Positions 1 to 58,655 of a stretch of DNA of 58,655 nt are shown here, one piece after another. The DNA lies in NCBI GenBank assembly GCA_017615595.1, contig JAFZZT010000026.1, positions 1-58,655 of the forward strand, read 5' to 3'. Position 1 is the first letter of the stretch. Each line of letters starts with the position of its first letter. Source of the DNA: Bacteroidales bacterium (lineage in GTDB: Bacteria; Bacteroidota; Bacteroidia; Bacteroidales; WCHB1-69). The translations under genes were made by a program, and so were the position numbers. The notes beneath the pieces were generated by a model. It did no database searches. It was not told the origin of the DNA and saw nothing but the letters and a program-made list of their open reading frames with translations.

Positions 1-1709
<1,709 letters not shown>

Positions 1710-1746
1710 AGTCTGCTATTATTTTTGAGATTTTTTATTCAATAGT

Positions 1747-4686
1747 TTAGTGGATCCAGATTTCATCGACGAACAACCAGGCCTGTTCGCCAGCGCTGAG
1801 GTGCCAGGAAGGCATCTTGCCAAAGTTGCGGATTTTGATCTTGACGTAGCGGGCGTTAGCCTGTCCGTGAACCTCCAGATTCTCAATGTGGGCACCCTCC
1901 GTCCTGGCTGGGTTGACGAGCGTGTTGCCGAAGGGTTGGTAGTTGACGCCGTCTTCTGACACCGACACCTCCATGCCTTTGGGCAGGAAGATCCAGGCGC
2001 GCTGCTCTTCCAGACAGCCGGCACCGACAGTGGTGATGGGCTTGAGACTGTGCAGGTCGATGATCAGCTCGCAATCGGTGGTGAAGCCTTGCCAGCCGCC
2101 AATGCGGTAGTTGACGGGTCCGCGCTCATTGTCGATGAGACCATCGTCTCCGCCAGCAGAATATTGCGGGGCGGGATGCGTGATGTATTTGACGTCTTTA
2201 TCTCTGTTGTATGTTTTGTATTGGGCGGTGACCACCTTGCTGTAACCCGTCTTCTCATGGTAGGCCACAGCCTTGACGGTGGTGGCGGTGGAGATGGTGA
2301 TAGGCTCTTTGTACAGGATGCCCGTCTCTTTGTCGGGAGTGGTGCCGTCTGTGGTGTAGTATATCTGTGTGCCGTCAGCGAACTCAGGGTAGTTGGCCGG
2401 GGCATAGTTGAGCAACTCAAGGGTGAAGGGCTCGGCAAAAGTGGTCTGTGTGGTGGACATGTAGGGTGCCGGAGTCAGCTGGTCCTCGGCGGGAATGGTC
2501 TGGGCGAATTGCAAGGTCAGCCGGTCGCTGAACTTCAGGCACTCGGACTCGTTGTCCGTCATCTTGAACTCCAAGGAACCGCCGTCACGAATCTGCTCGT
2601 ATTGGATGAAGGGGATGGCAAGATGCTTGCCGTTGTACAGCACCTCCTTGACAAAGGCTTTGTCGCTGTCTTTGAAGATGACGAAGTCTTTGCCGTTCTC
2701 CAGATGGATGACGGCTTTGTCCAGCAAGGGGAAGCCGAGGGCATACTCGTTGCTGCCCGGACATACGGGGTAGAAGCCCATGGCGCTGAAGACGTACCAT
2801 GCAGACATCTGGCCGCAGTCCTCGTTGCCGCACAGACCGTCCGGCTTGGAGGTGTAGAGTTTGGTCATGATCTGCTTGGTATATTGTTGGGTGTATTTGT
2901 AGAGACCCAGATAGTCGAAGAGGTAGGCGGCGTGGTGGCTCGGCTCGTTACCGTGGGCATATTGGCCGATCATGCCGGTGATGTCAGACTGCTCGCGGCC
3001 GCTCAGGTTTGAGGAGGTGGTGAAGAGGGATTTCCAGAAGCGCAACGCCTCCACGGAGCCGCCTAACATGTTGACGTACTCGGGGATGTCCTGCGGAACA
3101 TAGGTGGAGTATTGCCAGCTGTTGGCTTCGGTGAAATAGTTGTTGACCTCAGTCGGGTTGAAGGGCGTGTATCTGCCTCCATTGAATCTGCCACGCATAA
3201 AGTGATGCTCATCCATGATGTTCTTGTAGGCCTGTGCTCTCTGGATGAACTCATGGTAGATGTCGTTTTCGCCGATGGCCTTGGCGTACTGGGCGATGCA
3301 CCAGTCGTCGTAGGCGTATTCGAGGCTCTTGGAAACGGACTCGTTGTCATCCACACCGGAGATAAAGCCATTGAGGGCGAAGGGTTTGCGACCCCATACG
3401 TCCATGCGGGCGCTGCTGACCATGGCATCCAGGAAGGCTTTCTGCTCGGCGGCAGGAATCAGCCCTTTCTGGAAGGCATCCCAGATGACGGGGATGGAGT
3501 GGTAGCCGATCATGCACCAGGTCTCGAAGGCCGACAGCTCCCAGATGGGCAGCATGCCGCCTTGCTTGTATTGCTGCATGAAGGTGTAGAGGAAGTCAGC
3601 GGATCTCTTCTGGTCGATGATGTTCAAGAGCGGGTGCAGGGCGCGGTAGGTGTCCCACAAAGAGAAGACGGTATAGACATTCTTGCCCTCGTCCACCTGG
3701 TGGATCTCACGGTCCATGCCACGGTAGCGGCCGTCCACATCTGTGTAGAGATAGGGGGAGGTGAAGCAGTGATAGAGGGCGGTGTAGAAGACTTTCAGGT
3801 ATTCCGGGTTTTTGCTGGATGCTTCGATCTTGTTGAGCTCGCGATCCCACGCGTTGATGGCGTCCTGCTTCAGCTGGTCGTATGAGAGGGACATGATCTC
3901 TTCGCGGTTCTTCATGGCGCCCTCGATATCGACTGCGGAGATGCCGACGTGCAGGGTCACGCTCTTGACTTTTTTGTCGAAATAGAGGATGGCCTTGCAG
4001 TGCTCGCCGCGCACGTCATGGTCGCTGACGAGTTTGTCGTTGACGTAGTACTCGATGCGTTGTACCGGCTCGGAGGGGATGATGGAGAAGGCGCAGTACT
4101 GGTCGGGGTTCCAGGCTTCGGAGCGGCGGAAGCCGAAGAACTCGTTGTCGCGGTGGGTGATGCCCGAGGCGAGGGTCTTGTCGCGATGGGTCAGGTCGAT
4201 GACGATGCCGCGTTCACCCTTCTTGGGGAACGTGTAGCGGTGGATGGCGCCGTGTTTGCTGGCAGTGAGCTCCACCTTGACGCCATTGTCCAGCGTCACC
4301 TGGTAGTAGCCCGCGGCGGCCGTCTCGTTGTCGTGCGAGAAGGTGCAGGAATACTCCTGGTTGTTAACGGATGCGGTCTTATAGAACGGCATGATGAGGA
4401 TGTCGCCGTAGTCGCTGCAGCCGGTGCCGCTGAGATGGGTGTGGCTGAAGCCGTAGATGCGGTTGTCGGTATAGTGGTAGCCGGAGCAGCCGTCCCAGCC
4501 ATCGAGGCGGGTGTCGGGACTCACTTGCACCCCGCCGAAGGGCACGATGGCGCCCGGAAAAGTGTGGCCGTGCTCGGCGGTACCTACAAGTGGATTAACG
4601 TATTGAGATTGCGCGGTGCCGTTCCATGACAGGCAGAGTAGAAAGGCACAACATACATAGGCGATTGCGGTGAGATGCTTTTTCAT
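1747..4686 (-). CDS. GH92 alpha-mannosidase with chitobiase-C and discoidin-like C-terminal domains
   Basis: A 979-residue exported glycosidase. It starts with a Sec signal peptide (MKKHLTAIAYVCC to about residue 26, no lipobox at the cleavage site). The GH92 core begins at the NPLVGTAEHGHTFPGA segment, passes FSHTHLSGTGC and HGNEPSHHAAY, and ends near GNEDCGQMSAWYVFSAMGFY, all hallmarks of Ca2+-dependent exo-alpha-mannosidases. From about residue 745 there is a chitobiase/hexosaminidase C-terminal-like module (YYTTDGTTPD), and the last roughly 140 residues resemble an F5/8-type carbohydrate-binding domain. It probably trims mannose from N-glycans in the periplasm or at the surface. A TATATTTGC box lies 53 bp upstream of the ATG. 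Linkage specificity cannot be read from sequence. The neighbouring hutU is functionally unrelated. Confidence 0.92.
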   Translation of the reverse strand: MKKHLTAIAYVCCAFLLCLSWNGTAQSQYVNPLVGTAEHGHTFPGAIVPFGGVQVSPDTRLDGWDGCSGYHYTDNRIYGFSHTHLSGTGCSDYGDILIMPFYKTASVNNQEYSCTFSHDNETAAAGYYQVTLDNGVKVELTASKHGAIHRYTFPKKGERGIVIDLTHRDKTLASGITHRDNEFFGFRRSEAWNPDQYCAFSIIPSEPVQRIEYYVNDKLVSDHDVRGEHCKAILYFDKKVKSVTLHVGISAVDIEGAMKNREEIMSLSYDQLKQDAINAWDRELNKIEASSKNPEYLKVFYTALYHCFTSPYLYTDVDGRYRGMDREIHQVDEGKNVYTVFSLWDTYRALHPLLNIIDQKRSADFLYTFMQQYKQGGMLPIWELSAFETWCMIGYHSIPVIWDAFQKGLIPAAEQKAFLDAMVSSARMDVWGRKPFALNGFISGVDDNESVSKSLEYAYDDWCIAQYAKAIGENDIYHEFIQRAQAYKNIMDEHHFMRGRFNGGRYTPFNPTEVNNYFTEANSWQYSTYVPQDIPEYVNMLGGSVEALRFWKSLFTTSSNLSGREQSDITGMIGQYAHGNEPSHHAAYLFDYLGLYKYTQQYTKQIMTKLYTSKPDGLCGNEDCGQMSAWYVFSAMGFYPVCPGSNEYALGFPLLDKAVIHLENGKDFVIFKDSDKAFVKEVLYNGKHLAIPFIQYEQIRDGGSLEFKMTDNESECLKFSDRLTLQFAQTIPAEDQLTPAPYMSTTQTTFAEPFTLELLNYAPANYPEFADGTQIYYTTDGTTPDKETGILYKEPITISTATTVKAVAYHEKTGYSKVVTAQYKTYNRDKDVKYITHPAPQYSAGGDDGLIDNERGPVNYRIGGWQGFTTDCELIIDLHSLKPITTVGAGCLEEQRAWIFLPKGMEVSVSEDGVNYQPFGNTLVNPARTEGAHIENLEVHGQANARYVKIKIRNFGKMPSWHLSAGEQAWLFVDEIWIH

Positions 4687-4738
4687 ATTGTTTATTCTTG
4701 CTTATTATCCAGTGAATTTGTCGTGAATAAATAAAAGC

Positions 4739-4747
4739 GCAAATATA
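4739..4747 (-). promoter_or_regulatory. Bacteroidota -7 box, GH92 promoter
   Basis: TATATTTGC on the minus strand matches the Bacteroidota TAnnTTTG(C) element. The predicted start of transcription lies about 45 nt before the GH92 ATG. The -33 TTG is present only at a looser spacing. Confidence 0.6.
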
Positions 4748-4866
4748 CAAAATAAATGCGTCACCTGAACAAGATATTTTTCATGGATTCAATGAGAGAT
4801 GGCGTTTCTCCGAAACACCTCCCCATATAACATCTATCAAAAAACCAATAAGTATCTTTACAACCT

Positions 4867-4914
4867 AATACTTAATAGTTTAATGATTTAATAGCTTAAT
4901 GATTTAATGATTCA
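4867..4914. repeat. Octamer-type degenerate repeat overlapping the CPBP stop codon
   Basis: Read on the minus strand, units of the form ATCATTAA / GCTATTAA / ACTATTAA follow one another at 8-bp spacing. The stop codon and last codons of the CPBP gene (residues SLNH) are made from these units. The rest of the gap to the GH92 promoter (4748-4866) is AT-rich and shows nothing else I recognise. Confidence 0.6.
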
Positions 4915-5774
4915 TCCTTCGTTTTCCACATGAACACAAGGCTGATGAAGGTGCCCACCACACAGGTGATGATCATCGGGATGGCCCCGTGGACTTGCGT
5001 GAACTTGAGGTTGTCGAGGTCGATGCCACGGCCTTCCAGCGTGAAGGTGACCATGATGGTGAGGGCGTTGTGCAGGAAGTGCGCCAGGATGGGCAGCCAC
5101 AACGAACGACTCCAGTAAAAGAGGTAGCCCAGATACGCCCCGAGGAAGAAGCGCGGAATGAAACCGGCAAACTGCAAGTGGATGGCACTGAAGATGAAGG
5201 CGGTGAGCCAGATGGCAAGATGCGGCTTCTTGGTCCACTCGGTCAGGAAAGGCTGAAGAGATCCTTGGAATAAAAACTCCTCACAGACGGCCGGCACCAA
5301 GCCCAGCGCCAGTATGTTCAGCAACAGGGTGGGGTAGCTGTGATCCTGCAACAATCTGTCCAAGATGTCGTTGGCACTGTCCTCCATCTCTTGCAACGCC
5401 TCCGGCAAGGGGATGGCTTCGTTCCATTGCCCTAACAGGGCCACAAGCGGCAGGATGATGATGGAGAGGATCAGCGTGACGTTGACCAAATGGTACGCCG
5501 GCTTCCGGTCCGCTTGGTTGTAGTGCCACCATTGCCGATCCTGACAATAGGCAAACAACAGGGCGGGCGCCAAGAAGGTGCCGATGGAGGAGATGGTCGA
5601 TTGCAAGTATAAGGTCGCCAGAGGATTGCTTGACCCTTCGGTGTTCATGGATCCCCAGAAGAGCCACGACAGCAACATGGCCAGTCCGGAGGCGACGATG
5701 AGGCCTATTACGATGAACAGCGCCAGGTAGAGGAGCTGTACCCCACGACTTTTATTTGCGAAAAGAGGTTCCAT
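4896..5774 (-). CDS. CPBP family intramembrane metalloprotease
   Basis: A 292-residue multi-spanning membrane protein of the Abi/CPBP (Rce1-like) family, with about seven or eight hydrophobic segments. The three family motifs are recognisable: EEFLFQG near residue 165 (motif 1), FIFSAIH (motif 2) and HFLHN (motif 3). The glutamates and histidines proposed to bind metal are kept, but the usual arginine of EExxxR is glutamine. Function is probably intramembrane proteolysis of an unknown substrate, or a related non-proteolytic role. It begins 12 bp after the carboxyltransferase stop and is likely co-transcribed with it. The last four codons and the stop lie in an octamer repeat, so the extreme C-terminus looks like repeat-derived sequence. 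Confidence 0.85.
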   Translation of the reverse strand: MEPLFANKSRGVQLLYLALFIVIGLIVASGLAMLLSWLFWGSMNTEGSSNPLATLYLQSTISSIGTFLAPALLFAYCQDRQWWHYNQADRKPAYHLVNVTLILSIIILPLVALLGQWNEAIPLPEALQEMEDSANDILDRLLQDHSYPTLLLNILALGLVPAVCEEFLFQGSLQPFLTEWTKKPHLAIWLTAFIFSAIHLQFAGFIPRFFLGAYLGYLFYWSRSLWLPILAHFLHNALTIMVTFTLEGRGIDLDNLKFTQVHGAIPMIITCVVGTFISLVFMWKTKDESLNH

Positions 5775-5786
5775 GGACGACGGGCG

Positions 5787-7574
5787 TTATTTCACGAAGG
5801 CCACGACATCGCCGCGGTGTACCTTTTTGCCTTGACCGACAACCGCCTTGATGAGCTTGCCGTCATAGCAGGAGCGCACCTCTTCGTGGCCGTAGTAGGT
5901 CTGGATGAAACAAACGATGTCGTTTTCCTTGATCTGGCTGCCGATGGGCTTGGGCATGGACTGCTCCTCGACTGCGAACTCCCAGAAGAGCTGTCCGCTG
6001 ACAGGCGCGATGACGGGCTTGGCGTCTGGCTCTTCGGCTTTCATCTTCTCGATGATCTCCTCTTGGATCACTTCGGGCAGCTTGACCACCTTGATGACCT
6101 CGCGGACGTTGGACTTCTGCTTGGCGATGGCCAGTTCCTTCTCGAAGTTGCCTTTGGCACGGCCTTCTTTGTAGTCGATATACTGGCGTTCATGCATGGC
6201 GAACTCGAAGAGCTCTTCCTCGTCTTCGCCGACATCCCATCCGCGCTCTTCCATCATCTTGCGGTATTTGGGCAGCTCGTCAGGGTAGTTGTCTTGCGGC
6301 ACGCCATCGAAGAACTCGAAGTTGTGCTCTTTGGCCAGCTCCACAATCTCGGGGGCGAGGGTGCCGGGCAGGCGACCGCAACGGCCTAAGATCATGTCCC
6401 ACATCTTGTCGTCCATCTTGGAGTACTTGGGCGCACCTTGCGCCTCGGCCAAGATGTTCATCAAGGCGATGTTCTTGACATATTGGCTGAACGGGGTCAC
6501 CAGACCGGGCGTGCCGACTCGTGGCCACACATACTGCACTTCGTCAAATAGCTTGACTAAGAGCTCGTCTTCCGACAACTCCTTCTTGCCGCTTTTGCGC
6601 AGGGCCAGGTTGATGGCATCCTTGACACCCTTGAGGTCGGCCATCATGGAGCCCATCATGCCGCCGGGGAGTCCGCAACCCAACAACAGGGAGGTGGAGA
6701 TCTTGTTCTTCGGCTCGATGAAGTAGCCTAAGAAGTCGTCCATGAACTTCTGCGTCAGGGCGCGCGCCTCCATATAGGCGTTCATGTTGATCTCGGGCAC
6801 GTCAAAACCGTCGGCCTTCAACATGGCCTGCACGGCGATGACGTCGGGATGGACCATACCCCAGGAGAGCGGCTCCATCGCCACATCGATGATGTCGGCG
6901 CCGTTACGGCATACCTCCAAGACGGAGGCCATGGAGAGTCCGGGACCCGTATGGCCGTGGTATTGGATGACCAGATGCGGATATTTCTCTTTGATGGCTT
7001 TTACCAGTTGGCCCAATAGGGTGGGACGGCCGATGCCGGCCATGTCCTTCAATCCGATCTCCTTGGCACCGTACTCCACACACTTGTCCACGATGGACAG
7101 ATAGTGCTCGATGGTGTGCACCGGGGAGTGGGTGATGCTCAGGGCAGCCTGGCTGATGAGATCAAATTCGTTGGCATATTTGATGGAGAGCTCCAGGTTG
7201 CGGTGGTCGTTCAGACCGCAGAAGGAACGGATCACCTCCACTCCCTGCGCCTTCTTGACTTTGCACATCAGGCGCCGCACATCGGCGGGCACGGGGTACA
7301 TGCGCAGACCATTCAGGGCGCGCTCCAGCATCTGGCACTGGATGCCAGCCTCCCGCAAGGGCTTCGTCCACTCACGGACCGCATGGTTCGGATTCTCGCC
7401 ATACATCAAGTTGACCTGCTCAAAGGCGCCACCGTTGGTCTCCACACGGGCAAAACAGCCCATCTTGACGATGACGGGGGCTATCTCTGTCAACTGATCC
7501 ACGCGCGGCTGGTACTTGCCGGACGACTGCCACATATCTCGATATACCAAACAGAATCTAATACTTCTTCCCAT
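5787..7574 (-). CDS. HMGL-type carboxyltransferase (pyruvate carboxylase B / oxaloacetate decarboxylase alpha-like) with degenerate biotinyl domain
   Basis: A 595-residue cytosolic protein. The N-terminal TIM barrel keeps the metal and catalytic features of the pyruvate carboxylase / OadA / transcarboxylase 5S family: VYRDMWQSSG, KDMAGIG with the lysine normally carbamylated (about residue 175), and the QYHGHTGPG metal-binding histidines. A PYC_OADA-like middle region follows. The last 75 residues fold like a biotinyl domain in pattern (APVSGQ, IKENDIV, VHRGDVVAFV), but the AMKM site is replaced by TYYG with no lysine, so this protein cannot itself be biotinylated there. A longer TTG-started frame reaches 7640, but that codon sits inside the -7 promoter box, so the ATG at 7574 is chosen. 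The true substrate is unknown; a separate carrier subunit would be needed for biotin chemistry. Confidence 0.82.
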   Translation of the reverse strand: MGRSIRFCLVYRDMWQSSGKYQPRVDQLTEIAPVIVKMGCFARVETNGGAFEQVNLMYGENPNHAVREWTKPLREAGIQCQMLERALNGLRMYPVPADVRRLMCKVKKAQGVEVIRSFCGLNDHRNLELSIKYANEFDLISQAALSITHSPVHTIEHYLSIVDKCVEYGAKEIGLKDMAGIGRPTLLGQLVKAIKEKYPHLVIQYHGHTGPGLSMASVLEVCRNGADIIDVAMEPLSWGMVHPDVIAVQAMLKADGFDVPEINMNAYMEARALTQKFMDDFLGYFIEPKNKISTSLLLGCGLPGGMMGSMMADLKGVKDAINLALRKSGKKELSEDELLVKLFDEVQYVWPRVGTPGLVTPFSQYVKNIALMNILAEAQGAPKYSKMDDKMWDMILGRCGRLPGTLAPEIVELAKEHNFEFFDGVPQDNYPDELPKYRKMMEERGWDVGEDEEELFEFAMHERQYIDYKEGRAKGNFEKELAIAKQKSNVREVIKVVKLPEVIQEEIIEKMKAEEPDAKPVIAPVSGQLFWEFAVEEQSMPKPIGSQIKENDIVCFIQTYYGHEEVRSCYDGKLIKAVVGQGKKVHRGDVVAFVK

Positions 7575-7636
7575 ATTTTTGTAACTTGCTAATTGTTGTG
7601 TTGTTAAAATAAAAATCACGCTCTCAGAGAAAGCGC

Positions 7637-7645
7637 GCAAAGATA
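7637..7645 (-). promoter_or_regulatory. Bacteroidota -7 box, carboxyltransferase promoter
   Basis: TATCTTTGC on the minus strand, 63 bp upstream of the ATG at 7574. The flanking sequence (ATTCAAC, an A run, TGTATCTTTGCGCGC) is almost identical to that before the T9SS gene at 18677, so this promoter appears to belong to the adjoining composite repeat. Confidence 0.7.
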
Positions 7646-7882
7646 CATTTTTTTGTTGAATAATGAGTGAGAAGTGATGAGTGATGAGTTTATGGTTTAC
7701 GGTTTACGGTTTGCCGATGAGACATGCCGATGAGACGATTATGCGATGAGAGAAGAGAAGAGGAGAGGAGAAAAGAGAAGAAAAGAGGAGAAGAGAGGAG
7801 AAGAGAGGAGAAGGGAACTCCTAACTTCTAACTTCTAACTCCTAACTGACAACTGATAACTGACAACTGATAACTGACAACT
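7646..7882 (-). repeat. Composite degenerate heptamer element A
   Basis: This fills the gap between the tamL stop and the carboxyltransferase promoter. Read on the minus strand it runs through ordered blocks. First come GTCAGTTATCAGTTGTCAG units, then GTTAGGA/GTTAGAA units. A pyrimidine-rich TTCTCCTC tract follows, then ATCGTCTC/CATCGG units and CGTAAAC units. Last are CACTCATCACTTCTC and ATTCAAC next to the promoter box. Most blocks repeat every 7 bp. The same block order, in the same orientation relative to transcription, occurs at 18416-18646. No ORF of substance is present. Confidence 0.85.
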
Positions 7883-7884
7883 TT

Positions 7885-10281
7885 TTAAAACGCGTATCCG
7901 ATCCCGATCTTCAGTCCGTCTCCGAATCGTAGGCGGTGACGCCCGTTCAACCACTCTTTGTTGATGAAGCGCCCGCCCATGGAGGTTCGGGTCGGGTCGT
8001 AGATGGGCACGGCATAGTCCACGCGGATGACGAAGAAGTCGAAGTCCAGGCGCAGGCCGACACCCACGTCCACGGCCAGCTCTTTGTAGAAACGCTTGAA
8101 GGAGAAGTTGGCGTTGGGCATGTCTTCGTACTCCCGTGCGAGCCAGATGTTGCCGATGTCGGTGAAGATGCCGTATTTGAAGGAGCGATAAATGGTGCCG
8201 CGATATTCCAGGTTGATTTCGACCTTGATGTCGCCGGTGTAGAGACTGTCGCGTCCCCGTTCGTATGAGCCGGGTCCTACGCCTCGATAGCCCCATCCGC
8301 GCATGCTGTTGCTGGTGCCCATGAAAAACCCACGCTCGTAAGGGACGTAGGAGTCTTTGTCCAAGGGTAAGATGGCGCCGGCATTCAGCCGCATGGCCCA
8401 GGCGTTGTTGTTGTTGATCTTATAGGTGTAGTTCAAGGTGAACTCCAAGCGCTCCAAGGTGCTGTAGTTATAGCCAGTGCTGTCTAACGAGTTGCGTCCG
8501 AAGACCCAGTGTCGGTCTGGCGTGAAGAGCGCGTTCAATCCCTTTAAAAGCAGACCGCTGGACTCGGTGTTGATGGAGATGCGCATGTTGTGCTTTCGTT
8601 TGTTGATGGAGAACGGCACCAGATAGTTGAAGCTGTACTTCATCGAGAACATCAAGAACTTGCCGAAACGATTCTGGTATGAACTGGGATAGTTGTCGAT
8701 GTTGAGGATGTTGGCATAACGCTTGTCGTTGTTGTTGATGGTGGAGATGTCAATGGGGGAGAAGCTGTGGTTGGAGTAGTAATCAGGACTCCAATTGTAA
8801 GAGAGAGCGGCAAAATACATGAGTTTCCCATACAAACCCGAATAGTTGACACCTAAATCAATGGACGTGTTATACTTGATGCCGTCCCTACGTTGATAGT
8901 TCTTGAAGAGGAACAGCTTAGGGAAGTCCAAAGAGGTGGAGATGTTGAACTCGGGATAAGAGTAGGCACGATCCCGTTTGAACAGGTTGGGCAGCGAGTA
9001 GTAGAAGTAGCCGGCAGACAAGTTTACGGTCAGATGTTCCGCACCTTTGAAGATGTTGCGGTTGGTGTAGGTGAAGGAGATGGCCGACTTGTCGTTGCGA
9101 AGGTCTATCTGACCTCCAACGCTATGTACTTTCTGTCGGGTGAGCAGATAATAGGAGTCCAAATACCCGATCTTCTGGATGGTGTCCAACAAGTCTTCAC
9201 GCTCGTGGTAGGAGATGCTGGTGTAGGTGAAGTTGTCCAGTTGGTTTAACGCCCGGCTGCTGTTTCTTCTGATATACTGAGAGTAGGGGATGCCGGTACG
9301 GCTGCTGATGGCCGAGGCGATGACGGGATAGTTGAAGTCTTTGATGCGGTACCCATCGGCCACATGGGGCGTGATGAAATAGTAACGGGTGCTGTCGAAT
9401 TTGAATTTGGCTTGATATAAGACTGTGTCATACAATTGGCCTTCCGGCGCTGTCGCATCGTAGTTGGTGTGGATGTACACATCGTTGAAGTAGTATTTGT
9501 ACAGATAACGGTTGGCGTTGTCATGCTCTGGTATCTTCATGAGGATCTCCAAGGACACCGTCTTGGGGTCGGTGCCTGCGCTGTCCACAGGCTCGTCGTA
9601 AGAGACGATGCAGCGGATGTTGGACTTCTCCACATAGTAGTATCCTTCGTCCCGGATGAGGTTGATGATGCGGGTGAGTTCCTCGTTGATGACGTTCTCG
9701 TTGTATTGCATGCCTGGCGCCAGCAGCGACCCCCGCTTGTTGAGCACGATGATTTTCTTGTACTGCGGGATGTCGATGTTGTAGTTGATGCTGCTGATGT
9801 GATAGGGATCGTTGGCCGTGATGAGATAATCCACCCGCACCTTTTGGTAGTTGGACTTCTTGTGTTTCACCTCGTAGGTAATCTCATTGTCGAAATAGCC
9901 CAGCTGGTTCATGACGATGTCCAGCTGCGACAGGGAGTTGTCGATCTCGGCGCTGTCCAGCAGCACAGGGGGCTCGCCAACCTTGTTGCGCATCCACTGA
10001 CGGAATTTGGAGTCGTGGACAATGCCGTTCTTGTCTATGCGCGGCTGACCTCCTGCGTAAGACATCGTCTTGATGTTGAAGAGGTCCATGAACTTTTTGT
10101 TGGGCAGGGGGCGTGTGTAGGAGCGCAGGTTGTCGAAGTCAGCACTCTTGGCATCCAGGACCGTGACATTGTTCTTTGTGAGCATATACTCACCTTCCGA
10201 CAGGACCTTGGTGGACCGGCAGGAGGAGAACAACAACGCGACTAAGGCGAAGAGCGGGACATATAGAGACAAGCGGCGCAT
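7885..10281 (-). CDS. tamL: TamL-like outer membrane lipoprotein (BamA/TamA, Omp85 superfamily)
   Basis: A 798-residue Omp85-family protein. The signal sequence ends in a lipobox (LFSSC, Cys21), as in the Bacteroidota TamL variant, where the TamA homologue is lipid-anchored. The first half contains beta-alpha repeats that look like POTRA domains (for example around GYFDNEITYEV and NEELTRIINLIRDEGYYYV). The second half is a 16-strand-type barrel with the conserved L6 loop segment SMRGWGYRGVG and a final phenylalanine. It probably works with a TamB-like partner in inserting proteins or moving lipids to the outer membrane. It starts 3 bp after the mreD stop, so it is almost certainly translated from the mreCD message. 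The TamB partner is not in the window. Confidence 0.87.
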   Translation of the reverse strand: MRRLSLYVPLFALVALLFSSCRSTKVLSEGEYMLTKNNVTVLDAKSADFDNLRSYTRPLPNKKFMDLFNIKTMSYAGGQPRIDKNGIVHDSKFRQWMRNKVGEPPVLLDSAEIDNSLSQLDIVMNQLGYFDNEITYEVKHKKSNYQKVRVDYLITANDPYHISSINYNIDIPQYKKIIVLNKRGSLLAPGMQYNENVINEELTRIINLIRDEGYYYVEKSNIRCIVSYDEPVDSAGTDPKTVSLEILMKIPEHDNANRYLYKYYFNDVYIHTNYDATAPEGQLYDTVLYQAKFKFDSTRYYFITPHVADGYRIKDFNYPVIASAISSRTGIPYSQYIRRNSSRALNQLDNFTYTSISYHEREDLLDTIQKIGYLDSYYLLTRQKVHSVGGQIDLRNDKSAISFTYTNRNIFKGAEHLTVNLSAGYFYYSLPNLFKRDRAYSYPEFNISTSLDFPKLFLFKNYQRRDGIKYNTSIDLGVNYSGLYGKLMYFAALSYNWSPDYYSNHSFSPIDISTINNNDKRYANILNIDNYPSSYQNRFGKFLMFSMKYSFNYLVPFSINKRKHNMRISINTESSGLLLKGLNALFTPDRHWVFGRNSLDSTGYNYSTLERLEFTLNYTYKINNNNAWAMRLNAGAILPLDKDSYVPYERGFFMGTSNSMRGWGYRGVGPGSYERGRDSLYTGDIKVEINLEYRGTIYRSFKYGIFTDIGNIWLAREYEDMPNANFSFKRFYKELAVDVGVGLRLDFDFFVIRVDYAVPIYDPTRTSMGGRFINKEWLNGRHRLRFGDGLKIGIGYAF

Positions 10282-10284
10282 ATT

Positions 10285-10800
10285 CTATGCTCTTTTGGTC
10301 TGGGAATAAAAGAGATAGTCGATACTCAAGATGACAATGACGGTGAGCAGGGTGTCGCCGAGGATGACGAGGAGGGTCTTGCCGAAATGACGGAAGGTGA
10401 AGGTCTCCAGCATGACCACGGCGGTCTGGTGTATGAGCGTGAGCAGGAGCGTGAAGCCAAGCATCCAGCGGAAATCCTTGTTGGCGGGCACGGGACGGTC
10501 GTTGACTTCCGTGGTCTTGCGCCCATTCATGAGGTTGTTGATGTATGGTCTGGCATACATCAGGATGATGGAGGCGGCGGCATTGACACCCAAGGTGTGG
10601 GTGAACATATCCACCACGAACCCCATGGCAAAGGCGATCAAGTATTGTGCCGACTTCGGCAGCTCGGCAGGGAGCAGAAACAATGCAAAGAGATAAACTG
10701 CCGGGGTCAGGAAGCCGAAGAGATGGATATAGTTGCAGATGAAGATCTGTAACAATAGCGCTATCACGCATCGGATAATATTGGTCAGCGTGTTATTCAT
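10285..10800 (-). CDS. mreD: Rod shape-determining protein MreD
   Basis: A 171-residue integral membrane protein with about five hydrophobic helices and the family pattern near the start (RCVIALLLQIFICNYIHLFG). It belongs to the elongasome, linking MreC and MreB to peptidoglycan synthesis along the side wall. Its start overlaps the end of mreC by 8 bp, and tamL begins 3 bp after its stop. The usual downstream genes mrdA (PBP2) and rodA are absent and tamL takes their place. Confidence 0.88.
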   Translation of the reverse strand: MNNTLTNIIRCVIALLLQIFICNYIHLFGFLTPAVYLFALFLLPAELPKSAQYLIAFAMGFVVDMFTHTLGVNAAASIILMYARPYINNLMNGRKTTEVNDRPVPANKDFRWMLGFTLLLTLIHQTAVVMLETFTFRHFGKTLLVILGDTLLTVIVILSIDYLFYSQTKRA

Positions 10801-11641
10801 TCTTGAAGTTGGATTTTAATGAATCAAGTTCAGAACGATACAGGTTTTGGACGATATACAGGAGGTCCAGATTCTTGAAGTCGGTGGCCAGCTTCACCTT
10901 GATGGTCAGGAAGGTGGCGTTTTGCTCGGTAGATACCTCCTTGACGGTTCCGATCATCAACCCTTTCGGGAAGATGGTGGAGTAGCCGCTGGTCAGGACG
11001 GAGTCCCCGATGTTGATCTCCAGATGCTGCGGGATGTCGTTCAAGTAGGCGATATCGGCCTCTTTGCCGTCCCATACGACCGTGCCCACCTGGTTGATGG
11101 AGGGCACCTCGGCACTGATACGGGTGTCCAGATGGGGGATGGGGATGATGGAGGAGAAGTTCTTGGAGACATCGCTGACCACGCCCACAATGCCAGCCGG
11201 TGACAGCACCGCCATGTCGCGCTCAATGCCATCTCTCGACCCTTTGTCGATGATGATGTAGTTGAACGGCTTGTCGGTGGTGGCGAAGGTGACATGCGCG
11301 TAGGTGTAGTCGTACAGCCGGATGCGGCGCGTGTGGATGGAGTCGGTCTCGCTCATCTGGGTGACGGTGGTGTCTTCCAGGGTGGCGTACATGTTGTCCC
11401 GCTCCCGCAAGAGCTCCAGGTTCTGTTGTAACAACTGCTCATTCTCCTTGCTCAGGTTGAACTGCCGGATCATCTTTCCCCAGCTTTTCTCCACAGGCAT
11501 GGTGATACTCTGGCAGATGCGTGCAATCTTGTATCGGCTGTACGACATGGAATGCCCGACCATGATGAAGCAAATCACCAATAACACCCCCGCAAGGAAG
11601 TGATGGAAATTGTTTTTTAAGAACTCAATGAGGTTGTTCAT
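10793..11641 (-). CDS. mreC: Rod shape-determining protein MreC
   Basis: A 282-residue bitopic protein. One N-terminal transmembrane helix (about residues 12-30) precedes a helical segment, likely coiled coil, spanning roughly 60-95 (ENEQLLQQNLELLRERDNM). Two beta-barrel-like domains follow, with the family signatures IIDKGSRDGIERDMAV, SPAGIVGVVSDVS and GDSVLTSGYSTIFPKGL. It organises the elongasome in the periplasm. mreB, its usual upstream neighbour, is not here; a GNAT acetyltransferase ends 21 bp upstream. Confidence 0.92.
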   Translation of the reverse strand: MNNLIEFLKNNFHHFLAGVLLVICFIMVGHSMSYSRYKIARICQSITMPVEKSWGKMIRQFNLSKENEQLLQQNLELLRERDNMYATLEDTTVTQMSETDSIHTRRIRLYDYTYAHVTFATTDKPFNYIIIDKGSRDGIERDMAVLSPAGIVGVVSDVSKNFSSIIPIPHLDTRISAEVPSINQVGTVVWDGKEADIAYLNDIPQHLEINIGDSVLTSGYSTIFPKGLMIGTVKEVSTEQNATFLTIKVKLATDFKNLDLLYIVQNLYRSELDSLKSNFKNE

Positions 11642-11662
11642 TTGTTGCTGTTATTCAATGGG

Positions 11663-12217
11663 TTATTTCTGGGAACCATTCTTGGAATGGAATGCTTCGC
11701 GTAGCAAGCTGTAGATGACCACATCCTTGAATGCCCCTTGGTGGAAATAGTGCTGCTGCAGGCGACCTTCCTGCTGGAAGCCAAGACGCTCCAACAGCCG
11801 TACGACCGACAGGTTCTCAGGGAAGACGTCGCAGGTTATCTTGTTGAGGTTGAGGGTCCGGAATCCGTAGTCCATCAGCATCTCGGAGGCTTCGTAGGAC
11901 AAGCCCATGCCCTGGTACTCCTTGGCCATGCGCAAGGTCTTCCAGGTGGCTCGCTGATGCCGTTGGTTGATGTCGTAGAGCCCCGTTGTGCCTACCAAAG
12001 TGGCATTGTTGGTGTTCGGATCCTTGTAGAAGACGCACAGGGCCATGTCGCCGTTGCGGCAGATCTTCTCATACCATTGCTGCTGGCTATGCGAGGAGAT
12101 GGGGTTGTGGATGATATACTCCGTGAGGTCCGCATCCCATCGCTGCTCCAACAAGAAGGGCAAATCCGCCGGCTCCACCGGCTTCAAGATAATTCGTTCA
12201 CTCTCTAACACTCTCAT
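11663..12217 (-). CDS. GNAT family N-acetyltransferase (RimJ/RimL-like)
   Basis: A 184-residue acetyl-CoA-dependent acetyltransferase resembling the ribosomal-protein/amino-acid acetyltransferases of the Acetyltransf_3 group. It shows SERIILKPVEPADLPFLLEQ at the N-terminus, GTTGLYDIN, a plausible acetyl-CoA loop (EYQGMGLSYEAS) and NLNKITCDVFPENLSVVRLLERLGF. A longer frame starts at 12259, but its first 14 codons (MSVNSLQFTVYSLI) are encoded by heptamer repeats, so the internal ATG at 12217 is chosen. The substrate is unknown. It sits between a deacetylase-like gene and mreC on the same strand, so a cell-envelope role is possible but unproven. Confidence 0.82.
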   Translation of the reverse strand: MRVLESERIILKPVEPADLPFLLEQRWDADLTEYIIHNPISSHSQQQWYEKICRNGDMALCVFYKDPNTNNATLVGTTGLYDINQRHQRATWKTLRMAKEYQGMGLSYEASEMLMDYGFRTLNLNKITCDVFPENLSVVRLLERLGFQQEGRLQQHYFHQGAFKDVVIYSLLREAFHSKNGSQK

Positions 12218-12271
12218 AATTAAACTGTAAACCGTAAACTGTAAACTGTTAACTGACAACTGATAACTCTT
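12218..12271 (-). repeat. Heptamer repeat overlapping the end of the deacetylase gene
   Basis: On the minus strand, GTTATCAGTTGTCAGTT is followed by CAGTTTA/CGGTTTA units at 7-bp spacing, ending at the GNAT start codon. The stop codon of the upstream gene and its last codons (LSVVS) lie in this repeat. Confidence 0.75.
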
Positions 12272-13061
12272 CGTAAATCTCCTCCATGCTCATAATCGGT
12301 GCCTGTATCTGCTGCGCGAGGTCGATGATGTCGGTCACGATGTTGAAGGCGCCTCGTTCTCGGTTCCTGCATTGCTCGATCATCTCGGCATCGATGTGGT
12401 TGAATTGCTCCCGTGACATGGAGTCCTTGATCTGTCGCATCCAGGGGATGCAAGGCGTGTTGAAGGCCATATTCATCGGGTGGAAGCTGATGACCTTGAG
12501 TCCCGGGGCGGTGAAGTACTTGCGATATGGCTCGATGGACAAGCCTAGGTCGTTGTAGAGAAAGCTGCCGTCTTCAAAGAAGATGGGCACCTGCAACAGC
12601 TTGGACTCAATCCAGAAGGGTCGGATGTGCGGCGCGAGGGTCGTGAACACGTTGGAACAGCACTTGAGATGGAACTCGTTGTAGAGCATGTGTGCGGTGT
12701 CGGTCACGTCGAAGGCGCGGTGCGACCGGGTGCAGATGGCTTCCGGCGCGAAGGACAAGCAGGTCTCGATGACCTCCCGGAAGCTGTCGCCGTGAGACGA
12801 GCCGGGCAGGAAGTTGGGATGGATGCCCCTTCTCAGACGCCCGTGCTCATACTCCCTTGCGATGACCTCTGAATGGTGCGTGACAAACACGGTCAGTTTC
12901 AAGAGGTCGAGAGGCAGGCGCCCGAAGTAGTCTTCGATGACATCCTCCGAGGCCCAGTCGATGTCCGAGGTGAAGCAGAAGACCGGCCGCTCATCCCATT
13001 CGTGGGGTGCCGCGGCCAGCTCCAGCAACTTTGTCATACGGTTGTCCGTGTCCATACGCAA
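12249..13061 (-). CDS. NodB-like polysaccharide deacetylase-type protein
   Basis: A 270-residue cytosolic-looking protein. The sequence FCFTSDIDWASED near residues 28-40 resembles motif 1 of carbohydrate esterase 4-type (NodB) deacetylases, with the paired aspartates, and TRSHRAFD near residue 110 resembles the metal-binding HxxxH motif with one histidine changed. A late SFHPMNMAFNTP segment fits the catalytic histidine strand. It resembles WbmS-like enzymes of surface polysaccharide loci. There is no signal peptide, which argues for action on a cytoplasmic sugar precursor. The last codons (ELSVVS) are repeat-derived and probably not part of the ancestral protein. It starts 18 bp after the iorB stop. 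Activity is inferred only. Confidence 0.62.
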   Translation of the reverse strand: MRMDTDNRMTKLLELAAAPHEWDERPVFCFTSDIDWASEDVIEDYFGRLPLDLLKLTVFVTHHSEVIAREYEHGRLRRGIHPNFLPGSSHGDSFREVIETCLSFAPEAICTRSHRAFDVTDTAHMLYNEFHLKCCSNVFTTLAPHIRPFWIESKLLQVPIFFEDGSFLYNDLGLSIEPYRKYFTAPGLKVISFHPMNMAFNTPCIPWMRQIKDSMSREQFNHIDAEMIEQCRNRERGAFNIVTDIIDLAQQIQAPIMSMEEIYEELSVVS

Positions 13062-13079
13062 GCTTCAGACGGCGCACGG

Positions 13080-13661
13080 TTACAACTTCTCGGCGAACTC
13101 TCTACCGGCGCGCAGGCACTTGATATTGGTGTTGACCACCTCCTCGCCCTTGCGTGCGAAGTTCTCCTTCACAGCGGCCTCGATCTCCTCGAAGGGTATT
13201 CCGAGGTAGGGGGAAGCGGCACCCAGGATGACCATGTTGGCCGAACGGGCAGAGCCAAGGTCCTTGGCAATCTGGTCGGCGTTGATGACCACCTTGTTCT
13301 TCAGCTTGCCCAACTCAGCGTTCAGCTGGTCGAAGTCCGGATAGTTGGGGATGTTCACGAACGGCTGGTCGTTGGTGATCAGCCAGCCCGTCTCAGGATT
13401 GAGCCACGGCAGATAACGCAATGACTCCATCGGCTCCACCGAGATGATCATGTCGGCCTTGCCCATGGGGATCAGGTCGGAGGCGATCTCCTGGTCGGAG
13501 AGACGGAAGTGAGACTGCACGTCTCCACCTCTCTGGCTCATGCCGTGAACCTCAGCTTGTTTCATGTACATTCCTCTTTTGACGGCTGCATAGCCGACTA
13601 TGGTGGCGATGGAGAGGATACCTTGACCGCCTACACCTGCTAATATGATGTCGATTTTCAT
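13080..13661 (-). CDS. iorB: Indolepyruvate oxidoreductase subunit beta
   Basis: A 193-residue gamma-type subunit of the 2-oxoacid:ferredoxin oxidoreductase superfamily. It begins IDIILAGVGGQGILSIATIVG and contains KQAEVHGMSQRGGDVQSHFRL, both signatures of this subunit. With IorA it oxidatively decarboxylates aryl pyruvates (indolepyruvate, phenylpyruvate) to aryl-acetyl-CoA, passing electrons to ferredoxin. It lies 103 bp downstream of iorA on the same strand, the gap holding a short heptamer repeat at the iorA stop. Confidence 0.92.
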   Translation of the reverse strand: MKIDIILAGVGGQGILSIATIVGYAAVKRGMYMKQAEVHGMSQRGGDVQSHFRLSDQEIASDLIPMGKADMIISVEPMESLRYLPWLNPETGWLITNDQPFVNIPNYPDFDQLNAELGKLKNKVVINADQIAKDLGSARSANMVILGAASPYLGIPFEEIEAAVKENFARKGEEVVNTNIKCLRAGREFAEKL

Positions 13662-13741
13662 TTGTTCGTTTTTATTCGTTGATAATGATTGGGGACTATA
13701 AACAGTTGGCTATAAATCGTTGAATGCTGCGAAAATATAAA

Positions 13742-13771
13742 TGCTAACTGAAAACTATTAACTGTTAACTT
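13742..13771 (-). repeat. Heptamer repeat at the iorA stop codon
   Basis: On the minus strand, GTTAACA, GTTAATA, GTTTTCA and GTTAGCA follow each other every 7 bp. The iorA TAA stop codon is the TAA inside the first unit. Confidence 0.65.
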
Positions 13772-15375
13772 CTTTTTGCGGCTTGCTGTTTTTTCATGCG
13801 GCGGCTGAGTGTCTGGATGCACTCGCGAGTCGGGATGATGACGGAGACGCCTTCGTAGGCCAGCTCTTTCTTGATGAGCTCGACGTTGGCTTCGTGGTCT
13901 TTCTTCAGCGGGGTGATGCGGTGGATGTGCTCCTCCTTGACACCCAAGCCCTTGCAGATCTCGCCCAAGACGCCCAGTGCGTGGGAGTCCTGACCGCCGG
14001 TCATGCCCGTGGTGCTGTTGTCGAGGATCATCACCGTGACCGGCGTGTTCTCATAGACGCAGTCCAAAAGGGAGGTCATGCCGCTGTGGGTGAAGGTGGA
14101 GTCGCCGATGACGGCCAGCACTGGACGCAAGCCGGCGTCCGCGGCACCCTTGGCCATGGTGATGGATGCACCCATATCGACCGTGGTGTAGATGGCGTTG
14201 TAGGGAGGCAGCGCGCCCAAAGTGTAGCAGCCGATGTCGGCGAACACTTTGCCCTTGCCGTGTTCGGCCATGGCCTCGTTGATGGCCAGGTAGGAGTCGA
14301 TGTGCGGACAGCCGACACACAAGGCCGGTGGACGCGGAACCACGAGTTCAGGGATAGGCATGCCGTAAGTGTCGGGAAGACCCAGCGCCTTGGCGATCAG
14401 GTTCGGGTTCAACTCGCCGTCACGAGGCAGCGCACCGCTCAGACGACCGATGATGTTGCCCGTGCGGTTCAAGATGCCGCGCACCTGCTCTTCGATGAAA
14501 GGATAACCCTCTTCGGCCACCAAGACCGTCTCGCACTCGTCCACTATCTTGGCGATGAGCTTGGAAGGCAGCGGGTACTGGGAGATCTTCAGGACAGGGT
14601 AGGGGCACTGATGGTTTTCAAAGTTCTCCATCAGGTAGTTATAGGCGATACCTGAAGCGATGATACCCATCTTCTTGTCGGCACCGTCGATGTATTTGTT
14701 GAACGGAGAGTTCAAGGATTCGTTCTCAAAAGCCTCTTGCTTGCCTAACAGCGTGCGGTAGTGAACGCGGGCGTTGGCAGGCAGCAGGATGAACTGTTTC
14801 GGGTTCTCCTCGATGTGCAGCGGGTTCTGCGGACGGGCCTCTTTGCGCTCCACGCCGGCGCGGGAGTGGGAGAGACGTGTGGTCAGACGGATCAGAACCG
14901 GCGTGTGGAACTTCTCGGAATATTCGAAAGCGGCGTAGGTGATGTCGTAAGCCTCCTGTTGGTTGGACGGCTCGTAGAACGGGATCAGGGCGAACTTGCC
15001 GAAGAAACGGGAGTCCTGCTCATCCTGAGAGGAGTGCATGGACGGGTCATCGGCCACCACGACCACCAGACCGCCGTTGGCGCCGGTGATGGAGGAGTTC
15101 ATGAAGGGGTCGGCGGCCACGTTCAAGCCCACATGCTTCATGCATACCATGGCGCGCTTGCCGGCGTAGGACATGCCGATAGCCGACTCCATGGCGGTCT
15201 TCTCGTTGCCCGCCCAGATGCTGTGCACCTGACCCTCACGGCCTTGTTTGGAATTCTGAATAAACTCTGTGATCTCTGTAGATGGGGTGCCCGGATAGGC
15301 ATACACGCCCGATAAGCCGGCGTCCAAGGCTGCTTGGGCAACGGCTTCATCTCCTAAGAATAATGTTTTTGCCAT
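13765..15375 (-). CDS. iorA: Indolepyruvate oxidoreductase subunit alpha (no C-terminal ferredoxin domain)
   Basis: A 536-residue catalytic subunit. The N-terminal pyrimidine-binding region contains YAYPGTPSTEITE, and the thiamine diphosphate-binding region contains IGDSTFTHSG...NSTTGMTGGQ; CVGCPH lies between them. Archaeal IorA carries an extra C-terminal region with two [4Fe-4S] clusters, but here the protein stops after IIPTRECIQTLSRRMKKQQ with no CxxCxxC motif, so electrons must leave through another protein. I believe the short form is common in Bacteroidota, but could not check. A TATTTTTGC box lies about 105 bp upstream, and the leader contains a strong stem-loop. Confidence 0.92.
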   Translation of the reverse strand: MAKTLFLGDEAVAQAALDAGLSGVYAYPGTPSTEITEFIQNSKQGREGQVHSIWAGNEKTAMESAIGMSYAGKRAMVCMKHVGLNVAADPFMNSSITGANGGLVVVVADDPSMHSSQDEQDSRFFGKFALIPFYEPSNQQEAYDITYAAFEYSEKFHTPVLIRLTTRLSHSRAGVERKEARPQNPLHIEENPKQFILLPANARVHYRTLLGKQEAFENESLNSPFNKYIDGADKKMGIIASGIAYNYLMENFENHQCPYPVLKISQYPLPSKLIAKIVDECETVLVAEEGYPFIEEQVRGILNRTGNIIGRLSGALPRDGELNPNLIAKALGLPDTYGMPIPELVVPRPPALCVGCPHIDSYLAINEAMAEHGKGKVFADIGCYTLGALPPYNAIYTTVDMGASITMAKGAADAGLRPVLAVIGDSTFTHSGMTSLLDCVYENTPVTVMILDNSTTGMTGGQDSHALGVLGEICKGLGVKEEHIHRITPLKKDHEANVELIKKELAYEGVSVIIPTRECIQTLSRRMKKQQAAKRS

Positions 15376-15438
15376 AAAAATTTTTTATTTATTTTTTTGA
15401 TTACTAATAATTTATGAATATTCTTAACATAACTCCCA

Positions 15439-15468
15439 CACCCCTTTGAAGCCAAGCCTCAAAGGGTG
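15439..15468 (-). promoter_or_regulatory. Stem-loop in iorA leader
   Basis: TCAAAGGGTG and CACCCCTTTGA are complementary over 10 bp (one bulged C) around a 9-nt loop. The stem begins about 12 nt downstream of the promoter box, so it would form at the 5' end of the iorA message. No U-tract follows, so it does not look like a terminator. Confidence 0.55.
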
Positions 15469-15480
15469 CAAAAATCGGTT

Positions 15481-15489
15481 GCAAAAATA
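15481..15489 (-). promoter_or_regulatory. Bacteroidota -7 box, iorA promoter
   Basis: TATTTTTGC on the minus strand, between the tcdA stop and iorA, predicting an approximately 100-nt leader. Confidence 0.6.
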
Positions 15490-15508
15490 ACAAATTTAAT
15501 AAATAAAA

Positions 15509-16318
15509 TCAATAAATATGGGGCGTTTTATTTCTCTGAAACAAATCCTGTGTCACCAGTCCCGCCAAGGTGAATCCGAAGATGCCCGTGATGTGCGCCA
15601 GCGACCCGTTGGTCTGCGCCTTGCGCAAATCCCAGGTCGAGGTTTCTGTCGCTTCTTCTCCCATATTGTCATCTTTACAATTTTCTGTTGCAGAGTTTGA
15701 TACAGCTCCTATATTGGGTAGTACTTCAGGTGAATAGACGCATTGGAATTTTTTGGATGGATACTGGTTGAGGTTCTTGAACCGTTTGCGCAGCATCCGG
15801 GCGAGCGGACAGTATTTGATCTCCCAGAACTCGCCGGTGCGGATCTTGGACGGGTCCACCTTCAGCGCGGCGCCCATGGCGGAAAAGAACCGGACATCCA
15901 AGCTGGTGGCGTGCAGGATGAGCTGCACCTTGTTGCTCAAGCTGTCGATGGCATCGATGACATAGTCGTACGTCTCCAGATGGAAACGCTCCGCCGTCTC
16001 TGCACTGTAGATCTCCTGCAAGGCGGTGATGTCGGCGCCCGGGTTGATGTCTAGCAGGCGTTCACGCAACACTTCCACCTTGGGCCGCCCGACGGTCTTG
16101 GTTGTAGCCATCAGCTGCCGGTTGATGTTGGAGACGCTGACGGAGTCGCTGTCCACAATGGTCAGATGCCCGATGCCGCTGCGGATCAGTCCTTCGGCGC
16201 ACCAGCTGCCCACGCCGCCCACGCCGAAGAGGATCACCCGCGCCTCCTGCAGCGCGTTGAACACGTCATCACCTAATAAAAGGATGGTTCTGTCGAATAT
16301 GGCTCTGGTTTGGCTCAT
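15509..16318 (-). CDS. tcdA: tRNA threonylcarbamoyladenosine dehydratase (ThiF/E1 family)
   Basis: A 269-residue ATP-dependent enzyme that cyclises t6A37 of ANN-decoding tRNAs to ct6A. It has the ThiF/E1 Rossmann signature VILFGVGGVGSWCAEGLIRSG at about residues 28-48, the adenylation-site pattern DSDSVSVSNINRQ, and DAIDSLSNKVQLI. The C-terminal TNGSLAHITGIFGFTLAG segment is typical of TcdA/CsdL and separates it from MoeB and ThiF. It lies 57 bp downstream of pepE on the same strand. Confidence 0.9.
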   Translation of the reverse strand: MSQTRAIFDRTILLLGDDVFNALQEARVILFGVGGVGSWCAEGLIRSGIGHLTIVDSDSVSVSNINRQLMATTKTVGRPKVEVLRERLLDINPGADITALQEIYSAETAERFHLETYDYVIDAIDSLSNKVQLILHATSLDVRFFSAMGAALKVDPSKIRTGEFWEIKYCPLARMLRKRFKNLNQYPSKKFQCVYSPEVLPNIGAVSNSATENCKDDNMGEEATETSTWDLRKAQTNGSLAHITGIFGFTLAGLVTQDLFQRNKTPHIY

Positions 16319-16375
16319 TTTGATTGCGGATACAGCCGTCAGACAGGCTGCCGTGCGCCCACATTCTCAGCAGTT

Positions 16376-17122
16376 CTATTTCAAGTCGAAGCCAAACACG
16401 GCGCCGGGTTTCTTCTCCACGGGCTTCTTGCCATAGCGCAACACGATCATATTGCGGGTGCCGCGCAGGGTGATGCGCTCGTTCTCCACCCACAGGGCGG
16501 TGCCTTCGCGCAAGCCGGCAACGGTCTTGTACTGGTTGACAGCCAGGTATTCGTTCAAGCGCACCTGACGGGTCTCGCCGCCATGACGGATGCTGTCGTT
16601 GATCTCCTCTGGATAGGGGTCGATATAGTGCGGGTTGATCTGGAACGGCACCAGGTCGAGGCATTGGAAACTCTCCGGCATCACGATGGGCATGTCGTTG
16701 GTGGTGCACAGGGTGGGGCAGGCCACGTTGGAACCGGCGCTCCAGCCGATGTAGGGCGTGCCTTCCATGACTTTGCGGCGGATGGGCTCGATGAGCTTGT
16801 TGCGGTGCAGCTCGGCCACCAAGTGGAAGGTGTTGCCACCGCCGACCATGATCAGGTCCGCATGGTTGATAAGATCGACAGGATCCTTCGTGGCATGGAC
16901 GGAAAGAATGGTCTTGCCGAAAGTCTTGAAGACCTTCTGAACACGCTCTGTATATGCGTCATAACTCTCGGGATATACTTTCCCGCCCACATCCACGCCG
17001 GCATACGGGATGAAGACGATCTTTTTGGCAGTCTTTTGTAAAAACTCCTCTAACAGAGGCATGCACCAAGACAAATAAGGCTCTTTGTAGTTGGTGGAAT
17101 TGCTGATCAGTAACAGTTTCAT
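16376..17122 (-). CDS. pepE: Dipeptidase E (alpha-aspartyl dipeptidase)
   Basis: A 248-residue class-I glutamine-amidotransferase-like serine peptidase (S51), cleaving Asp-X dipeptides in the cytosol. The nucleophile serine lies in GWSAGSNVACPT near residue 128, followed by the QINPHYIDPYP segment with the catalytic histidine. The open frame continues upstream to 17845, but that part is the antisense of the DUF819 transporter; the ATG at 17122 (MKLLLISNSTN) is the family start. A TACCTTTGC box 44 bp upstream forms a divergent promoter pair with the DUF819 gene. Confidence 0.9.
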   Translation of the reverse strand: MKLLLISNSTNYKEPYLSWCMPLLEEFLQKTAKKIVFIPYAGVDVGGKVYPESYDAYTERVQKVFKTFGKTILSVHATKDPVDLINHADLIMVGGGNTFHLVAELHRNKLIEPIRRKVMEGTPYIGWSAGSNVACPTLCTTNDMPIVMPESFQCLDLVPFQINPHYIDPYPEEINDSIRHGGETRQVRLNEYLAVNQYKTVAGLREGTALWVENERITLRGTRNMIVLRYGKKPVEKKPGAVFGFDLK

Positions 17123-17165
17123 AGATGATATTTTTAATGTGAATAATATGCTGAAAAAATGCGGT

Positions 17166-17174
17166 GCAAAGGTA
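17166..17174 (-). promoter_or_regulatory. Bacteroidota -7 box, pepE promoter
   Basis: TACCTTTGC on the minus strand. The plus-strand box of the divergent gene begins 12 bp away, so polymerases at the two promoters would overlap and could compete. Confidence 0.65.
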
Positions 17175-17186
17175 TAGAATTTTTTG

Positions 17187-17195
17187 TATGTTTGC
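17187..17195 (+). promoter_or_regulatory. Bacteroidota -7 box, DUF819 promoter
   Basis: TATGTTTGC on the plus strand, 38 bp before the chosen ATG at 17234. Confidence 0.65.
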
Positions 17196-17233
17196 ATCTT
17201 CTTTTTTTTGAATGTAAAACCAAATTTTCGACT

Positions 17234-18415
17234 ATGGCAATTTCTATCGCAATGTTGGTGGGCTATTTCCTGTTCCCCGTGCTGATTATTGTCCTTTTCA
17301 CCAAGGTTAAATGGACACAGAAGATTGGAACTGTGATGATGGCCTACGCTATCGGTATTATCATCGCGCTGACCGGTATTCTTCCTTCCGGGACGGAAGC
17401 CGGTGCCGAACAGCTGGCCTCTTGGCAGAAACTCCTGATGAATGTCGCCGTTCCTCTTGCCATCCCGTTGATGCTCTTCAACTCCGACTTCAAATTGTGG
17501 ACCAAGTCGCTGCCCAAGACGATGGCGGTGCTGCTCGGCGGTATCTTCTCCGTGGTGGTGGCCCTCGTGGCAGGCTATTTCGTCTTCCGCAATCAGAATG
17601 TCCCGCAGTTCGAGAAAGTGGCTGCCATGATGACGGGCATCTACACCGGCGGCACCATGAACTTCAACTCCCTGGGCCTTGCTCTCGATGTGGACCCGAG
17701 CCTTATCGTGCTCACCCTGACCTTCGAGGAGATTGTAACCTTCCCCTTCATCCTCTTCATCGTGGCTGGCGGCTACAAATTCTTCCGCAAACTGATGCCC
17801 TATCCCGACACCTCGTCCGTGGAGGTGGCAGATGGAGAGATGCATCTCGAAGACGATTCTTTTGAGAACTACAAGGGTATGTTCAAAGCCAAAACCTTTG
17901 GCAAGATGCTGCTAGGCCTGCTGCTCTCCGTGCTCTTCCTCGCTATCGGCGCCGGACTCTCGCTGCTCATCACCCACAAACTCAATGAGCTGATTGTGAT
18001 CCTGACCATCACCACGCTGGCGATCATCGCCTCCTTCAGCAAGAAGATACGCGAGCTGCCCAAGACTTTCGAACTTGGCATGTTCTTCATCCTCATCTTC
18101 AGTGTGGTGGTTTCTTCGCAGTTCAACATCTACGAAATCAACAAGTCCACGCTGACCATCATGTGGTACATCCTCTTTGTGATGCTGATCTCCATCGTGC
18201 TCCATATCATTATCTGCCGCATCTTCAAGGTGAACGGCGACCTCTTCACGGTGGGCCATATCAGCCTGCTCTGCTCGCCGCCTTTCGTGCCCCCGATCGT
18301 GGAAGCCCTCGGCAATCGCAAGGTCCTCCTGAGTGGTATCGTGATCGGCCTGGTGGGCTATGCCATCGGCAACTACCTGGGTGTCGCCATCGCCGCCATC
18401 CTGGGAGCCCTGTGA
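17234..18415 (+). CDS. DUF819 family membrane protein
   Basis: A 393-residue membrane protein with about ten to twelve hydrophobic segments. The C-terminal CSPPFVPPIVEALGNRK and LVGYAIGNYLGVA segments, and the mid-protein GTYTGG-like turn (MTGIYTGGTMNF), are typical of the DUF819 (YjcL-like) family of presumed transporters. The internal repeat of glycine/asparagine turns in two halves suggests an inverted-repeat transporter fold. The substrate is unknown. An in-frame extension upstream to 17159 would run through the promoter box, so the ATG at 17234 is preferred. The stop codon is followed directly by composite repeat element B. Confidence 0.85.
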   Translation: MAISIAMLVGYFLFPVLIIVLFTKVKWTQKIGTVMMAYAIGIIIALTGILPSGTEAGAEQLASWQKLLMNVAVPLAIPLMLFNSDFKLWTKSLPKTMAVLLGGIFSVVVALVAGYFVFRNQNVPQFEKVAAMMTGIYTGGTMNFNSLGLALDVDPSLIVLTLTFEEIVTFPFILFIVAGGYKFFRKLMPYPDTSSVEVADGEMHLEDDSFENYKGMFKAKTFGKMLLGLLLSVLFLAIGAGLSLLITHKLNELIVILTITTLAIIASFSKKIRELPKTFELGMFFILIFSVVVSSQFNIYEINKSTLTIMWYILFVMLISIVLHIIICRIFKVNGDLFTVGHISLLCSPPFVPPIVEALGNRKVLLSGIVIGLVGYAIGNYLGVAIAAILGAL

Positions 18416-18646
18416 TGAGTTGTCAGTTATCAGTTAGGAGTTAGAAGTTAGAAGTTAGAAGTTCTCCTCCTTTCTCCTCTTTCTCCTCTAATCGCTTAAT
18501 CGTCTAATCGCTTAATCGTCTAATTGCTTAATCGTCTAATCGCTTAATCGTCTAATCGCATAATCGGTAAACCGTAAACTGTAAACCGCAAACTCTTCAC
18601 TCATCACTTCTCTCTCATAATTCAACAAAAAAAAATGTACCTTTGC
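18416..18646 (+). repeat. Composite degenerate heptamer/octamer element B with promoter
   Basis: This starts within 1 bp of the DUF819 stop and ends in the promoter of the T9SS gene. Block order is GTTGTCAGTTATCAGTT, GTTAGGA/GTTAGAA units, TTCTCCTC tract, ATCGCTTA/ATCGTCTA octamers, CGTAAAC units, CACTCATCACTTCTC and ATTCAACAAAAAAA. This is the same order and orientation as element A at 7646-7882. The final roughly 58 bp, including the promoter, match element A at all but a few positions. Confidence 0.88.
18638..18646 (+). promoter_or_regulatory. Bacteroidota -7 box, T9SS gene promoter
   Basis: TACCTTTGC, 30 bp before the ATG at 18677. It is part of the conserved end of composite element B. 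Confidence 0.7.
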
Positions 18647-18676
18647 ACGCTTAAAAACCTTTAAATCCATTTCATA

Positions 18677-19642
18677 ATGAAAAAATCAATCTTTACCCTT
18701 TTTATCATGTTCTCGCTGGGTTTTATTTTCGCCCAGACCGTCCCGAATGGTGGCTTTGAGAACTGGAGCAATAGCCAGCCCACCTCCTGGACCACGAACC
18801 TGAGTGGAAATGTCACAACGGAAGTTTTCGGTGTGGAAGTGCCCATCCCCGTGTCCGTCTTCTTCGGTTCTTCCACGACCGATGCGCATAGCGGCTCGCT
18901 GGCGCTGGAGCTGCATCCCGCAACCTTTGGCATCCCCGGCACGGAATATAGCTATCTGCTGCCCGGTATCGCCCAGCTGGGTACCTCGTCCGGATTCAGT
19001 ATCCCCTTGTCCATGATCCTCGATCTGGCCCAAGGCGATTTTTCCAACATCGATTTCTCCGATCTCTCCACACTTTCCACGCTGGCTCAGATGCTGACGA
19101 GAGGTGAGGCTTGCACCACCACTCCTTATGGAGTCAAAATGTGGGTTAAATTCCAGCCGCAAGGTAGCGACTCCCTGATATTGGTCGCCTACACCAAGAG
19201 TAACGGCACACCCGTCTCCTACGCCTATTTTACCACCGGTACTACGATGAACAACTACACCGAGATCGAGGCGGAGTTCGACAGCCCGCTTGCTGCTTGC
19301 GACAGCATCTGCATCATCGTTTTGTCTGGCGGTTTCCAAACCGATGAGAACACCGTCCTTATCGTGGATGATGTGACCTTGAACTACACGAATGTGGCTG
19401 TGGAGAATCATCAGGAGAAGACCTTCTCGGTCTATCCGAATCCTGTCCAAGACAAACTGTCTGTCCAGGGCCCTGACGGACGTTTCAGCTATCAGCTGCA
19501 CGACCTGACCGGACGGCTGCTGATGTCCGGCAATGAGGATGGCCATGCCGTCTTGAATGTCGCTTCGCTGCCTGCTGGCGTCTATATGCTCCGTCTGCAG
19601 TCGGATCATCAAACGCTTACCCAAAAGGTGATTGTCCGCTAA
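18677..19642 (+). CDS. Secreted protein with PCMD-like region and T9SS type A sorting domain
   Basis: A 321-residue secreted protein. A Sec signal peptide (MKKSIFTLFIMFSLGFIFAQ) precedes VPNGGFENWSNSQPTSW, the usual opening of the putative carbohydrate metabolism (PCMD)-like beta-sandwich domain. The last roughly 75 residues are a type IX sorting domain (FSVYPNPVQDKLSV, LHDLTGRLLMSG, LPAGVYMLRL, QKVIVR). It is thus expected to cross the outer membrane by T9SS and be anchored to the surface or released. The ligand is unknown. The dihydrouridine synthase gene follows within 1 bp, an odd partner for a secreted protein and probably a transcriptional accident. Confidence 0.85.
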   Translation: MKKSIFTLFIMFSLGFIFAQTVPNGGFENWSNSQPTSWTTNLSGNVTTEVFGVEVPIPVSVFFGSSTTDAHSGSLALELHPATFGIPGTEYSYLLPGIAQLGTSSGFSIPLSMILDLAQGDFSNIDFSDLSTLSTLAQMLTRGEACTTTPYGVKMWVKFQPQGSDSLILVAYTKSNGTPVSYAYFTTGTTMNNYTEIEAEFDSPLAACDSICIIVLSGGFQTDENTVLIVDDVTLNYTNVAVENHQEKTFSVYPNPVQDKLSVQGPDGRFSYQLHDLTGRLLMSGNEDGHAVLNVASLPAGVYMLRLQSDHQTLTQKVIVR

Positions 19643-19643
19643 G

Positions 19644-20582
19644 ATGCGCCTCTGGTTAGCTCCGTTAGACGGAATCACAAACTATCAATACAGAAATTGT
19701 CTATGTCGTCATGTGGATGGCATAGACAATTTTATTGCCCCGTTTTTGCCTGTGCAGGAGCGGGCGAAGCTCAATGTCCGCAAATGGAAGGACCTGTGGC
19801 CTCGGAATAATGCTTGCCGCCCGATGACGCCACAGCTGATGGGCAACAACCCAGCCCATTTTGTGGATACGGTGAACGAGCTGCATCACGAGTATGGCTA
19901 CACCTCGTTCAACTGGAATATCGGGTGCCCCGTGGCGCAGGTGGTCAAACGTACCCGAGGCTGCGGCGTGATGCCACACCCCGACATTGTGGAGGCCGTG
20001 GTGCGCGCCGTCACGGAACAGACGCCCTTCCGCTTCTCCCTGAAGATGCGCCTGGGACTCCACGACAAGTCCGAGAGTTTCGAGATCCTGGACAGAATGC
20101 AAGATTACTCGCTCGAGTATATCGTGATACATCCCCGTCTCGGCGAACAGCTGTACGAAGGCGTGCCCGACTGGGATGCGCTGGAGGAGTGCCTTCGCCA
20201 TACGACCCACCGGGTGATCTACAGCGGCGATGTCTGGACAGCCGGGGACTATCAAAGACTTCAGCAGCGCTTCCCCGACATCCAAGACTGGATGCTGGGG
20301 CGCCCGATTCTCTGCAATCCTTTTCTGGCAGAAGAAATGAAAGGGATGGATAGCGGCGACAAGCAAGAGCGCTTTCTCCGCTATTACCAGCGTTATACAG
20401 AAGAACTGCTGGAGACGCATAAAGAGAAAAGCACCCTCTTTATTTTGAAGGAGTTGTGGCACTATTATGCCTCTTTTGCGGGGATTAGCGCCTCCGAGCT
20501 GAAGACCCTGCTGCGAATCAACGACTTCACCCCCTTCTACACCCTCTCCCTGGAATACCTAAAGCCAACAGCTAACAGATAA
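19644..20582 (+). CDS. tRNA-dihydrouridine synthase family protein
   Basis: A 312-residue FMN-dependent reductase that makes dihydrouridine in tRNA D-loops. The TIM barrel opens with LWLAPLDGITNYQYRN. FNWNIGCPVAQVVKRTRGCG contains the catalytic cysteine, and FSLKMRLGL, IHPRLGEQLYEGVPDW and GRPILCNPFLAEE follow. The ATG at 19644 starts 1 bp after the preceding stop; a TTG frame 12 bp earlier overlaps the T9SS gene and is not used. The last codons (KPTANR) run into repeat-like AGCCAACAGCTAACAG sequence. It ends 17 bp from nadA, converging. The subfamily (DusA/B/C) is not assigned. Confidence 0.87.
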   Translation: MRLWLAPLDGITNYQYRNCLCRHVDGIDNFIAPFLPVQERAKLNVRKWKDLWPRNNACRPMTPQLMGNNPAHFVDTVNELHHEYGYTSFNWNIGCPVAQVVKRTRGCGVMPHPDIVEAVVRAVTEQTPFRFSLKMRLGLHDKSESFEILDRMQDYSLEYIVIHPRLGEQLYEGVPDWDALEECLRHTTHRVIYSGDVWTAGDYQRLQQRFPDIQDWMLGRPILCNPFLAEEMKGMDSGDKQERFLRYYQRYTEELLETHKEKSTLFILKELWHYYASFAGISASELKTLLRINDFTPFYTLSLEYLKPTANR

Positions 20583-20596
20583 TGGCTAATAGCCGA
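20563..20596. repeat. Short heptamer-type repeat at the dus stop codon
   Basis: AGCCAAC, AGCTAAC, AGATAAT and GGCTAAT AGCC follow at about 7-bp spacing across the dus stop. Similar AGCCAATAGCCAACAG sequence occurs at 37649-37664 before the RND gene. Confidence 0.45.
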
Positions 20597-20599
20597 TTG

Positions 20600-21520
20600 T
20601 TACGACAATTCCAGCATCTTCTGGATCGGCGCAAGGGATTTTGCCATGAGGTCCGGATCCATGGTCAGCTCGGGTTCTTCATTCAGCAGCGCGTTGTAGA
20701 TTTTTTCCAGATTGTTTTTCTTCATGCTACCGCAGTCGTGGGCCAGGTCGCCGTTGTAGAGCGTGTGGAAGGTCTTGTCGGGATTGCGCTTCTTCAGCTC
20801 GTGCAGGATGCCACTCTCCGTGGCTACGATAAACTCTTTGTCGGGGCTCTCGGAGATGAAGTTGATCATGGCAGCTGTGGAACCGACGAAGTCGGCATGG
20901 GCCAGAAACTCGCGGCGACATTCGGGATGCGCCACCACCTTGACACCGGGGTAGGACTCTTTCAGCAACTCCAGATCCTCAATGGTGTAATGGTCGTGGA
21001 TGCGGCACATGCCGTCCCACAATAGCATTTGACGACCAGTCTGCCGGTTGATGTAGTCGCCTAAGTTCTGATCGGGGGTGAAGAGTATCTTCGCGTCTTC
21101 AGGCAGGGTGTTGACGAGCTTCAGGGCGTTGCCGGAGGTCACGATCAGGTCGGAGAGCGCTTTCACAGCCGCCGTGCAGTTGACATACGACAGGACCAAA
21201 TAGTCGGGGTGCTCCTTTTTGAAACGGGCCAGGTCAGCAGCCAGACAGCTGTCGGCCAGACAACAGCCCGCGCTCATGTCGGGAACCAGCACCTTCTTGT
21301 CGGGGTTCAGGATCTTGGCGGTCTCGGCCATGAAGTGGACGCCGGCGAACAGGATGATGCTGGCGTCTGTGCTGGCAGCCTTGCGAGCCAAAGCCAGACT
21401 GTCGCCGACAAAGTCGGCAATCTCCTGCACCTCAGGAAGCGTGTAGTAATGCGCCAAGATAATAGCGTTCTTTTCTGCTCTCAGGCTGTTGATGCTTTCA
21501 ATATACTCTTCTTTTGTCAT
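20600..21520 (-). CDS. nadA: Quinolinate synthase NadA
   Basis: A 306-residue oxygen-sensitive [4Fe-4S] enzyme condensing iminoaspartate with dihydroxyacetone phosphate in de novo NAD synthesis. The three cluster cysteines are visible: in LSYVNCTAAVKA, in VVAHPECRREF, and in HDCGSMKKNN. It also has ILAHYYTLPEVQEIADFVGDSL and VLVPDMSAGCCLADSC. It is the last gene of a leftward run with the S4, DUF2147 and DUF349 genes, 43 bp after the S4 gene. nadB and nadC are not in the window. Confidence 0.95.
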   Translation of the reverse strand: MTKEEYIESINSLRAEKNAIILAHYYTLPEVQEIADFVGDSLALARKAASTDASIILFAGVHFMAETAKILNPDKKVLVPDMSAGCCLADSCLAADLARFKKEHPDYLVLSYVNCTAAVKALSDLIVTSGNALKLVNTLPEDAKILFTPDQNLGDYINRQTGRQMLLWDGMCRIHDHYTIEDLELLKESYPGVKVVAHPECRREFLAHADFVGSTAAMINFISESPDKEFIVATESGILHELKKRNPDKTFHTLYNGDLAHDCGSMKKNNLEKIYNALLNEEPELTMDPDLMAKSLAPIQKMLELS

Positions 21521-21563
21521 TGGATAAAAGGGTTAAAGGGTTATAAGGATAGGAGGGCGATGG

Positions 21564-21956
21564 TTAATTCTCCTGTTCTCCCATCATGGATTTGATATAT
21601 TCCAGTTGTCGGCGGTCGCGTTTGGTGGGGCGGCCGAGTCCGTGGGGACGGTATTCGTAGGTGTGGAGTGTCTTCATGCGGTCGTACTCCTCCTGCGGGG
21701 TGAGGTCGGTGTAGTAGTCCGGCACCAAAGGGGCGCCCACTCGACTTTTCGGGGCGCCGAGCACCTGCACCTGCTTGTTGAGCTGGCCGATGTGCACGTC
21801 ATAGATCTCCTCGGTCTTGACATCCTTGGAGGGCTTCACGTTGACACCGTTGCATTTCACCTTGCCGGCGTTGCAAGCCTCGGTAGCCATGGAGCGGGTC
21901 TTGAACAGCCGGACCATCCAGAGCCATTTGTCGATTCTGATGTGTAAATTCTCCAT
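21564..21956 (-). CDS. S4-domain RNA-binding protein (Hsp15/HslR-like)
   Basis: A 130-residue basic protein with an S4 domain at residues 5-65 (IRIDKWLWMVRLFKTRSMAT, CNAGKVKCNGVNVKPS) and a basic tail (RPHGLGRPTKRDRRQLEYIK). It resembles heat shock protein 15, which binds free 50S subunits carrying stalled peptidyl-tRNA. It lies 4 bp downstream of the DUF2147 gene and upstream of nadA on the same strand. Confidence 0.85.
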   Translation of the reverse strand: MENLHIRIDKWLWMVRLFKTRSMATEACNAGKVKCNGVNVKPSKDVKTEEIYDVHIGQLNKQVQVLGAPKSRVGAPLVPDYYTDLTPQEEYDRMKTLHTYEYRPHGLGRPTKRDRRQLEYIKSMMGEQEN

Positions 21957-21960
21957 GACG

Positions 21961-22416
21961 TTATAGTTTTTCCCAGACCATCGTGCGCCCTAAGGCAGGC
22001 ACACCGATATACCCACGCACGCGTAGCTTCTTCTCGTTCTCGAACCACATTTTGCTCTTGTAGTATTTGCCGTGCACGGGGTCGTAAATCTCGCCATCCA
22101 CCCACTTGTTCTCCTTGCTGTCATATCGGAAGTGGAATAACAGCTGGATCTTGTCGCCGGGCGTGTTGCGCTTCGCCGGGTCCGGATTCTTGATGTCGCG
22201 CTTGGGTGACCCGTCTTTGAAAACAGGATTTTTGACCCAGTAGATGCGACCCTCATAGGTGCCCGCGGAAGTCTTGTATATCTTGATCTTGCAGTCTTCG
22301 TCAGAACTGTCGTCAGAGATATAATAGGAGCCGATAATTTTATCAGCGGCTGATTGACCAACCGCTGATAAAACCGTAAGGCATAAGATTCCTAATAAAA
22401 GGATGAATCGTTTCAT
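21961..22416 (-). CDS. DUF2147 family exported protein
   Basis: A 151-residue protein with a signal peptide (MKRFILLLGILCLTVLSAVG) and the DUF2147 beta-rich domain: KIIGSYYISDDSSD, YEGRIYWVKNPVF, KYYKSKMWFENEKKLRVRGY and the closing GRTMVWEKL. It is expected in the periplasm as a small lipocalin-like barrel. Function is unknown for the family. It starts 3 bp after the DUF349 gene, so they are probably translated from one message. Confidence 0.85.
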   Translation of the reverse strand: MKRFILLLGILCLTVLSAVGQSAADKIIGSYYISDDSSDEDCKIKIYKTSAGTYEGRIYWVKNPVFKDGSPKRDIKNPDPAKRNTPGDKIQLLFHFRYDSKENKWVDGEIYDPVHGKYYKSKMWFENEKKLRVRGYIGVPALGRTMVWEKL

Positions 22417-22419
22417 TTT

Positions 22420-24603
22420 CTATTCTTCAGTTTGGGCTGTCTCTGCAGCGGGAGCCTCGCCGGACTCGTCAGTGGCGGTCTCTTTCTTCGGGGCGTCCAT
22501 CATGCGGATTTTGTATTCCAGATCCTTGATCTCTTCCTTGGCGGATTCGATCTTCTTGCGGAATTCAGCCGTGATTATTTCAGCATTCTTGGAGTTGGAG
22601 AAGAAGCCCAAGTTGTTTTCCCAGAGGATGATGTCCTCTTTAAGCTTCTGCAGCTTGTTCTTCAGGAAGCTCTTTTCCTTGTCGATGATTCTGTCGGCGT
22701 TCGGATTGTTGAGGATGTTGTCGATCTTGTTTCTGAAACGATTGTTCTTCAAGTCGCTGGCGCTGATCTTCAACTCGGCGAAACGCTGGTCCAAGGCGGC
22801 ACGATACTCGGTGTAGATTCTGTCTTTTTCCTTTTTGGGGACAAAACCGATCTCCAACCACTCGTTTTGATATTGTTTGATGACCTCCATGTTGGCATTT
22901 CTGTCATCGGAGAACTCGTGGGTCAAAATCTTCTGGATGAGTTCTTCTTTCTTTTTAAGATTCTCTGCTTCAATATCCTGAATATTGTTGAAGTAGTTGG
23001 CTTTGGCCTCGAAGAACTTGTCGCAGGCGGCGCGGAAGCGTTTCCAGATCTGGTCGGAGTATTTGCGCGGGGTGGCGCCGATGCTCTTCCATTCCGTCTG
23101 GAGCTTCAGGATGTCGTTGGTGGCCTCTTTCCAGTCGGTGCGGTCGGCAATGCCTTCTGCCTGGATGGCCAGATTCAGCTTCTGGTTGTAGTTCTGCATC
23201 TGGGAATCCTTGATTTGCTGGAAATACTCTTTCTTCTGGCCGAAGAATTTGTCCAACGTGGATTTGAAGCGGTTCCATATCTCGTCGTTCAACTTCGCCG
23301 GAGCCGGTCCCAAGGTCTTCCACATGTTCAACAGCTCGGTGAGCTTGTCGCTGACTTCGTTGTAGTCTTTGACGGACTCCGTGTTTTTGGCGACAATCTC
23401 CTCGGCTTGCTCGCAAAGCACCACCTTGGCGTTGTAGTTGTTCTGCTCTTCGGCGAACAGCTTGTCGTAATAGTCTTTTCTTCTCTGGTTGATCTGGTCG
23501 GAGGCGGCTTTGAAACGCTCCCAGATCTCCTCTTTCTTCTCCTCGGGAACAGGTCCGATCTCTTTCCACTGCTCATGCAGGGCCTGCAGATCGCGGAATG
23601 ACTGGTTGATGGAGTCGTTCAGCAGCAGGGACTCGGCCTTTTCGCACAATTCCACCTTGCTTTCCAGATTCTTCTTCAAATCCAACGTGCGCATCTCCTT
23701 GTTGATGCGGAGGATGTCGAAGAATTTCTCCACATAGAAATGATAGTTCTGCCAGAGGGTGGAGGACTCGGTCTGCGGGACGGGCCCGATGCTCTTCCAT
23801 TGCTCTTGCAGCTCTTTGAACTTGTCGTTCAAGGTCTTGAGATGGGACTCTGTCTCGATGAGGTTCTTCAGACTCTCCAGAATCTGGTTTTTGGCTTCTA
23901 AGTTTTTGACTTTCTGTGCCTCCAAAGCGGCAATGAATTTGGCCTTGGAGTCTTTGTATTTCTGCATTGCGTTGTTGAAGCGCACTTCCAGCTGGTCGGG
24001 CTCTGTGGCGGGTGCCTCAGCCTCCGCGGCCGTGTCGGGGTTCTCCTCGGTGGCGTTCTGGGCATTCTTCAGGGCTTCGGCATAGGCTGCTTCGGCTGCG
24101 CGCTTTCTCTCGCGTAAAAATTCGATGATCTTGGCTCTCAGCACGCTCATGCGTGTCTTGATGAGGTTGAAGTTGGGCTCCTCTACGAGGCGCTCCATCT
24201 CGGCTACGGACTGCTCCAGGTCAAGGTTGGCGTATTCGCTCTCCACTTGCTCCATGGTCTCTTCCACAGGCGCGGGCTCTTCAGCAACGGGCTCTGCTTG
24301 AGCAGGTTCTTCAGCAACGGGCTCTGCTTGTGCGGGCTCCTCAACCATGGCAGGCTCTTCCTGAGCGGGTGCCTCGGCGGCAGGTTCCTCCACTGCGGCA
24401 GGCTCTTCCTGGGCAGGCGCCTCGGTGGCAGGCTCGCAAGCCTCGGCTGTCTCCTCTGCGGGAGCAGTTGTTTCAGTTTCCTCTGCAGGTGCGGAAGTTT
24501 CTGATGACGTAATGACGGTGGCCTCTTCTACAGAAGCTCCAGAGTTCACCTCTGCATTCTGATTTTCAGAATTCTCTTGGTGAAGAAGTTCTTGTTGTTC
24601 CAT
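22420..24603 (-). CDS. DUF349 repeat protein with A/E/P-rich N-terminus
   Basis: A 727-residue cytosolic protein. After an acidic, repetitive, alanine/glutamate/proline-rich region (residues about 10-125, units like AEPVAEEPAQ) it is mostly helical. It contains about five or six DUF349 modules, recognised by the recurring EQWKSIGPVP / EQWKEIGPVP / NMWKTLGPAP / TEWKSIGATP signature followed by WxxF or WxRFR. The chosen ATG at 24603 (MEQQELLHQEN) excludes a 32-residue extension from 24699 that would overlap the promoter box at 24662. Function is unknown; the repeated three-helix modules suggest a scaffold or RNA-associated protein. It is the first gene of the run leading to nadA. Confidence 0.85.
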   Translation of the reverse strand: MEQQELLHQENSENQNAEVNSGASVEEATVITSSETSAPAEETETTAPAEETAEACEPATEAPAQEEPAAVEEPAAEAPAQEEPAMVEEPAQAEPVAEEPAQAEPVAEEPAPVEETMEQVESEYANLDLEQSVAEMERLVEEPNFNLIKTRMSVLRAKIIEFLRERKRAAEAAYAEALKNAQNATEENPDTAAEAEAPATEPDQLEVRFNNAMQKYKDSKAKFIAALEAQKVKNLEAKNQILESLKNLIETESHLKTLNDKFKELQEQWKSIGPVPQTESSTLWQNYHFYVEKFFDILRINKEMRTLDLKKNLESKVELCEKAESLLLNDSINQSFRDLQALHEQWKEIGPVPEEKKEEIWERFKAASDQINQRRKDYYDKLFAEEQNNYNAKVVLCEQAEEIVAKNTESVKDYNEVSDKLTELLNMWKTLGPAPAKLNDEIWNRFKSTLDKFFGQKKEYFQQIKDSQMQNYNQKLNLAIQAEGIADRTDWKEATNDILKLQTEWKSIGATPRKYSDQIWKRFRAACDKFFEAKANYFNNIQDIEAENLKKKEELIQKILTHEFSDDRNANMEVIKQYQNEWLEIGFVPKKEKDRIYTEYRAALDQRFAELKISASDLKNNRFRNKIDNILNNPNADRIIDKEKSFLKNKLQKLKEDIILWENNLGFFSNSKNAEIITAEFRKKIESAKEEIKDLEYKIRMMDAPKKETATDESGEAPAAETAQTEE
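24267..24440. repeat. In-frame repeats encoding A/E/P-rich segment
   Basis: A 30-bp unit containing TCTTCAGCAACGGGCTCTGC occurs twice back to back (near 24279-24338), next to related units, within the DUF349 gene. Such direct repeats are prone to length change by slippage or recombination. Confidence 0.6.
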
Positions 24604-24661
24604 AATTTGTTTTAAAAATTTAGAATAATAATTAGAATAAAGATTGTTTATAAAAAGAGGC

Positions 24662-24670
24662 GCAAAGATA
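24662..24670 (-). promoter_or_regulatory. Bacteroidota -7 box, DUF349 operon promoter
   Basis: TATCTTTGC on the minus strand, 59 bp before the ATG at 24603. On the other strand, TATTTTTGG at 24683-24691 may be the -7 box of glyA, but its last base departs from the consensus. Confidence 0.6.
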
Positions 24671-24751
24671 TTAAAAATATTGTATTTTTGGATTTTCAAC
24701 CCTAGATTTTTAATTCTCTATAAATCAAATAATTAGTTAAAAATAACAAGT

Positions 24752-26032
24752 ATGAAAAGAGACGAACAGATTTTCAATCTTATCCAACAGGAGCGTCAAC
24801 GTCAGACAAATGGCATCGAGTTGATCGCTTCCGAGAACTTTGTCAGTGACCAGGTGATGGAAGCCATGGGCTCTGTGATGACGAACAAATACGCCGAAGG
24901 TCTTCCCGGCAAGCGTTATTATGGCGGTTGTCAGATCGTGGATCAGTCCGAGCAACTGGCCATCGACCGTGTGAAGAAGCTTTTCGGTTGTGAGTGGGCC
25001 AACGTGCAGCCGCACTCCGGCGCCCAGGCCAACATGGCAGTGCTGTTGACTTGCCTTCAACCGGGCGACACCTTCATGGGTCTCGACTTGAACCATGGCG
25101 GTCACCTCTCCCACGGTTCCCCTGTCAACTCTTCCGGTATCCTCTATCGTCCGGTTGCCTATCAGGTGGACGAGGAGACGGGCTGTGTCAACTACGACAC
25201 GATGGAAGAGGTGGCTCTTCGCGAGAAACCGAAGTTGATCATCGGTGGTGCTTCCGCCTACAGCCGCGACTGGGACTGGGCTCGCATGCGTCAGATTGCG
25301 GACAAGATCGGCGCCATCCTGATGGCTGACATCTCCCATCCCGCCGGTTTGATTGCCAAGGGCTTGTTGAACAACGCTGTGGAGCATTGCCATATCGTCA
25401 CCACCACCACGCACAAGACTCTCCGTGGACCGCGCGGCGGTTTGATCATGCTGGGCAAGGACTTCGAGAACCCGTGGGGCAAGACAACCCCGAAGGGCGT
25501 GGTCAAGATGATGTCCCAGATGCTCGACTCTGCCGTGTTCCCGGGTTGCCAAGGTGGTCCGCTGGAGCATGTCATCGCCGCCAAGGCTGTTGCCTTCGGT
25601 GAGGCTCTGACAGACGAGTATGCACAATATGTGAAACAGGTGAAACTGAACGCCGCCGCCATGGCCGATGCCTTCGTGAAGAGAGGCTATAAGGTCATCT
25701 CCAACGGCACCGACAACCACCTGATGCTCATCGACCTCCGTACCAAGTTCCCTGAACTGACTGGTAAAGTGGCTGAGAACACGTTGGTTAAGGCTGACAT
25801 CACCATCAACAAGAACATGGTGCCGTTCGACACCCGTTCTGCTTTCCAGACCTCCGGTATCCGCGTGGGTACGCCCGCCATCACGACCCGTGGTCTGAAA
25901 GAGGATGAAATGGACGGCATTGTCGGCATGATCGACGCCATCCTTTGCGATGTCGAGAATGAGGAACTCATCGACAAGACCCGCAAACAGGTGAATGAGA
26001 TGATGTGCGAACGTCCGCTCTTCGCTTGGTAA
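24752..26032 (+). CDS. glyA: Serine hydroxymethyltransferase
   Basis: A 426-residue PLP enzyme interconverting serine and glycine with tetrahydrofolate as one-carbon carrier. Motifs include [38 protein letters not shown] and the PLP lysine in [14 protein letters not shown] near residue 222. Length is normal. A strong terminator-like hairpin follows. The ATG at 24752 agrees with the usual N-terminus. Confidence 0.96.
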
Positions 26033-26045
26033 TCATCCAATCCTA

Positions 26046-26108
26046 AAAACAGTGGGCATCTGGACAGCTTGGCGCTTAGACGCCGCCGTCCATGCCCGCT
26101 GTTTTTTT
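26046..26108 (+). terminator. Rho-independent terminator of glyA
   Basis: AAACAG, GGGCA and TGGAC on the left arm pair with GTCCA, TGCCC and CTGTTT on the right arm, ending in a run of seven T. A GGCG/CGCC mini-stem sits in the loop. Confidence 0.8.
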
Positions 26109-26169
26109 CTATACAATATATTATATATACTATTTTTCAACTTTAGAATCCCTGCAACAGATTTTCACT

Positions 26170-26814
26170 ATGCCCACCGACTATGTACTGCTTGGCGCCA
26201 AAAAGCGAATGATTGAATCGCTGAAGGAAAAAGGCATCACCGATGAGAACGTCTTGAAAGCCTTCGACAAGGTGGACAGACATCTTTTTATGGATTCATT
26301 CCTGTGGAATAAGGCGTATGAGGAGACTGCCTTGAAACTGCCTATGGGTCAGACGATTTCGCATCCCTACACCGTGGCATTCCAATCGCAGCTGTTGCAG
26401 GTGCGCAAGGGTCTCAAGGTGCTGGAGATTGGCACCGGATCCGGCTTTCAGGCAGCCATCCTGAGCGCTATGGGGGCGCGGGTCTTTACGATAGAACGCC
26501 AGATGGCACTCTACCAGAAGTCGTCCAAGCTGCTGGAACAGATGGACAACAGCATCTATACTGTTTTTGGGGATGGCTTCCATGGCATCCCGCGGTTCGC
26601 TCCATACGACCGCATTATTGTGACTTGCGGCGCCTCCGAAGTCCCGAAATCCTTGCTGGGCCAGTTGGCCGACAACGGCATTATGGTCATCCCGGTCGGA
26701 GAAGAATCCCAAACCATGATGCGCCTGACAAAAACCGGGGACGGCACCTACGAGGAGGAGACCTTTGGTGACTTCCTCTTCGTGCCTATGCTCAAAAGCA
26801 GGGTTACCTTTTAG
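26170..26814 (+). CDS. pcm: Protein-L-isoaspartate O-methyltransferase
   Basis: A 214-residue SAM-dependent methyltransferase repairing isoaspartyl residues in aged proteins. It shows FDKVDRHLFMD, LPMGQTISHPYTVAFQSQLL and the SAM-binding motif KVLEIGTGSGFQAAIL, then VFGDGFHGIPRFAPYDRIIVTC. A longer frame from 26092 would start within the glyA terminator, so the ATG at 26170 is used. It converges with the lipoprotein gene, the stops being 11 bp apart. Confidence 0.92.
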   Translation: MPTDYVLLGAKKRMIESLKEKGITDENVLKAFDKVDRHLFMDSFLWNKAYEETALKLPMGQTISHPYTVAFQSQLLQVRKGLKVLEIGTGSGFQAAILSAMGARVFTIERQMALYQKSSKLLEQMDNSIYTVFGDGFHGIPRFAPYDRIIVTCGASEVPKSLLGQLADNGIMVIPVGEESQTMMRLTKTGDGTYEEETFGDFLFVPMLKSRVTF

Positions 26815-26825
26815 AAAATCTCTCT

Positions 26826-27245
26826 TTATTTGTTGGTTAGGACGAACTGCTCGTTGTATTCCATGACTGTGTCGCAGCCGAGGGTGAGTCCTTTCAAGAT
26901 GAAGAAACTGTCGTCTGAGACGGAGTAGCCGACACCATAGACGATGTAGTCGCCTGGAGCGATGAAGGTGCAGAGCGAGTCGGTGTCCAGTTTGGCCGCT
27001 TGCTCGTCGAAATAGGCGACAGCTTTGGCGTCATTCTCTTCTTTCGTCTCACTGGTGAAAGTCAAGGTTTGGTTATAGTCCACCAAGGTGGAGATATATG
27101 CTTCGAAACCCTCCCAATCGCTGTAGATGAGGTTGCCCTTGAAGGTCAAACAGCCGATAGAGTAGTGGTTTGTTACCATCTTGTTGCCACATCCGGTGAA
27201 AAGCAGGATGCTGAAAAACAGAAGAATACAAGATAATTTCTTCAT
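26826..27245 (-). CDS. Small lipoprotein of unknown function
   Basis: A 139-residue protein with a lipoprotein signal (MKKLSCILLFFSILLFTGC, lipobox LFTGC at Cys19), so anchored to a membrane, probably periplasm- or surface-facing. The rest is a small beta-rich domain (NHYSIGCLTFKGNLIY, PGDYIVYGVGYSVSDDSFFI) with three further cysteines. I do not recognise the family. It is a single gene with its own TATTTTTGC box 26 bp upstream, divergent from the nucleotidyltransferase gene. Confidence 0.72.
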   Translation of the reverse strand: MKKLSCILLFFSILLFTGCGNKMVTNHYSIGCLTFKGNLIYSDWEGFEAYISTLVDYNQTLTFTSETKEENDAKAVAYFDEQAAKLDTDSLCTFIAPGDYIVYGVGYSVSDDSFFILKGLTLGCDTVMEYNEQFVLTNK

Positions 27246-27270
27246 ATTGTTGTAGCTAATGATTTGAGCC

Positions 27271-27279
27271 GCAAAAATA
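27271..27279 (-). promoter_or_regulatory. Bacteroidota -7 box, lipoprotein gene
   Basis: TATTTTTGC on the minus strand, 26 bp upstream of the ATG at 27245. Confidence 0.6.
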
Positions 27280-27301
27280 CAAAAATCTTCTAATTATTTG
27301 T

Positions 27302-27310
27302 TATCTTTGC
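27302..27310 (+). promoter_or_regulatory. Bacteroidota -7 box, nucleotidyltransferase gene
   Basis: TATCTTTGC only 4 bp before the first ATG of the gene (27315). Predicted transcription would start at about that ATG, giving a leaderless or nearly leaderless message. Confidence 0.6.
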
Positions 27311-27326
27311 AGCCATGAAATCTGAC

Positions 27327-28043
27327 ATGCGAAAAGTAACGGGTTTTGTGTTTGCCGCGGGTCTCGGCACGCGGCTGATGCCGCTGACCGCCGATCGTCC
27401 GAAGGCCATGGTGCGTTGTGATGGAGTCCCTCTGATAGAGCAAGTCGTGAATCGGATGGTGAGTGCAGGCATCAAGCATATAGTCGTCAATGTGCATCAT
27501 TTTCCGGATCAGATCATCGATTTTCTGAGAACACATCGTTTCGGGGCGGACATTCTGATTTCTGACGAGCGTGCCTATCTGCGCGACACGGCTGGCGGCT
27601 TGCGTTTTGCCCTTCCGCTGCTGAAGGATTGCCAACAGGTGCTCATCCACAATGTGGACATCCTGACCACGCTTTCCCTGGAAGCCTTGCTGGAAGAACA
27701 TCTGCGCAGTGGAGCGGACGCCACCCTCGCTGTGAAGCAGCGCGAGACCTCCCGCTATTTTGTCTTCGACCAAACCACCAGAATGCTTGTGGGGTGGCAC
27801 GACCGCCGTTCGGGAGCCCGCCGCGGCGACCCGGAAGGGCCCCGTGACGTGGAGCGGGCTTTCAGCGGAATTCACGTTGTCAACCGCAAAATGCTGGAAG
27901 CTATTCCCACAGTGGAGAAATCTTCCATCACCGATTTCTACCTCCAAAATCGTCATAATTTCAAAATTGTTGGATATGAGCATGATAGCGATTCTTGGGA
28001 GGATGTTGGCAAGTGTGAAGAGTATCGTAACCGATTGAGTTAA
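27327..28043 (+). CDS. Sugar-phosphate nucleotidyltransferase (MurU-like)
   Basis: A 238-residue enzyme of the nucleotidyl transferase family that joins an NTP to a sugar-1-phosphate. The N-terminal GFVFAAGLGTRLMPLTADRPKAM segment is the nucleotide-binding loop; VLIHNVDIL carries the metal-binding aspartate; FSGIHVVNRKMLEAIP and WEDVGKCEEYR complete the pattern. Size and motifs resemble MurNAc-1-phosphate uridylyltransferase (MurU) or short mannose-1-phosphate guanylyltransferases; I cannot choose between them. In-frame ATGs lie at 27315 and 27327. The second leaves a short leader after the promoter box and puts the GxGTR loop at the usual distance from the start. Confidence 0.78.
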   Translation: MRKVTGFVFAAGLGTRLMPLTADRPKAMVRCDGVPLIEQVVNRMVSAGIKHIVVNVHHFPDQIIDFLRTHRFGADILISDERAYLRDTAGGLRFALPLLKDCQQVLIHNVDILTTLSLEALLEEHLRSGADATLAVKQRETSRYFVFDQTTRMLVGWHDRRSGARRGDPEGPRDVERAFSGIHVVNRKMLEAIPTVEKSSITDFYLQNRHNFKIVGYEHDSDSWEDVGKCEEYRNRLS

Positions 28044-28145
28044 AGCAGGTTCCTTATGCTTTGCTTAATTTTTCTCGGTTTTTATCTATACAATTTTTTT
28101 TAAAAAGCAATATCATTTTGTTTTTTTTATTAACTTTTTTGTGTT

Positions 28146-28154
28146 TATTTTTGC
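28146..28154 (+). promoter_or_regulatory. Bacteroidota -7 box, dnaA promoter
   Basis: TATTTTTGC in a very AT-rich stretch, 66 bp before the dnaA ATG. Confidence 0.6.
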
Positions 28155-28159
28155 AGCGT

Positions 28160-28182
28160 GGATTTGAAAGGAAATCAAATCC
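28160..28182 (+). promoter_or_regulatory. Perfect 8-bp dyad at the predicted dnaA transcription start
   Basis: GGATTTGA and TCAAATCC are exact inverted repeats separated by AAGGAAA. The dyad starts 6 bp after the -7 box, so it would be either an operator over the start site or a 5'-terminal stem-loop in the message. No DnaA-box cluster is visible in 28044-28219. Confidence 0.5.
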
Positions 28183-28219
28183 CATAATTGTTTATTTTAT
28201 AGCTTTTTAATTGTTTGAG

Positions 28220-29668
28220 ATGAATAATACCAATACTGATGCAGGAAAAGTGTGGTCTGATTGCCTGGGGATGATTGCCGGAATCGTCGGGGTGCAGGCT
28301 TTCGAAAGCTGGTTTGCCCCGTTGATACCTTACTCGCTGGAGGATAACGTGCTCACGCTTGTCACGCCCAGCGCCTTTCACAACGAGGTGCTCGAACAAC
28401 ATTATGTGGATGTCTTGAAAGAGGTGATTCACAAGTTCCTCGGTCCCAAAGGCCGATTGAGATACCGTTACCCTGTCGAGATCAACCCTGATCCCAACAG
28501 ATCCAAATATGTCACGGAACCCTCCTCTTACCGTCCGGCTATTTCCAATCCGTCAACACTTCCCCCGGTGGATGTATATAATAAGTCCAATATTGAGATC
28601 CCGGATCCCCGTGCGTTGCCCGGCATCCAGAAGATGAAGATCCCCTCCAACCTCATCGACAGCATGACGTTCGACAACTATGTGGAGGGCGACTGCAACC
28701 GCATGGCTCGTGCCGCCGGTTGGGCTATCTCCAAAGAGCCCGGCACCACCTCCTTCAACCCCCTGTTCGTCTATTCAGACGTGGGGCTCGGCAAGACCCA
28801 CCTGGCCAACGCGATCGGTATCCAGACCAAGATCAACTTCCCTGAGAAGATTGTCGTCTATGTGACCGCCGACACCTTCTGCTCCCAATATGTGCAGGCG
28901 GTGAAGAACAATAATATCCAGGACTTCATCTATTTTTACCAGTCTCTGGACATGCTCATCATCGATGATATCCAGTTCATGAGCGGTGGCAAGGCCAAGA
29001 CCCAGGACACGTTCTTCCAGATTTTCAACGCCCTGCATCGCGACAACAAGCAGATCGTCATCACCTCCGACAAATCCCCGGTGGACATCTCCGGCTTCGA
29101 GCCCCGTCTGCTCAGCCGTTTCAAATGGGGCTTGACCATCGACCTGCAGGTTCCGGATTTGGAGACGCGCCATGCCATCATCCGCAAGAAGCTGGAGAAC
29201 GACGGCATCGAGTTCCCGGATGAAATCGTGGACTACCTGGCGCTGCGCATTACCTCCAACACCCGTGAGCTGGAGGGCGCTATCATCGCCATCTTGGCAC
29301 AGGCCTCCCTCAACCACCGCGAGATCACCATGGATCTGGCCAAGGAGATGGTGGACAAGTATGTCAAGTCCAACGCCAAGGAGATCTCCATCGAATATAT
29401 CCAGAAGATTATCGGCGATTATTACAATATCTCCGTGGAGACCATCAACGCCAAGACCCGAAAGAGCGAGATCGTGCTGGCCCGCCAGCTCTGTATGTAT
29501 TTTGCCAAGAAATACACCAAGCTCCCGCTCTCCACTATCGGCTCCTATTGCGGCAACAAGGACCATGCCACCGTGCTCCACGCCTGCAAGACCATCGCGA
29601 ACCTCTATGACACCGACAAAAAGATGCGTGCCAGCATCGATGACATCGATAAAAAAATGAAATTATAA
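28220..29668 (+). CDS. dnaA: Chromosomal replication initiator DnaA
   Basis: A 482-residue initiator ATPase that binds origin DnaA boxes and opens oriC. Domain I (residues 1-90, FESWFAPLIPYSLEDN) and a short linker precede the AAA+ core. The core has Walker A (SDVGLGKTHL, near 188; the family more often has GG at the front), Walker B (MLIIDDIQF) and a sensor region (FEPRLLSRFKWG). Domain IV ends with the signature CGNKDHATVLHACKTI near 448. A TTG codon 9 bp upstream is in frame, but the ATG at 28220 is preferred. Neighbours are recJ downstream and a nucleotidyltransferase upstream; dnaN and recF are absent and no oriC-like array is seen. Confidence 0.96.
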   Translation: MNNTNTDAGKVWSDCLGMIAGIVGVQAFESWFAPLIPYSLEDNVLTLVTPSAFHNEVLEQHYVDVLKEVIHKFLGPKGRLRYRYPVEINPDPNRSKYVTEPSSYRPAISNPSTLPPVDVYNKSNIEIPDPRALPGIQKMKIPSNLIDSMTFDNYVEGDCNRMARAAGWAISKEPGTTSFNPLFVYSDVGLGKTHLANAIGIQTKINFPEKIVVYVTADTFCSQYVQAVKNNNIQDFIYFYQSLDMLIIDDIQFMSGGKAKTQDTFFQIFNALHRDNKQIVITSDKSPVDISGFEPRLLSRFKWGLTIDLQVPDLETRHAIIRKKLENDGIEFPDEIVDYLALRITSNTRELEGAIIAILAQASLNHREITMDLAKEMVDKYVKSNAKEISIEYIQKIIGDYYNISVETINAKTRKSEIVLARQLCMYFAKKYTKLPLSTIGSYCGNKDHATVLHACKTIANLYDTDKKMRASIDDIDKKMKL

Positions 29669-29695
29669 ACACTTGTTTATATGATTTTTTTTGTG

Positions 29696-29704
29696 TATGT
29701 TTGC
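29696..29704 (+). promoter_or_regulatory. Bacteroidota -7 box, recJ promoter
   Basis: TATGTTTGC, 24 bp before the recJ ATG. Confidence 0.6.
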
Positions 29705-29728
29705 GGGTGATTTTTTTGAACTAGTATT

Positions 29729-31501
29729 ATGGAGAAAAAGTGGATATTTAAAGAGCTTCCCGACGAGTCGGAAGTAAAGGCCCTCGCCGAGAAAATCTCT
29801 ATCGAGAAGCCGCTTGCCGCCATTTTGATACAGCGTGGAATAGACACTCCCGAGAAGGCTCAGGAGTTCTTCAACCCCGACATTTCCAAAATCCATAATC
29901 CCTTCCTGATGAAGGATATGGACAAGGCCGTCAACAGACTGTCGGATGCCATCACCCACAATGAACGTATCCTGGTATATGGCGACTACGACGTGGACGG
30001 CACCTCCGCCGTTGCGCTCCTGTACTCTTTTATCTGCGAAATAATCGGTTCAGAAAGCAAAAATCTGGTGGAATATTACATCCCCGACAGATATGCCGAA
30101 GGCTACGGCATCTCCGATCAGGGCATCGAATACTGCCGGAACAACAATATCAACCTGTTGATCTCTCTCGACTGCGGCATCAAGGCCAACGAGAAGGTCG
30201 ATAAGGCCAACGAGTATGGCATCGATGTCATCATCTGCGACCATCACCTGGAGGGTGACGAGTTGCCCAAGGCTGTCGCCATCCTCGACCCCAAGCGCAA
30301 AGACTGCCCCTATCCCTACAAGGAGCTGTCTGGTTGCGGCGTGGGATTCAATCTCATTCAGGCATACTGCCAGAAATATGGCCTCCCGGACCAGCTCTGG
30401 CTTTCCCGTATTGACCTGGTGGCTATCAGTATCGCTTCCGACATCGTGGCTATCACTGGCGAGAACCGTATCCTGGCCTACTTCGGCCTGGAGATCATCA
30501 ACAAGTTCCCGCGGATGGGTATCAAGTCTATCCTCGACCAGGCCGGCATCAAACTGCACTATCCTTTCAAGGAGGAGACCATCTTCTCCCGCGTTATCTC
30601 CATCTCTGACCTTGTTTTCTATGTCGGACCGCGTATCAACGCCGCCGGCAGAATGAAGAGCGGCCGCGAGTCGGTGCGCCTCTTCATCGATGAGGATGAA
30701 AACAAGTCCGCCAACATCGCCAAAAGTATCAACGCCCAGAACGAGAAACGCAAAGAGCAGGATCGCAACGCTACGGAGGAGGCTATCCACACCATCCGCA
30801 CCTCTCACGAATATACCAACCGCAAGAGTATCGTCATATACAACCCTACCTGGTTTAAGGGCATCATCGGTATCGTGGCTTCCCGCCTCGTGGAGGTCTT
30901 CTACAAACCCACGATCGTGCTGACGAAGTCCTCTGACGGTCTGATCACCGGCTCCGCCCGTTCGGTGAAGGAATTCAATATCTATGACGGCATCGACTCC
31001 TGCTCCGACCTGCTGGAGCACTTCGGCGGTCATAAGTTCGCTGCCGGGCTCTCCATGAAGGAGGAAAACCTGGAGGAGTTCACGGAGCGCTTCGAGCAGT
31101 ATGTGGTCGATAACATCCAGGAGACCTCCGCCCTCCCCGAGATCATTGTGGATCTTCCCATCAGCCTGGGCGATATCACCCCCAAGTTCATGCACAACCT
31201 CAAACGCTTTGCCCCCTTCGGACCTGGCAATATGGAACCCGTGTTCCAATCCAACAATCTGATTGACGAGGGCAATGCCCGTATTGTGGGCGACAAACAC
31301 CTCAAAGCCCGTGTGCTCTACGCGGACAAGGTCGTGCAACCCATCGACATGATAGCCTTTAACTGTAAAGACAAGCTCCCGCTACTCCAAAACAGCAGCG
31401 AATTCGATCTCCTGTATCATGTGGAGGAGAATGTCTGGAACAATATCACCTCCTTGCAGCTTAATGTGAAGGATATCCGGGCCAGCCATCCGAAAAAATA
31501 A
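29729..31501 (+). CDS. recJ: Single-stranded-DNA-specific exonuclease RecJ
   Basis: A 590-residue 5'-3' single-strand exonuclease of the DHH superfamily, used in recombination and mismatch repair. Motif I is LVYGDYDVDGTSAVAL (near residue 82), a further motif is DCGIKAN, the DHH motif is in VIICDHHLEGDELP, and the DHHA1 domain carries EHFGGHKFAAGLSM. The C-terminal OB-like domain ends in a HIGHLQ-like region (KHLKARVLY). Length is normal. The glycosyltransferase gene follows after 9 bp and probably shares the transcript. Confidence 0.94.
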   Translation: MEKKWIFKELPDESEVKALAEKISIEKPLAAILIQRGIDTPEKAQEFFNPDISKIHNPFLMKDMDKAVNRLSDAITHNERILVYGDYDVDGTSAVALLYSFICEIIGSESKNLVEYYIPDRYAEGYGISDQGIEYCRNNNINLLISLDCGIKANEKVDKANEYGIDVIICDHHLEGDELPKAVAILDPKRKDCPYPYKELSGCGVGFNLIQAYCQKYGLPDQLWLSRIDLVAISIASDIVAITGENRILAYFGLEIINKFPRMGIKSILDQAGIKLHYPFKEETIFSRVISISDLVFYVGPRINAAGRMKSGRESVRLFIDEDENKSANIAKSINAQNEKRKEQDRNATEEAIHTIRTSHEYTNRKSIVIYNPTWFKGIIGIVASRLVEVFYKPTIVLTKSSDGLITGSARSVKEFNIYDGIDSCSDLLEHFGGHKFAAGLSMKEENLEEFTERFEQYVVDNIQETSALPEIIVDLPISLGDITPKFMHNLKRFAPFGPGNMEPVFQSNNLIDEGNARIVGDKHLKARVLYADKVVQPIDMIAFNCKDKLPLLQNSSEFDLLYHVEENVWNNITSLQLNVKDIRASHPKK

Positions 31502-31510
31502 GGACGTTTT

Positions 31511-32650
31511 ATGAAGATAGCCGTCAATACGAGACTTCTCCTGAAAGATCGACTGGAGGGTATTGGTTGGTTTACCCATGAGTGCCTCTCCCGTATTGTC
31601 CGGCAGCATCCGGAGCACCAGTTCTATTTTCTGTTCGACAGAGCATACGATGAATCCTTTGTCTATGCCCCCAATGTCACACCGATGGTGGTGCACCCCC
31701 AAGCCCGTCATCCCTATCTATGGTATCTCTTCTTCGAATTCGGAGTGCCCCATGAGTTGAAGCGCATCCGTCCCGACCTCTTTCTCTCCACGGACGGCTG
31801 GATACCCACGCGCCCGCAAGGCGTCCCGGTGGTGAATGTGATCCACGACCTGAACTTCGTCCATCATCCCGATTTTATAGAGAAACAGACTGTCAAGAGA
31901 TATTACGACCGTTTCTTCCCGCAGTTCGCCCGCTGTGCCGATCGTATTGCAACGGTCTCGGAGTACACGCGGCAAGATATTCATCAACAGTATGGTGTTT
32001 CTCTGGACAAGATAGATGTTGTTTATAACGGTTCTAATGACCTTTACCGCCCAATGACCCCTGAGGAGCAGCAAGCTGTCAAGGCGGAGTTCTCCCAAGG
32101 CGCTGACTTCTTCCTTTTCGTCGGTTTGATTCATAAACGAAAAAATCTGGCCAACATCTTCCGTGCTTTTGATGCCTTCAAGGAACAACAGACATCGGAT
32201 GCCAAACTGGTGGTGGTCGGCGACAAGAAATGGTGGCAGGGAGAGATTGAAGACACCTATCTGGCCATGCAGCATCGCGATGATGTGATCATGCTTGGAC
32301 GCCAGAAAGTCGAGGTGCTCCAGAAACTCTACGCCTCCGCCCGGGGCTTGGTATATGCATCCCTGTTTGAAGGTTTTGGCATCCCGATCGTGGAGGCCTT
32401 CAACGCAGAGACGGCCGTCATCACATCGAATGTGACCTCCATGCCTGAAGTCGCTGGCGATGCGGCCGTATTAGTGGATCCCCATTCCGTCCAGGAGATG
32501 GCTGATGCCATGACTCGTCTGTGGAACGAGGATGACTTCCGGGACAGCCTGATTGCCAAGGGCCGAGAACAACGAAAACTGTTCAGCTGGCAACAAACGG
32601 CAGACAGGTTGTGGGCGACTGTGGAAACCGTCCTGTTTCCCGGATCTTAG
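31511..32650 (+). CDS. Glycosyltransferase family 4-type protein
   Basis: A 379-residue GT-B glycosyltransferase. The N-terminal half contains GIGWFTHECL and VVNVIHDLNFVHHPDF. The C-terminal nucleotide-sugar-binding half has FLFVGLIHKRKNL, VVVGDKKWW and EGFGIPIVEAFNAETAVITS, which holds the EX7E motif. It probably transfers a sugar to a lipid-linked glycan or O-antigen-like polymer; no polysaccharide cluster surrounds it, so the product is unknown. Its stop codon overlaps that of the converging gene at 32647 by 3-4 bp. Confidence 0.88.
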   Translation: MKIAVNTRLLLKDRLEGIGWFTHECLSRIVRQHPEHQFYFLFDRAYDESFVYAPNVTPMVVHPQARHPYLWYLFFEFGVPHELKRIRPDLFLSTDGWIPTRPQGVPVVNVIHDLNFVHHPDFIEKQTVKRYYDRFFPQFARCADRIATVSEYTRQDIHQQYGVSLDKIDVVYNGSNDLYRPMTPEEQQAVKAEFSQGADFFLFVGLIHKRKNLANIFRAFDAFKEQQTSDAKLVVVGDKKWWQGEIEDTYLAMQHRDDVIMLGRQKVEVLQKLYASARGLVYASLFEGFGIPIVEAFNAETAVITSNVTSMPEVAGDAAVLVDPHSVQEMADAMTRLWNEDDFRDSLIAKGREQRKLFSWQQTADRLWATVETVLFPGS

Positions 32651-34095
32651 CGATACCACAATTTGTGAATGAAGTACTTGGAACCCCCGAGGCTGCTTCT
32701 TGTGCTCATTTTCTTCCCAGACAAGAGGTAGTAGCCGCCATACCACGGCTTCATTTGTGTCCCTTCGTAGGAGTAAGGGGAACTGGCGGAGGTGGGGAAT
32801 AGATTGGAGGTGCGCTTGGAGTCCAGGATGTCGTCATTCTGGTTGGTGAGCATGGTCACCAGATCATTGCCTCGGGTGTAGTAGAGCAGATATCTGTCTG
32901 GTAAAAAGGAAAAGTTGAGATAGGATCCTATCTGCTGGCTGAGGATGTTGTCGTAAGGGAAGTTATAATACCAGGTCTCGGAGCCGTCAGGTTGGAAGAT
33001 GAACACGTCCGCGCTCATGTAGCGATAACCGTAAAACGACTGCTCGTAGGTCATGATTCCGTAGTTGTATATCGGCCTGTCGTGATACTCGGGATACAGA
33101 GTCTCGGTGATGAAGACGATCCCGTTGGTGTCGCGCATGATTTTGCCGCCGGTGTGGTAGTATTGGCTGTTGTTGGCAGCGATAATGCTGGCGGTGGTGT
33201 AGGGGTGAAGGCTGAGCGAGTCGAACTGCATGTCGTGATAGGGGAGGGTGTAAACGCCCATGGTGACGTTGTTGGCTCTGGAGTCGTAGATGCCGGCCAG
33301 CAACCATTGGCTGCTGTCGAGCAGGGTCATGCGCAGGCTCTCGCAGCGGTGCCCCAAGGTGTCAGGTAGCTGGGCGGTGAAGAGGATGTTGCGGTCGTAG
33401 TCTGTCTCGCATAGCCAAAGGAGGGTCTGGTTGTTCACGGTGGAGCGAAGGGCGGCCAAGACGTGGTGCATGACGGTGTCCACACCGAAATCCTCGATCT
33501 GATAGTCGATGGCGTCAGGGATGTAGAGACGCTGGGCGTGTGTGGATCCTTCGGGGAGGTAGTAGAGGTCCTTGCCCTTGTTGTTGGCTCGCGCCGCCGT
33601 GAAAAGCGTCAACCCGGGATGGCGCTCCAGGGAGAAGACCTTGCCCGCCGCCAGTCCGTCAATACTGAGCGTGTCCGTTTTTTTCTGGACGCAGTTGTAT
33701 CGGAGCAGGACTCCATGGCCCGATCGCCGTTTTTTCTCCCTGTTTTGAAAAAGAACCGTCAGCACACCATCCCCATAGCAGGCTGCCTCGAGGGTGGTCT
33801 CCAGGGGTGTCATGAGACGAATGTGCCCCACCTGCTGCAGGTTGCAGTCGTAGTGCAGCAGCTCAAACTGGCAGCTGTCGTTGTGAATCAAGGTGTGGAA
33901 GACACATAGACCCAAGGTGTCGCAAGGGATATGCTGAAGGTCTTCGCCGTACAAGTCCAGAGGGAAGTCCAAAACCAACGGCTTGCCCTTCTGGGCTTCT
34001 GCCGGCAGGGAGAAAGCCAAGCACAGAAGCAGAAGGCACGGCGCTAAAAAAGAAGTCAGGCCGCCCCAAGCAGCCTGACTGTTCTGATGGTGCAT
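32647..34095 (-). CDS. Exported protein of unknown function, coupled to the CoA-transferase subunit
   Basis: A 482-residue protein with a hydrophobic export signal (residues about 10-34, ending PAEAQ). The mature part is rich in beta-strand and in serine, tyrosine and aspartate, with loosely repeated segments that could form a beta-propeller (LLHYDCNLQQVGHIRL, LLRYNCVQKKTDTLS, IFQPDGSETWYYNF). I recognise no family and no sorting domain. Its ATG overlaps the stop of the preceding gene (TAATG arrangement), implying translational coupling. In that position one would expect the partner CoA-transferase subunit, which this clearly is not. The 3' end overlaps the glycosyltransferase gene tail to tail. 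Confidence 0.7.
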   Translation of the reverse strand: MHHQNSQAAWGGLTSFLAPCLLLLCLAFSLPAEAQKGKPLVLDFPLDLYGEDLQHIPCDTLGLCVFHTLIHNDSCQFELLHYDCNLQQVGHIRLMTPLETTLEAACYGDGVLTVLFQNREKKRRSGHGVLLRYNCVQKKTDTLSIDGLAAGKVFSLERHPGLTLFTAARANNKGKDLYYLPEGSTHAQRLYIPDAIDYQIEDFGVDTVMHHVLAALRSTVNNQTLLWLCETDYDRNILFTAQLPDTLGHRCESLRMTLLDSSQWLLAGIYDSRANNVTMGVYTLPYHDMQFDSLSLHPYTTASIIAANNSQYYHTGGKIMRDTNGIVFITETLYPEYHDRPIYNYGIMTYEQSFYGYRYMSADVFIFQPDGSETWYYNFPYDNILSQQIGSYLNFSFLPDRYLLYYTRGNDLVTMLTNQNDDILDSKRTSNLFPTSASSPYSYEGTQMKPWYGGYYLLSGKKMSTRSSLGGSKYFIHKLWYR

Positions 34096-34739
34096 TATTT
34101 TACGATATAGTCAACGTAAACGCCCGGCGTGTGGATCTGCTCCATGGGGATGGAACCGGTCGGGACGAGCTCTTTGGTCTCCACGATGACGAGGTCAGCG
34201 GCGGTGGCCATGGTCGGGTTGAAGTTCTGGGATGTGCCCTTGTAGATACAGTTGCCCATCTCATCGCAGATGCTGGCGCCAATCAAGGCGACATCAGCGT
34301 GCAACGGCATCTCCAGGAGATACTCTTTGCCTTCAATCTCGATGATGCGCTTGCCGTCAGCAACGATAGTGCCTAAACCAGTCTGGGTGAGCACGCCACC
34401 AAGTCCGGCGCCACCGCAACGGATGCGCTCTGCCAAGGTGCCTTGAGGTACGAACTCAATCTCCAACTCCTTGTCGTTGAACTGCTGGATGGTGTCCGCG
34501 TTCGTGCCGATATGGGAGGCGATGAGCTTCTTGACCTGCTTGTTGGCAATCAGCATGCCGATGGCCTGGTTCGGATAGGCGGTGTCGTTGCCGATGAGGA
34601 TGAGATCCTTGACACCCTTCTTGGCAATGCCTTCGATGATCTTGACTGCGGAACCATTGCCCAAAAATCCGCCAAACATGATGGTCATGCCATCGTGAAT
34701 GTGCGAAACTGCTTCTTCAACTGTGATAATTTTACTCAT
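34095..34739 (-). CDS. CoA-transferase subunit A (acetate/acetoacetate CoA-transferase type)
   Basis: A 214-residue alpha subunit of a class I CoA-transferase (AtoD/ScoA type). Motifs are GMTIMFGGFLGNGSAVKII, SHIGTNADTI, EFVPQGTLAERIRCGGAGLGG and ADVALIGASICDEMGN. This enzyme class swaps CoA between acyl groups (acetate, butyrate or acetoacetate), but the catalytic glutamate lies in the beta subunit, which is not adjacent. In-frame codons upstream to 34847 run into the promoter box, so the ATG at 34739 (MSKIITVEEAV) is used. The promoter box is at 34805. Confidence 0.87.
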   Translation of the reverse strand: MSKIITVEEAVSHIHDGMTIMFGGFLGNGSAVKIIEGIAKKGVKDLILIGNDTAYPNQAIGMLIANKQVKKLIASHIGTNADTIQQFNDKELEIEFVPQGTLAERIRCGGAGLGGVLTQTGLGTIVADGKRIIEIEGKEYLLEMPLHADVALIGASICDEMGNCIYKGTSQNFNPTMATAADLVIVETKELVPTGSIPMEQIHTPGVYVDYIVK

Positions 34740-34804
34740 TGTGATAAGTTTATGTTGTGATACTTTATGATTCTTTCTTCTACAAAGTCTTCTCCTACAA
34801 GCGG

Positions 34805-34813
34805 GCAAAAGTA
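34805..34813 (-). promoter_or_regulatory. Bacteroidota -7 box, CoA-transferase gene
   Basis: TACTTTTGC on the minus strand, 65 bp upstream of the ATG at 34739. The rest of the divergent gap to the efflux operon (34814-34954) is AT-rich without other recognisable signals. Confidence 0.55.
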
Positions 34814-34954
34814 CACATTTTTTCCGAATATTCTTCCCCATTTTCAACCCGTGCGAATATTCTTTTTTTTACCCATTCCCATACCCTTCAAACATTTTTT
34901 TGGAGACAAAAAAGCAATGTGTATTTTTTACACGGATTTATTCAATATTTTTCC

Positions 34955-34963
34955 TATTTTTGC
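34955..34963 (+). promoter_or_regulatory. Bacteroidota -7 box, efflux operon promoter
   Basis: TATTTTTGC, 68 bp before the first ATG of the TolC-like gene. No other box is seen ahead of the MFP, RND or PII-like genes, so the four genes probably share this start. Confidence 0.6.
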
Positions 34964-35031
34964 GACCTTTGAATAATATGATTTATTAAATTGTTAAGAT
35001 TTTGATTTTTAGATTTTTAGGATATTATTTT

Positions 35032-36405
35032 ATGAATAGAATGAAAGACATCCGGATGAAAAAAATGCGAAAAAAACAGGTGCAGTCTTTGTCGTGTTTG
35101 TTCGCGATGGCTCTTGTGTGCATGATGATGCCCTCCAGACTGCGGGCGCAGGCGCAGGATTCCGTCCATGTGGATCTGCAAAAAGCCATAGAGATTGCGC
35201 TGTCGGAAACCCCGACTATGCGTATCGCCGACCGCACGGTGCAGATCAAGCAGGAATACAAGAAGGAACAGATCGCCGCTCTCTTCCCCGATGTCTCCAT
35301 CGCTGCCAACTACAACCGGACACTGCTGAAACAGCAGATGTCGATGGATATGGGTGGCCAGACGATGAACATCAAGGTGGGTCGTGACAACACCTATTCT
35401 GTAGGCGCCAACCTGTCGCTTCCCTTGATAGCCCCGGCCCTTTGGTCAAACCTCAAGCTGAGCTCCATGGACATCGAGCTGGCGCAGGAGGCGGCCCGTT
35501 CATCCAAACTGGAACTTGTCAACCAGGTGAAGCAGGCCTATTATTTGTACCTGCTGGCCAAACAGTCATACGAAGTCTTGCTGAAGAGCTATGCGAACAT
35601 AGAGGCCAGCAACCAGCTGGTGACCAACTCCTACAATCAGGGTTTGGTGTCCGAGTTTGAAAAGCTGCGTTCCGATGTGACCTTGCAGAACCAGCGCCCG
35701 GCGGTCAGCTCTGCAGCCAAGAGCGTGCGCCTTGCCGACATGCGTCTCAAGGTCCTGCTGGGGATGAACATTGACGAGCCGGTGATCTTTGACGGTAAGC
35801 TGGACGATTACGAGGAGAGTGTGCTCAACGCCACCATGCCGAGCGAACAGGATATCCAACTCGCCCAGAACTCGGCCCTGCGCCAATTGGATCTCGGGAT
35901 CCAGGAGCTGGAACAGTCAAAAAAGATCATCACGGGCGCCTCTCTTCCGATGCTTGCCCTGGCAGGCGCGTTCCAGTATTCCGGCATGGGTGACGACGGA
36001 CAGGCTTTCAACAACTATCCCTACTCGTATCTGGCCCTCTCTCTTCAGGTGCCGATCATCTCTTGGGTCTCCACCTCCTACAAGCTGAAACAGTCAGACT
36101 TGAACATCCAGAACATGCGCGACCAACGTCTCGATGCTGAACGCAACCTGCTTATCGGTGTGCAGAGCTATCTTAACGATATGCAACAGGCCATCGAGGA
36201 CATTGCCGCCGACCGCGAGACGATGATGCAGGCCCAGAAGGCTTACGACATCGCCAAGAAACAGTATGAAGTCGGTATGAATACATGGCTCGACCTCAAT
36301 ACCGCTGAGCTTACCCTGACCAGCACCCAGCTGACCTATTGCCAGTCGATTTTCAACTATCTGACGGCCAAGGCGAACTTGGATGCGACGTTGGGAGTGG
36401 AGTAG
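35032..36405 (+). CDS. TolC family outer membrane efflux protein
   Basis: A 457-residue outer membrane channel of tripartite efflux pumps. After a signal peptide (cleavage near RLRAQAQ) come two OEP repeats rich in coiled-coil helix: VDLQKAIEIALSETPTMRIA and later LTSTQLTYCQSIFNYLTAKANLDATLG. In-frame ATGs are at 35032, 35041 and 35056; the first after the promoter is listed, though 35056 gives a more compact signal peptide. It is the first gene of an operon with the membrane fusion and RND genes. Its stop lies within a heptamer repeat array. Confidence 0.88.
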   Translation: MNRMKDIRMKKMRKKQVQSLSCLFAMALVCMMMPSRLRAQAQDSVHVDLQKAIEIALSETPTMRIADRTVQIKQEYKKEQIAALFPDVSIAANYNRTLLKQQMSMDMGGQTMNIKVGRDNTYSVGANLSLPLIAPALWSNLKLSSMDIELAQEAARSSKLELVNQVKQAYYLYLLAKQSYEVLLKSYANIEASNQLVTNSYNQGLVSEFEKLRSDVTLQNQRPAVSSAAKSVRLADMRLKVLLGMNIDEPVIFDGKLDDYEESVLNATMPSEQDIQLAQNSALRQLDLGIQELEQSKKIITGASLPMLALAGAFQYSGMGDDGQAFNNYPYSYLALSLQVPIISWVSTSYKLKQSDLNIQNMRDQRLDAERNLLIGVQSYLNDMQQAIEDIAADRETMMQAQKAYDIAKKQYEVGMNTWLDLNTAELTLTSTQLTYCQSIFNYLTAKANLDATLGVE

Positions 36406-36462
36406 TTATCAGTTGTCAGTTGTCAGTTAGGAGTTAGGAGTTAGGAGTTAGGAGTTAGGAGT
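36403..36462 (+). repeat. Heptamer repeat array at the TolC stop
   Basis: Starting in the stop codon, GTTATCA, GTTGTCA and GTTGTCA are followed by five GTTAGGA units. These are the first two blocks of composite elements A and B, in the same order and orientation. Confidence 0.8.
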
Positions 36463-36533
36463 TTTTTTGAACAGCCCTGTTAGGGACAAGAGCTTGGTAG
36501 AATAATTAGATGAAAAATAAAAAACACCAAAAT

Positions 36534-37544
36534 ATGAAAAGAAACATAAGCATTTTATTGATGGTCGTCGTGTTGGTGGCGGGTGGATGTAAAAAGAAAG
36601 AAGCCGTCACTGCCGGTGATCAGAAGATGACCATCCGCACACAGCAAGTGCACATGCAGGAGGTGGAACAGACCTATGAGTACACCGCCATCGTGGAGGC
36701 CAATGCCGTGAACAACATCGCCCCGCTCACGGGCGGCCGCATCGACCGTATCTATGTGGAGGTTGGCGACCGCGTGGCCAAGGGCAAGGTCCTGGTGCAG
36801 ATGAACGAGAACAGCCTCAAGCAGTCGAAGGCCCAACTCGACAACCTGAAGGCCAGCTTCAACCGCATTGACGAGCTTTACAAGGTGGGCGGTACCTCCA
36901 AATCCGATTGGGATGCCATCAAGACCCAGCTGGAGGTGGCGCAGACAACCTACGACAACCTTCTGGAGAACACGCGCCTCATCAGCCCTATCTCCGGCGT
37001 GGTGACCCAGCGTAACTACGACAGCGGCGACCTCTATGGGGGTCTCCCAGTCGTGCAGGTGCAGCAGATCACCCCGGTGAAGATGAACATCAACATCTCC
37101 GAGACGCTCTTCAAGAAGGTCAAAGTGGGCACGCCGGTGACAGTCAAGGTGGATGCTTACGGCGAGGAGGAGTTCAAGGGCAAAGTGAGCCTCATCTATC
37201 CGACCATGGACGGCGCCACGCATACCTTCCCCGTGGAGGTGCAGCTCGCCAATGGCGACAGCCGCGTGCGCCCGGGTATGTACGCCCGCGTGACCATCAA
37301 CTTCGGCACGCAGGAACATGTGGTGGTGCCAGACGAGGCTATCTTCCGCCAGCAAGGCTCCGGCAACCGCTATGTCTATGTCTATAAGGATGGCAAAGTC
37401 TCCTTCAACAGAGTGGAGATCGGCCGCCACCTCGGTAACGCCTATGAACTGCTCTCCGGCAATGTCCAGGACGGCGACATGGTGGCTACCACAGGTCTCG
37501 CAAGATTGAAAGACGGACTGGAGGTGAATGTGGAGAAGAAATAG
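36534..37544 (+). CDS. RND efflux membrane fusion lipoprotein
   Basis: A 336-residue periplasmic adaptor. The signal ends in a lipobox (LVAGGC, Cys20 of this start), anchoring it in the inner membrane. It contains a biotinyl-lipoyl-like domain (GRIDRIYVEVGDRVAKGKVLVQ), a short helical hairpin with QLDNLKASFNRIDELYKVGG, return of the lipoyl domain (LISPISGVVTQRNYDSGD) and the beta-barrel/membrane-proximal part ending VEIGRHLGNAYELL. It joins the RND pump to the TolC channel. An in-frame ATG 24 bp upstream (36510) is possible. Confidence 0.9.
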   Translation: MKRNISILLMVVVLVAGGCKKKEAVTAGDQKMTIRTQQVHMQEVEQTYEYTAIVEANAVNNIAPLTGGRIDRIYVEVGDRVAKGKVLVQMNENSLKQSKAQLDNLKASFNRIDELYKVGGTSKSDWDAIKTQLEVAQTTYDNLLENTRLISPISGVVTQRNYDSGDLYGGLPVVQVQQITPVKMNINISETLFKKVKVGTPVTVKVDAYGEEEFKGKVSLIYPTMDGATHTFPVEVQLANGDSRVRPGMYARVTINFGTQEHVVVPDEAIFRQQGSGNRYVYVYKDGKVSFNRVEIGRHLGNAYELLSGNVQDGDMVATTGLARLKDGLEVNVEKK

Positions 37545-37584
37545 CTATTACCCTTTTGCCTATATAATGTAAAGGTAAAGAATC

Positions 37585-37666
37585 TTAGCTGATAGTCAAA
37601 GTCTGAGTCTTAGTTAAAAATATTTGTAATCAACAGCTTAAGGCTAAAAGCCAATAGCCAACAGTA
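37585..37666 (+). repeat. Degenerate repeat tract before the RND gene
   Basis: The 128-bp gap holds TTAGCTGATAGTCAAAGTC-like units and then GGCTAAAAGCCAATAGCCAA, AT- and C-poor words spaced near 7 bp. The last part resembles the repeat at the dus stop. It is weaker than the arrays elsewhere. Confidence 0.4.
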
Positions 37667-37672
37667 AGAAAT

Positions 37673-40600
37673 ATGAGTTTATACCAAAAATCGGTCGCGA
37701 GACCTATCATGACAGGGTTGATTTATATCGCCGTTATCATTATCGGTATCTTCTCCCTGATGAAACTGCCGGTGGACCTCTTTCCGCACATGGATAGCAA
37801 TACCATCATGGTGCTCACCGTCTATGGCGGCGCCAGCGCGGAGGACATCGAGGATAACGTGTCCAAACCCATCGAGAATGTGCTCAACACCCTGAGCGAT
37901 CTCAAACACATCACCTCCAACTCCAAGGAGAACTATTCCATTGTCTATTTGGAGTTCGAATATGGTGTGGATATCGAACAAAAAACCAATGATGTGCGCG
38001 ATAAACTGGACATGGTGAAGTCGGCACTGCCAGACGGCGCCAACCAGCCCTACCTGTTCAAGTTCAGCGCCGACGATATGCCGATCATGATGCTGTCGGT
38101 GAAGTCGGGACAAAGCACGCAGGCGCTCTACAAGATCTTGGATGACAAGGTCTCCTCTCCGCTGAGCCGTATCAGCGGCGTGGGTGCTGTTTCCATCTCT
38201 GGTGCCCCTCAGCGCGAAATCCAGGTCTATTGCGATCCCTACAAACTGGAGAGCTACAACCTGACCATCGAGACGATCGCCTCTGTTCTCGGCGCTGAAA
38301 ACCGCAATGTCTCCTTGGGTATCATCGATGTGGGCTCCAAGACCTACTCCATGCGCGTGGACGGCGAGTTCAACAGCGCTGATGAAATGGAGGGGATTGT
38401 CATTGGCAGTTATAATAATAAAAATGTATATCTCCGCGATGTCGCCATCGTGAAGGATACCCTGCAGGAACGCATGCAAGAGTCCTTCACGGACGGCCAG
38501 CGCGGCGCTATGATCATCATCCAGAAACAGACCGGCGCCAACACCGTGCAGATATGCAAGAAGGTGCTCGAAGAGCTTCCCACCATCAAGAACTCCCTTC
38601 CTGCCGATGTCGAATTGAATGTCCTCGTTGATAACTCCGAGAATATCACCAACACCATCGATAGTTTGGAAGAGACCATCCTCATCATCTTGCTGTTGGT
38701 GGTCGTGGTGGTGCTGTTCTTCCTCGGAAGATGGCGCGCTACCATCATCATTGCCATTGTGGTGCCCGTTTCCTTGATTGCCGCCTTCATCTACTTGTTG
38801 GCCACGGGCAATACCTTGAACATCATCTCCCTTTCGTCCATCTCCATTGCCATCGGTCTGGTGGTGGATGACTCTATCGTGGTGTTGGAGAATATCACCA
38901 CCCATATTGAGAGAGGCTCCAAGCCGAAGGCAGCGGCCGTGTTCGCCACCAGCGAGGTCTCCCTCTCCATCATCGCCTCCACCTTGGTGATCATCGCCGT
39001 GTTCTTGCCGCTGACCTTCCTGACCGGTATGGCCGGCGTGCTCTTCAAACAGCTCGGCTGGATTGTCACCATCGTGATTGCGGTCTCCTTGGCGGCGGCT
39101 ATGACGCTGACGCCGATGCTCTGCTCCCTCTTGTTGAAGAAGAATCCCAAAAAGAGCAAATGGTTCGCCACGGTTTACGGTCCTATTGAGCGTTTCCTCA
39201 TCCGTTTAGACAATGGATACGCCAAGCTGCTCCGCTGGTGCGTCAACCACAGAAAAACGGTTGTTGGTTTGGCTTCCATCATTTTCCTGGCTAGCCTCTC
39301 GCTGCTGCTGGTGATCCCGACCGAGTTCTTCCCCACACAGGACAACGCCCGTTTGAGTGTTACGGTGAAGTTGCCTCAGGGTACCCGCGTGGAGACCACC
39401 AAGGCGTTGGGTGACCAGATTGTGGAGGAAATCCGTGAAAAGTACCCGAACGAGATCAAATCCATCAACTATTCCGTGGGTATGCCCGATGAGGACAATA
39501 CCTGGAGTTTGATGCGCGAGAACGGCACGAACCTCCTTTCCTACAACATCCGTTTGGTGAAGAAGACGGAGCGTGACAAGTTCATCACCGAGATTTCAGA
39601 CGGTATTCGCGCACTTTTGCGGCAGCATATCGAGATAGTCTCTTCTACCGTTTCCACGGGACAGGGCAGTATGGGTGGACAATCAACGGTGGATATAGAG
39701 CTCTACTGTTACGATTTCAACACCACTGACCAGTTTGCCGCCGACCTCGCCGCGCGCATGCGGCAGGTGGAGGGCTGTTCCGAGGTGATGATCAGCCGTG
39801 ATGAATATACGCCCGAGCTGGAGGTGCTCTTCGATCGCCAGAAACTGGCTGAGAACGGACTCAATTCCACCACCGCCGCCAGCTATGTGCGCAACCGCTT
39901 CAATGGCTATACCGCATCCCAGTTCCGCGAGGACGGTGACGAGTACAATATCCGTGTGCGCTATGCCCCTGAGTTCCGCGATGATGTGCATGCCATTGAG
40001 AATATTTTGATGTACAATAATATGGGTAAAGGCATCCGCGTGGGCGATGTGGGCCAGGTGGTCGAAACCTTCACCCCGCCGACCATCGTCCGTAAGGACC
40101 GTGAACGTATGGTCAAGGTCTCCTGCGTGGTGGCCAAGGGCGCTGCGCTGAGCGAATTGGTGGAGTCTGCCCAGAAAGAACTCGACCAGATGGATGTCCC
40201 CGCTACGCTGGATTATAAAATCGGTGGTACGTGGGAAGACCAACAGGACGCTTTCGGCGACATGTTCATGCTGATGGCCCTGATTATCATGTTGGTCTAT
40301 GTGGTGATGGCTGCCCAGTTCGAGTCATTTACCTATCCGTTCGTCATCATGCTCTCCATTCTCTTCGCCCTCACGGGTGTGTTGATCGGCTTGGCCGTCA
40401 CACGCACTGCGCTGGGTATCATGGCGTTGATCGGACTGATGATGCTGATTGGTATCGTGGTGAAGAACGGTATCGTGCTGATCGACTACACCAGTCTGTG
40501 CGTCGAGCGCGGCATGAGCATCAAGGACGCTGTCGTCGCCGGCGGTCGTTCCCGTCTGCGCCCGATCTTGATGACCACGCTGACCACCGTGCTCGGTATG

Positions 40601-40810
40601 GTCCCGCTGGCCGTGGATAAGGGCGAGGGCGCCGAGATGTGGAACTCCATGGGTATGGTAGTGGCCTGGGGTCTTTCATTCTCCACTATGGTCACGCTGA
40701 TTCTTATCCCGATCTTGTACAGCAAGTTCGCAGAATGGAATGTTCGCGGTTCCGAACGCCGCCGCGTACGCCGAGAACGCAACAAAGCCCTCGGTGTCAA
40801 CGAAGTATAA
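37673..40810 (+). CDS. RND family efflux transporter, HAE1 type
   Basis: A 1045-residue inner membrane proton-driven pump with twelve expected transmembrane helices and two large periplasmic loops. The start SVARPIMTGLIYIAVIIIG, the proton-relay aspartates in AIGLVVDDSIVVLENI (TM4), the NSENITNTIDSLEETILIIL segment and the late TM10-11 region GIVVKNGIVLIDY are family hallmarks. It works with the preceding adaptor and channel genes. The substrate is probably a hydrophobic compound (drug, bile salt) as for HAE1 pumps in general, not deduced here. The gene product ends in a basic tail (RGSERRRVRRERNK). Confidence 0.94.
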   Translation: MSLYQKSVARPIMTGLIYIAVIIIGIFSLMKLPVDLFPHMDSNTIMVLTVYGGASAEDIEDNVSKPIENVLNTLSDLKHITSNSKENYSIVYLEFEYGVDIEQKTNDVRDKLDMVKSALPDGANQPYLFKFSADDMPIMMLSVKSGQSTQALYKILDDKVSSPLSRISGVGAVSISGAPQREIQVYCDPYKLESYNLTIETIASVLGAENRNVSLGIIDVGSKTYSMRVDGEFNSADEMEGIVIGSYNNKNVYLRDVAIVKDTLQERMQESFTDGQRGAMIIIQKQTGANTVQICKKVLEELPTIKNSLPADVELNVLVDNSENITNTIDSLEETILIILLLVVVVVLFFLGRWRATIIIAIVVPVSLIAAFIYLLATGNTLNIISLSSISIAIGLVVDDSIVVLENITTHIERGSKPKAAAVFATSEVSLSIIASTLVIIAVFLPLTFLTGMAGVLFKQLGWIVTIVIAVSLAAAMTLTPMLCSLLLKKNPKKSKWFATVYGPIERFLIRLDNGYAKLLRWCVNHRKTVVGLASIIFLASLSLLLVIPTEFFPTQDNARLSVTVKLPQGTRVETTKALGDQIVEEIREKYPNEIKSINYSVGMPDEDNTWSLMRENGTNLLSYNIRLVKKTERDKFITEISDGIRALLRQHIEIVSSTVSTGQGSMGGQSTVDIELYCYDFNTTDQFAADLAARMRQVEGCSEVMISRDEYTPELEVLFDRQKLAENGLNSTTAASYVRNRFNGYTASQFREDGDEYNIRVRYAPEFRDDVHAIENILMYNNMGKGIRVGDVGQVVETFTPPTIVRKDRERMVKVSCVVAKGAALSELVESAQKELDQMDVPATLDYKIGGTWEDQQDAFGDMFMLMALIIMLVYVVMAAQFESFTYPFVIMLSILFALTGVLIGLAVTRTALGIMALIGLMMLIGIVVKNGIVLIDYTSLCVERGMSIKDAVVAGGRSRLRPILMTTLTTVLGMVPLAVDKGEGAEMWNSMGMVVAWGLSFSTMVTLILIPILYSKFAEWNVRGSERRRVRRERNKALGVNEV

Positions 40811-40828
40811 TGACAAGGCCATCATACA

Positions 40829-40868
40829 ACAACGAATCATCAAATCAACAAATCAACGAATCAACAAC
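40829..40868 (+). repeat. Short repeat before the PII-like gene
   Basis: AATCATCA, AATCAAC, AAATCAAC, GAATCAAC units at 7-8 bp spacing run up to the start codon at 40870. It is a different word from the GTTAGGA family but has the same period. Confidence 0.5.
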
Positions 40869-40869
40869 A

Positions 40870-41175
40870 ATGAAAGCTGTGTTCATATCATTATATCAAG
40901 CCTTTTACGACGAGGTTGTAGAAATACTGGATAAAAACGAAATCCGTGGGTTCACCTTCTGGAATGAGGTGCAGGGTAGGGGATCCGATGATGGAGAACC
41001 CCACTATGGCACCCATGCCTGGCCTACGCTCAATTCTGCCATTCTTACATTTATTCCCGATGAAAAAGTCGATAATCTTCTCCGGGATATTCACGCGCTG
41101 GATCTCTCCGCGGAGCAACAGGGACTGCGCGCTTTTGTATGGAATATGGAGGATCTGAGCGACAAATCTTTCTAA
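40870..41175 (+). CDS. PII/CutA-like small protein of the efflux operon
   Basis: A 101-residue cytosolic protein. Alternating strand and helix (MKAVFISLYQAFYDEVVEIL, GFTFWNEVQGRG, NSAILTFIPDEKVDNLLRDI, LRAFVWNME) fit the ferredoxin-like fold of PII signal proteins and CutA, and the glycine-rich loop GRGSDDGEPHYGTHAWP sits where the PII T-loop would be. The family is not identified with certainty. The frame is open far upstream within the RND gene, but the ATG at 40870 after the repeat tract gives the natural start. Being last in the pump operon, it may sense a ligand or regulate pump activity. Confidence 0.68.
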   Translation: MKAVFISLYQAFYDEVVEILDKNEIRGFTFWNEVQGRGSDDGEPHYGTHAWPTLNSAILTFIPDEKVDNLLRDIHALDLSAEQQGLRAFVWNMEDLSDKSF

Positions 41176-41220
41176 CAATTGATTGGTGATAAAAAAAATA
41201 TTTTCGTTTTAAATAAATTG

Positions 41221-41229
41221 TATATTTGC
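41221..41229 (+). promoter_or_regulatory. Bacteroidota -7 box, TonB/OmpA-like gene
   Basis: TATATTTGC, 32 bp before the ATG at 41262. Confidence 0.6.
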
Positions 41230-41261
41230 AGCCTCGAATATAATGTAAAATAATAAATAGT

Positions 41262-42356
41262 ATGAAACAATTATCATCATTTTTCGGAACGTTAGCAGTC
41301 GTTGTTTTAATGTGCTGCTATACTGTTAGTTACGCTCAATGCGATGGGGATATGAGATTCCTCTACGGCGATAGGAGCGGATGCCAGAAGTATGGTATTG
41401 CCCTCGTGAAAGCTGATTCAAATGGGCAACATGTGACCCCGACATCTGCACTTTCTCTGCCTCATTTCAAAGGTGGTAACAAGGCAATGTGCCGTTACAT
41501 CAAAAAAACGATGGTCTATCCGGTTAATATGAAAAACCAGAAAATTTCCGGTACCACCGTTGTCCAAGCCCTGGTGAAGGCCGACAGTACCCTGGATGAC
41601 ATCCATGTGGTGAGCACCTCTGGTTATCAGGAACTGGATGACGAGGCTTTGCGCATCGTGAAGTCTTTCCCCAAGATCGTCCCCGCAACCCAAAGCTGCG
41701 AGCCGATCGACTTTATCGTTCAAATCCCGGTAGTCTTCTCCATCGAAGAGGAAGAAGCTAAAGAGAAACTGGCTGAGAAAGCCAAGATCGTCCGCAACAT
41801 TGGACCGATCACCCTCTATTTCGAAAACGACCGCCCGGATCCCAGAACGACAAAGGATGTGACTACAACCAACTATAAAGAGTTGTATGATGCATACATG
41901 GGTAAGAAGAACGAATATGTGACCTCTTCCGGCAAGGACCTCTCCGGTGCAGCCAAGACTAATGCCGAGAACTTGATGACCGCCTTCTTCAAAGATTCTA
42001 TCGAGACAGGTTACGACCGTCTTAACACCTTCTGCGATGCGATTATCGATCTGCTGGAAGATGGACAGTCTGTCTCCTTCACGATCTCCGGCTTCGCCAG
42101 CCCGCTGAGCAACAGCACCTACAACCAACACCTCTCTTCTCGTCGTATCGAGAACGTCTTGAACTACATGAAGCAGGTGAGAGGCGGTGCCCTCGCTCCG
42201 TACATCAATGGCACCAAACCGGGTCTTACCATCACCAAGAACCCAACCGGTGAGGTGAAACGCGCCGAGACTTCCACGGCTGAAAGCGTTACCGTCTATG
42301 GTCTCCAAGCCGCTAAAGACAGAAAGATTGTGGTACACAACCTGAGTGTTTACTAG
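41262..42356 (+). CDS. Exported protein with TonB C-terminal-like and OmpA-like domains
   Basis: A 364-residue protein with a signal peptide (to about VSYAQ). Residues about 75-160 match the TonB C-terminal fold (ICRYIKK-like helix, YPVNMKNQKISGTTVVQALV, STSGYQELDDEALRIVKSFP). Residues about 180-340 resemble the OmpA peptidoglycan-binding region (ITLYFENDRPDPRTT, VSFTISGFASPLSNSTYNQ, LSSRRIENVLNYM). There is no N-terminal transmembrane anchor or proline-rich spacer as in a true TonB, so it is probably a periplasmic or outer-membrane-associated structural protein. It has its own promoter and a terminator. Confidence 0.78.
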   Translation: MKQLSSFFGTLAVVVLMCCYTVSYAQCDGDMRFLYGDRSGCQKYGIALVKADSNGQHVTPTSALSLPHFKGGNKAMCRYIKKTMVYPVNMKNQKISGTTVVQALVKADSTLDDIHVVSTSGYQELDDEALRIVKSFPKIVPATQSCEPIDFIVQIPVVFSIEEEEAKEKLAEKAKIVRNIGPITLYFENDRPDPRTTKDVTTTNYKELYDAYMGKKNEYVTSSGKDLSGAAKTNAENLMTAFFKDSIETGYDRLNTFCDAIIDLLEDGQSVSFTISGFASPLSNSTYNQHLSSRRIENVLNYMKQVRGGALAPYINGTKPGLTITKNPTGEVKRAETSTAESVTVYGLQAAKDRKIVVHNLSVY

Positions 42357-42377
42357 AATCTTTTAGAAAAGCTGAAA

Positions 42378-42407
42378 AAAAGGCTTCCCGATGGGAGGCC
42401 TTTTTTT
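42378..42407 (+). terminator. Rho-independent terminator after the TonB/OmpA-like gene
   Basis: AAAGGCTTCCC and GGGAGGCCTTT pair (one G-T) around a GAT loop, followed by a T run. Confidence 0.85.
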
Positions 42408-42408
42408 A

Positions 42409-42479
42409 TGCCTGGAAGGTGCTGCCTGGAAGGTCCATTTTTCGTTAAAAAATGATGTGGATTTTTGATGGTCCCATCA
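42409..42479 (+). promoter_or_regulatory. Possible control region of gatE: 12-bp direct repeat and palindrome
   Basis: TGCCTGGAAGGT occurs twice (42409-42420 and 42423-42434). Downstream, TGATGG and CCATCA form an inverted repeat around TC (42466-42479), placed between a TTTG (-33-like, 42464-42467) and the -7 box at 42490. Such positions suit an activator site and a repressor operator respectively. Confidence 0.4.
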
Positions 42480-42489
42480 TATTTTTTTT

Positions 42490-42498
42490 TATCTTTGC
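42490..42498 (+). promoter_or_regulatory. Bacteroidota -7 box, gatE promoter
   Basis: TATCTTTGC, giving a leader of about 120 nt before the gatE ATG. The leader contains GAACAGCCCT-type sequence shared with 36469-36503 and ends in GTAAACAGTAAACT-type heptamer repeat (42598-42624). Confidence 0.65.
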
Positions 42499-42597
42499 AC
42501 CTTGTTTTTTTGAAACAATAGTGGATAGAATATAGGCAACAGGATTTATTTCCTGAACAGCCCTATGGCGGAAAGAGCTCGATAGCGAGATCCAAAA

Positions 42598-42624
42598 AAC
42601 GGTAAACAGTAAACTATAAACAAT
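42598..42624 (+). repeat. Heptamer repeat abutting the gatE start
   Basis: CGGTAAA, CAGTAAA, CTATAAA units at 7-bp spacing end immediately at the start codon. Confidence 0.55.
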
Positions 42625-44574
42625 ATGCAAACCATCAATCCCCAAGAAAATTACGAGGCCAGCAGAAAAGCCGTCGGCTATGTTGACCGCAAGCAGGCCA
42701 CCCAGGCCGACTACGACCGCATCGGGTTCATGTCGGGACTGGAGGTCCACCAGCAGTTGGCGACCAAGGAGAAGCTCTTCTGCCGCTGCCCTGCCGGCAT
42801 CTTCCAGAAGCCGGACCAGTTTGACGCCGAGCTGTTGCGCCACATGCGTCCCACCCTCTCCGAGATGGGCGAGTATGACGGCACAGCCCTTATGGAGTTC
42901 AAGACCCGCAAAAACATTGTCTATCGCATCGCGCATCGCACCGCCTGTACCTACGAGGTGGACGATACCCCGCCGTTCCCCATCAACCCCGAGGCGCTGC
43001 AGTATGCCCTCGAAATAGCCCTCGCCTCCAAACTCAAGATCGTGGGCGAGGTTCACATCACCCGTAAACAGTATCTGGACGGCTCCATCCCGACAGGATT
43101 CCAACGTACCGCCATCCTCGGTATCGATGGCGAGATCCAGCTGCGCAACAAAAAGGTGCGCCTCATCCAGCTCAGCGTGGAGGAGGATGCCTGCCGCGAG
43201 GTCTCCGATATCGGACACACCCGCGTCTATCGCACCGACCGTCTGGGGATGCCGCTCATCGAGACCGTGACCTATCCCGACATGGTGAACCCGGACGAAG
43301 TGGAAGAGGCTTGTAACTACATCCGCTTCCTGAACCGCAGCACGGGCCGCGTGCGCACGGGCATCGGTGCAGGTCGTGAGGATGTCAACGTGAGCTGCAA
43401 GGGCGGCACCCGTATCGAGGTGAAGGGCGTGGCCCACACCAAATGGATCCCGGAAGTGACCCATGTGGAGTGCTTCCGTCAGTGGGCGCTGCTCGCCATC
43501 CGCGAACAACTCAAGGCCCGCATCCGGAAAGAGGACTGGAAGATGAACTTCATAGAGCTCAATCCCAAAGATTTCCATTTCTATTTCGATCCCATTACGG
43601 ATGCTATCAAGGGTGGGGCAAAGGTCTATGCCGTCAACCTGCCGCAATTCGCAGGTCTGCTCTCTCATTTCACCCAGCCCGGTCATCCGTTCTACTGCGA
43701 GTTTGCCGACAGACTGAAAGTCATCGCCTGCCTCGAACGTCCCAACATGGCCACCAGCGAAGACCTGGAGGACGTGGTGAGCCGCAGCGTCTTCGAGAAG
43801 GCCGCCAAAGCGTTGAACGCCGGCGACAACGATGCGCAGATCATCTTCTGGGCTCCTGAGGAAGACGTGAAGACCGCCCTCGAAACCATTGAGGAGCGTG
43901 CGCTGATGACCTTCGACGGCATCCCGCACGAGACCCGCAAGGCCCTGCCAGACGGCACCACCATCTTCGAGCGTGTGCTGCCCGGCGCTGACCGTATGTA
44001 TCCCGACACCGACTCCGCGCCTATCCCGTTGACCAACGACTATATCGAGGAACTGCGCAAGAACATTCCCGACTCCGTGGCCGACCGCTACGCGCAGATG
44101 GTGGAGTGGGGCGTGCCGCAAGACTGCTTCAAATATATCTTCACGCACAACTTCTTCCCGCTCATCAAGAAGATTGCCACCGAGCTGGACTATTGTCCCA
44201 AGTATCTCGGCACCTTCTTCGGCCAACGACTCAAACACTGGCACGGTCAATACGGTACTATCCCGTTCTGCACCTGCAAGATCTTTGATCTTTTTGCTTT
44301 CTTGAAACAAGAAGGTCTGGATAAAGCCATCGCCCCTGACCTGCTCAAGCTGATGTTCGAGCACCCGAAGGCTGACTTCGCCGAACTGCTGGCTCTCACT
44401 GGCTACAGGAAGATGACCAAGGCGGAAATCGAAGAAGGTATGGGCATTATGGCTGAAGTCTTCCAGCCGCGTCGCAAACGCACCACCGACGAGGACAAAC
44501 GTAACTACCTCCTCGGCTGCGCTCGCCAACATGCCGCTGGCAATGCCGCATTCACCGAAATAGCAACCAAGTAA
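42625..44574 (+). CDS. gatE: Archaeal-type glutamyl-tRNA(Gln) amidotransferase subunit E
   Basis: A 649-residue homologue of archaeal GatE, the kinase/transamidase that activates Glu on tRNA(Gln) and adds ammonia. The cradle domain has GLEVHQQLATKEKLFCRCP, DDTPPFPINPEALQYALEIA, GSIPTGFQRTAILGIDGEI and the GatE-specific STGRVRTGIGAGREDVNVS; GatB differs here. An inserted GAD (AspRS-like) domain at about 295-405, found in GatE but not GatB, is visible, followed by LPGADRMYPDTDSAPIP and the helical domain. The last roughly 80 residues do not show the usual YqeY-like closing motif. gatD follows 40 bp downstream. The gene has its own promoter. The codon usage looks like the neighbours, so any transfer is old. 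Confidence 0.92.
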   Translation: MQTINPQENYEASRKAVGYVDRKQATQADYDRIGFMSGLEVHQQLATKEKLFCRCPAGIFQKPDQFDAELLRHMRPTLSEMGEYDGTALMEFKTRKNIVYRIAHRTACTYEVDDTPPFPINPEALQYALEIALASKLKIVGEVHITRKQYLDGSIPTGFQRTAILGIDGEIQLRNKKVRLIQLSVEEDACREVSDIGHTRVYRTDRLGMPLIETVTYPDMVNPDEVEEACNYIRFLNRSTGRVRTGIGAGREDVNVSCKGGTRIEVKGVAHTKWIPEVTHVECFRQWALLAIREQLKARIRKEDWKMNFIELNPKDFHFYFDPITDAIKGGAKVYAVNLPQFAGLLSHFTQPGHPFYCEFADRLKVIACLERPNMATSEDLEDVVSRSVFEKAAKALNAGDNDAQIIFWAPEEDVKTALETIEERALMTFDGIPHETRKALPDGTTIFERVLPGADRMYPDTDSAPIPLTNDYIEELRKNIPDSVADRYAQMVEWGVPQDCFKYIFTHNFFPLIKKIATELDYCPKYLGTFFGQRLKHWHGQYGTIPFCTCKIFDLFAFLKQEGLDKAIAPDLLKLMFEHPKADFAELLALTGYRKMTKAEIEEGMGIMAEVFQPRRKRTTDEDKRNYLLGCARQHAAGNAAFTEIATK

Positions 44575-44611
44575 TTTACTGATCACTGTTCACTGATCAC
44601 TAATCACTAAA
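44575..44611 (+). repeat. Heptamer repeat between gatE and gatD
   Basis: Directly after the gatE stop, TCACTGT, TCACTGA, TCACTAA, TCACTAA units repeat every 7 bp up to the gatD leader. Confidence 0.7.
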
Positions 44612-44614
44612 ATT

Positions 44615-46096
44615 ATGGAAAACAACGACAAAGTAACATTCCAAGGATATAAAGGACGGGCATTGGAGATGCTCAAAAAATATGATGTCCACGTTTGGGA
44701 CAAGGCCGAGGTCGAGACCACCCGCGGTCACTTCTCGGGCAAGATCCTGCCCCGTGCCGAGAACACCGACGATATCCACATCGTGATGAAGGTGGCCACT
44801 GGCTATAACATCGGTATCGACATCGAGACCATCACTGACATGAAGGGCGAGCGCGACCCGCAGCCCGTGTTCAAGATTCCGGAGAAGGAGTTCCCCTACA
44901 CCCCGGGCTTGCCGCACGTCAAATTGTTGGGCACTGGCGGCACCATCGCCTCCCGCCTCGACTACCGTACCGGCGCGGTGATCCCCGCCTTCTCGCCTGG
45001 CGAGTTGTACGGCGCCGTGCCCGAGTTGGCCGACATCTGCAACTTGGAGACCGAGAAGGTCTTCGCCGTCTTCTCCGAGAACATGTCTCCGGTAGAGTAC
45101 AAAGCGCTGGCCAACAAGATTGGCGATGAGATAAAGAAAGGTATTGAGGGTATTGTGATTGGTCATGGTACGGACACGCTGGCGCACACCGCCACTGCGT
45201 TGACCTATATGTGCCAGAACCTGCCGATGCCCGTGGTGCTGGTCGGCTCTCAGCGAAGCTCTGACCGTCCGAGCTCTGATGCGGCCCTGAACCTGATGCA
45301 CGCCATGACCGCTGCCGGTCACGGTGACATCGCCGAGGTGATGGTTTGTATGTTCGGACCCACCAGCGATGACTACGGCTTCCTGCACCGCGGCACGCGC
45401 GTGCGCAAGATGCACAGCTCCTACCGTTCCACCTTCCGCACCATCGGCGACACGCCGCTGGCCACGGTGAACCGCAGAGACGGCGTGCAGCCTATCAAGG
45501 AGGTCTATAACCATCGCAGAAGAGGCGAACAGCACCGCCAAGTGGAGGTCATCACCAACTATGAGGACTACAAGCGCAGCATCGCCAAGAACGATCCGGA
45601 TGTCACCCGCATCGTGCCTACTTTTGACGACCGCGTGGCCATCCTATACTACTACCCGGGCATGAAACCGGACGTGTTGGACGCCCTGATCGACAACGGA
45701 TACAAGGGCATCGTATGGGACGGCACTGGCTTGGGCCACGTCAACAAGCACATGTTCGACGCCATCCAAAGAGCCACGGACGCGGGCGTACATCAGTACA
45801 TGAGCGTGCAGACCATCTGGGGCTATACCCACATGTTCGTCTATGACACCGGCCGCGACATGATGGCCCGAGGTATCATCCCTGCCGACAACATGCTGGC
45901 GGAGAGTTCCTATATCAAGCTCGGCTGGGCGTTGGGCCTCACGAAGGACAGCGGTCAAAAGCGCGAGGACGTGAAGAAGCTGATGCTCACCCCTATCAAC
46001 GACGAAATCACCCCGCGCGAACCCTACGACGGCTACCTCGTCTATCAAGGCGGCGTGCCGGAAGTGGAGGAGTTCGTGAAGAAAGTGAGAAAGTAG
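44615..46096 (+). CDS. gatD: Archaeal-type glutamyl-tRNA(Gln) amidotransferase subunit D
   Basis: A 493-residue asparaginase-like subunit that releases ammonia from glutamine for GatE. An N-terminal small beta domain (YKGRALEMLKKYDVHVWDKA, GHFSGKILPRAENTDDIHIVMK) of the GatD type precedes the amidohydrolase domain. That domain has the nucleophile region LLGTGGTIASRLDY (about residue 107), the second active-site pair in IGHGTDTLAHTA (about 186), GSQRSSDRPSSDAALNL and the catalytic lysine in TRVRKMHSSYRSTFR (about 266). These match archaeal GatD rather than free L-asparaginases, which lack the N-terminal domain. It is longer than the roughly 435 residues usual in Archaea, the excess being mainly in the C-terminal half. 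It lies 40 bp after gatE in what should be one message. Confidence 0.92.
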   Translation: MENNDKVTFQGYKGRALEMLKKYDVHVWDKAEVETTRGHFSGKILPRAENTDDIHIVMKVATGYNIGIDIETITDMKGERDPQPVFKIPEKEFPYTPGLPHVKLLGTGGTIASRLDYRTGAVIPAFSPGELYGAVPELADICNLETEKVFAVFSENMSPVEYKALANKIGDEIKKGIEGIVIGHGTDTLAHTATALTYMCQNLPMPVVLVGSQRSSDRPSSDAALNLMHAMTAAGHGDIAEVMVCMFGPTSDDYGFLHRGTRVRKMHSSYRSTFRTIGDTPLATVNRRDGVQPIKEVYNHRRRGEQHRQVEVITNYEDYKRSIAKNDPDVTRIVPTFDDRVAILYYYPGMKPDVLDALIDNGYKGIVWDGTGLGHVNKHMFDAIQRATDAGVHQYMSVQTIWGYTHMFVYDTGRDMMARGIIPADNMLAESSYIKLGWALGLTKDSGQKREDVKKLMLTPINDEITPREPYDGYLVYQGGVPEVEEFVKKVRK

Positions 46097-46146
46097 TTAG
46101 ATGTTAGTAGTTAGCAGTATAGAGACGTGGCGGAGGCTGCGTCTCT
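46096..46146 (+). other. Heptamer repeat and inverted repeat after gatD
   Basis: GTTAGAT, GTTAGTA, GTTAGCA units follow the gatD stop. Then AGAGACG (46121-46127) and CGTCTCT (46140-46146) are exact inverted repeats around a 12-nt GC-rich loop. It may end the gatED transcript or be a REP-like element; there is no proper T run. Confidence 0.45.
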
Positions 46147-46180
46147 TATATGCAAAGAAATCATATAAAAAACAACCACA

Positions 46181-47056
46181 ATGAGCAAAATATCCATCAG
46201 ATTCTACAACGATCACGAGGTGCGTGCCATTTGGGACGAAGAACTGTCCAAGTGGTGGTTTTCCGTAGTAGATATTGTCGGGGCCATTAACAATGAAGCT
46301 GATTACCAGAAGAACCGCAACTATTGGAAGTACCTCAAGACAAAGCTGAAGCGTGATGGAAATGAAGTGGTTAGTACCACTAACCAGTTGAAAATGACAG
46401 CTCCTGACGGCAAGAAACATCCTTCGGATGTGCTTGACCAGAAAGGGGTTGAGTTATTGGGCAAACATTTCCCCAATACCAAGGCGACTGATTTTCTGGA
46501 CTGGTTTACCTATAGCGACAACACGATTGACGGGCGGAGCCGCAAGAAGGCCTACACGTTCATCGAAAGCAACTTGGTGGCGGACAAGGATGTGGGCACG
46601 GTGAAAGCCCTGCAGCAGATTCACGCCTACATTTTCGGCGGGCTTTACGATTTTGCCGGGAAGATACGCACCAAGACCATCTCCAAAGGCGACACACTGT
46701 TCTGCCTTGCGCAGTATTTGCCCGACTACCTGAAGACAGTTGAGAAGATGCCGGAAACGACATTCGAAGAGATTGTGGATAAATATGTGGAGATGAACGC
46801 CGCTCATCCTTTCATGGAAGGCAACGGTCGCAGCACCCGCATCTGGTTGGACTTGATTCTCAAGAAGCGGTTAGGGCTGTGCATCGACTGGAGCAAAATC
46901 GGGAAATCAGACTATTTAGACGCGATGGTAGCGAGTGCCGTCAGCAGCGACAAAATCCGCGCCCTGCTCCAACAGGCCCTGACAGACAAAATCGACGACC
47001 GTGAGATATTTATGAAGGGAATCGACTACTCGTATTATTACGAGCAGGAAGGGTGA
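46181..47056 (+). CDS. Fic domain protein with N-terminal Bro-N-like domain
   Basis: A 291-residue protein. Residues about 5-105 resemble a Bro-N/P22-Ant type DNA-binding domain (IRFYNDHEVRAIW, WWFSVVDIVGAI, WKYLKTKL, VLDQKGVELL). Residues about 125-270 form a Fic domain with IHAYIFGGLYDFAGKIRT and the active-site HPFMEGNGRSTR (His209 to Arg220), complete for AMP transfer. Fic enzymes usually modify a hydroxyl side chain of a target with AMP. I see no clear class II inhibitory helix and no adjacent small antitoxin gene, so control may come from the N-terminal domain. The target is unknown. It lies 84 bp after gatD; co-transcription depends on whether the 46121 hairpin terminates. Confidence 0.85.
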   Translation: MSKISIRFYNDHEVRAIWDEELSKWWFSVVDIVGAINNEADYQKNRNYWKYLKTKLKRDGNEVVSTTNQLKMTAPDGKKHPSDVLDQKGVELLGKHFPNTKATDFLDWFTYSDNTIDGRSRKKAYTFIESNLVADKDVGTVKALQQIHAYIFGGLYDFAGKIRTKTISKGDTLFCLAQYLPDYLKTVEKMPETTFEEIVDKYVEMNAAHPFMEGNGRSTRIWLDLILKKRLGLCIDWSKIGKSDYLDAMVASAVSSDKIRALLQQALTDKIDDREIFMKGIDYSYYYEQEG

Positions 47057-47148
47057 GATGAATGAGGAATTTTGTCCTTTCCCACTGCACCAATCAATAA
47101 AGTTGTTATTTTCGCTGCGTCCCTTTTTTGATCCATACCATTTGGCAC

Positions 47149-47175
47149 AAAAAAAGGTTGCTTGATAGCAACCTT
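47149..47175 (-). terminator. Rho-independent terminator of tRNA-Glu
   Basis: On the minus strand, AAGGTTGCT and AGCAACCTT pair perfectly around a short loop, followed by seven T. It starts 4 nt after the tRNA 3' end. Confidence 0.85.
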
Positions 47176-47179
47176 GAGT

Positions 47180-47253
47180 AGCGAGTAGGAGATTCGAACT
47201 CCTGATCTTCAGGATGAAAACCTGACGTCCTAGGCCGACTAGACGAACTCGCC
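47180..47253 (-). tRNA. tRNA-Glu (anticodon UUC)
   Basis: The minus-strand sequence folds as a cloverleaf. The acceptor is GGCGAGT with ACTCGCT (first pair G-T), the D arm contains GTCTAGTCGGCCTAGGAC, and the anticodon stem TCAGG/CCTGA encloses loop TTTTCAT with anticodon TTC. The T arm is AGGAG-TTCGAAT-CTCCT. CCA is not encoded. It has its own promoter (47276-47284) and terminator. Glu-tRNA is made from this gene's product; the tRNA(Gln) that GatDE would act on is not in the window. Confidence 0.95.
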
Positions 47254-47275
47254 ATTTATGTCAGATTTTGACGCG

Positions 47276-47284
47276 GCAAAAATA
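47276..47284 (-). promoter_or_regulatory. Bacteroidota promoter of tRNA-Glu
   Basis: TATTTTTGC on the minus strand is preceded by TTTG with exactly 19 bp between them, the best -33/-7 pair in the window. Transcription should start about 15 nt before the mature tRNA. Confidence 0.8.
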
Positions 47285-47326
47285 CTCTTTTTTTTGACAC
47301 AACCAAAACCTGTTCATAATTTTTTT

Positions 47327-48001
47327 CTACACCTGATCTTTGTCCTGTTCGAACCTGAATCCCAGACGTTTACCTGTCTGGATGCGGTTCTGGTCTTCAA
47401 TCTCCAGCATGTCGTCCACCGTGATGATTTTGGTCTTTTCGTAGTCTGGAACCAGCAAATCGAAGTTGATGGTGTATATGATGGCGGACTTCAAAATCTC
47501 CGTGACGGTCTCCTTGTTGATCTCGTTGACGCTGAAGTTGTTCAGCACCTTGGCCAACTCCCGCTTGCCTTCAATGTAGTAGTGCCCCTCCTTGTTGATG
47601 AGAATACGGCCGATCATGTAACCCAGGTCGTTGATGCGGTTGTACTCGAAGGAGTCGCGCAGAAAGTTGAATATCTGAATCATGCCGCAGTAGGAGCGGG
47701 TCTTGTCCTCCTTGATGTAGGGCGATTTCATGATCTCGTGCTCGCGCGAGAACTCGAAAATGTTGCTGTGCATCATGAAAATCAACACATCCCCGGCAAA
47801 TTGCAACTGGAACTGGTACTGGTTCTTGTTTTTGTACAGCACAGACACGTTTTTGTGCTCGTCAGCATACTTGTCGCGGTAAAATTCCTCAAACCCCTTG
47901 GCGCACTCCTTGAACATTTTCATCGTTTCCAGCGTGACACCAAAGATGTCTTGTTTCAACTGCCCCTTTGAGATGAGCAGATTGCATAGATTGTCATCCA
48001 T
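47327..48001 (-). CDS. Conserved-looking cytosolic protein of unknown function
   Basis: A 224-residue protein without signal peptide or membrane helix. It is mixed helix and strand with charged surfaces (LETMKMFKECAKGFEEFYRD, YQFQLQFAGDVLIFMMHSNIF, DLGYMIGRILINKEGHYYIEGKR). I do not recognise the family. The frame continues upstream to 48133, but a TATGTTTGC promoter box at 48028-48036 lies inside that part, so the ATG at 48001 is chosen. It is transcribed divergently from gyrA. Confidence 0.68.
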   Translation of the reverse strand: MDDNLCNLLISKGQLKQDIFGVTLETMKMFKECAKGFEEFYRDKYADEHKNVSVLYKNKNQYQFQLQFAGDVLIFMMHSNIFEFSREHEIMKSPYIKEDKTRSYCGMIQIFNFLRDSFEYNRINDLGYMIGRILINKEGHYYIEGKRELAKVLNNFSVNEINKETVTEILKSAIIYTINFDLLVPDYEKTKIITVDDMLEIEDQNRIQTGKRLGFRFEQDKDQV

Positions 48002-48027
48002 TGTTATCTTTTCTTTAAAAACAGACT

Positions 48028-48036
48028 GCAAACATA
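48028..48036 (-). promoter_or_regulatory. Bacteroidota -7 box of the unknown gene at 47327
   Basis: TATGTTTGC on the minus strand, 27 bp before the ATG at 48001. The remaining gap to gyrA (48037-48225) has an inverted repeat GATTGAC/GTCAATC at 48171-48193 and no clear consensus promoter box for gyrA. Confidence 0.55.
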
Positions 48037-48225
48037 CACAAAATATTGATTTCCACCCGTCTCCATCATATTTTTTTCGCAGATGCGTTTGTTGATAACT
48101 CTGTCGGAAAAAAGTGGCCCCCGGATGTTGCAAATCTGAAAAAAAATATTATTTTAGTCTTTTGATTTTGGATTGACTAAAAAATTGTCAATCAACTTCT
48201 TACACAAACCATTATTGCTTAAATT

Positions 48226-50781
48226 ATGACAGAGGAAGAAAAATTAGGAGAGAAAATTGTACAAGTAAACATTGAGAACCAGATGAAGACGGCCTACATC
48301 GATTATTCGATGTCCGTCATCGTCTCCCGCGCCCTGCCGGATGTGCGCGACGGTCTGAAGCCTGTTCAGCGTCGTATCATCTACGCTATGTGGGATAACA
48401 ATATTATATCCACCCAGCCTTATAAAAAGTCCGCCAGAATCGTGGGTGAGGTGTTGGGTAAGTACCACCCGCACGGTGACACGGCCGTCTATGACGCCAT
48501 GGTCCGTATGGCCCAGCCTTGGTCACTGCGCTATCCGTTTGTGGATGGTCAGGGTAACTTCGGTTCAGTCGATGGCGACAGCCCTGCCGCCATGCGTTAC
48601 ACCGAGGCCCGCCTCCGCAAGTCTGCCGAAGACATGGTGGCCGACATTGAGAAGGACACCGTGGATATGACCCTCAACTTTGACGACTCCATCCCGGAGC
48701 CGACAGTCCTGCCGTCCAAGATCCCCAACTTGCTCGTGAATGGCGCTTCCGGTATCGCCGTGGGTATGGCCACCAATATGGCGCCCCACAACCTCGGAGA
48801 GGTCTGCGAGGGCATCTGCGCCTATATCGACAACAACGACATCACCATCCCCGAACTGATGCACTACATCAAAGCCCCGGATTTCCCGTCTGGCTGTGAA
48901 ATCTATGGCTATCAGGGTGTGCAGGAGGCCTTTATGACCGGTCGTGGCCGTATCGTCATGCGTGGCCATGCCGAAATCGAGGTCGATAAGCTGAAAAACC
49001 GTATTGTGGTCACTTCCCTCCCGTATATGGTCAATCCTTCGGATATGATCAAGCATACCGTGGAGTTGGTGAAGGATGACAAGATCGCCGGCATCACCAA
49101 TATCGAGAACCTTACCAACAAGCGCAACGGCACCCGTATCGTCTATGATCTGAAACGTGAGGTCGTGCCTGAGGTGATCCTTAACAAACTCTATCAGATG
49201 ACCTCCCTGCAGTCTTCTTTCAGCGTCAACAATGTGGCACTGGTCAATGGCCGTCCTATGACGCTGAACCTGAAGGACATGATCGCCGAATATGTGAAGC
49301 ACCGTCATCAGGTGGTGATTCGCCGCGCCCAGTTCGACCTGAAGAAAGCCGAGGCCCGTGCCCATCTGCTGGAAGGATTCCTCAAGGCTTTGGACATCAT
49401 CGACGAGGTTATCGCGCTTATCCGTGCCTCCCAGACTGTCCAGGAAGCTCAGAACGGCCTGATGGAGAAGTGGGGATTCACCGATCTGCAAGCCAAGGCT
49501 ATCGTGGAGATGCGTCTCCGCCAGCTGACCGGCCTCGAGAGAGAGAAACTGCAAAACGAATACGACGAGCTCGTCAAACGTATTGCCTACCTGAAAGATG
49601 TGCTGGCCAACGAGAGCCTCCGTATGCAAATCATCAAGGATGAGCTGCAGGATATCAAGCATCGCTATGGCGATGACCGCCGTTCTCCCATTCAATACTC
49701 TTCCTCTGAATTCAAGGTGGAAGACACCATCCCGAACGAAGAGGTGGTCATTACCATCTCCCACTTGGGATACATCAAGAGAACCCCGTTGGCAGAATAC
49801 AAGGTCCAGAACCGTGGCGGCAAGGGCTCCCGCGGTGGCAGCTCCCGTGACGAGGACTTCATCGAGCACCTCTACATGGCTACCAACCACAACTACCTGC
49901 TCTTCTTTACCGAGAAGGGCAAGTGCTTCTGGCTGCGCGTGTTTGAGATCCCCGAAGGCGTCAAGACCTCCAAGGGCCGTGCCGTGCAGAACATCCTCCA
50001 GATAGAAGAAGACGACAAGATCGCCTCCATCATCAATCTGAAGTCTGTCACCGATCCCGACTACATCAAGAACCACTTTGTCTTCCTCTGTACCGAGAAG
50101 GGTATCATCAAGAAGACGACCATCGAAGCTTATTCCCATCCGCGCAAGAAGGGTATCATCGCCATCAACGTCCGTGAGGGAGACAAACTCATCGCAGCCC
50201 GCCTGACAGACGGCAACAGCGAGATGATGCTGGCCCTCTATTCCGGTCGTGCCATCCGCTTCAAGGAGAATGAAGAGATGCGTGCCATGGGCCGTAACGC
50301 TTCTGGTGTGAAGGGTATCACGCTCGCAGATGAGAACGACCAGATCGTGGGCGTGCTCGCCATCGACAACCCGCTCAGCACAGTGCTCATCGTCTCCCAG
50401 AACGGTTTTGGCAAGCGCTCCCTGCTGGAAGACTACCGTATCACCCACCGTGGTGGCAAGGGCGTCAGCACCATCAAGATCACAGAGAAGACGGGCAACC
50501 TGATTGCCATGAAGGATGTGACGGACGAGGATGACCTGATGATCATCAACCGCTCGGGCATCGCCATCCGTCTCCATGTGGACACACTCCGCATCCTTGG
50601 CCGTAACACCCAAGGCGTGAAACTGATAGATCTCCGCAAGAATGATGTCATCGCCGCCGTATGCGTGGTGCCTCGCCAAGATGACGAAGATGAGGAATAC
50701 GATGAAGTAAACGAGGAGAATCCCGCTGAATCTACTGAAGAACCCGCGGCTGACACGCAACCGACTGAGTCTAACGATTAA
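48226..50781 (+). CDS. gyrA: DNA gyrase subunit A
   Basis: An 851-residue breakage-reunion subunit of type IIA topoisomerase introducing negative supercoils. The winged-helix region contains [18 protein letters not shown] (about 82-99; threonine at the E. coli Ser83 position, Asp87 kept), and the catalytic tyrosine is in AMRYTEARL (about 125). The C-terminal domain has a GyrA box, QNRGGKG, and several beta-pinwheel blades, which separates it from ParC. The tail is acidic ([15 protein letters not shown]). Two TPR protein genes follow closely. Confidence 0.96.
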
Positions 50782-50795
50782 TAAAACCGTTTAAC

Positions 50796-51986
50796 ATGAA
50801 AAAGATTGTTTCTATCGTCTGCATCCTGCTGTGCCTGCAAGTACTGTCGGCACAGAAACCCTCATTGACGAAAGCCTACAATTTCTTTTATGACAAGAAT
50901 TTCGTCAAGGCCAAAGAGATGATCGACCTCTGTGCTGAGGATGCGAAGTTGTCCACCAAGGCGCAGACATGGCTCTACAAAGGGAACATCTGCTACTTCC
51001 TGGCGAATGAGGAGTACAGCGCGAAGCAAAAGGATGCTTCCTTCGTGATCCAGCACCCTGACGCTCCCGTGGAGGCATACGCCGCTTTCCAGAAGTCGGT
51101 CGAGCTGAATCCCAATGCCGAGGCGATGGATATGTTCTCTGCCAAGGATGCCATGAAACAGCTCTATCCGCTTTTGTTGGTGAGAGGTGTGGACCAGCTC
51201 ATCGAGAAGGACTACCAGGCTGCCAAAACCACGTTGGGCATGAGTATGGCTTCCTACGAGATGGACAAGCCCCAGTATCCCATGAATGGCGAGATATACT
51301 ATTATTACGCCTATACCATGGAGATGATGTCGGATCCCGAGAATGCGCTCCTCTATTATCGGAAGGCTATGGATGACGGCTCCAACAACCCGTACGTCTT
51401 TGCCCGTCTGATGGATCTCTACAAGTCACGGGACGACCGTGCCTCTGTGGAGCAAGTGCTGCAAAAAGCCAAGGCGACCATCCCGAACGAGGCAAGCATT
51501 CGCCTGGCGGAGATCGACTATCTGTATTGGATCGGTGATTCGGTGAGGGCAAGTGCCGCGTTGGACAACATCTCCGCCAACGAACTGACCAATGTCGATG
51601 ACATTGTCAACTTGGCCAATTTCCGCATCAAGGAGAAACGCTACGATGTCGCGGCCTCGTTGCTCGAGTATGCCAACCGGCAGCGCCCCGACAATTTTGT
51701 GATTCTCTACAACCTTGCCATTTGCAAATATTATCTCCATGAGAAGGCTTTTAATGACTATAACAATTTGTTGTTGAATGAGAATGCCTCTTCTCAAAGA
51801 GAGTATTACAAGCAGGTCTCCGACAATATGCTCCAGCAGTCTGCAGATTTTTTTGAGCAGGCGCGTAAACTTAACCCTACCGACTTGAGTCTTTTAACCA
51901 CGTTGCGCTCCATTTATATACAGCAACAGTCGCCCAAGGCGGATGAAATTGACAAGATCATAAAATCATTAGAAAAAGATAAATAG
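50796..51986 (+). CDS. Exported TPR protein 1
   Basis: A 396-residue protein with a signal peptide (MKKIVSIVCILLCLQVLSAQ) followed by tetratricopeptide-like helical pairs (TKAQTWLYKGNICYFLANEE, GEIYYYYAYTMEMMSDPENA, NFVILYNLAICKYYLHEKAF). It starts 14 bp after gyrA, so is probably co-transcribed. TPR proteins act as interaction scaffolds; the partner is unknown. It shares layout and N-terminal pattern (AKxxLDxC, QxWLxKGNxxYxL) with the next gene, suggesting tandem duplication. Confidence 0.82.
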   Translation: MKKIVSIVCILLCLQVLSAQKPSLTKAYNFFYDKNFVKAKEMIDLCAEDAKLSTKAQTWLYKGNICYFLANEEYSAKQKDASFVIQHPDAPVEAYAAFQKSVELNPNAEAMDMFSAKDAMKQLYPLLLVRGVDQLIEKDYQAAKTTLGMSMASYEMDKPQYPMNGEIYYYYAYTMEMMSDPENALLYYRKAMDDGSNNPYVFARLMDLYKSRDDRASVEQVLQKAKATIPNEASIRLAEIDYLYWIGDSVRASAALDNISANELTNVDDIVNLANFRIKEKRYDVAASLLEYANRQRPDNFVILYNLAICKYYLHEKAFNDYNNLLLNENASSQREYYKQVSDNMLQQSADFFEQARKLNPTDLSLLTTLRSIYIQQQSPKADEIDKIIKSLEKDK

Positions 51987-52011
51987 TAATAACCTTAAAA
52001 CCCACAAGACA

Positions 52012-53223
52012 ATGAAAAAGTTAATGTTAATCGTTCTCGGCATCGCATTGAGCACCTCTCTGTTTGGCCAATCATGCCTGGATGACGTATGGCAGTGCCT
52101 CCGTAACGGACAACCTCCCAAAGCCAAGAAATTCCTTGACGAATGCATGAAGAGCTATCCCGACAATGCCCAGGTGTGGCTCATGAAGGGAAATGTGTAT
52201 TATCGTCTATGTGAATCAGATATGAACAAGAAAAAAGCAGATCCCGCTTATAAACCCCGTTATCCGAATGCGGCTATTGAGGCTAATGAGGCTTTCCTCC
52301 AAGCCTTGAAGCTGGATTCCAAGGTTGAGCCTAAGACGGGTATGATGGGCGCCAAGCTGGGTCAGCAGGCGTTGGCCATCCCAATCTTCGAAATGGGTAC
52401 TGCGGCTATGCAGGAGCAAAACTTCGCGGATGCTATCCGCTATTTCACCCTGGCAGCCAACAACTTTGAATTAGGCGCTGAAACGTCCAACGCTGCGTTG
52501 GCTTATTATGAGGCAGCTGTATGCTATTTGCAAATACAGGATCCTGCCAATGAGAAGTTGATGCTGGAGAAGGCTATCAACAATGGATTTGTTGCCCCGA
52601 ACGCCTATGTCGAGTTGTATTATCTCTATAAGGCAGACAACGATACCGCCAAATGTGAAGGGATTTTGAAAACCGCTCTGAACTCTCTGAAAGACGAGGA
52701 TAAGATTCTGTTGGCTGAGCCACGCATGGACTACTACGCTTCCATCAACGACAATGAGAATCTGATCTCGGTCGTGGACGAAGTGATGGCAGGCATCAAC
52801 GCCAAAGGAACCAAGAGCGCCGAGGATTTGAACATGATCGTGATCTGCGCTACTTGGCTTAACAACAGCAAGGCATACGACAAGGCCGTGAATATCCTCA
52901 ATGATGCCATGGCACAGTTCCCGAACGATTTCGGACTCCTCAGCCAGATGGGTTATCGCTACTATGAGGAGATGCATGACTACATGGACAAGGTGAAAGA
53001 GTTGCAAAATCAGAAACGTTGGAATGACGCCAACACTATCAACTTGAGCCCGGAATTCAGACAGTTGAAGGAAAATGCCCACGAGTGGTGCGAGAAAGCT
53101 TATCAGGCTAATTCTGATAATCTGGACAATAACAAGCGTCTCCGTGAGCTGAAGGTCCTCTTGCAGAAAGAAATTCCTCAGGAGTTGAACGACAAGATCA
53201 ATGCTCACCTGAAACAAGAGTAG
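52012..53223 (+). CDS. Exported TPR protein 2 (paralogue of the preceding gene)
   Basis: A 403-residue protein with signal peptide (MKKLMLIVLGIALSTSLFGQ) and TPR-type repeats (PDNAQVWLMKGNVYYRLCES, AALAYYEAAVCYLQIQDPAN, DKAVNILNDAMAQFPNDFGL). It begins 25 bp after its paralogue, and a terminator follows. Periplasmic location is expected. Similarity to the preceding protein is clearest in the first 70 residues. Confidence 0.82.
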   Translation: MKKLMLIVLGIALSTSLFGQSCLDDVWQCLRNGQPPKAKKFLDECMKSYPDNAQVWLMKGNVYYRLCESDMNKKKADPAYKPRYPNAAIEANEAFLQALKLDSKVEPKTGMMGAKLGQQALAIPIFEMGTAAMQEQNFADAIRYFTLAANNFELGAETSNAALAYYEAAVCYLQIQDPANEKLMLEKAINNGFVAPNAYVELYYLYKADNDTAKCEGILKTALNSLKDEDKILLAEPRMDYYASINDNENLISVVDEVMAGINAKGTKSAEDLNMIVICATWLNNSKAYDKAVNILNDAMAQFPNDFGLLSQMGYRYYEEMHDYMDKVKELQNQKRWNDANTINLSPEFRQLKENAHEWCEKAYQANSDNLDNNKRLRELKVLLQKEIPQELNDKINAHLKQE

Positions 53224-53251
53224 CCGACATCGGTTACCGAAGTGAAAAAAT

Positions 53252-53285
53252 AAGCCGTTTTATCACAAAGCGGCTTGTTTTTTTT
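53252..53285 (+). terminator. Rho-independent terminator of the gyrA-TPR operon
   Basis: AAGCCG and CGGCTT pair around a 13-nt loop and are followed by nine bases that are nearly all T. Confidence 0.8.
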
Positions 53286-53330
53286 CAAAGTAGGAATAGA
53301 AAAAGCTTTTTTAATTCAAATATGACCAAT

Positions 53331-56240
53331 ATGAAAAAAATATTTGCACGATGCCTTTTGCTGATGGTGGCTTGTCTCTTTGCCGTCAGTGCGCAGGCGC
53401 AAAATTATCACAAAGAGACCTACCAGAATGACCCGATGAACGTTATTCACTATACGTTGGATAACGGTCTGCAGGTCTTTCTTTCTGTAAACAAGGATGT
53501 CCCTCGTATCCAGACCTACATCGCGGTGCGCGTGGGCAGCAAGAACGATCCTGCCGAGTCCACGGGTCTTTCCCATTATCTGGAGCACTTGATGTTCAAG
53601 GGCACAAACCATTTCGGCACCCTCGACTGGGCCAAAGAACAGGTGCAGCTGAAGGAGATCGAGCGTCTTTATGAGGTGTACAATCACACCACAGACCCGG
53701 ACCAGCGCAAGGCCATCTATCATCTGATTGACTCTGTCTCCTACGAGGCTTCCAAGTATGCTATCCCGAATGAGTATGACAAGATGATGTCCATGATTGG
53801 TGCACAAGGCACTAACGCTTTCACTTCCAATGATATGACTGTATATCAAGAGGACATCCCGAGTAATGAGCTGGAGCGCTGGCTGAAGATTGAAGGCGAG
53901 CGTTTCGCCAACCCGGTCTTCCGTTTGTTCCACACCGAGCTCGAGGCTGTGTACGAAGAGAAGAATATGAATATGGCTAAGGACAGCCGTACCGCCTACG
54001 AGAAGTTAAACGAGGCCTTGTTCCCGAACCATCCCTACGGCACGCAGACCACCATCGGCACTATCGAGCATCTGAAGAACCCGTCTCTGACCAATATCAA
54101 CAAGCATTTCGAGACCTATTATGTGCCGAACAATTACTGTATTGCCATGTCTGGCGATTTCGACCCGGACCAGGCAATTCGATTGATTGATCAATATTTT
54201 GGCAAGATTCAGCCCAAATACATCCCTGATTTCACCTATGTCCATGAGAAGCCTATCCGGGAGGTGAGGACGGTTGATGTCTGGGGCCTTGAGGCTGAGA
54301 ATGTGCAAATCGGTTTCCGTATTGATGCCGGTACCGGCTCCCGGGATGTGCTCCTTGCTGAGATGGTGGATGCCGTGTTGATGAACGGTTCCTGCGGTAT
54401 CATCGATGAGAACATCAATCAAAAGCAACTGGCACAGTATGCAGCCTCTGGCGTCAGCGATCTGAACGACTACTCCTATTTCCGTCTTACTGGTATGCCG
54501 AAGCAGGGTCAGACGCTTGAGGAGTTGAAAGATCTGCTTCTGCAACAAATTGAGATCCTGAAATCCGGCAATTGGGATGCAGACCTGCTCACAGCGGCTA
54601 TCAACAACCGCAAGCTGAGAGACATGACCGCTCTGGAAAGCAACTCCAACCGTGCTATGGCCATGGCGATGGCTTATTTGGCCCACCAGAGCTGGCAGGA
54701 TGTGGTCAACGAGACGGAGAACATGAGCTATGTGACCAAGGAGGATGTCATCGATTTTGCCAATCGTATCTTTAAGAACAACAACTATGTGGTCGTGTAT
54801 AAGCGCCAGGGTGAACAGCGCAACGTGCAGAAAGTGGATAAGCCTGCCATCACGCCAGTGGTGATGAACCGCGATGTGGAGAGCGCTTTCTTGAAAGAGG
54901 TCAAGAGCATGAAGGTGAAACCCATTGAGCCCGTGTTCGTGGATTTCAACAAGGATATGCAGAAAGGCAAGGCCAATGGCAACGAGATTCTGTATGTGAA
55001 GAATACCGAGAACGGCCGTTTCAATTTGACATACCGTTACAACTATGGCTCCTTCTATGACAAGAAGGCCGGTATCACCAATTCCTTCCTGGATCAGTTG
55101 GAGAGTGAGAACCGCACCCTTAGCCAGATCAACCGTGCCATGTATGACCTCGCTTGCGATTTCAGCATCAGTTTCGGCACCAAATACGCCTCTGTCAGAA
55201 TCTCCGGTCTGAGCGAGAACATGGAAAAGGCTATAGCCATCGTGGAGGATATCCTGAACAACCCGAAAATCTCTGACGAGTCGGTGCAGAACTCCATCCG
55301 AGACGTCTTGAAGAGCCGCGAGGATGCCAAGTCCCGCCAAAACACCATCTTCCAAAATATGCTTCGCTATGTTTCTTACGGAAAGGATAATAACCGCAGA
55401 TATTTTGTCAATAACGATGAGGTGAAGAAGATCAAGGCTCAGGATGTCATTAACCAGATCAAGACGATGACCTCCCAACCGCAGCGCATTCTCTATTATG
55501 GAGATATGAGTCTTGCCGATCTGCAGAAGGTGATTGCTGAGAAGCATAGTGTGCATCCGGCCAAGAAACCCGTCAAGATGGGTCCCGACTACGATCGTTT
55601 GGCCACCAAAGAGAACAAGGTATATTTTGCACACTATGATGCCAAACAGTCCTTGTGCCGTCAGCTGAGCACTTCTATCCCGGCCAACTGGGCACTCAGT
55701 CCGCAAATCGAGATGTACAACGAATACTTCGGTGGCAGCATGAACTCCATCGTTTTCCAAGAGATTCGTGAGAAACGCTCCTTGGCTTACTCCGCCGCCG
55801 CTTACTATGTCGAACCGAACGAGAAGGGTAAATACAACTACAATATGACCCACATCGGCACGCAGAACGACAAGCTCATTGATGCCATGGAGGCTTTCAA
55901 CGAACTGTTGGACAACATGCCGGTGTCGGATCTTAACTTCGACTTGGCCAAGACTGCTTTGATTTCCAATTACCGCACCGAGCGCACCCGCAAGATGAGC
56001 ATCATCAACCATTACCTCACCTGCGAGGAGATGGGTCTGAAAACATCTCCCGACAAGGCCAACTATGCAGCCATCCAAAAGATGACGCTTGACGATGTGG
56101 TGAACTTCAACAAGTCCTATATCAAAGGTCAAAAACGGGTGGTTGTCGTGCTGGGCAACAAAGACGAAGTCGATCTGAAAGGTCTGGAGAAGTATGGCAA
56201 GGTGACGACCCTCACTCTGGAAGAAATCTTCGGATACTAA
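53331..56240 (+). CDS. M16 family zinc metallopeptidase
   Basis: A 969-residue exported protease of the pitrilysin/insulinase family with both half-domains fused. A signal peptide ends near SAQAQ. The inverted zinc motif HYLEH (about residue 80) with the distal glutamate in EAVYEEKNMN makes the first half catalytic; the second half (from about 550) has lost the motif, as usual, and shows REKRSLAYSAAAYY. It degrades peptides in the periplasm. An in-frame ATG at 53322 is an alternative start. It has a terminator before and after it, so is probably monocistronic. Confidence 0.92.
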   Translation: MKKIFARCLLLMVACLFAVSAQAQNYHKETYQNDPMNVIHYTLDNGLQVFLSVNKDVPRIQTYIAVRVGSKNDPAESTGLSHYLEHLMFKGTNHFGTLDWAKEQVQLKEIERLYEVYNHTTDPDQRKAIYHLIDSVSYEASKYAIPNEYDKMMSMIGAQGTNAFTSNDMTVYQEDIPSNELERWLKIEGERFANPVFRLFHTELEAVYEEKNMNMAKDSRTAYEKLNEALFPNHPYGTQTTIGTIEHLKNPSLTNINKHFETYYVPNNYCIAMSGDFDPDQAIRLIDQYFGKIQPKYIPDFTYVHEKPIREVRTVDVWGLEAENVQIGFRIDAGTGSRDVLLAEMVDAVLMNGSCGIIDENINQKQLAQYAASGVSDLNDYSYFRLTGMPKQGQTLEELKDLLLQQIEILKSGNWDADLLTAAINNRKLRDMTALESNSNRAMAMAMAYLAHQSWQDVVNETENMSYVTKEDVIDFANRIFKNNNYVVVYKRQGEQRNVQKVDKPAITPVVMNRDVESAFLKEVKSMKVKPIEPVFVDFNKDMQKGKANGNEILYVKNTENGRFNLTYRYNYGSFYDKKAGITNSFLDQLESENRTLSQINRAMYDLACDFSISFGTKYASVRISGLSENMEKAIAIVEDILNNPKISDESVQNSIRDVLKSREDAKSRQNTIFQNMLRYVSYGKDNNRRYFVNNDEVKKIKAQDVINQIKTMTSQPQRILYYGDMSLADLQKVIAEKHSVHPAKKPVKMGPDYDRLATKENKVYFAHYDAKQSLCRQLSTSIPANWALSPQIEMYNEYFGGSMNSIVFQEIREKRSLAYSAAAYYVEPNEKGKYNYNMTHIGTQNDKLIDAMEAFNELLDNMPVSDLNFDLAKTALISNYRTERTRKMSIINHYLTCEEMGLKTSPDKANYAAIQKMTLDDVVNFNKSYIKGQKRVVVVLGNKDEVDLKGLEKYGKVTTLTLEEIFGY

Positions 56241-56262
56241 TAATCCAAATACTTTAATCATA

Positions 56263-56302
56263 AGGAGTTGGGAAGCTAATACTTCTTGACTCCTTTTTTT
56301 AT
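56263..56302 (+). terminator. Rho-independent terminator of the M16 gene
   Basis: AAGGAGT and ACTCCTT arms, with inner GAAG/CTTC pairing, followed by a T run. Confidence 0.75.
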
Positions 56303-56339
56303 GATGTTTTTTTGATGCGTCCATGATATGGAAAATTCG

Positions 56340-56348
56340 TATTATTGC
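56340..56348 (+). promoter_or_regulatory. Weak -7 box of the M6 protease gene
   Basis: TATTATTGC differs from TAnnTTTGC at one base. Its position implies that the earliest in-frame start (56328) cannot be the translated one. Confidence 0.4.
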
Positions 56349-56378
56349 AGGCAGAAAATTATGTTAAATGCTATGGTT

Positions 56379-57926
56379 ATGAAAAAGTTTTTTTATTTAT
56401 GGATAATCAGTGTTTTCTCCATGATTGCCCCTGTGACGCTCGTGGCGCAAAACGAGACCCGAGAACTGACCAACTTGGTGATTTTCGTGCGTTTCGCCGA
56501 TGATCTCGAGATCAATCATTCGTTTGCGGACATCGATACCATGTTTAATGGGAAAACGGAAAGGTATTTGAGCGTGTATAATTTTTACAAAGCCCTTACC
56601 TATGACAAAATCCATTATAACACAGTTTATACCAATAACATACAGAATGGCCAAATCATCTCGTATCAGGACACGTTTCCTCGTGGTTATTTTGAGCCGT
56701 ATAGTGCTTGGAATCCCATCGGGTATCAAGGCGAGAATCCCTTTATGGGTGTCTCCATGCGTGAAGCGCAGCTACTGGGCCGTATCGTGAAGTATGTGGA
56801 CTCGTTGCACTTGGTCGATCCGGATGTCGTGCTGGATGGTGACGGCGATGGCGATATTGACAATATCAGTTTCATCGTGAAGGGCGGCACGGGTGCGTGG
56901 GCGTCTATTTTGTGGCCCCACATGGAGTATTTCCCCCATGATTCGCTCGGCTATGTGGCGACCATCAATGGCGTTCGCCCGAACACCTTCAATATGGAGT
57001 TTGAAGGCGGCTCGTCATCCTTGTTCAGCGCGCATGTCTTCCGTCACGAGATGGGACACTCGCTGGATTTGCCAGATCTGTATCATTATCTCCACTATGA
57101 CGATGTTTCGCCGGCGGGGAGCTGGGATATGATGTGCTACAATTATTCGCCCAATCATCTGGCAGCCATCTATAAAAACAAGATCCTGCATGTGTCGGAT
57201 GACCCGATAGAGATCACCGAGGACGGGGACTATACTTTGTACAGTGTAGGCTCGAGCCCTTCGCAGAATTGCTACTATATCAAGTCGTACATTGACCCCA
57301 CGCAATGGTTTGTGCTCGAATACCGCACATACGAGGATCTCTTTGACGAAGGCATCCCGGGCAGAGGTCTTATCGTTGCGCGTTGGAACGACACGGTGCC
57401 GTTGAACTATAACGGCATGTTCGCCAATGCCTTCTTCGACTATTACACGCAGGCGCATCAGTATTGGATCTTCCGTCCGGGCAGTGCGAGCGACACGGTG
57501 CAGGGCGCTCTCTATGATGCGCATTTCAGCCAAGAGTCGGGACGCACCTCTTTCGGCCCGACCACGGATCCGCATCCTTATCTGACGGATGGGACTCCCG
57601 AGACGAGCTTTGAGATTACGGACATTCAGGAGAATGGCAGCCAGCTCACCTTTCATGTGCATTTCTTGAATGTGGGAGTGGCGGATCATGATCATGCTGA
57701 TATGAGGGTGTGGCCCAATCCGGCCCATGACGTTGTCACCGTGGAGGGAGAGGGCATTGTTCGTGTGGAGTTGTATGATGTGGTCGGCAGATTGGCAGCA
57801 ATGGAGTCTGTGGCTGCAGGGAGTCGTTGCACCATGTCGGTGTCGCAGATGCCCGCCGGGATCTACCTGTTGAAGGCTATTGCCTCCGATGGTTCTTCGC
57901 GAACGATGAAGGTGGTGGTGGAGTAG
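56379..57926 (+). CDS. M6-type metalloprotease domain protein with T9SS sorting domain
   Basis: A 515-residue secreted zinc protease of the immune-inhibitor-A/M6 type. The signal peptide is MKKFFYLWIISVFSMIAPVTLVAQ. A possible Ca2+-binding DGDGDGDIDN segment precedes the zinc motif HEMGHSLDLPD (about residue 222) and GSWDMMCYNY, a Met-turn-like segment. The last 75 residues form a type IX sorting domain (MRVWPNPAHDVVTVEG, VELYDVVGRL, MPAGIYLLKA). It is expected at the cell surface or outside, degrading host or dietary protein. Upstream in-frame ATGs exist at 56328, 56361 and 56373; 56379 gives the cleanest signal peptide. Confidence 0.88.
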   Translation: MKKFFYLWIISVFSMIAPVTLVAQNETRELTNLVIFVRFADDLEINHSFADIDTMFNGKTERYLSVYNFYKALTYDKIHYNTVYTNNIQNGQIISYQDTFPRGYFEPYSAWNPIGYQGENPFMGVSMREAQLLGRIVKYVDSLHLVDPDVVLDGDGDGDIDNISFIVKGGTGAWASILWPHMEYFPHDSLGYVATINGVRPNTFNMEFEGGSSSLFSAHVFRHEMGHSLDLPDLYHYLHYDDVSPAGSWDMMCYNYSPNHLAAIYKNKILHVSDDPIEITEDGDYTLYSVGSSPSQNCYYIKSYIDPTQWFVLEYRTYEDLFDEGIPGRGLIVARWNDTVPLNYNGMFANAFFDYYTQAHQYWIFRPGSASDTVQGALYDAHFSQESGRTSFGPTTDPHPYLTDGTPETSFEITDIQENGSQLTFHVHFLNVGVADHDHADMRVWPNPAHDVVTVEGEGIVRVELYDVVGRLAAMESVAAGSRCTMSVSQMPAGIYLLKAIASDGSSRTMKVVVE

Positions 57927-58207
57927 GGGATGAAGATGTGATAGGACCAATTCGGACCTGCACTGTCTTCCGATGTGTGGCTCTCAAGCCCAGCGACACG
58001 TTCCTTTGCTCCTGCTTCATCATAGGGGAGCCATTGTACTTCGACAACTTCGTGCGCGGCCACAACCCGCCGACCCTCTTTGTGGTGGGCAACAAGGGAG
58101 GCCTCATGGAGGTGCGGAGAGGGTGGGGTAGCACGAAAAATGTCCTCATTGGCAGATCCGAGGCCGATGCTGTTATCTGTGTTGTTGTTTAATTCAAATA
58201 AAAGTTG
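57927..58207 (+). other. Gap with a possible gene remnant
   Basis: No complete gene is evident. In one plus frame, ending at the stop 58190-58192, the translation looks protein-like (TFLCSCFIIGEPLYFDNFVR, HNPPTLFVVGNKGGLMEV), but its open frame starts inside the M6 gene in another register. It could be the tail of a decayed gene, or chance. Confidence 0.25.
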
Positions 58208-58216
58208 TATTTTTGC
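58208..58216 (+). promoter_or_regulatory. Bacteroidota -7 box, ATPase gene
   Basis: TATTTTTGC, 54 bp before the ATG at 58270. Just downstream, AAAATTGTT (58224-58232) and AACAATTTT (58244-58252) form a perfect 9-bp inverted repeat followed by T residues. Confidence 0.6.
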
Positions 58217-58269
58217 AGCGAACAAAATTGTTTATTTGTAACGAACAATTTTTTAAATATTTGATTGAT

Positions 58270-58655
58270 ATGATATTAAGACAAACTATCGAACAGGTTG
58301 TCGGAGAATGTCAGGAACGGGTGATGTCGAATGACATCGGAATTCCTCGCGAATGTACCATTCCTCTGAATAGTATCAGCTCGCATACCGTTGTCATCAG
58401 TGGCATTCGCCGATGCGGTAAAAGCACACTGCTTGCTCAACTGCACCGCCAAATACCCGAACCAGTGCTGTTCATCAATTTCGAACATCCTCTCCTGCTG
58501 GACTTCTCCACAGCGGATTACGGCAGGTTGGACAATGTGATTGATCAACACGGAGCAAAATGGCTCCTTCTTGACGAAATCCAGATACTGCCGCAATGGG
58601 AGGTATATGTGAGACAAAAACTTGACCAACACTACAAAATTGTCATCACAGGATC
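58270..58655 (+). CDS. AAA_14/DUF4143-type ATPase (partial, N-terminus only)
   Basis: The first 128 residues are visible, open to the window end. They show a Walker A in VISGIRRCGKSTLLAQL (about residues 44-60), PVLFINFEHP and a Walker B in WLLLDEIQILPQWEVYVRQ, followed by KIVITG. This is the pattern of the large bacterial and archaeal family of ATP-binding proteins with AAA_14 plus a DUF4143 nuclease-like C-terminal domain. Function is poorly known. It has its own promoter and a leader dyad. Confidence 0.82.
   Translation, partial: MILRQTIEQVVGECQERVMSNDIGIPRECTIPLNSISSHTVVISGIRRCGKSTLLAQLHRQIPEPVLFINFEHPLLLDFSTADYGRLDNVIDQHGAKWLLLDEIQILPQWEVYVRQKLDQHYKIVITG

What the first reader, a model, noticed from the sequence alone, without database searches (positions are those of the whole stretch)
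42625..46096. Archaeal-type GatDE amidotransferase encoded in a Bacteroidales chromosome
The two proteins carry features that separate GatE from GatB (inserted GAD domain, RTGIGAGREDVN) and GatD from free asparaginases (N-terminal small domain, RVRKMHSS lysine region). GatDE is generally described as archaeal and specific for Glu-tRNA(Gln). Here gatE and gatD are adjacent, under one Bacteroidota promoter, between ordinary bacterial genes. Either this lineage makes Gln-tRNA by GatDE in place of GatCAB or GlnRS, or the pair has another substrate.
Basis: partly seen in the sequence, partly recalled or inferred. Interest (0 to 1): 0.85.

Follow-up and report, generated by a model that had tools for sequence, protein, structure and literature searches.

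The report
Archaeal-type GatDE in GlnRS-using bacteria
A two-gene enzyme that reviews describe as found only in archaea, GatDE, is encoded by many bacteria, and nearly all of those checked also carry the direct enzyme (GlnRS) for the same job, so its purpose there is an open and testable question.

Summary
Window 42625-44574 encodes a GatE and 44615-46096 a GatD, by curated family models and closest solved structures. It is not contamination or a local oddity: GatE passes the cut-off in 83 of 199 sampled genomes of the order, own genome included, and the same clade occurs in named isolates such as Marinifilum flexuosum, and in MAGs of Cloacimonadota, Zixibacteria, Aminicenantes and others. A review calls GatDE archaea-only. 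"In place of GlnRS" is not supported: the own genome encodes GlnRS, AsnRS and one GluRS and has no GatA match, and 81 of the 83 GatE-positive genomes have GlnRS over cut-off. tRNA-Gln and a GluRS marker do not change with GatDE. A link to tRNA-Gln remains: glnS lies next to gatDE in three distant lineages, in three orientations (P about 0.001-0.005). Best reading: a genuine bacterial GatDE clade under purifying selection that amidates Glu-tRNA(Gln) as a second or corrective route beside GlnRS. Activity is untested; a changed substrate is not excluded.

The parts
42625..44574 (+). gatE, amidotransferase/kinase subunit, 649 aa; catalytic GatB/GatE domain 37-475 with diverged GAD-like insert about 324-418; C-terminal tail diverged
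44615..46096 (+). gatD, asparaginase-like ammonia-supplying subunit, 493 aa, with GatD_N domain 27-73; T110, T186, D187, K265 invariant in an alignment of 29 (their catalytic role is recalled)
42490..42497 (+). Bacteroidota-type -7 element (TAnnTTTG, motif recalled) 135 bases upstream of gatE; candidate promoter by consensus only
44575..44614 (+). 40-base gatE-gatD gap holding short TGATCACT-like repeats; genes probably co-transcribed (inference)

Best explanation
The pair is a genuine GatDE of a bacterial clade that spans Bacteroidales and several other phyla. Shown: both subunits are full length, with conserved residues, adjacent genes and purifying selection; nearly all carriers checked encode GlnRS, and glnS sits next to gatDE in three unrelated places. 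Inferred: GatD frees ammonia from Gln or Asn, GatE activates the gamma-carboxylate of Glu on tRNA(Gln), and Gln-tRNA(Gln) results. Because GlnRS is present, this would be a second route, most likely correcting tRNA(Gln) that GluRS has wrongly loaded with Glu, or keeping Gln-tRNA up when GlnRS is limiting.
For: Family and structure matches. Many invariant columns in alignments of 35 GatE and 29 GatD sequences, including the GatD residues taken as catalytic. dN/dS 0.06-0.12 for gatE (six genus mates) and 0.03-0.05 for gatD (five). GlnRS over cut-off in 81 of 83 GatE-positive genomes of the order (rows compared by hand) and in 29 of 30 carriers that I picked out of 80 loci from several phyla. glnS-gatE-gatD in line in L198, divergent glnS/gatE in L161, convergent glnS/gatD in L255; about 0.18-0.33 such loci expected, P about 0.001-0.005. 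Own tRNA-Gln have A73, U1-A72 and a short D-loop; own tRNA-Glu have G1-U72 and longer D-loops; D-loop size is one thing GatDE is reported to read. Glutamine synthetase is a co-directional neighbour in 2 of 75 ORFs scanned.
Against: No activity data. GluRS carries Arg at the T. thermophilus Arg358 position in 28 of 28, 17 GatDE-positive and 11 not, which suggests little mischarging. tRNA-Gln does not differ between GatDE-positive and -negative relatives. Archaeal GatDE is reported to read A1-U72; here it is U1-A72. The tail is diverged in this genus: the own profile match ends at 569 of 622. No conserved gene context otherwise. GatDE is missing from some near-complete genus mates (G004, G002; G030). 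In 6 of 141 loci no GatD ORF follows gatE although at least 600 bases are held.
Confidence: 0.6

Rival explanations
1. Changed substrate: with Gln-tRNA supplied by GlnRS, this clade kept the GatDE chemistry (carboxylate activation plus ammonia channel) but amidates something else, such as another aminoacyl-tRNA, a peptide or a small molecule.
For: Carriers encode GlnRS and so should not need it for Gln-tRNA. Long stem between the bacterial clade and the archaeal sequences. Weak GAD insert and tail matches. No covariation with tRNA-Gln or the GluRS marker.
Against: glnS adjacency in three lineages. Whole-protein match to the GatE and GatD equivalog models. Only two or three archaeal sequences were in the trees, so the stem length says little.
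Confidence: 0.22
2. GatDE with a non-discriminating GluRS is a main route to Gln-tRNA and GlnRS is the auxiliary.
For: The solved GluRS 4gri also has Arg at the marker position in the alignment; that it is from Borrelia, which lacks GlnRS, is recalled. If so the marker is not decisive.
Against: Arg358-equivalent in 28 of 28. GlnRS over cut-off in 190 of 199 genomes of the order, GatE in only 83. Of the 9 genomes without GlnRS over cut-off, 2 have GatE over cut-off (by hand), so no enrichment.
Confidence: 0.1
3. Archaeal contaminant, chimera or decaying remnant.
For: gatE and gatD GC (0.58) is above the window's 0.525, and their third-position GC (0.76, 0.80) is somewhat above two other genes of the window (0.72, 0.74).
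Against: Nine genus-mate loci and one or fewer, as listed, carry 84-92% identical copies. Named isolates carry it. dN/dS well under 1.
Confidence: 0.02

Closest known systems
Archaeal GatDE (P. abyssi 1zq1, M. thermautotrophicus 2d6f)
   Same: Both subunits, shared conserved columns, GatD_N and asparaginase-like domains
   Different: 36-39% identity in GatE; extra N-terminal segment of about 28 residues in the bacterial proteins; weak GAD and tail matches; host has GlnRS; tRNA-Gln U1-A72 instead of the A1-U72 reported for archaea
Bacterial GatCAB (GatB subunit)
   Same: GatB_N catalytic domain; coexistence of an amidotransferase with GlnRS is known, as in Deinococcus, Thermus and Bdellovibrio (PMC4206432, start of abstract and passages)
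   Different: GatA over cut-off in 1 of 30 relatives, own genome included and without a match; the ammonia subunit is asparaginase-like, not an amidase
Type I asparaginase
   Same: GatD catalytic domain
   Different: GatD_N domain, GatD models score higher, gene follows gatE in most loci

Membership tests
GatDE | GatE equivalog model passed (TIGR00134) | tested here: met
   397.6 bits, cut-off 319.55; the second model NF003107 is missed by 0.3 bits
GatDE | GatD equivalog model and GatD_N domain | tested here: met
   TIGR02153 459 bits, cut-off 324; PF18195 40.2, cut-off 25.7
GatDE | GAD insert in the GatE catalytic domain | tested here: inconclusive
   16 bits at 324-418, under the 23.4 cut-off
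GatDE | YqeY-like tail that reads the tRNA elbow | tested here: inconclusive
   Not listed for the window protein; 23.7 bits, under 27, in Marinifilum
GatDE | Asparaginase-type catalytic Thr/Thr/Asp/Lys in GatD | tested here: met
   T110, T186, D187, K265 invariant in 29 sequences; their role is recalled
GatDE | gatD and gatE paired | tested here: met
   Met in the window. GatD ORF on the same strand within 600 bases downstream of gatE in 124 of 141 loci, further off in 5, none with 600 or more bases held in 6, flank cut short in 6
GatDE | Host lacks GlnRS and relies on it for Gln-tRNA | tested here: not met
   GlnRS in the own genome and in 81 of 83 carriers. This describes archaeal hosts, not the protein family
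GatDE | tRNA-Gln with A1-U72, A73 and small D-loop as in archaea | tested here: inconclusive
   A73 and small D-loop present, but U1-A72
GatDE | Amidates Glu-tRNA(Gln) | not testable with these tools
   Needs an enzyme assay
GatCAB | GatA amidase subunit in the genome | tested here: not met
   No match in G000

The most novel reading that the evidence does not exclude
A bacterial GatDE clade, spread over many phyla, that lives beside GlnRS and either corrects mis-glutamylated tRNA(Gln) by amidation, a proofreading-by-repair system, or has taken a new amidation substrate.
Probability: 0.55. Interest if true: 0.85.

Novelty: new variant of a known kind. Interest (0 to 1): 0.7.

Why it matters
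A review states that GatDE is now found only in archaea and ties this to a LUCA origin, co-evolution with archaeal tRNA-Gln and the absence of GlnRS from archaea (PMC9499178, passages). A 2014 survey of bacterial Gln-tRNA routes took missing gatCAB as a sign of a defunct indirect pathway, Bacteroidetes included; its methods name gatA, gatB and gatC, and 'GatE' has 0 occurrences in the main text (PMC3927822, passages). A GatDE coexisting with GlnRS in cultured bacteria makes both points testable, and may be a translation-accuracy system.

Tried and rejected
GatDE in place of GlnRS: rejected. GatDE as the Asn-tRNA maker: unlikely, AsnRS over cut-off in 53 of 54 genomes (carriers and non-carriers), the miss showing a fragment at a contig end. 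tRNA-Gln identity adapted to GatDE: the A73 discriminator looked archaeal, but A73 was read in 18 of 18 GatDE-positive and 11 of 12 GatDE-negative genomes (the other, G079, reads G73), all with A72, and the same-genus sets G173/G101 and G012, G013/G030 have the same tRNA-Gln(TTG). This sample is limited: the pattern matched in 32 of 80 genomes and 30 loci were read; the +/- labels are mine. Discriminating versus non-discriminating GluRS: no difference at the one marker looked at. The tRNA-Glu near gatDE: the window is the only one of 81 loci with a Glu or Gln tRNA in range, so probably chance (window read whole, others 3-10 kb). Conserved operon partners: none; apart from gatE, gatD and what I take for out-of-frame shadows of them, the largest shared neighbour family is in 9 of 81 loci. 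Nesting inside or outside archaea: not resolved, only two or three archaeal sequences to hand. Structure comparison: not possible.

Full report
Observation. NCBIfam and Pfam file them as GatE and GatD well ahead of GatB and asparaginase; one of two GatE models is missed by 0.3 bits. The closest solved chains by sequence are the two archaeal GatDE structures. An alignment of the window protein with seven bacterial relatives and two archaeal partial sequences shows shared invariant columns and an additional N-terminal segment of about 28 residues in the bacterial proteins. GAD and tail domains are weak by profile.

Host. The window is G000:C2. The genome (2.11 Mb in 53 contigs, 92% complete) has GlnRS: profile positions 18-521 on contig C13 and 1-17 on C33; the C33 end reads to the HIGH motif, and C13 continues with AKSIC and holds MSKRK. 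It has one GluRS over cut-off, AsnRS and no GatA match. RF00005 gives 36 tRNA genes; they include tRNA-Gln TTG and CTG and tRNA-Glu TTC and CTC.

Spread. GatE over cut-off: 18 of 30 relatives, own genome included, of which 14 of 18 in the own genus; 83 of 199 genomes of the order, all chosen at 95% completeness or more except the own. In a phylum-wide sample, 22 of 296: the own genome and 21 labelled same phylum but not same class; no same-class genome outside the order passes. It includes Marinifilum flexuosum DSM 21950, Labilibaculum euxinus A4, Labilibaculum sp. K2S and Perlabentimonas gracilis, and MAGs named Cloacimonadota, Zixibacteria, Aminicenantes, WOR-3, Acidobacteriota and Calditrichota. 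The named records nearest to the window are a goat-reticulum MAG (91% identity) and RUG312 (89%). In viral contigs 13 pattern matches gave no confirmed relative.

Pairing. A GatD ORF follows gatE on the same strand within 600 bases in 124 of 141 loci and further off in 5; in 6 the flank is cut short, and in 6 (L062, L066, L089, L097, L103, L148) none was found although 700-4,000 bases are held. GatD may lie elsewhere in those genomes; this was not searched.

Tree. Two quick trees (SH-aLRT support): 58 rows, with every third anonymous Bacteroidales row, and 64 rows, with every fifth, 20 of the 21 other-class genomes, and the Natrinema piece left out. In both the bacterial sequences separate from the archaeal ones by a long branch. 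In one search they form two supported groups: the other-class rows (98) and Bacteroidales plus other phyla (95). The Cloacimonadota-Zixibacteria-Aminicenantes-WOR-3-Acidobacteriota-Calditrichota rows group together (99, 82). Rows named Planctomycetota, Archangium and Chlorobiota lie among Bacteroidales and may be mis-binned. With two or three archaeal rows the direction and date of any transfer cannot be read.

Co-occurrence. GlnRS over cut-off: 190 of 199. Comparing rows by hand, 81 of 83 GatE-positive and 109 of 116 other genomes have it; the two positive exceptions are G050 and G083, and G083 has two same-genus neighbours (G160, G217) with both genes, so missing assembly is likely there. 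G129, without GlnRS over cut-off, has a partial GatE under the cut-off and is counted as negative. Among 30 carriers that I chose from the 80 named loci, GlnRS is over cut-off in 29 (the miss is a 1.4 Mb genome) and GatA in 5. GatDE thus does not stand in for GlnRS. Whether carriers have GlnRS more often than non-carriers outside the order was not tested.

Link to tRNA-Gln. Looking for GlnRS and GluRS in the gatE loci held (139 loci, the window, and L201, which repeats L081; 136 distinct GatE cores), glnS is found beside gatDE in three: L198 (G054, same order, all three genes in line, about 100 bases between glnS and gatE), L161 (unclassified bacterium, divergent) and L255 (G263, another class of the phylum, convergent). 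GluRS is found in none; the two weak GluRS hits are GlnRS proteins. L198 was fetched because coordinates had shown the closeness; of the 83 GatE-positive genomes there, G054 is the only one with listed glnS and gatE places within 10 kb (glnS is absent or its place unlisted for six). These are rough, after-the-fact figures that assume random gene order and a 3.5 Mb genome; with 2.5 Mb P is 0.002-0.003. Glutamine synthetase domains occur in 2 of 75 co-directional neighbour ORFs (L123, L157).

Selection. dN/dS of gatE against six genus mates 0.06-0.12, of gatD against five 0.03-0.05.

Results against the reading. Neither tRNA-Gln nor the GluRS marker residue differs between carriers and non-carriers; the marker is imperfect. 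Close relatives of high completeness lack gatDE, so it is dispensable in at least some lineages.

Literature. Searches for GatDE with Bacteroidetes, GatDE with bacteria and GatE, GatDE alone (28 papers), 'amidotransferase subunit E' with Bacteroid, and related terms (one search listed 12 of 29) listed no paper whose title or start of abstract describes GatDE in bacteria. I saw passages of PMC9499178, PMC9976931, PMC7373986, PMC4810234, PMC3927822, PMC4027206, PMC4206432 and PMC8007984, none as a whole. PMC9499178 says GatDE is now found only in archaea; PMC8007984 says only in archaea missing AsnRS. The library is open-access only; the key 2008 paper on GatDE evolution is not held, and automatic annotation may already name these genes.

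Conclusion. A real, widespread, bacterial GatDE that coexists with GlnRS. The most likely role is amidation of Glu-tRNA(Gln) as a second or corrective route (0.6); a changed substrate is the main rival (0.22).

Noticed in passing
46181-47056 +: ORF just downstream of gatD with an HPFxxGNGR motif, Fic-like by recall; not scanned against families.
   Followed up: no
47178-47253 -: tRNA-Glu(TTC) 1.1 kb from gatD; none of the 80 other loci scanned has a Glu or Gln tRNA in range.
   Followed up: yes
44615-46096 +: GatD of this genus is 493 aa, about 30 residues longer than most relatives aligned, with an extra stretch after about residue 305 against the archaeal chains.
   Followed up: partly
L167 (Natrinema plasmid CP031304.1): A haloarchaeal gatE lies unannotated in PLSDB's table on a 987 kb plasmid and is split over two reading frames.
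   Followed up: no
L206-L235, tRNA-Gln genes: tRNA-Gln(TTG) of this order read here has the A73 discriminator in 29 of 30, whereas a review gives G73 for bacteria; own tRNA-Glu has a G1-U72 pair.
   Followed up: partly
L236-L255: A second bacterial GatE group in other classes of the phylum scores higher on the archaeal model (426-497 bits) and some of its genomes also show GatB-like matches; their GlnRS status was not searched, except that G263 has GlnRS.
   Followed up: partly
L089 and L103: gatE without a GatD ORF in about 4 kb of downstream sequence held; whether gatD lies elsewhere is unknown.
   Followed up: no
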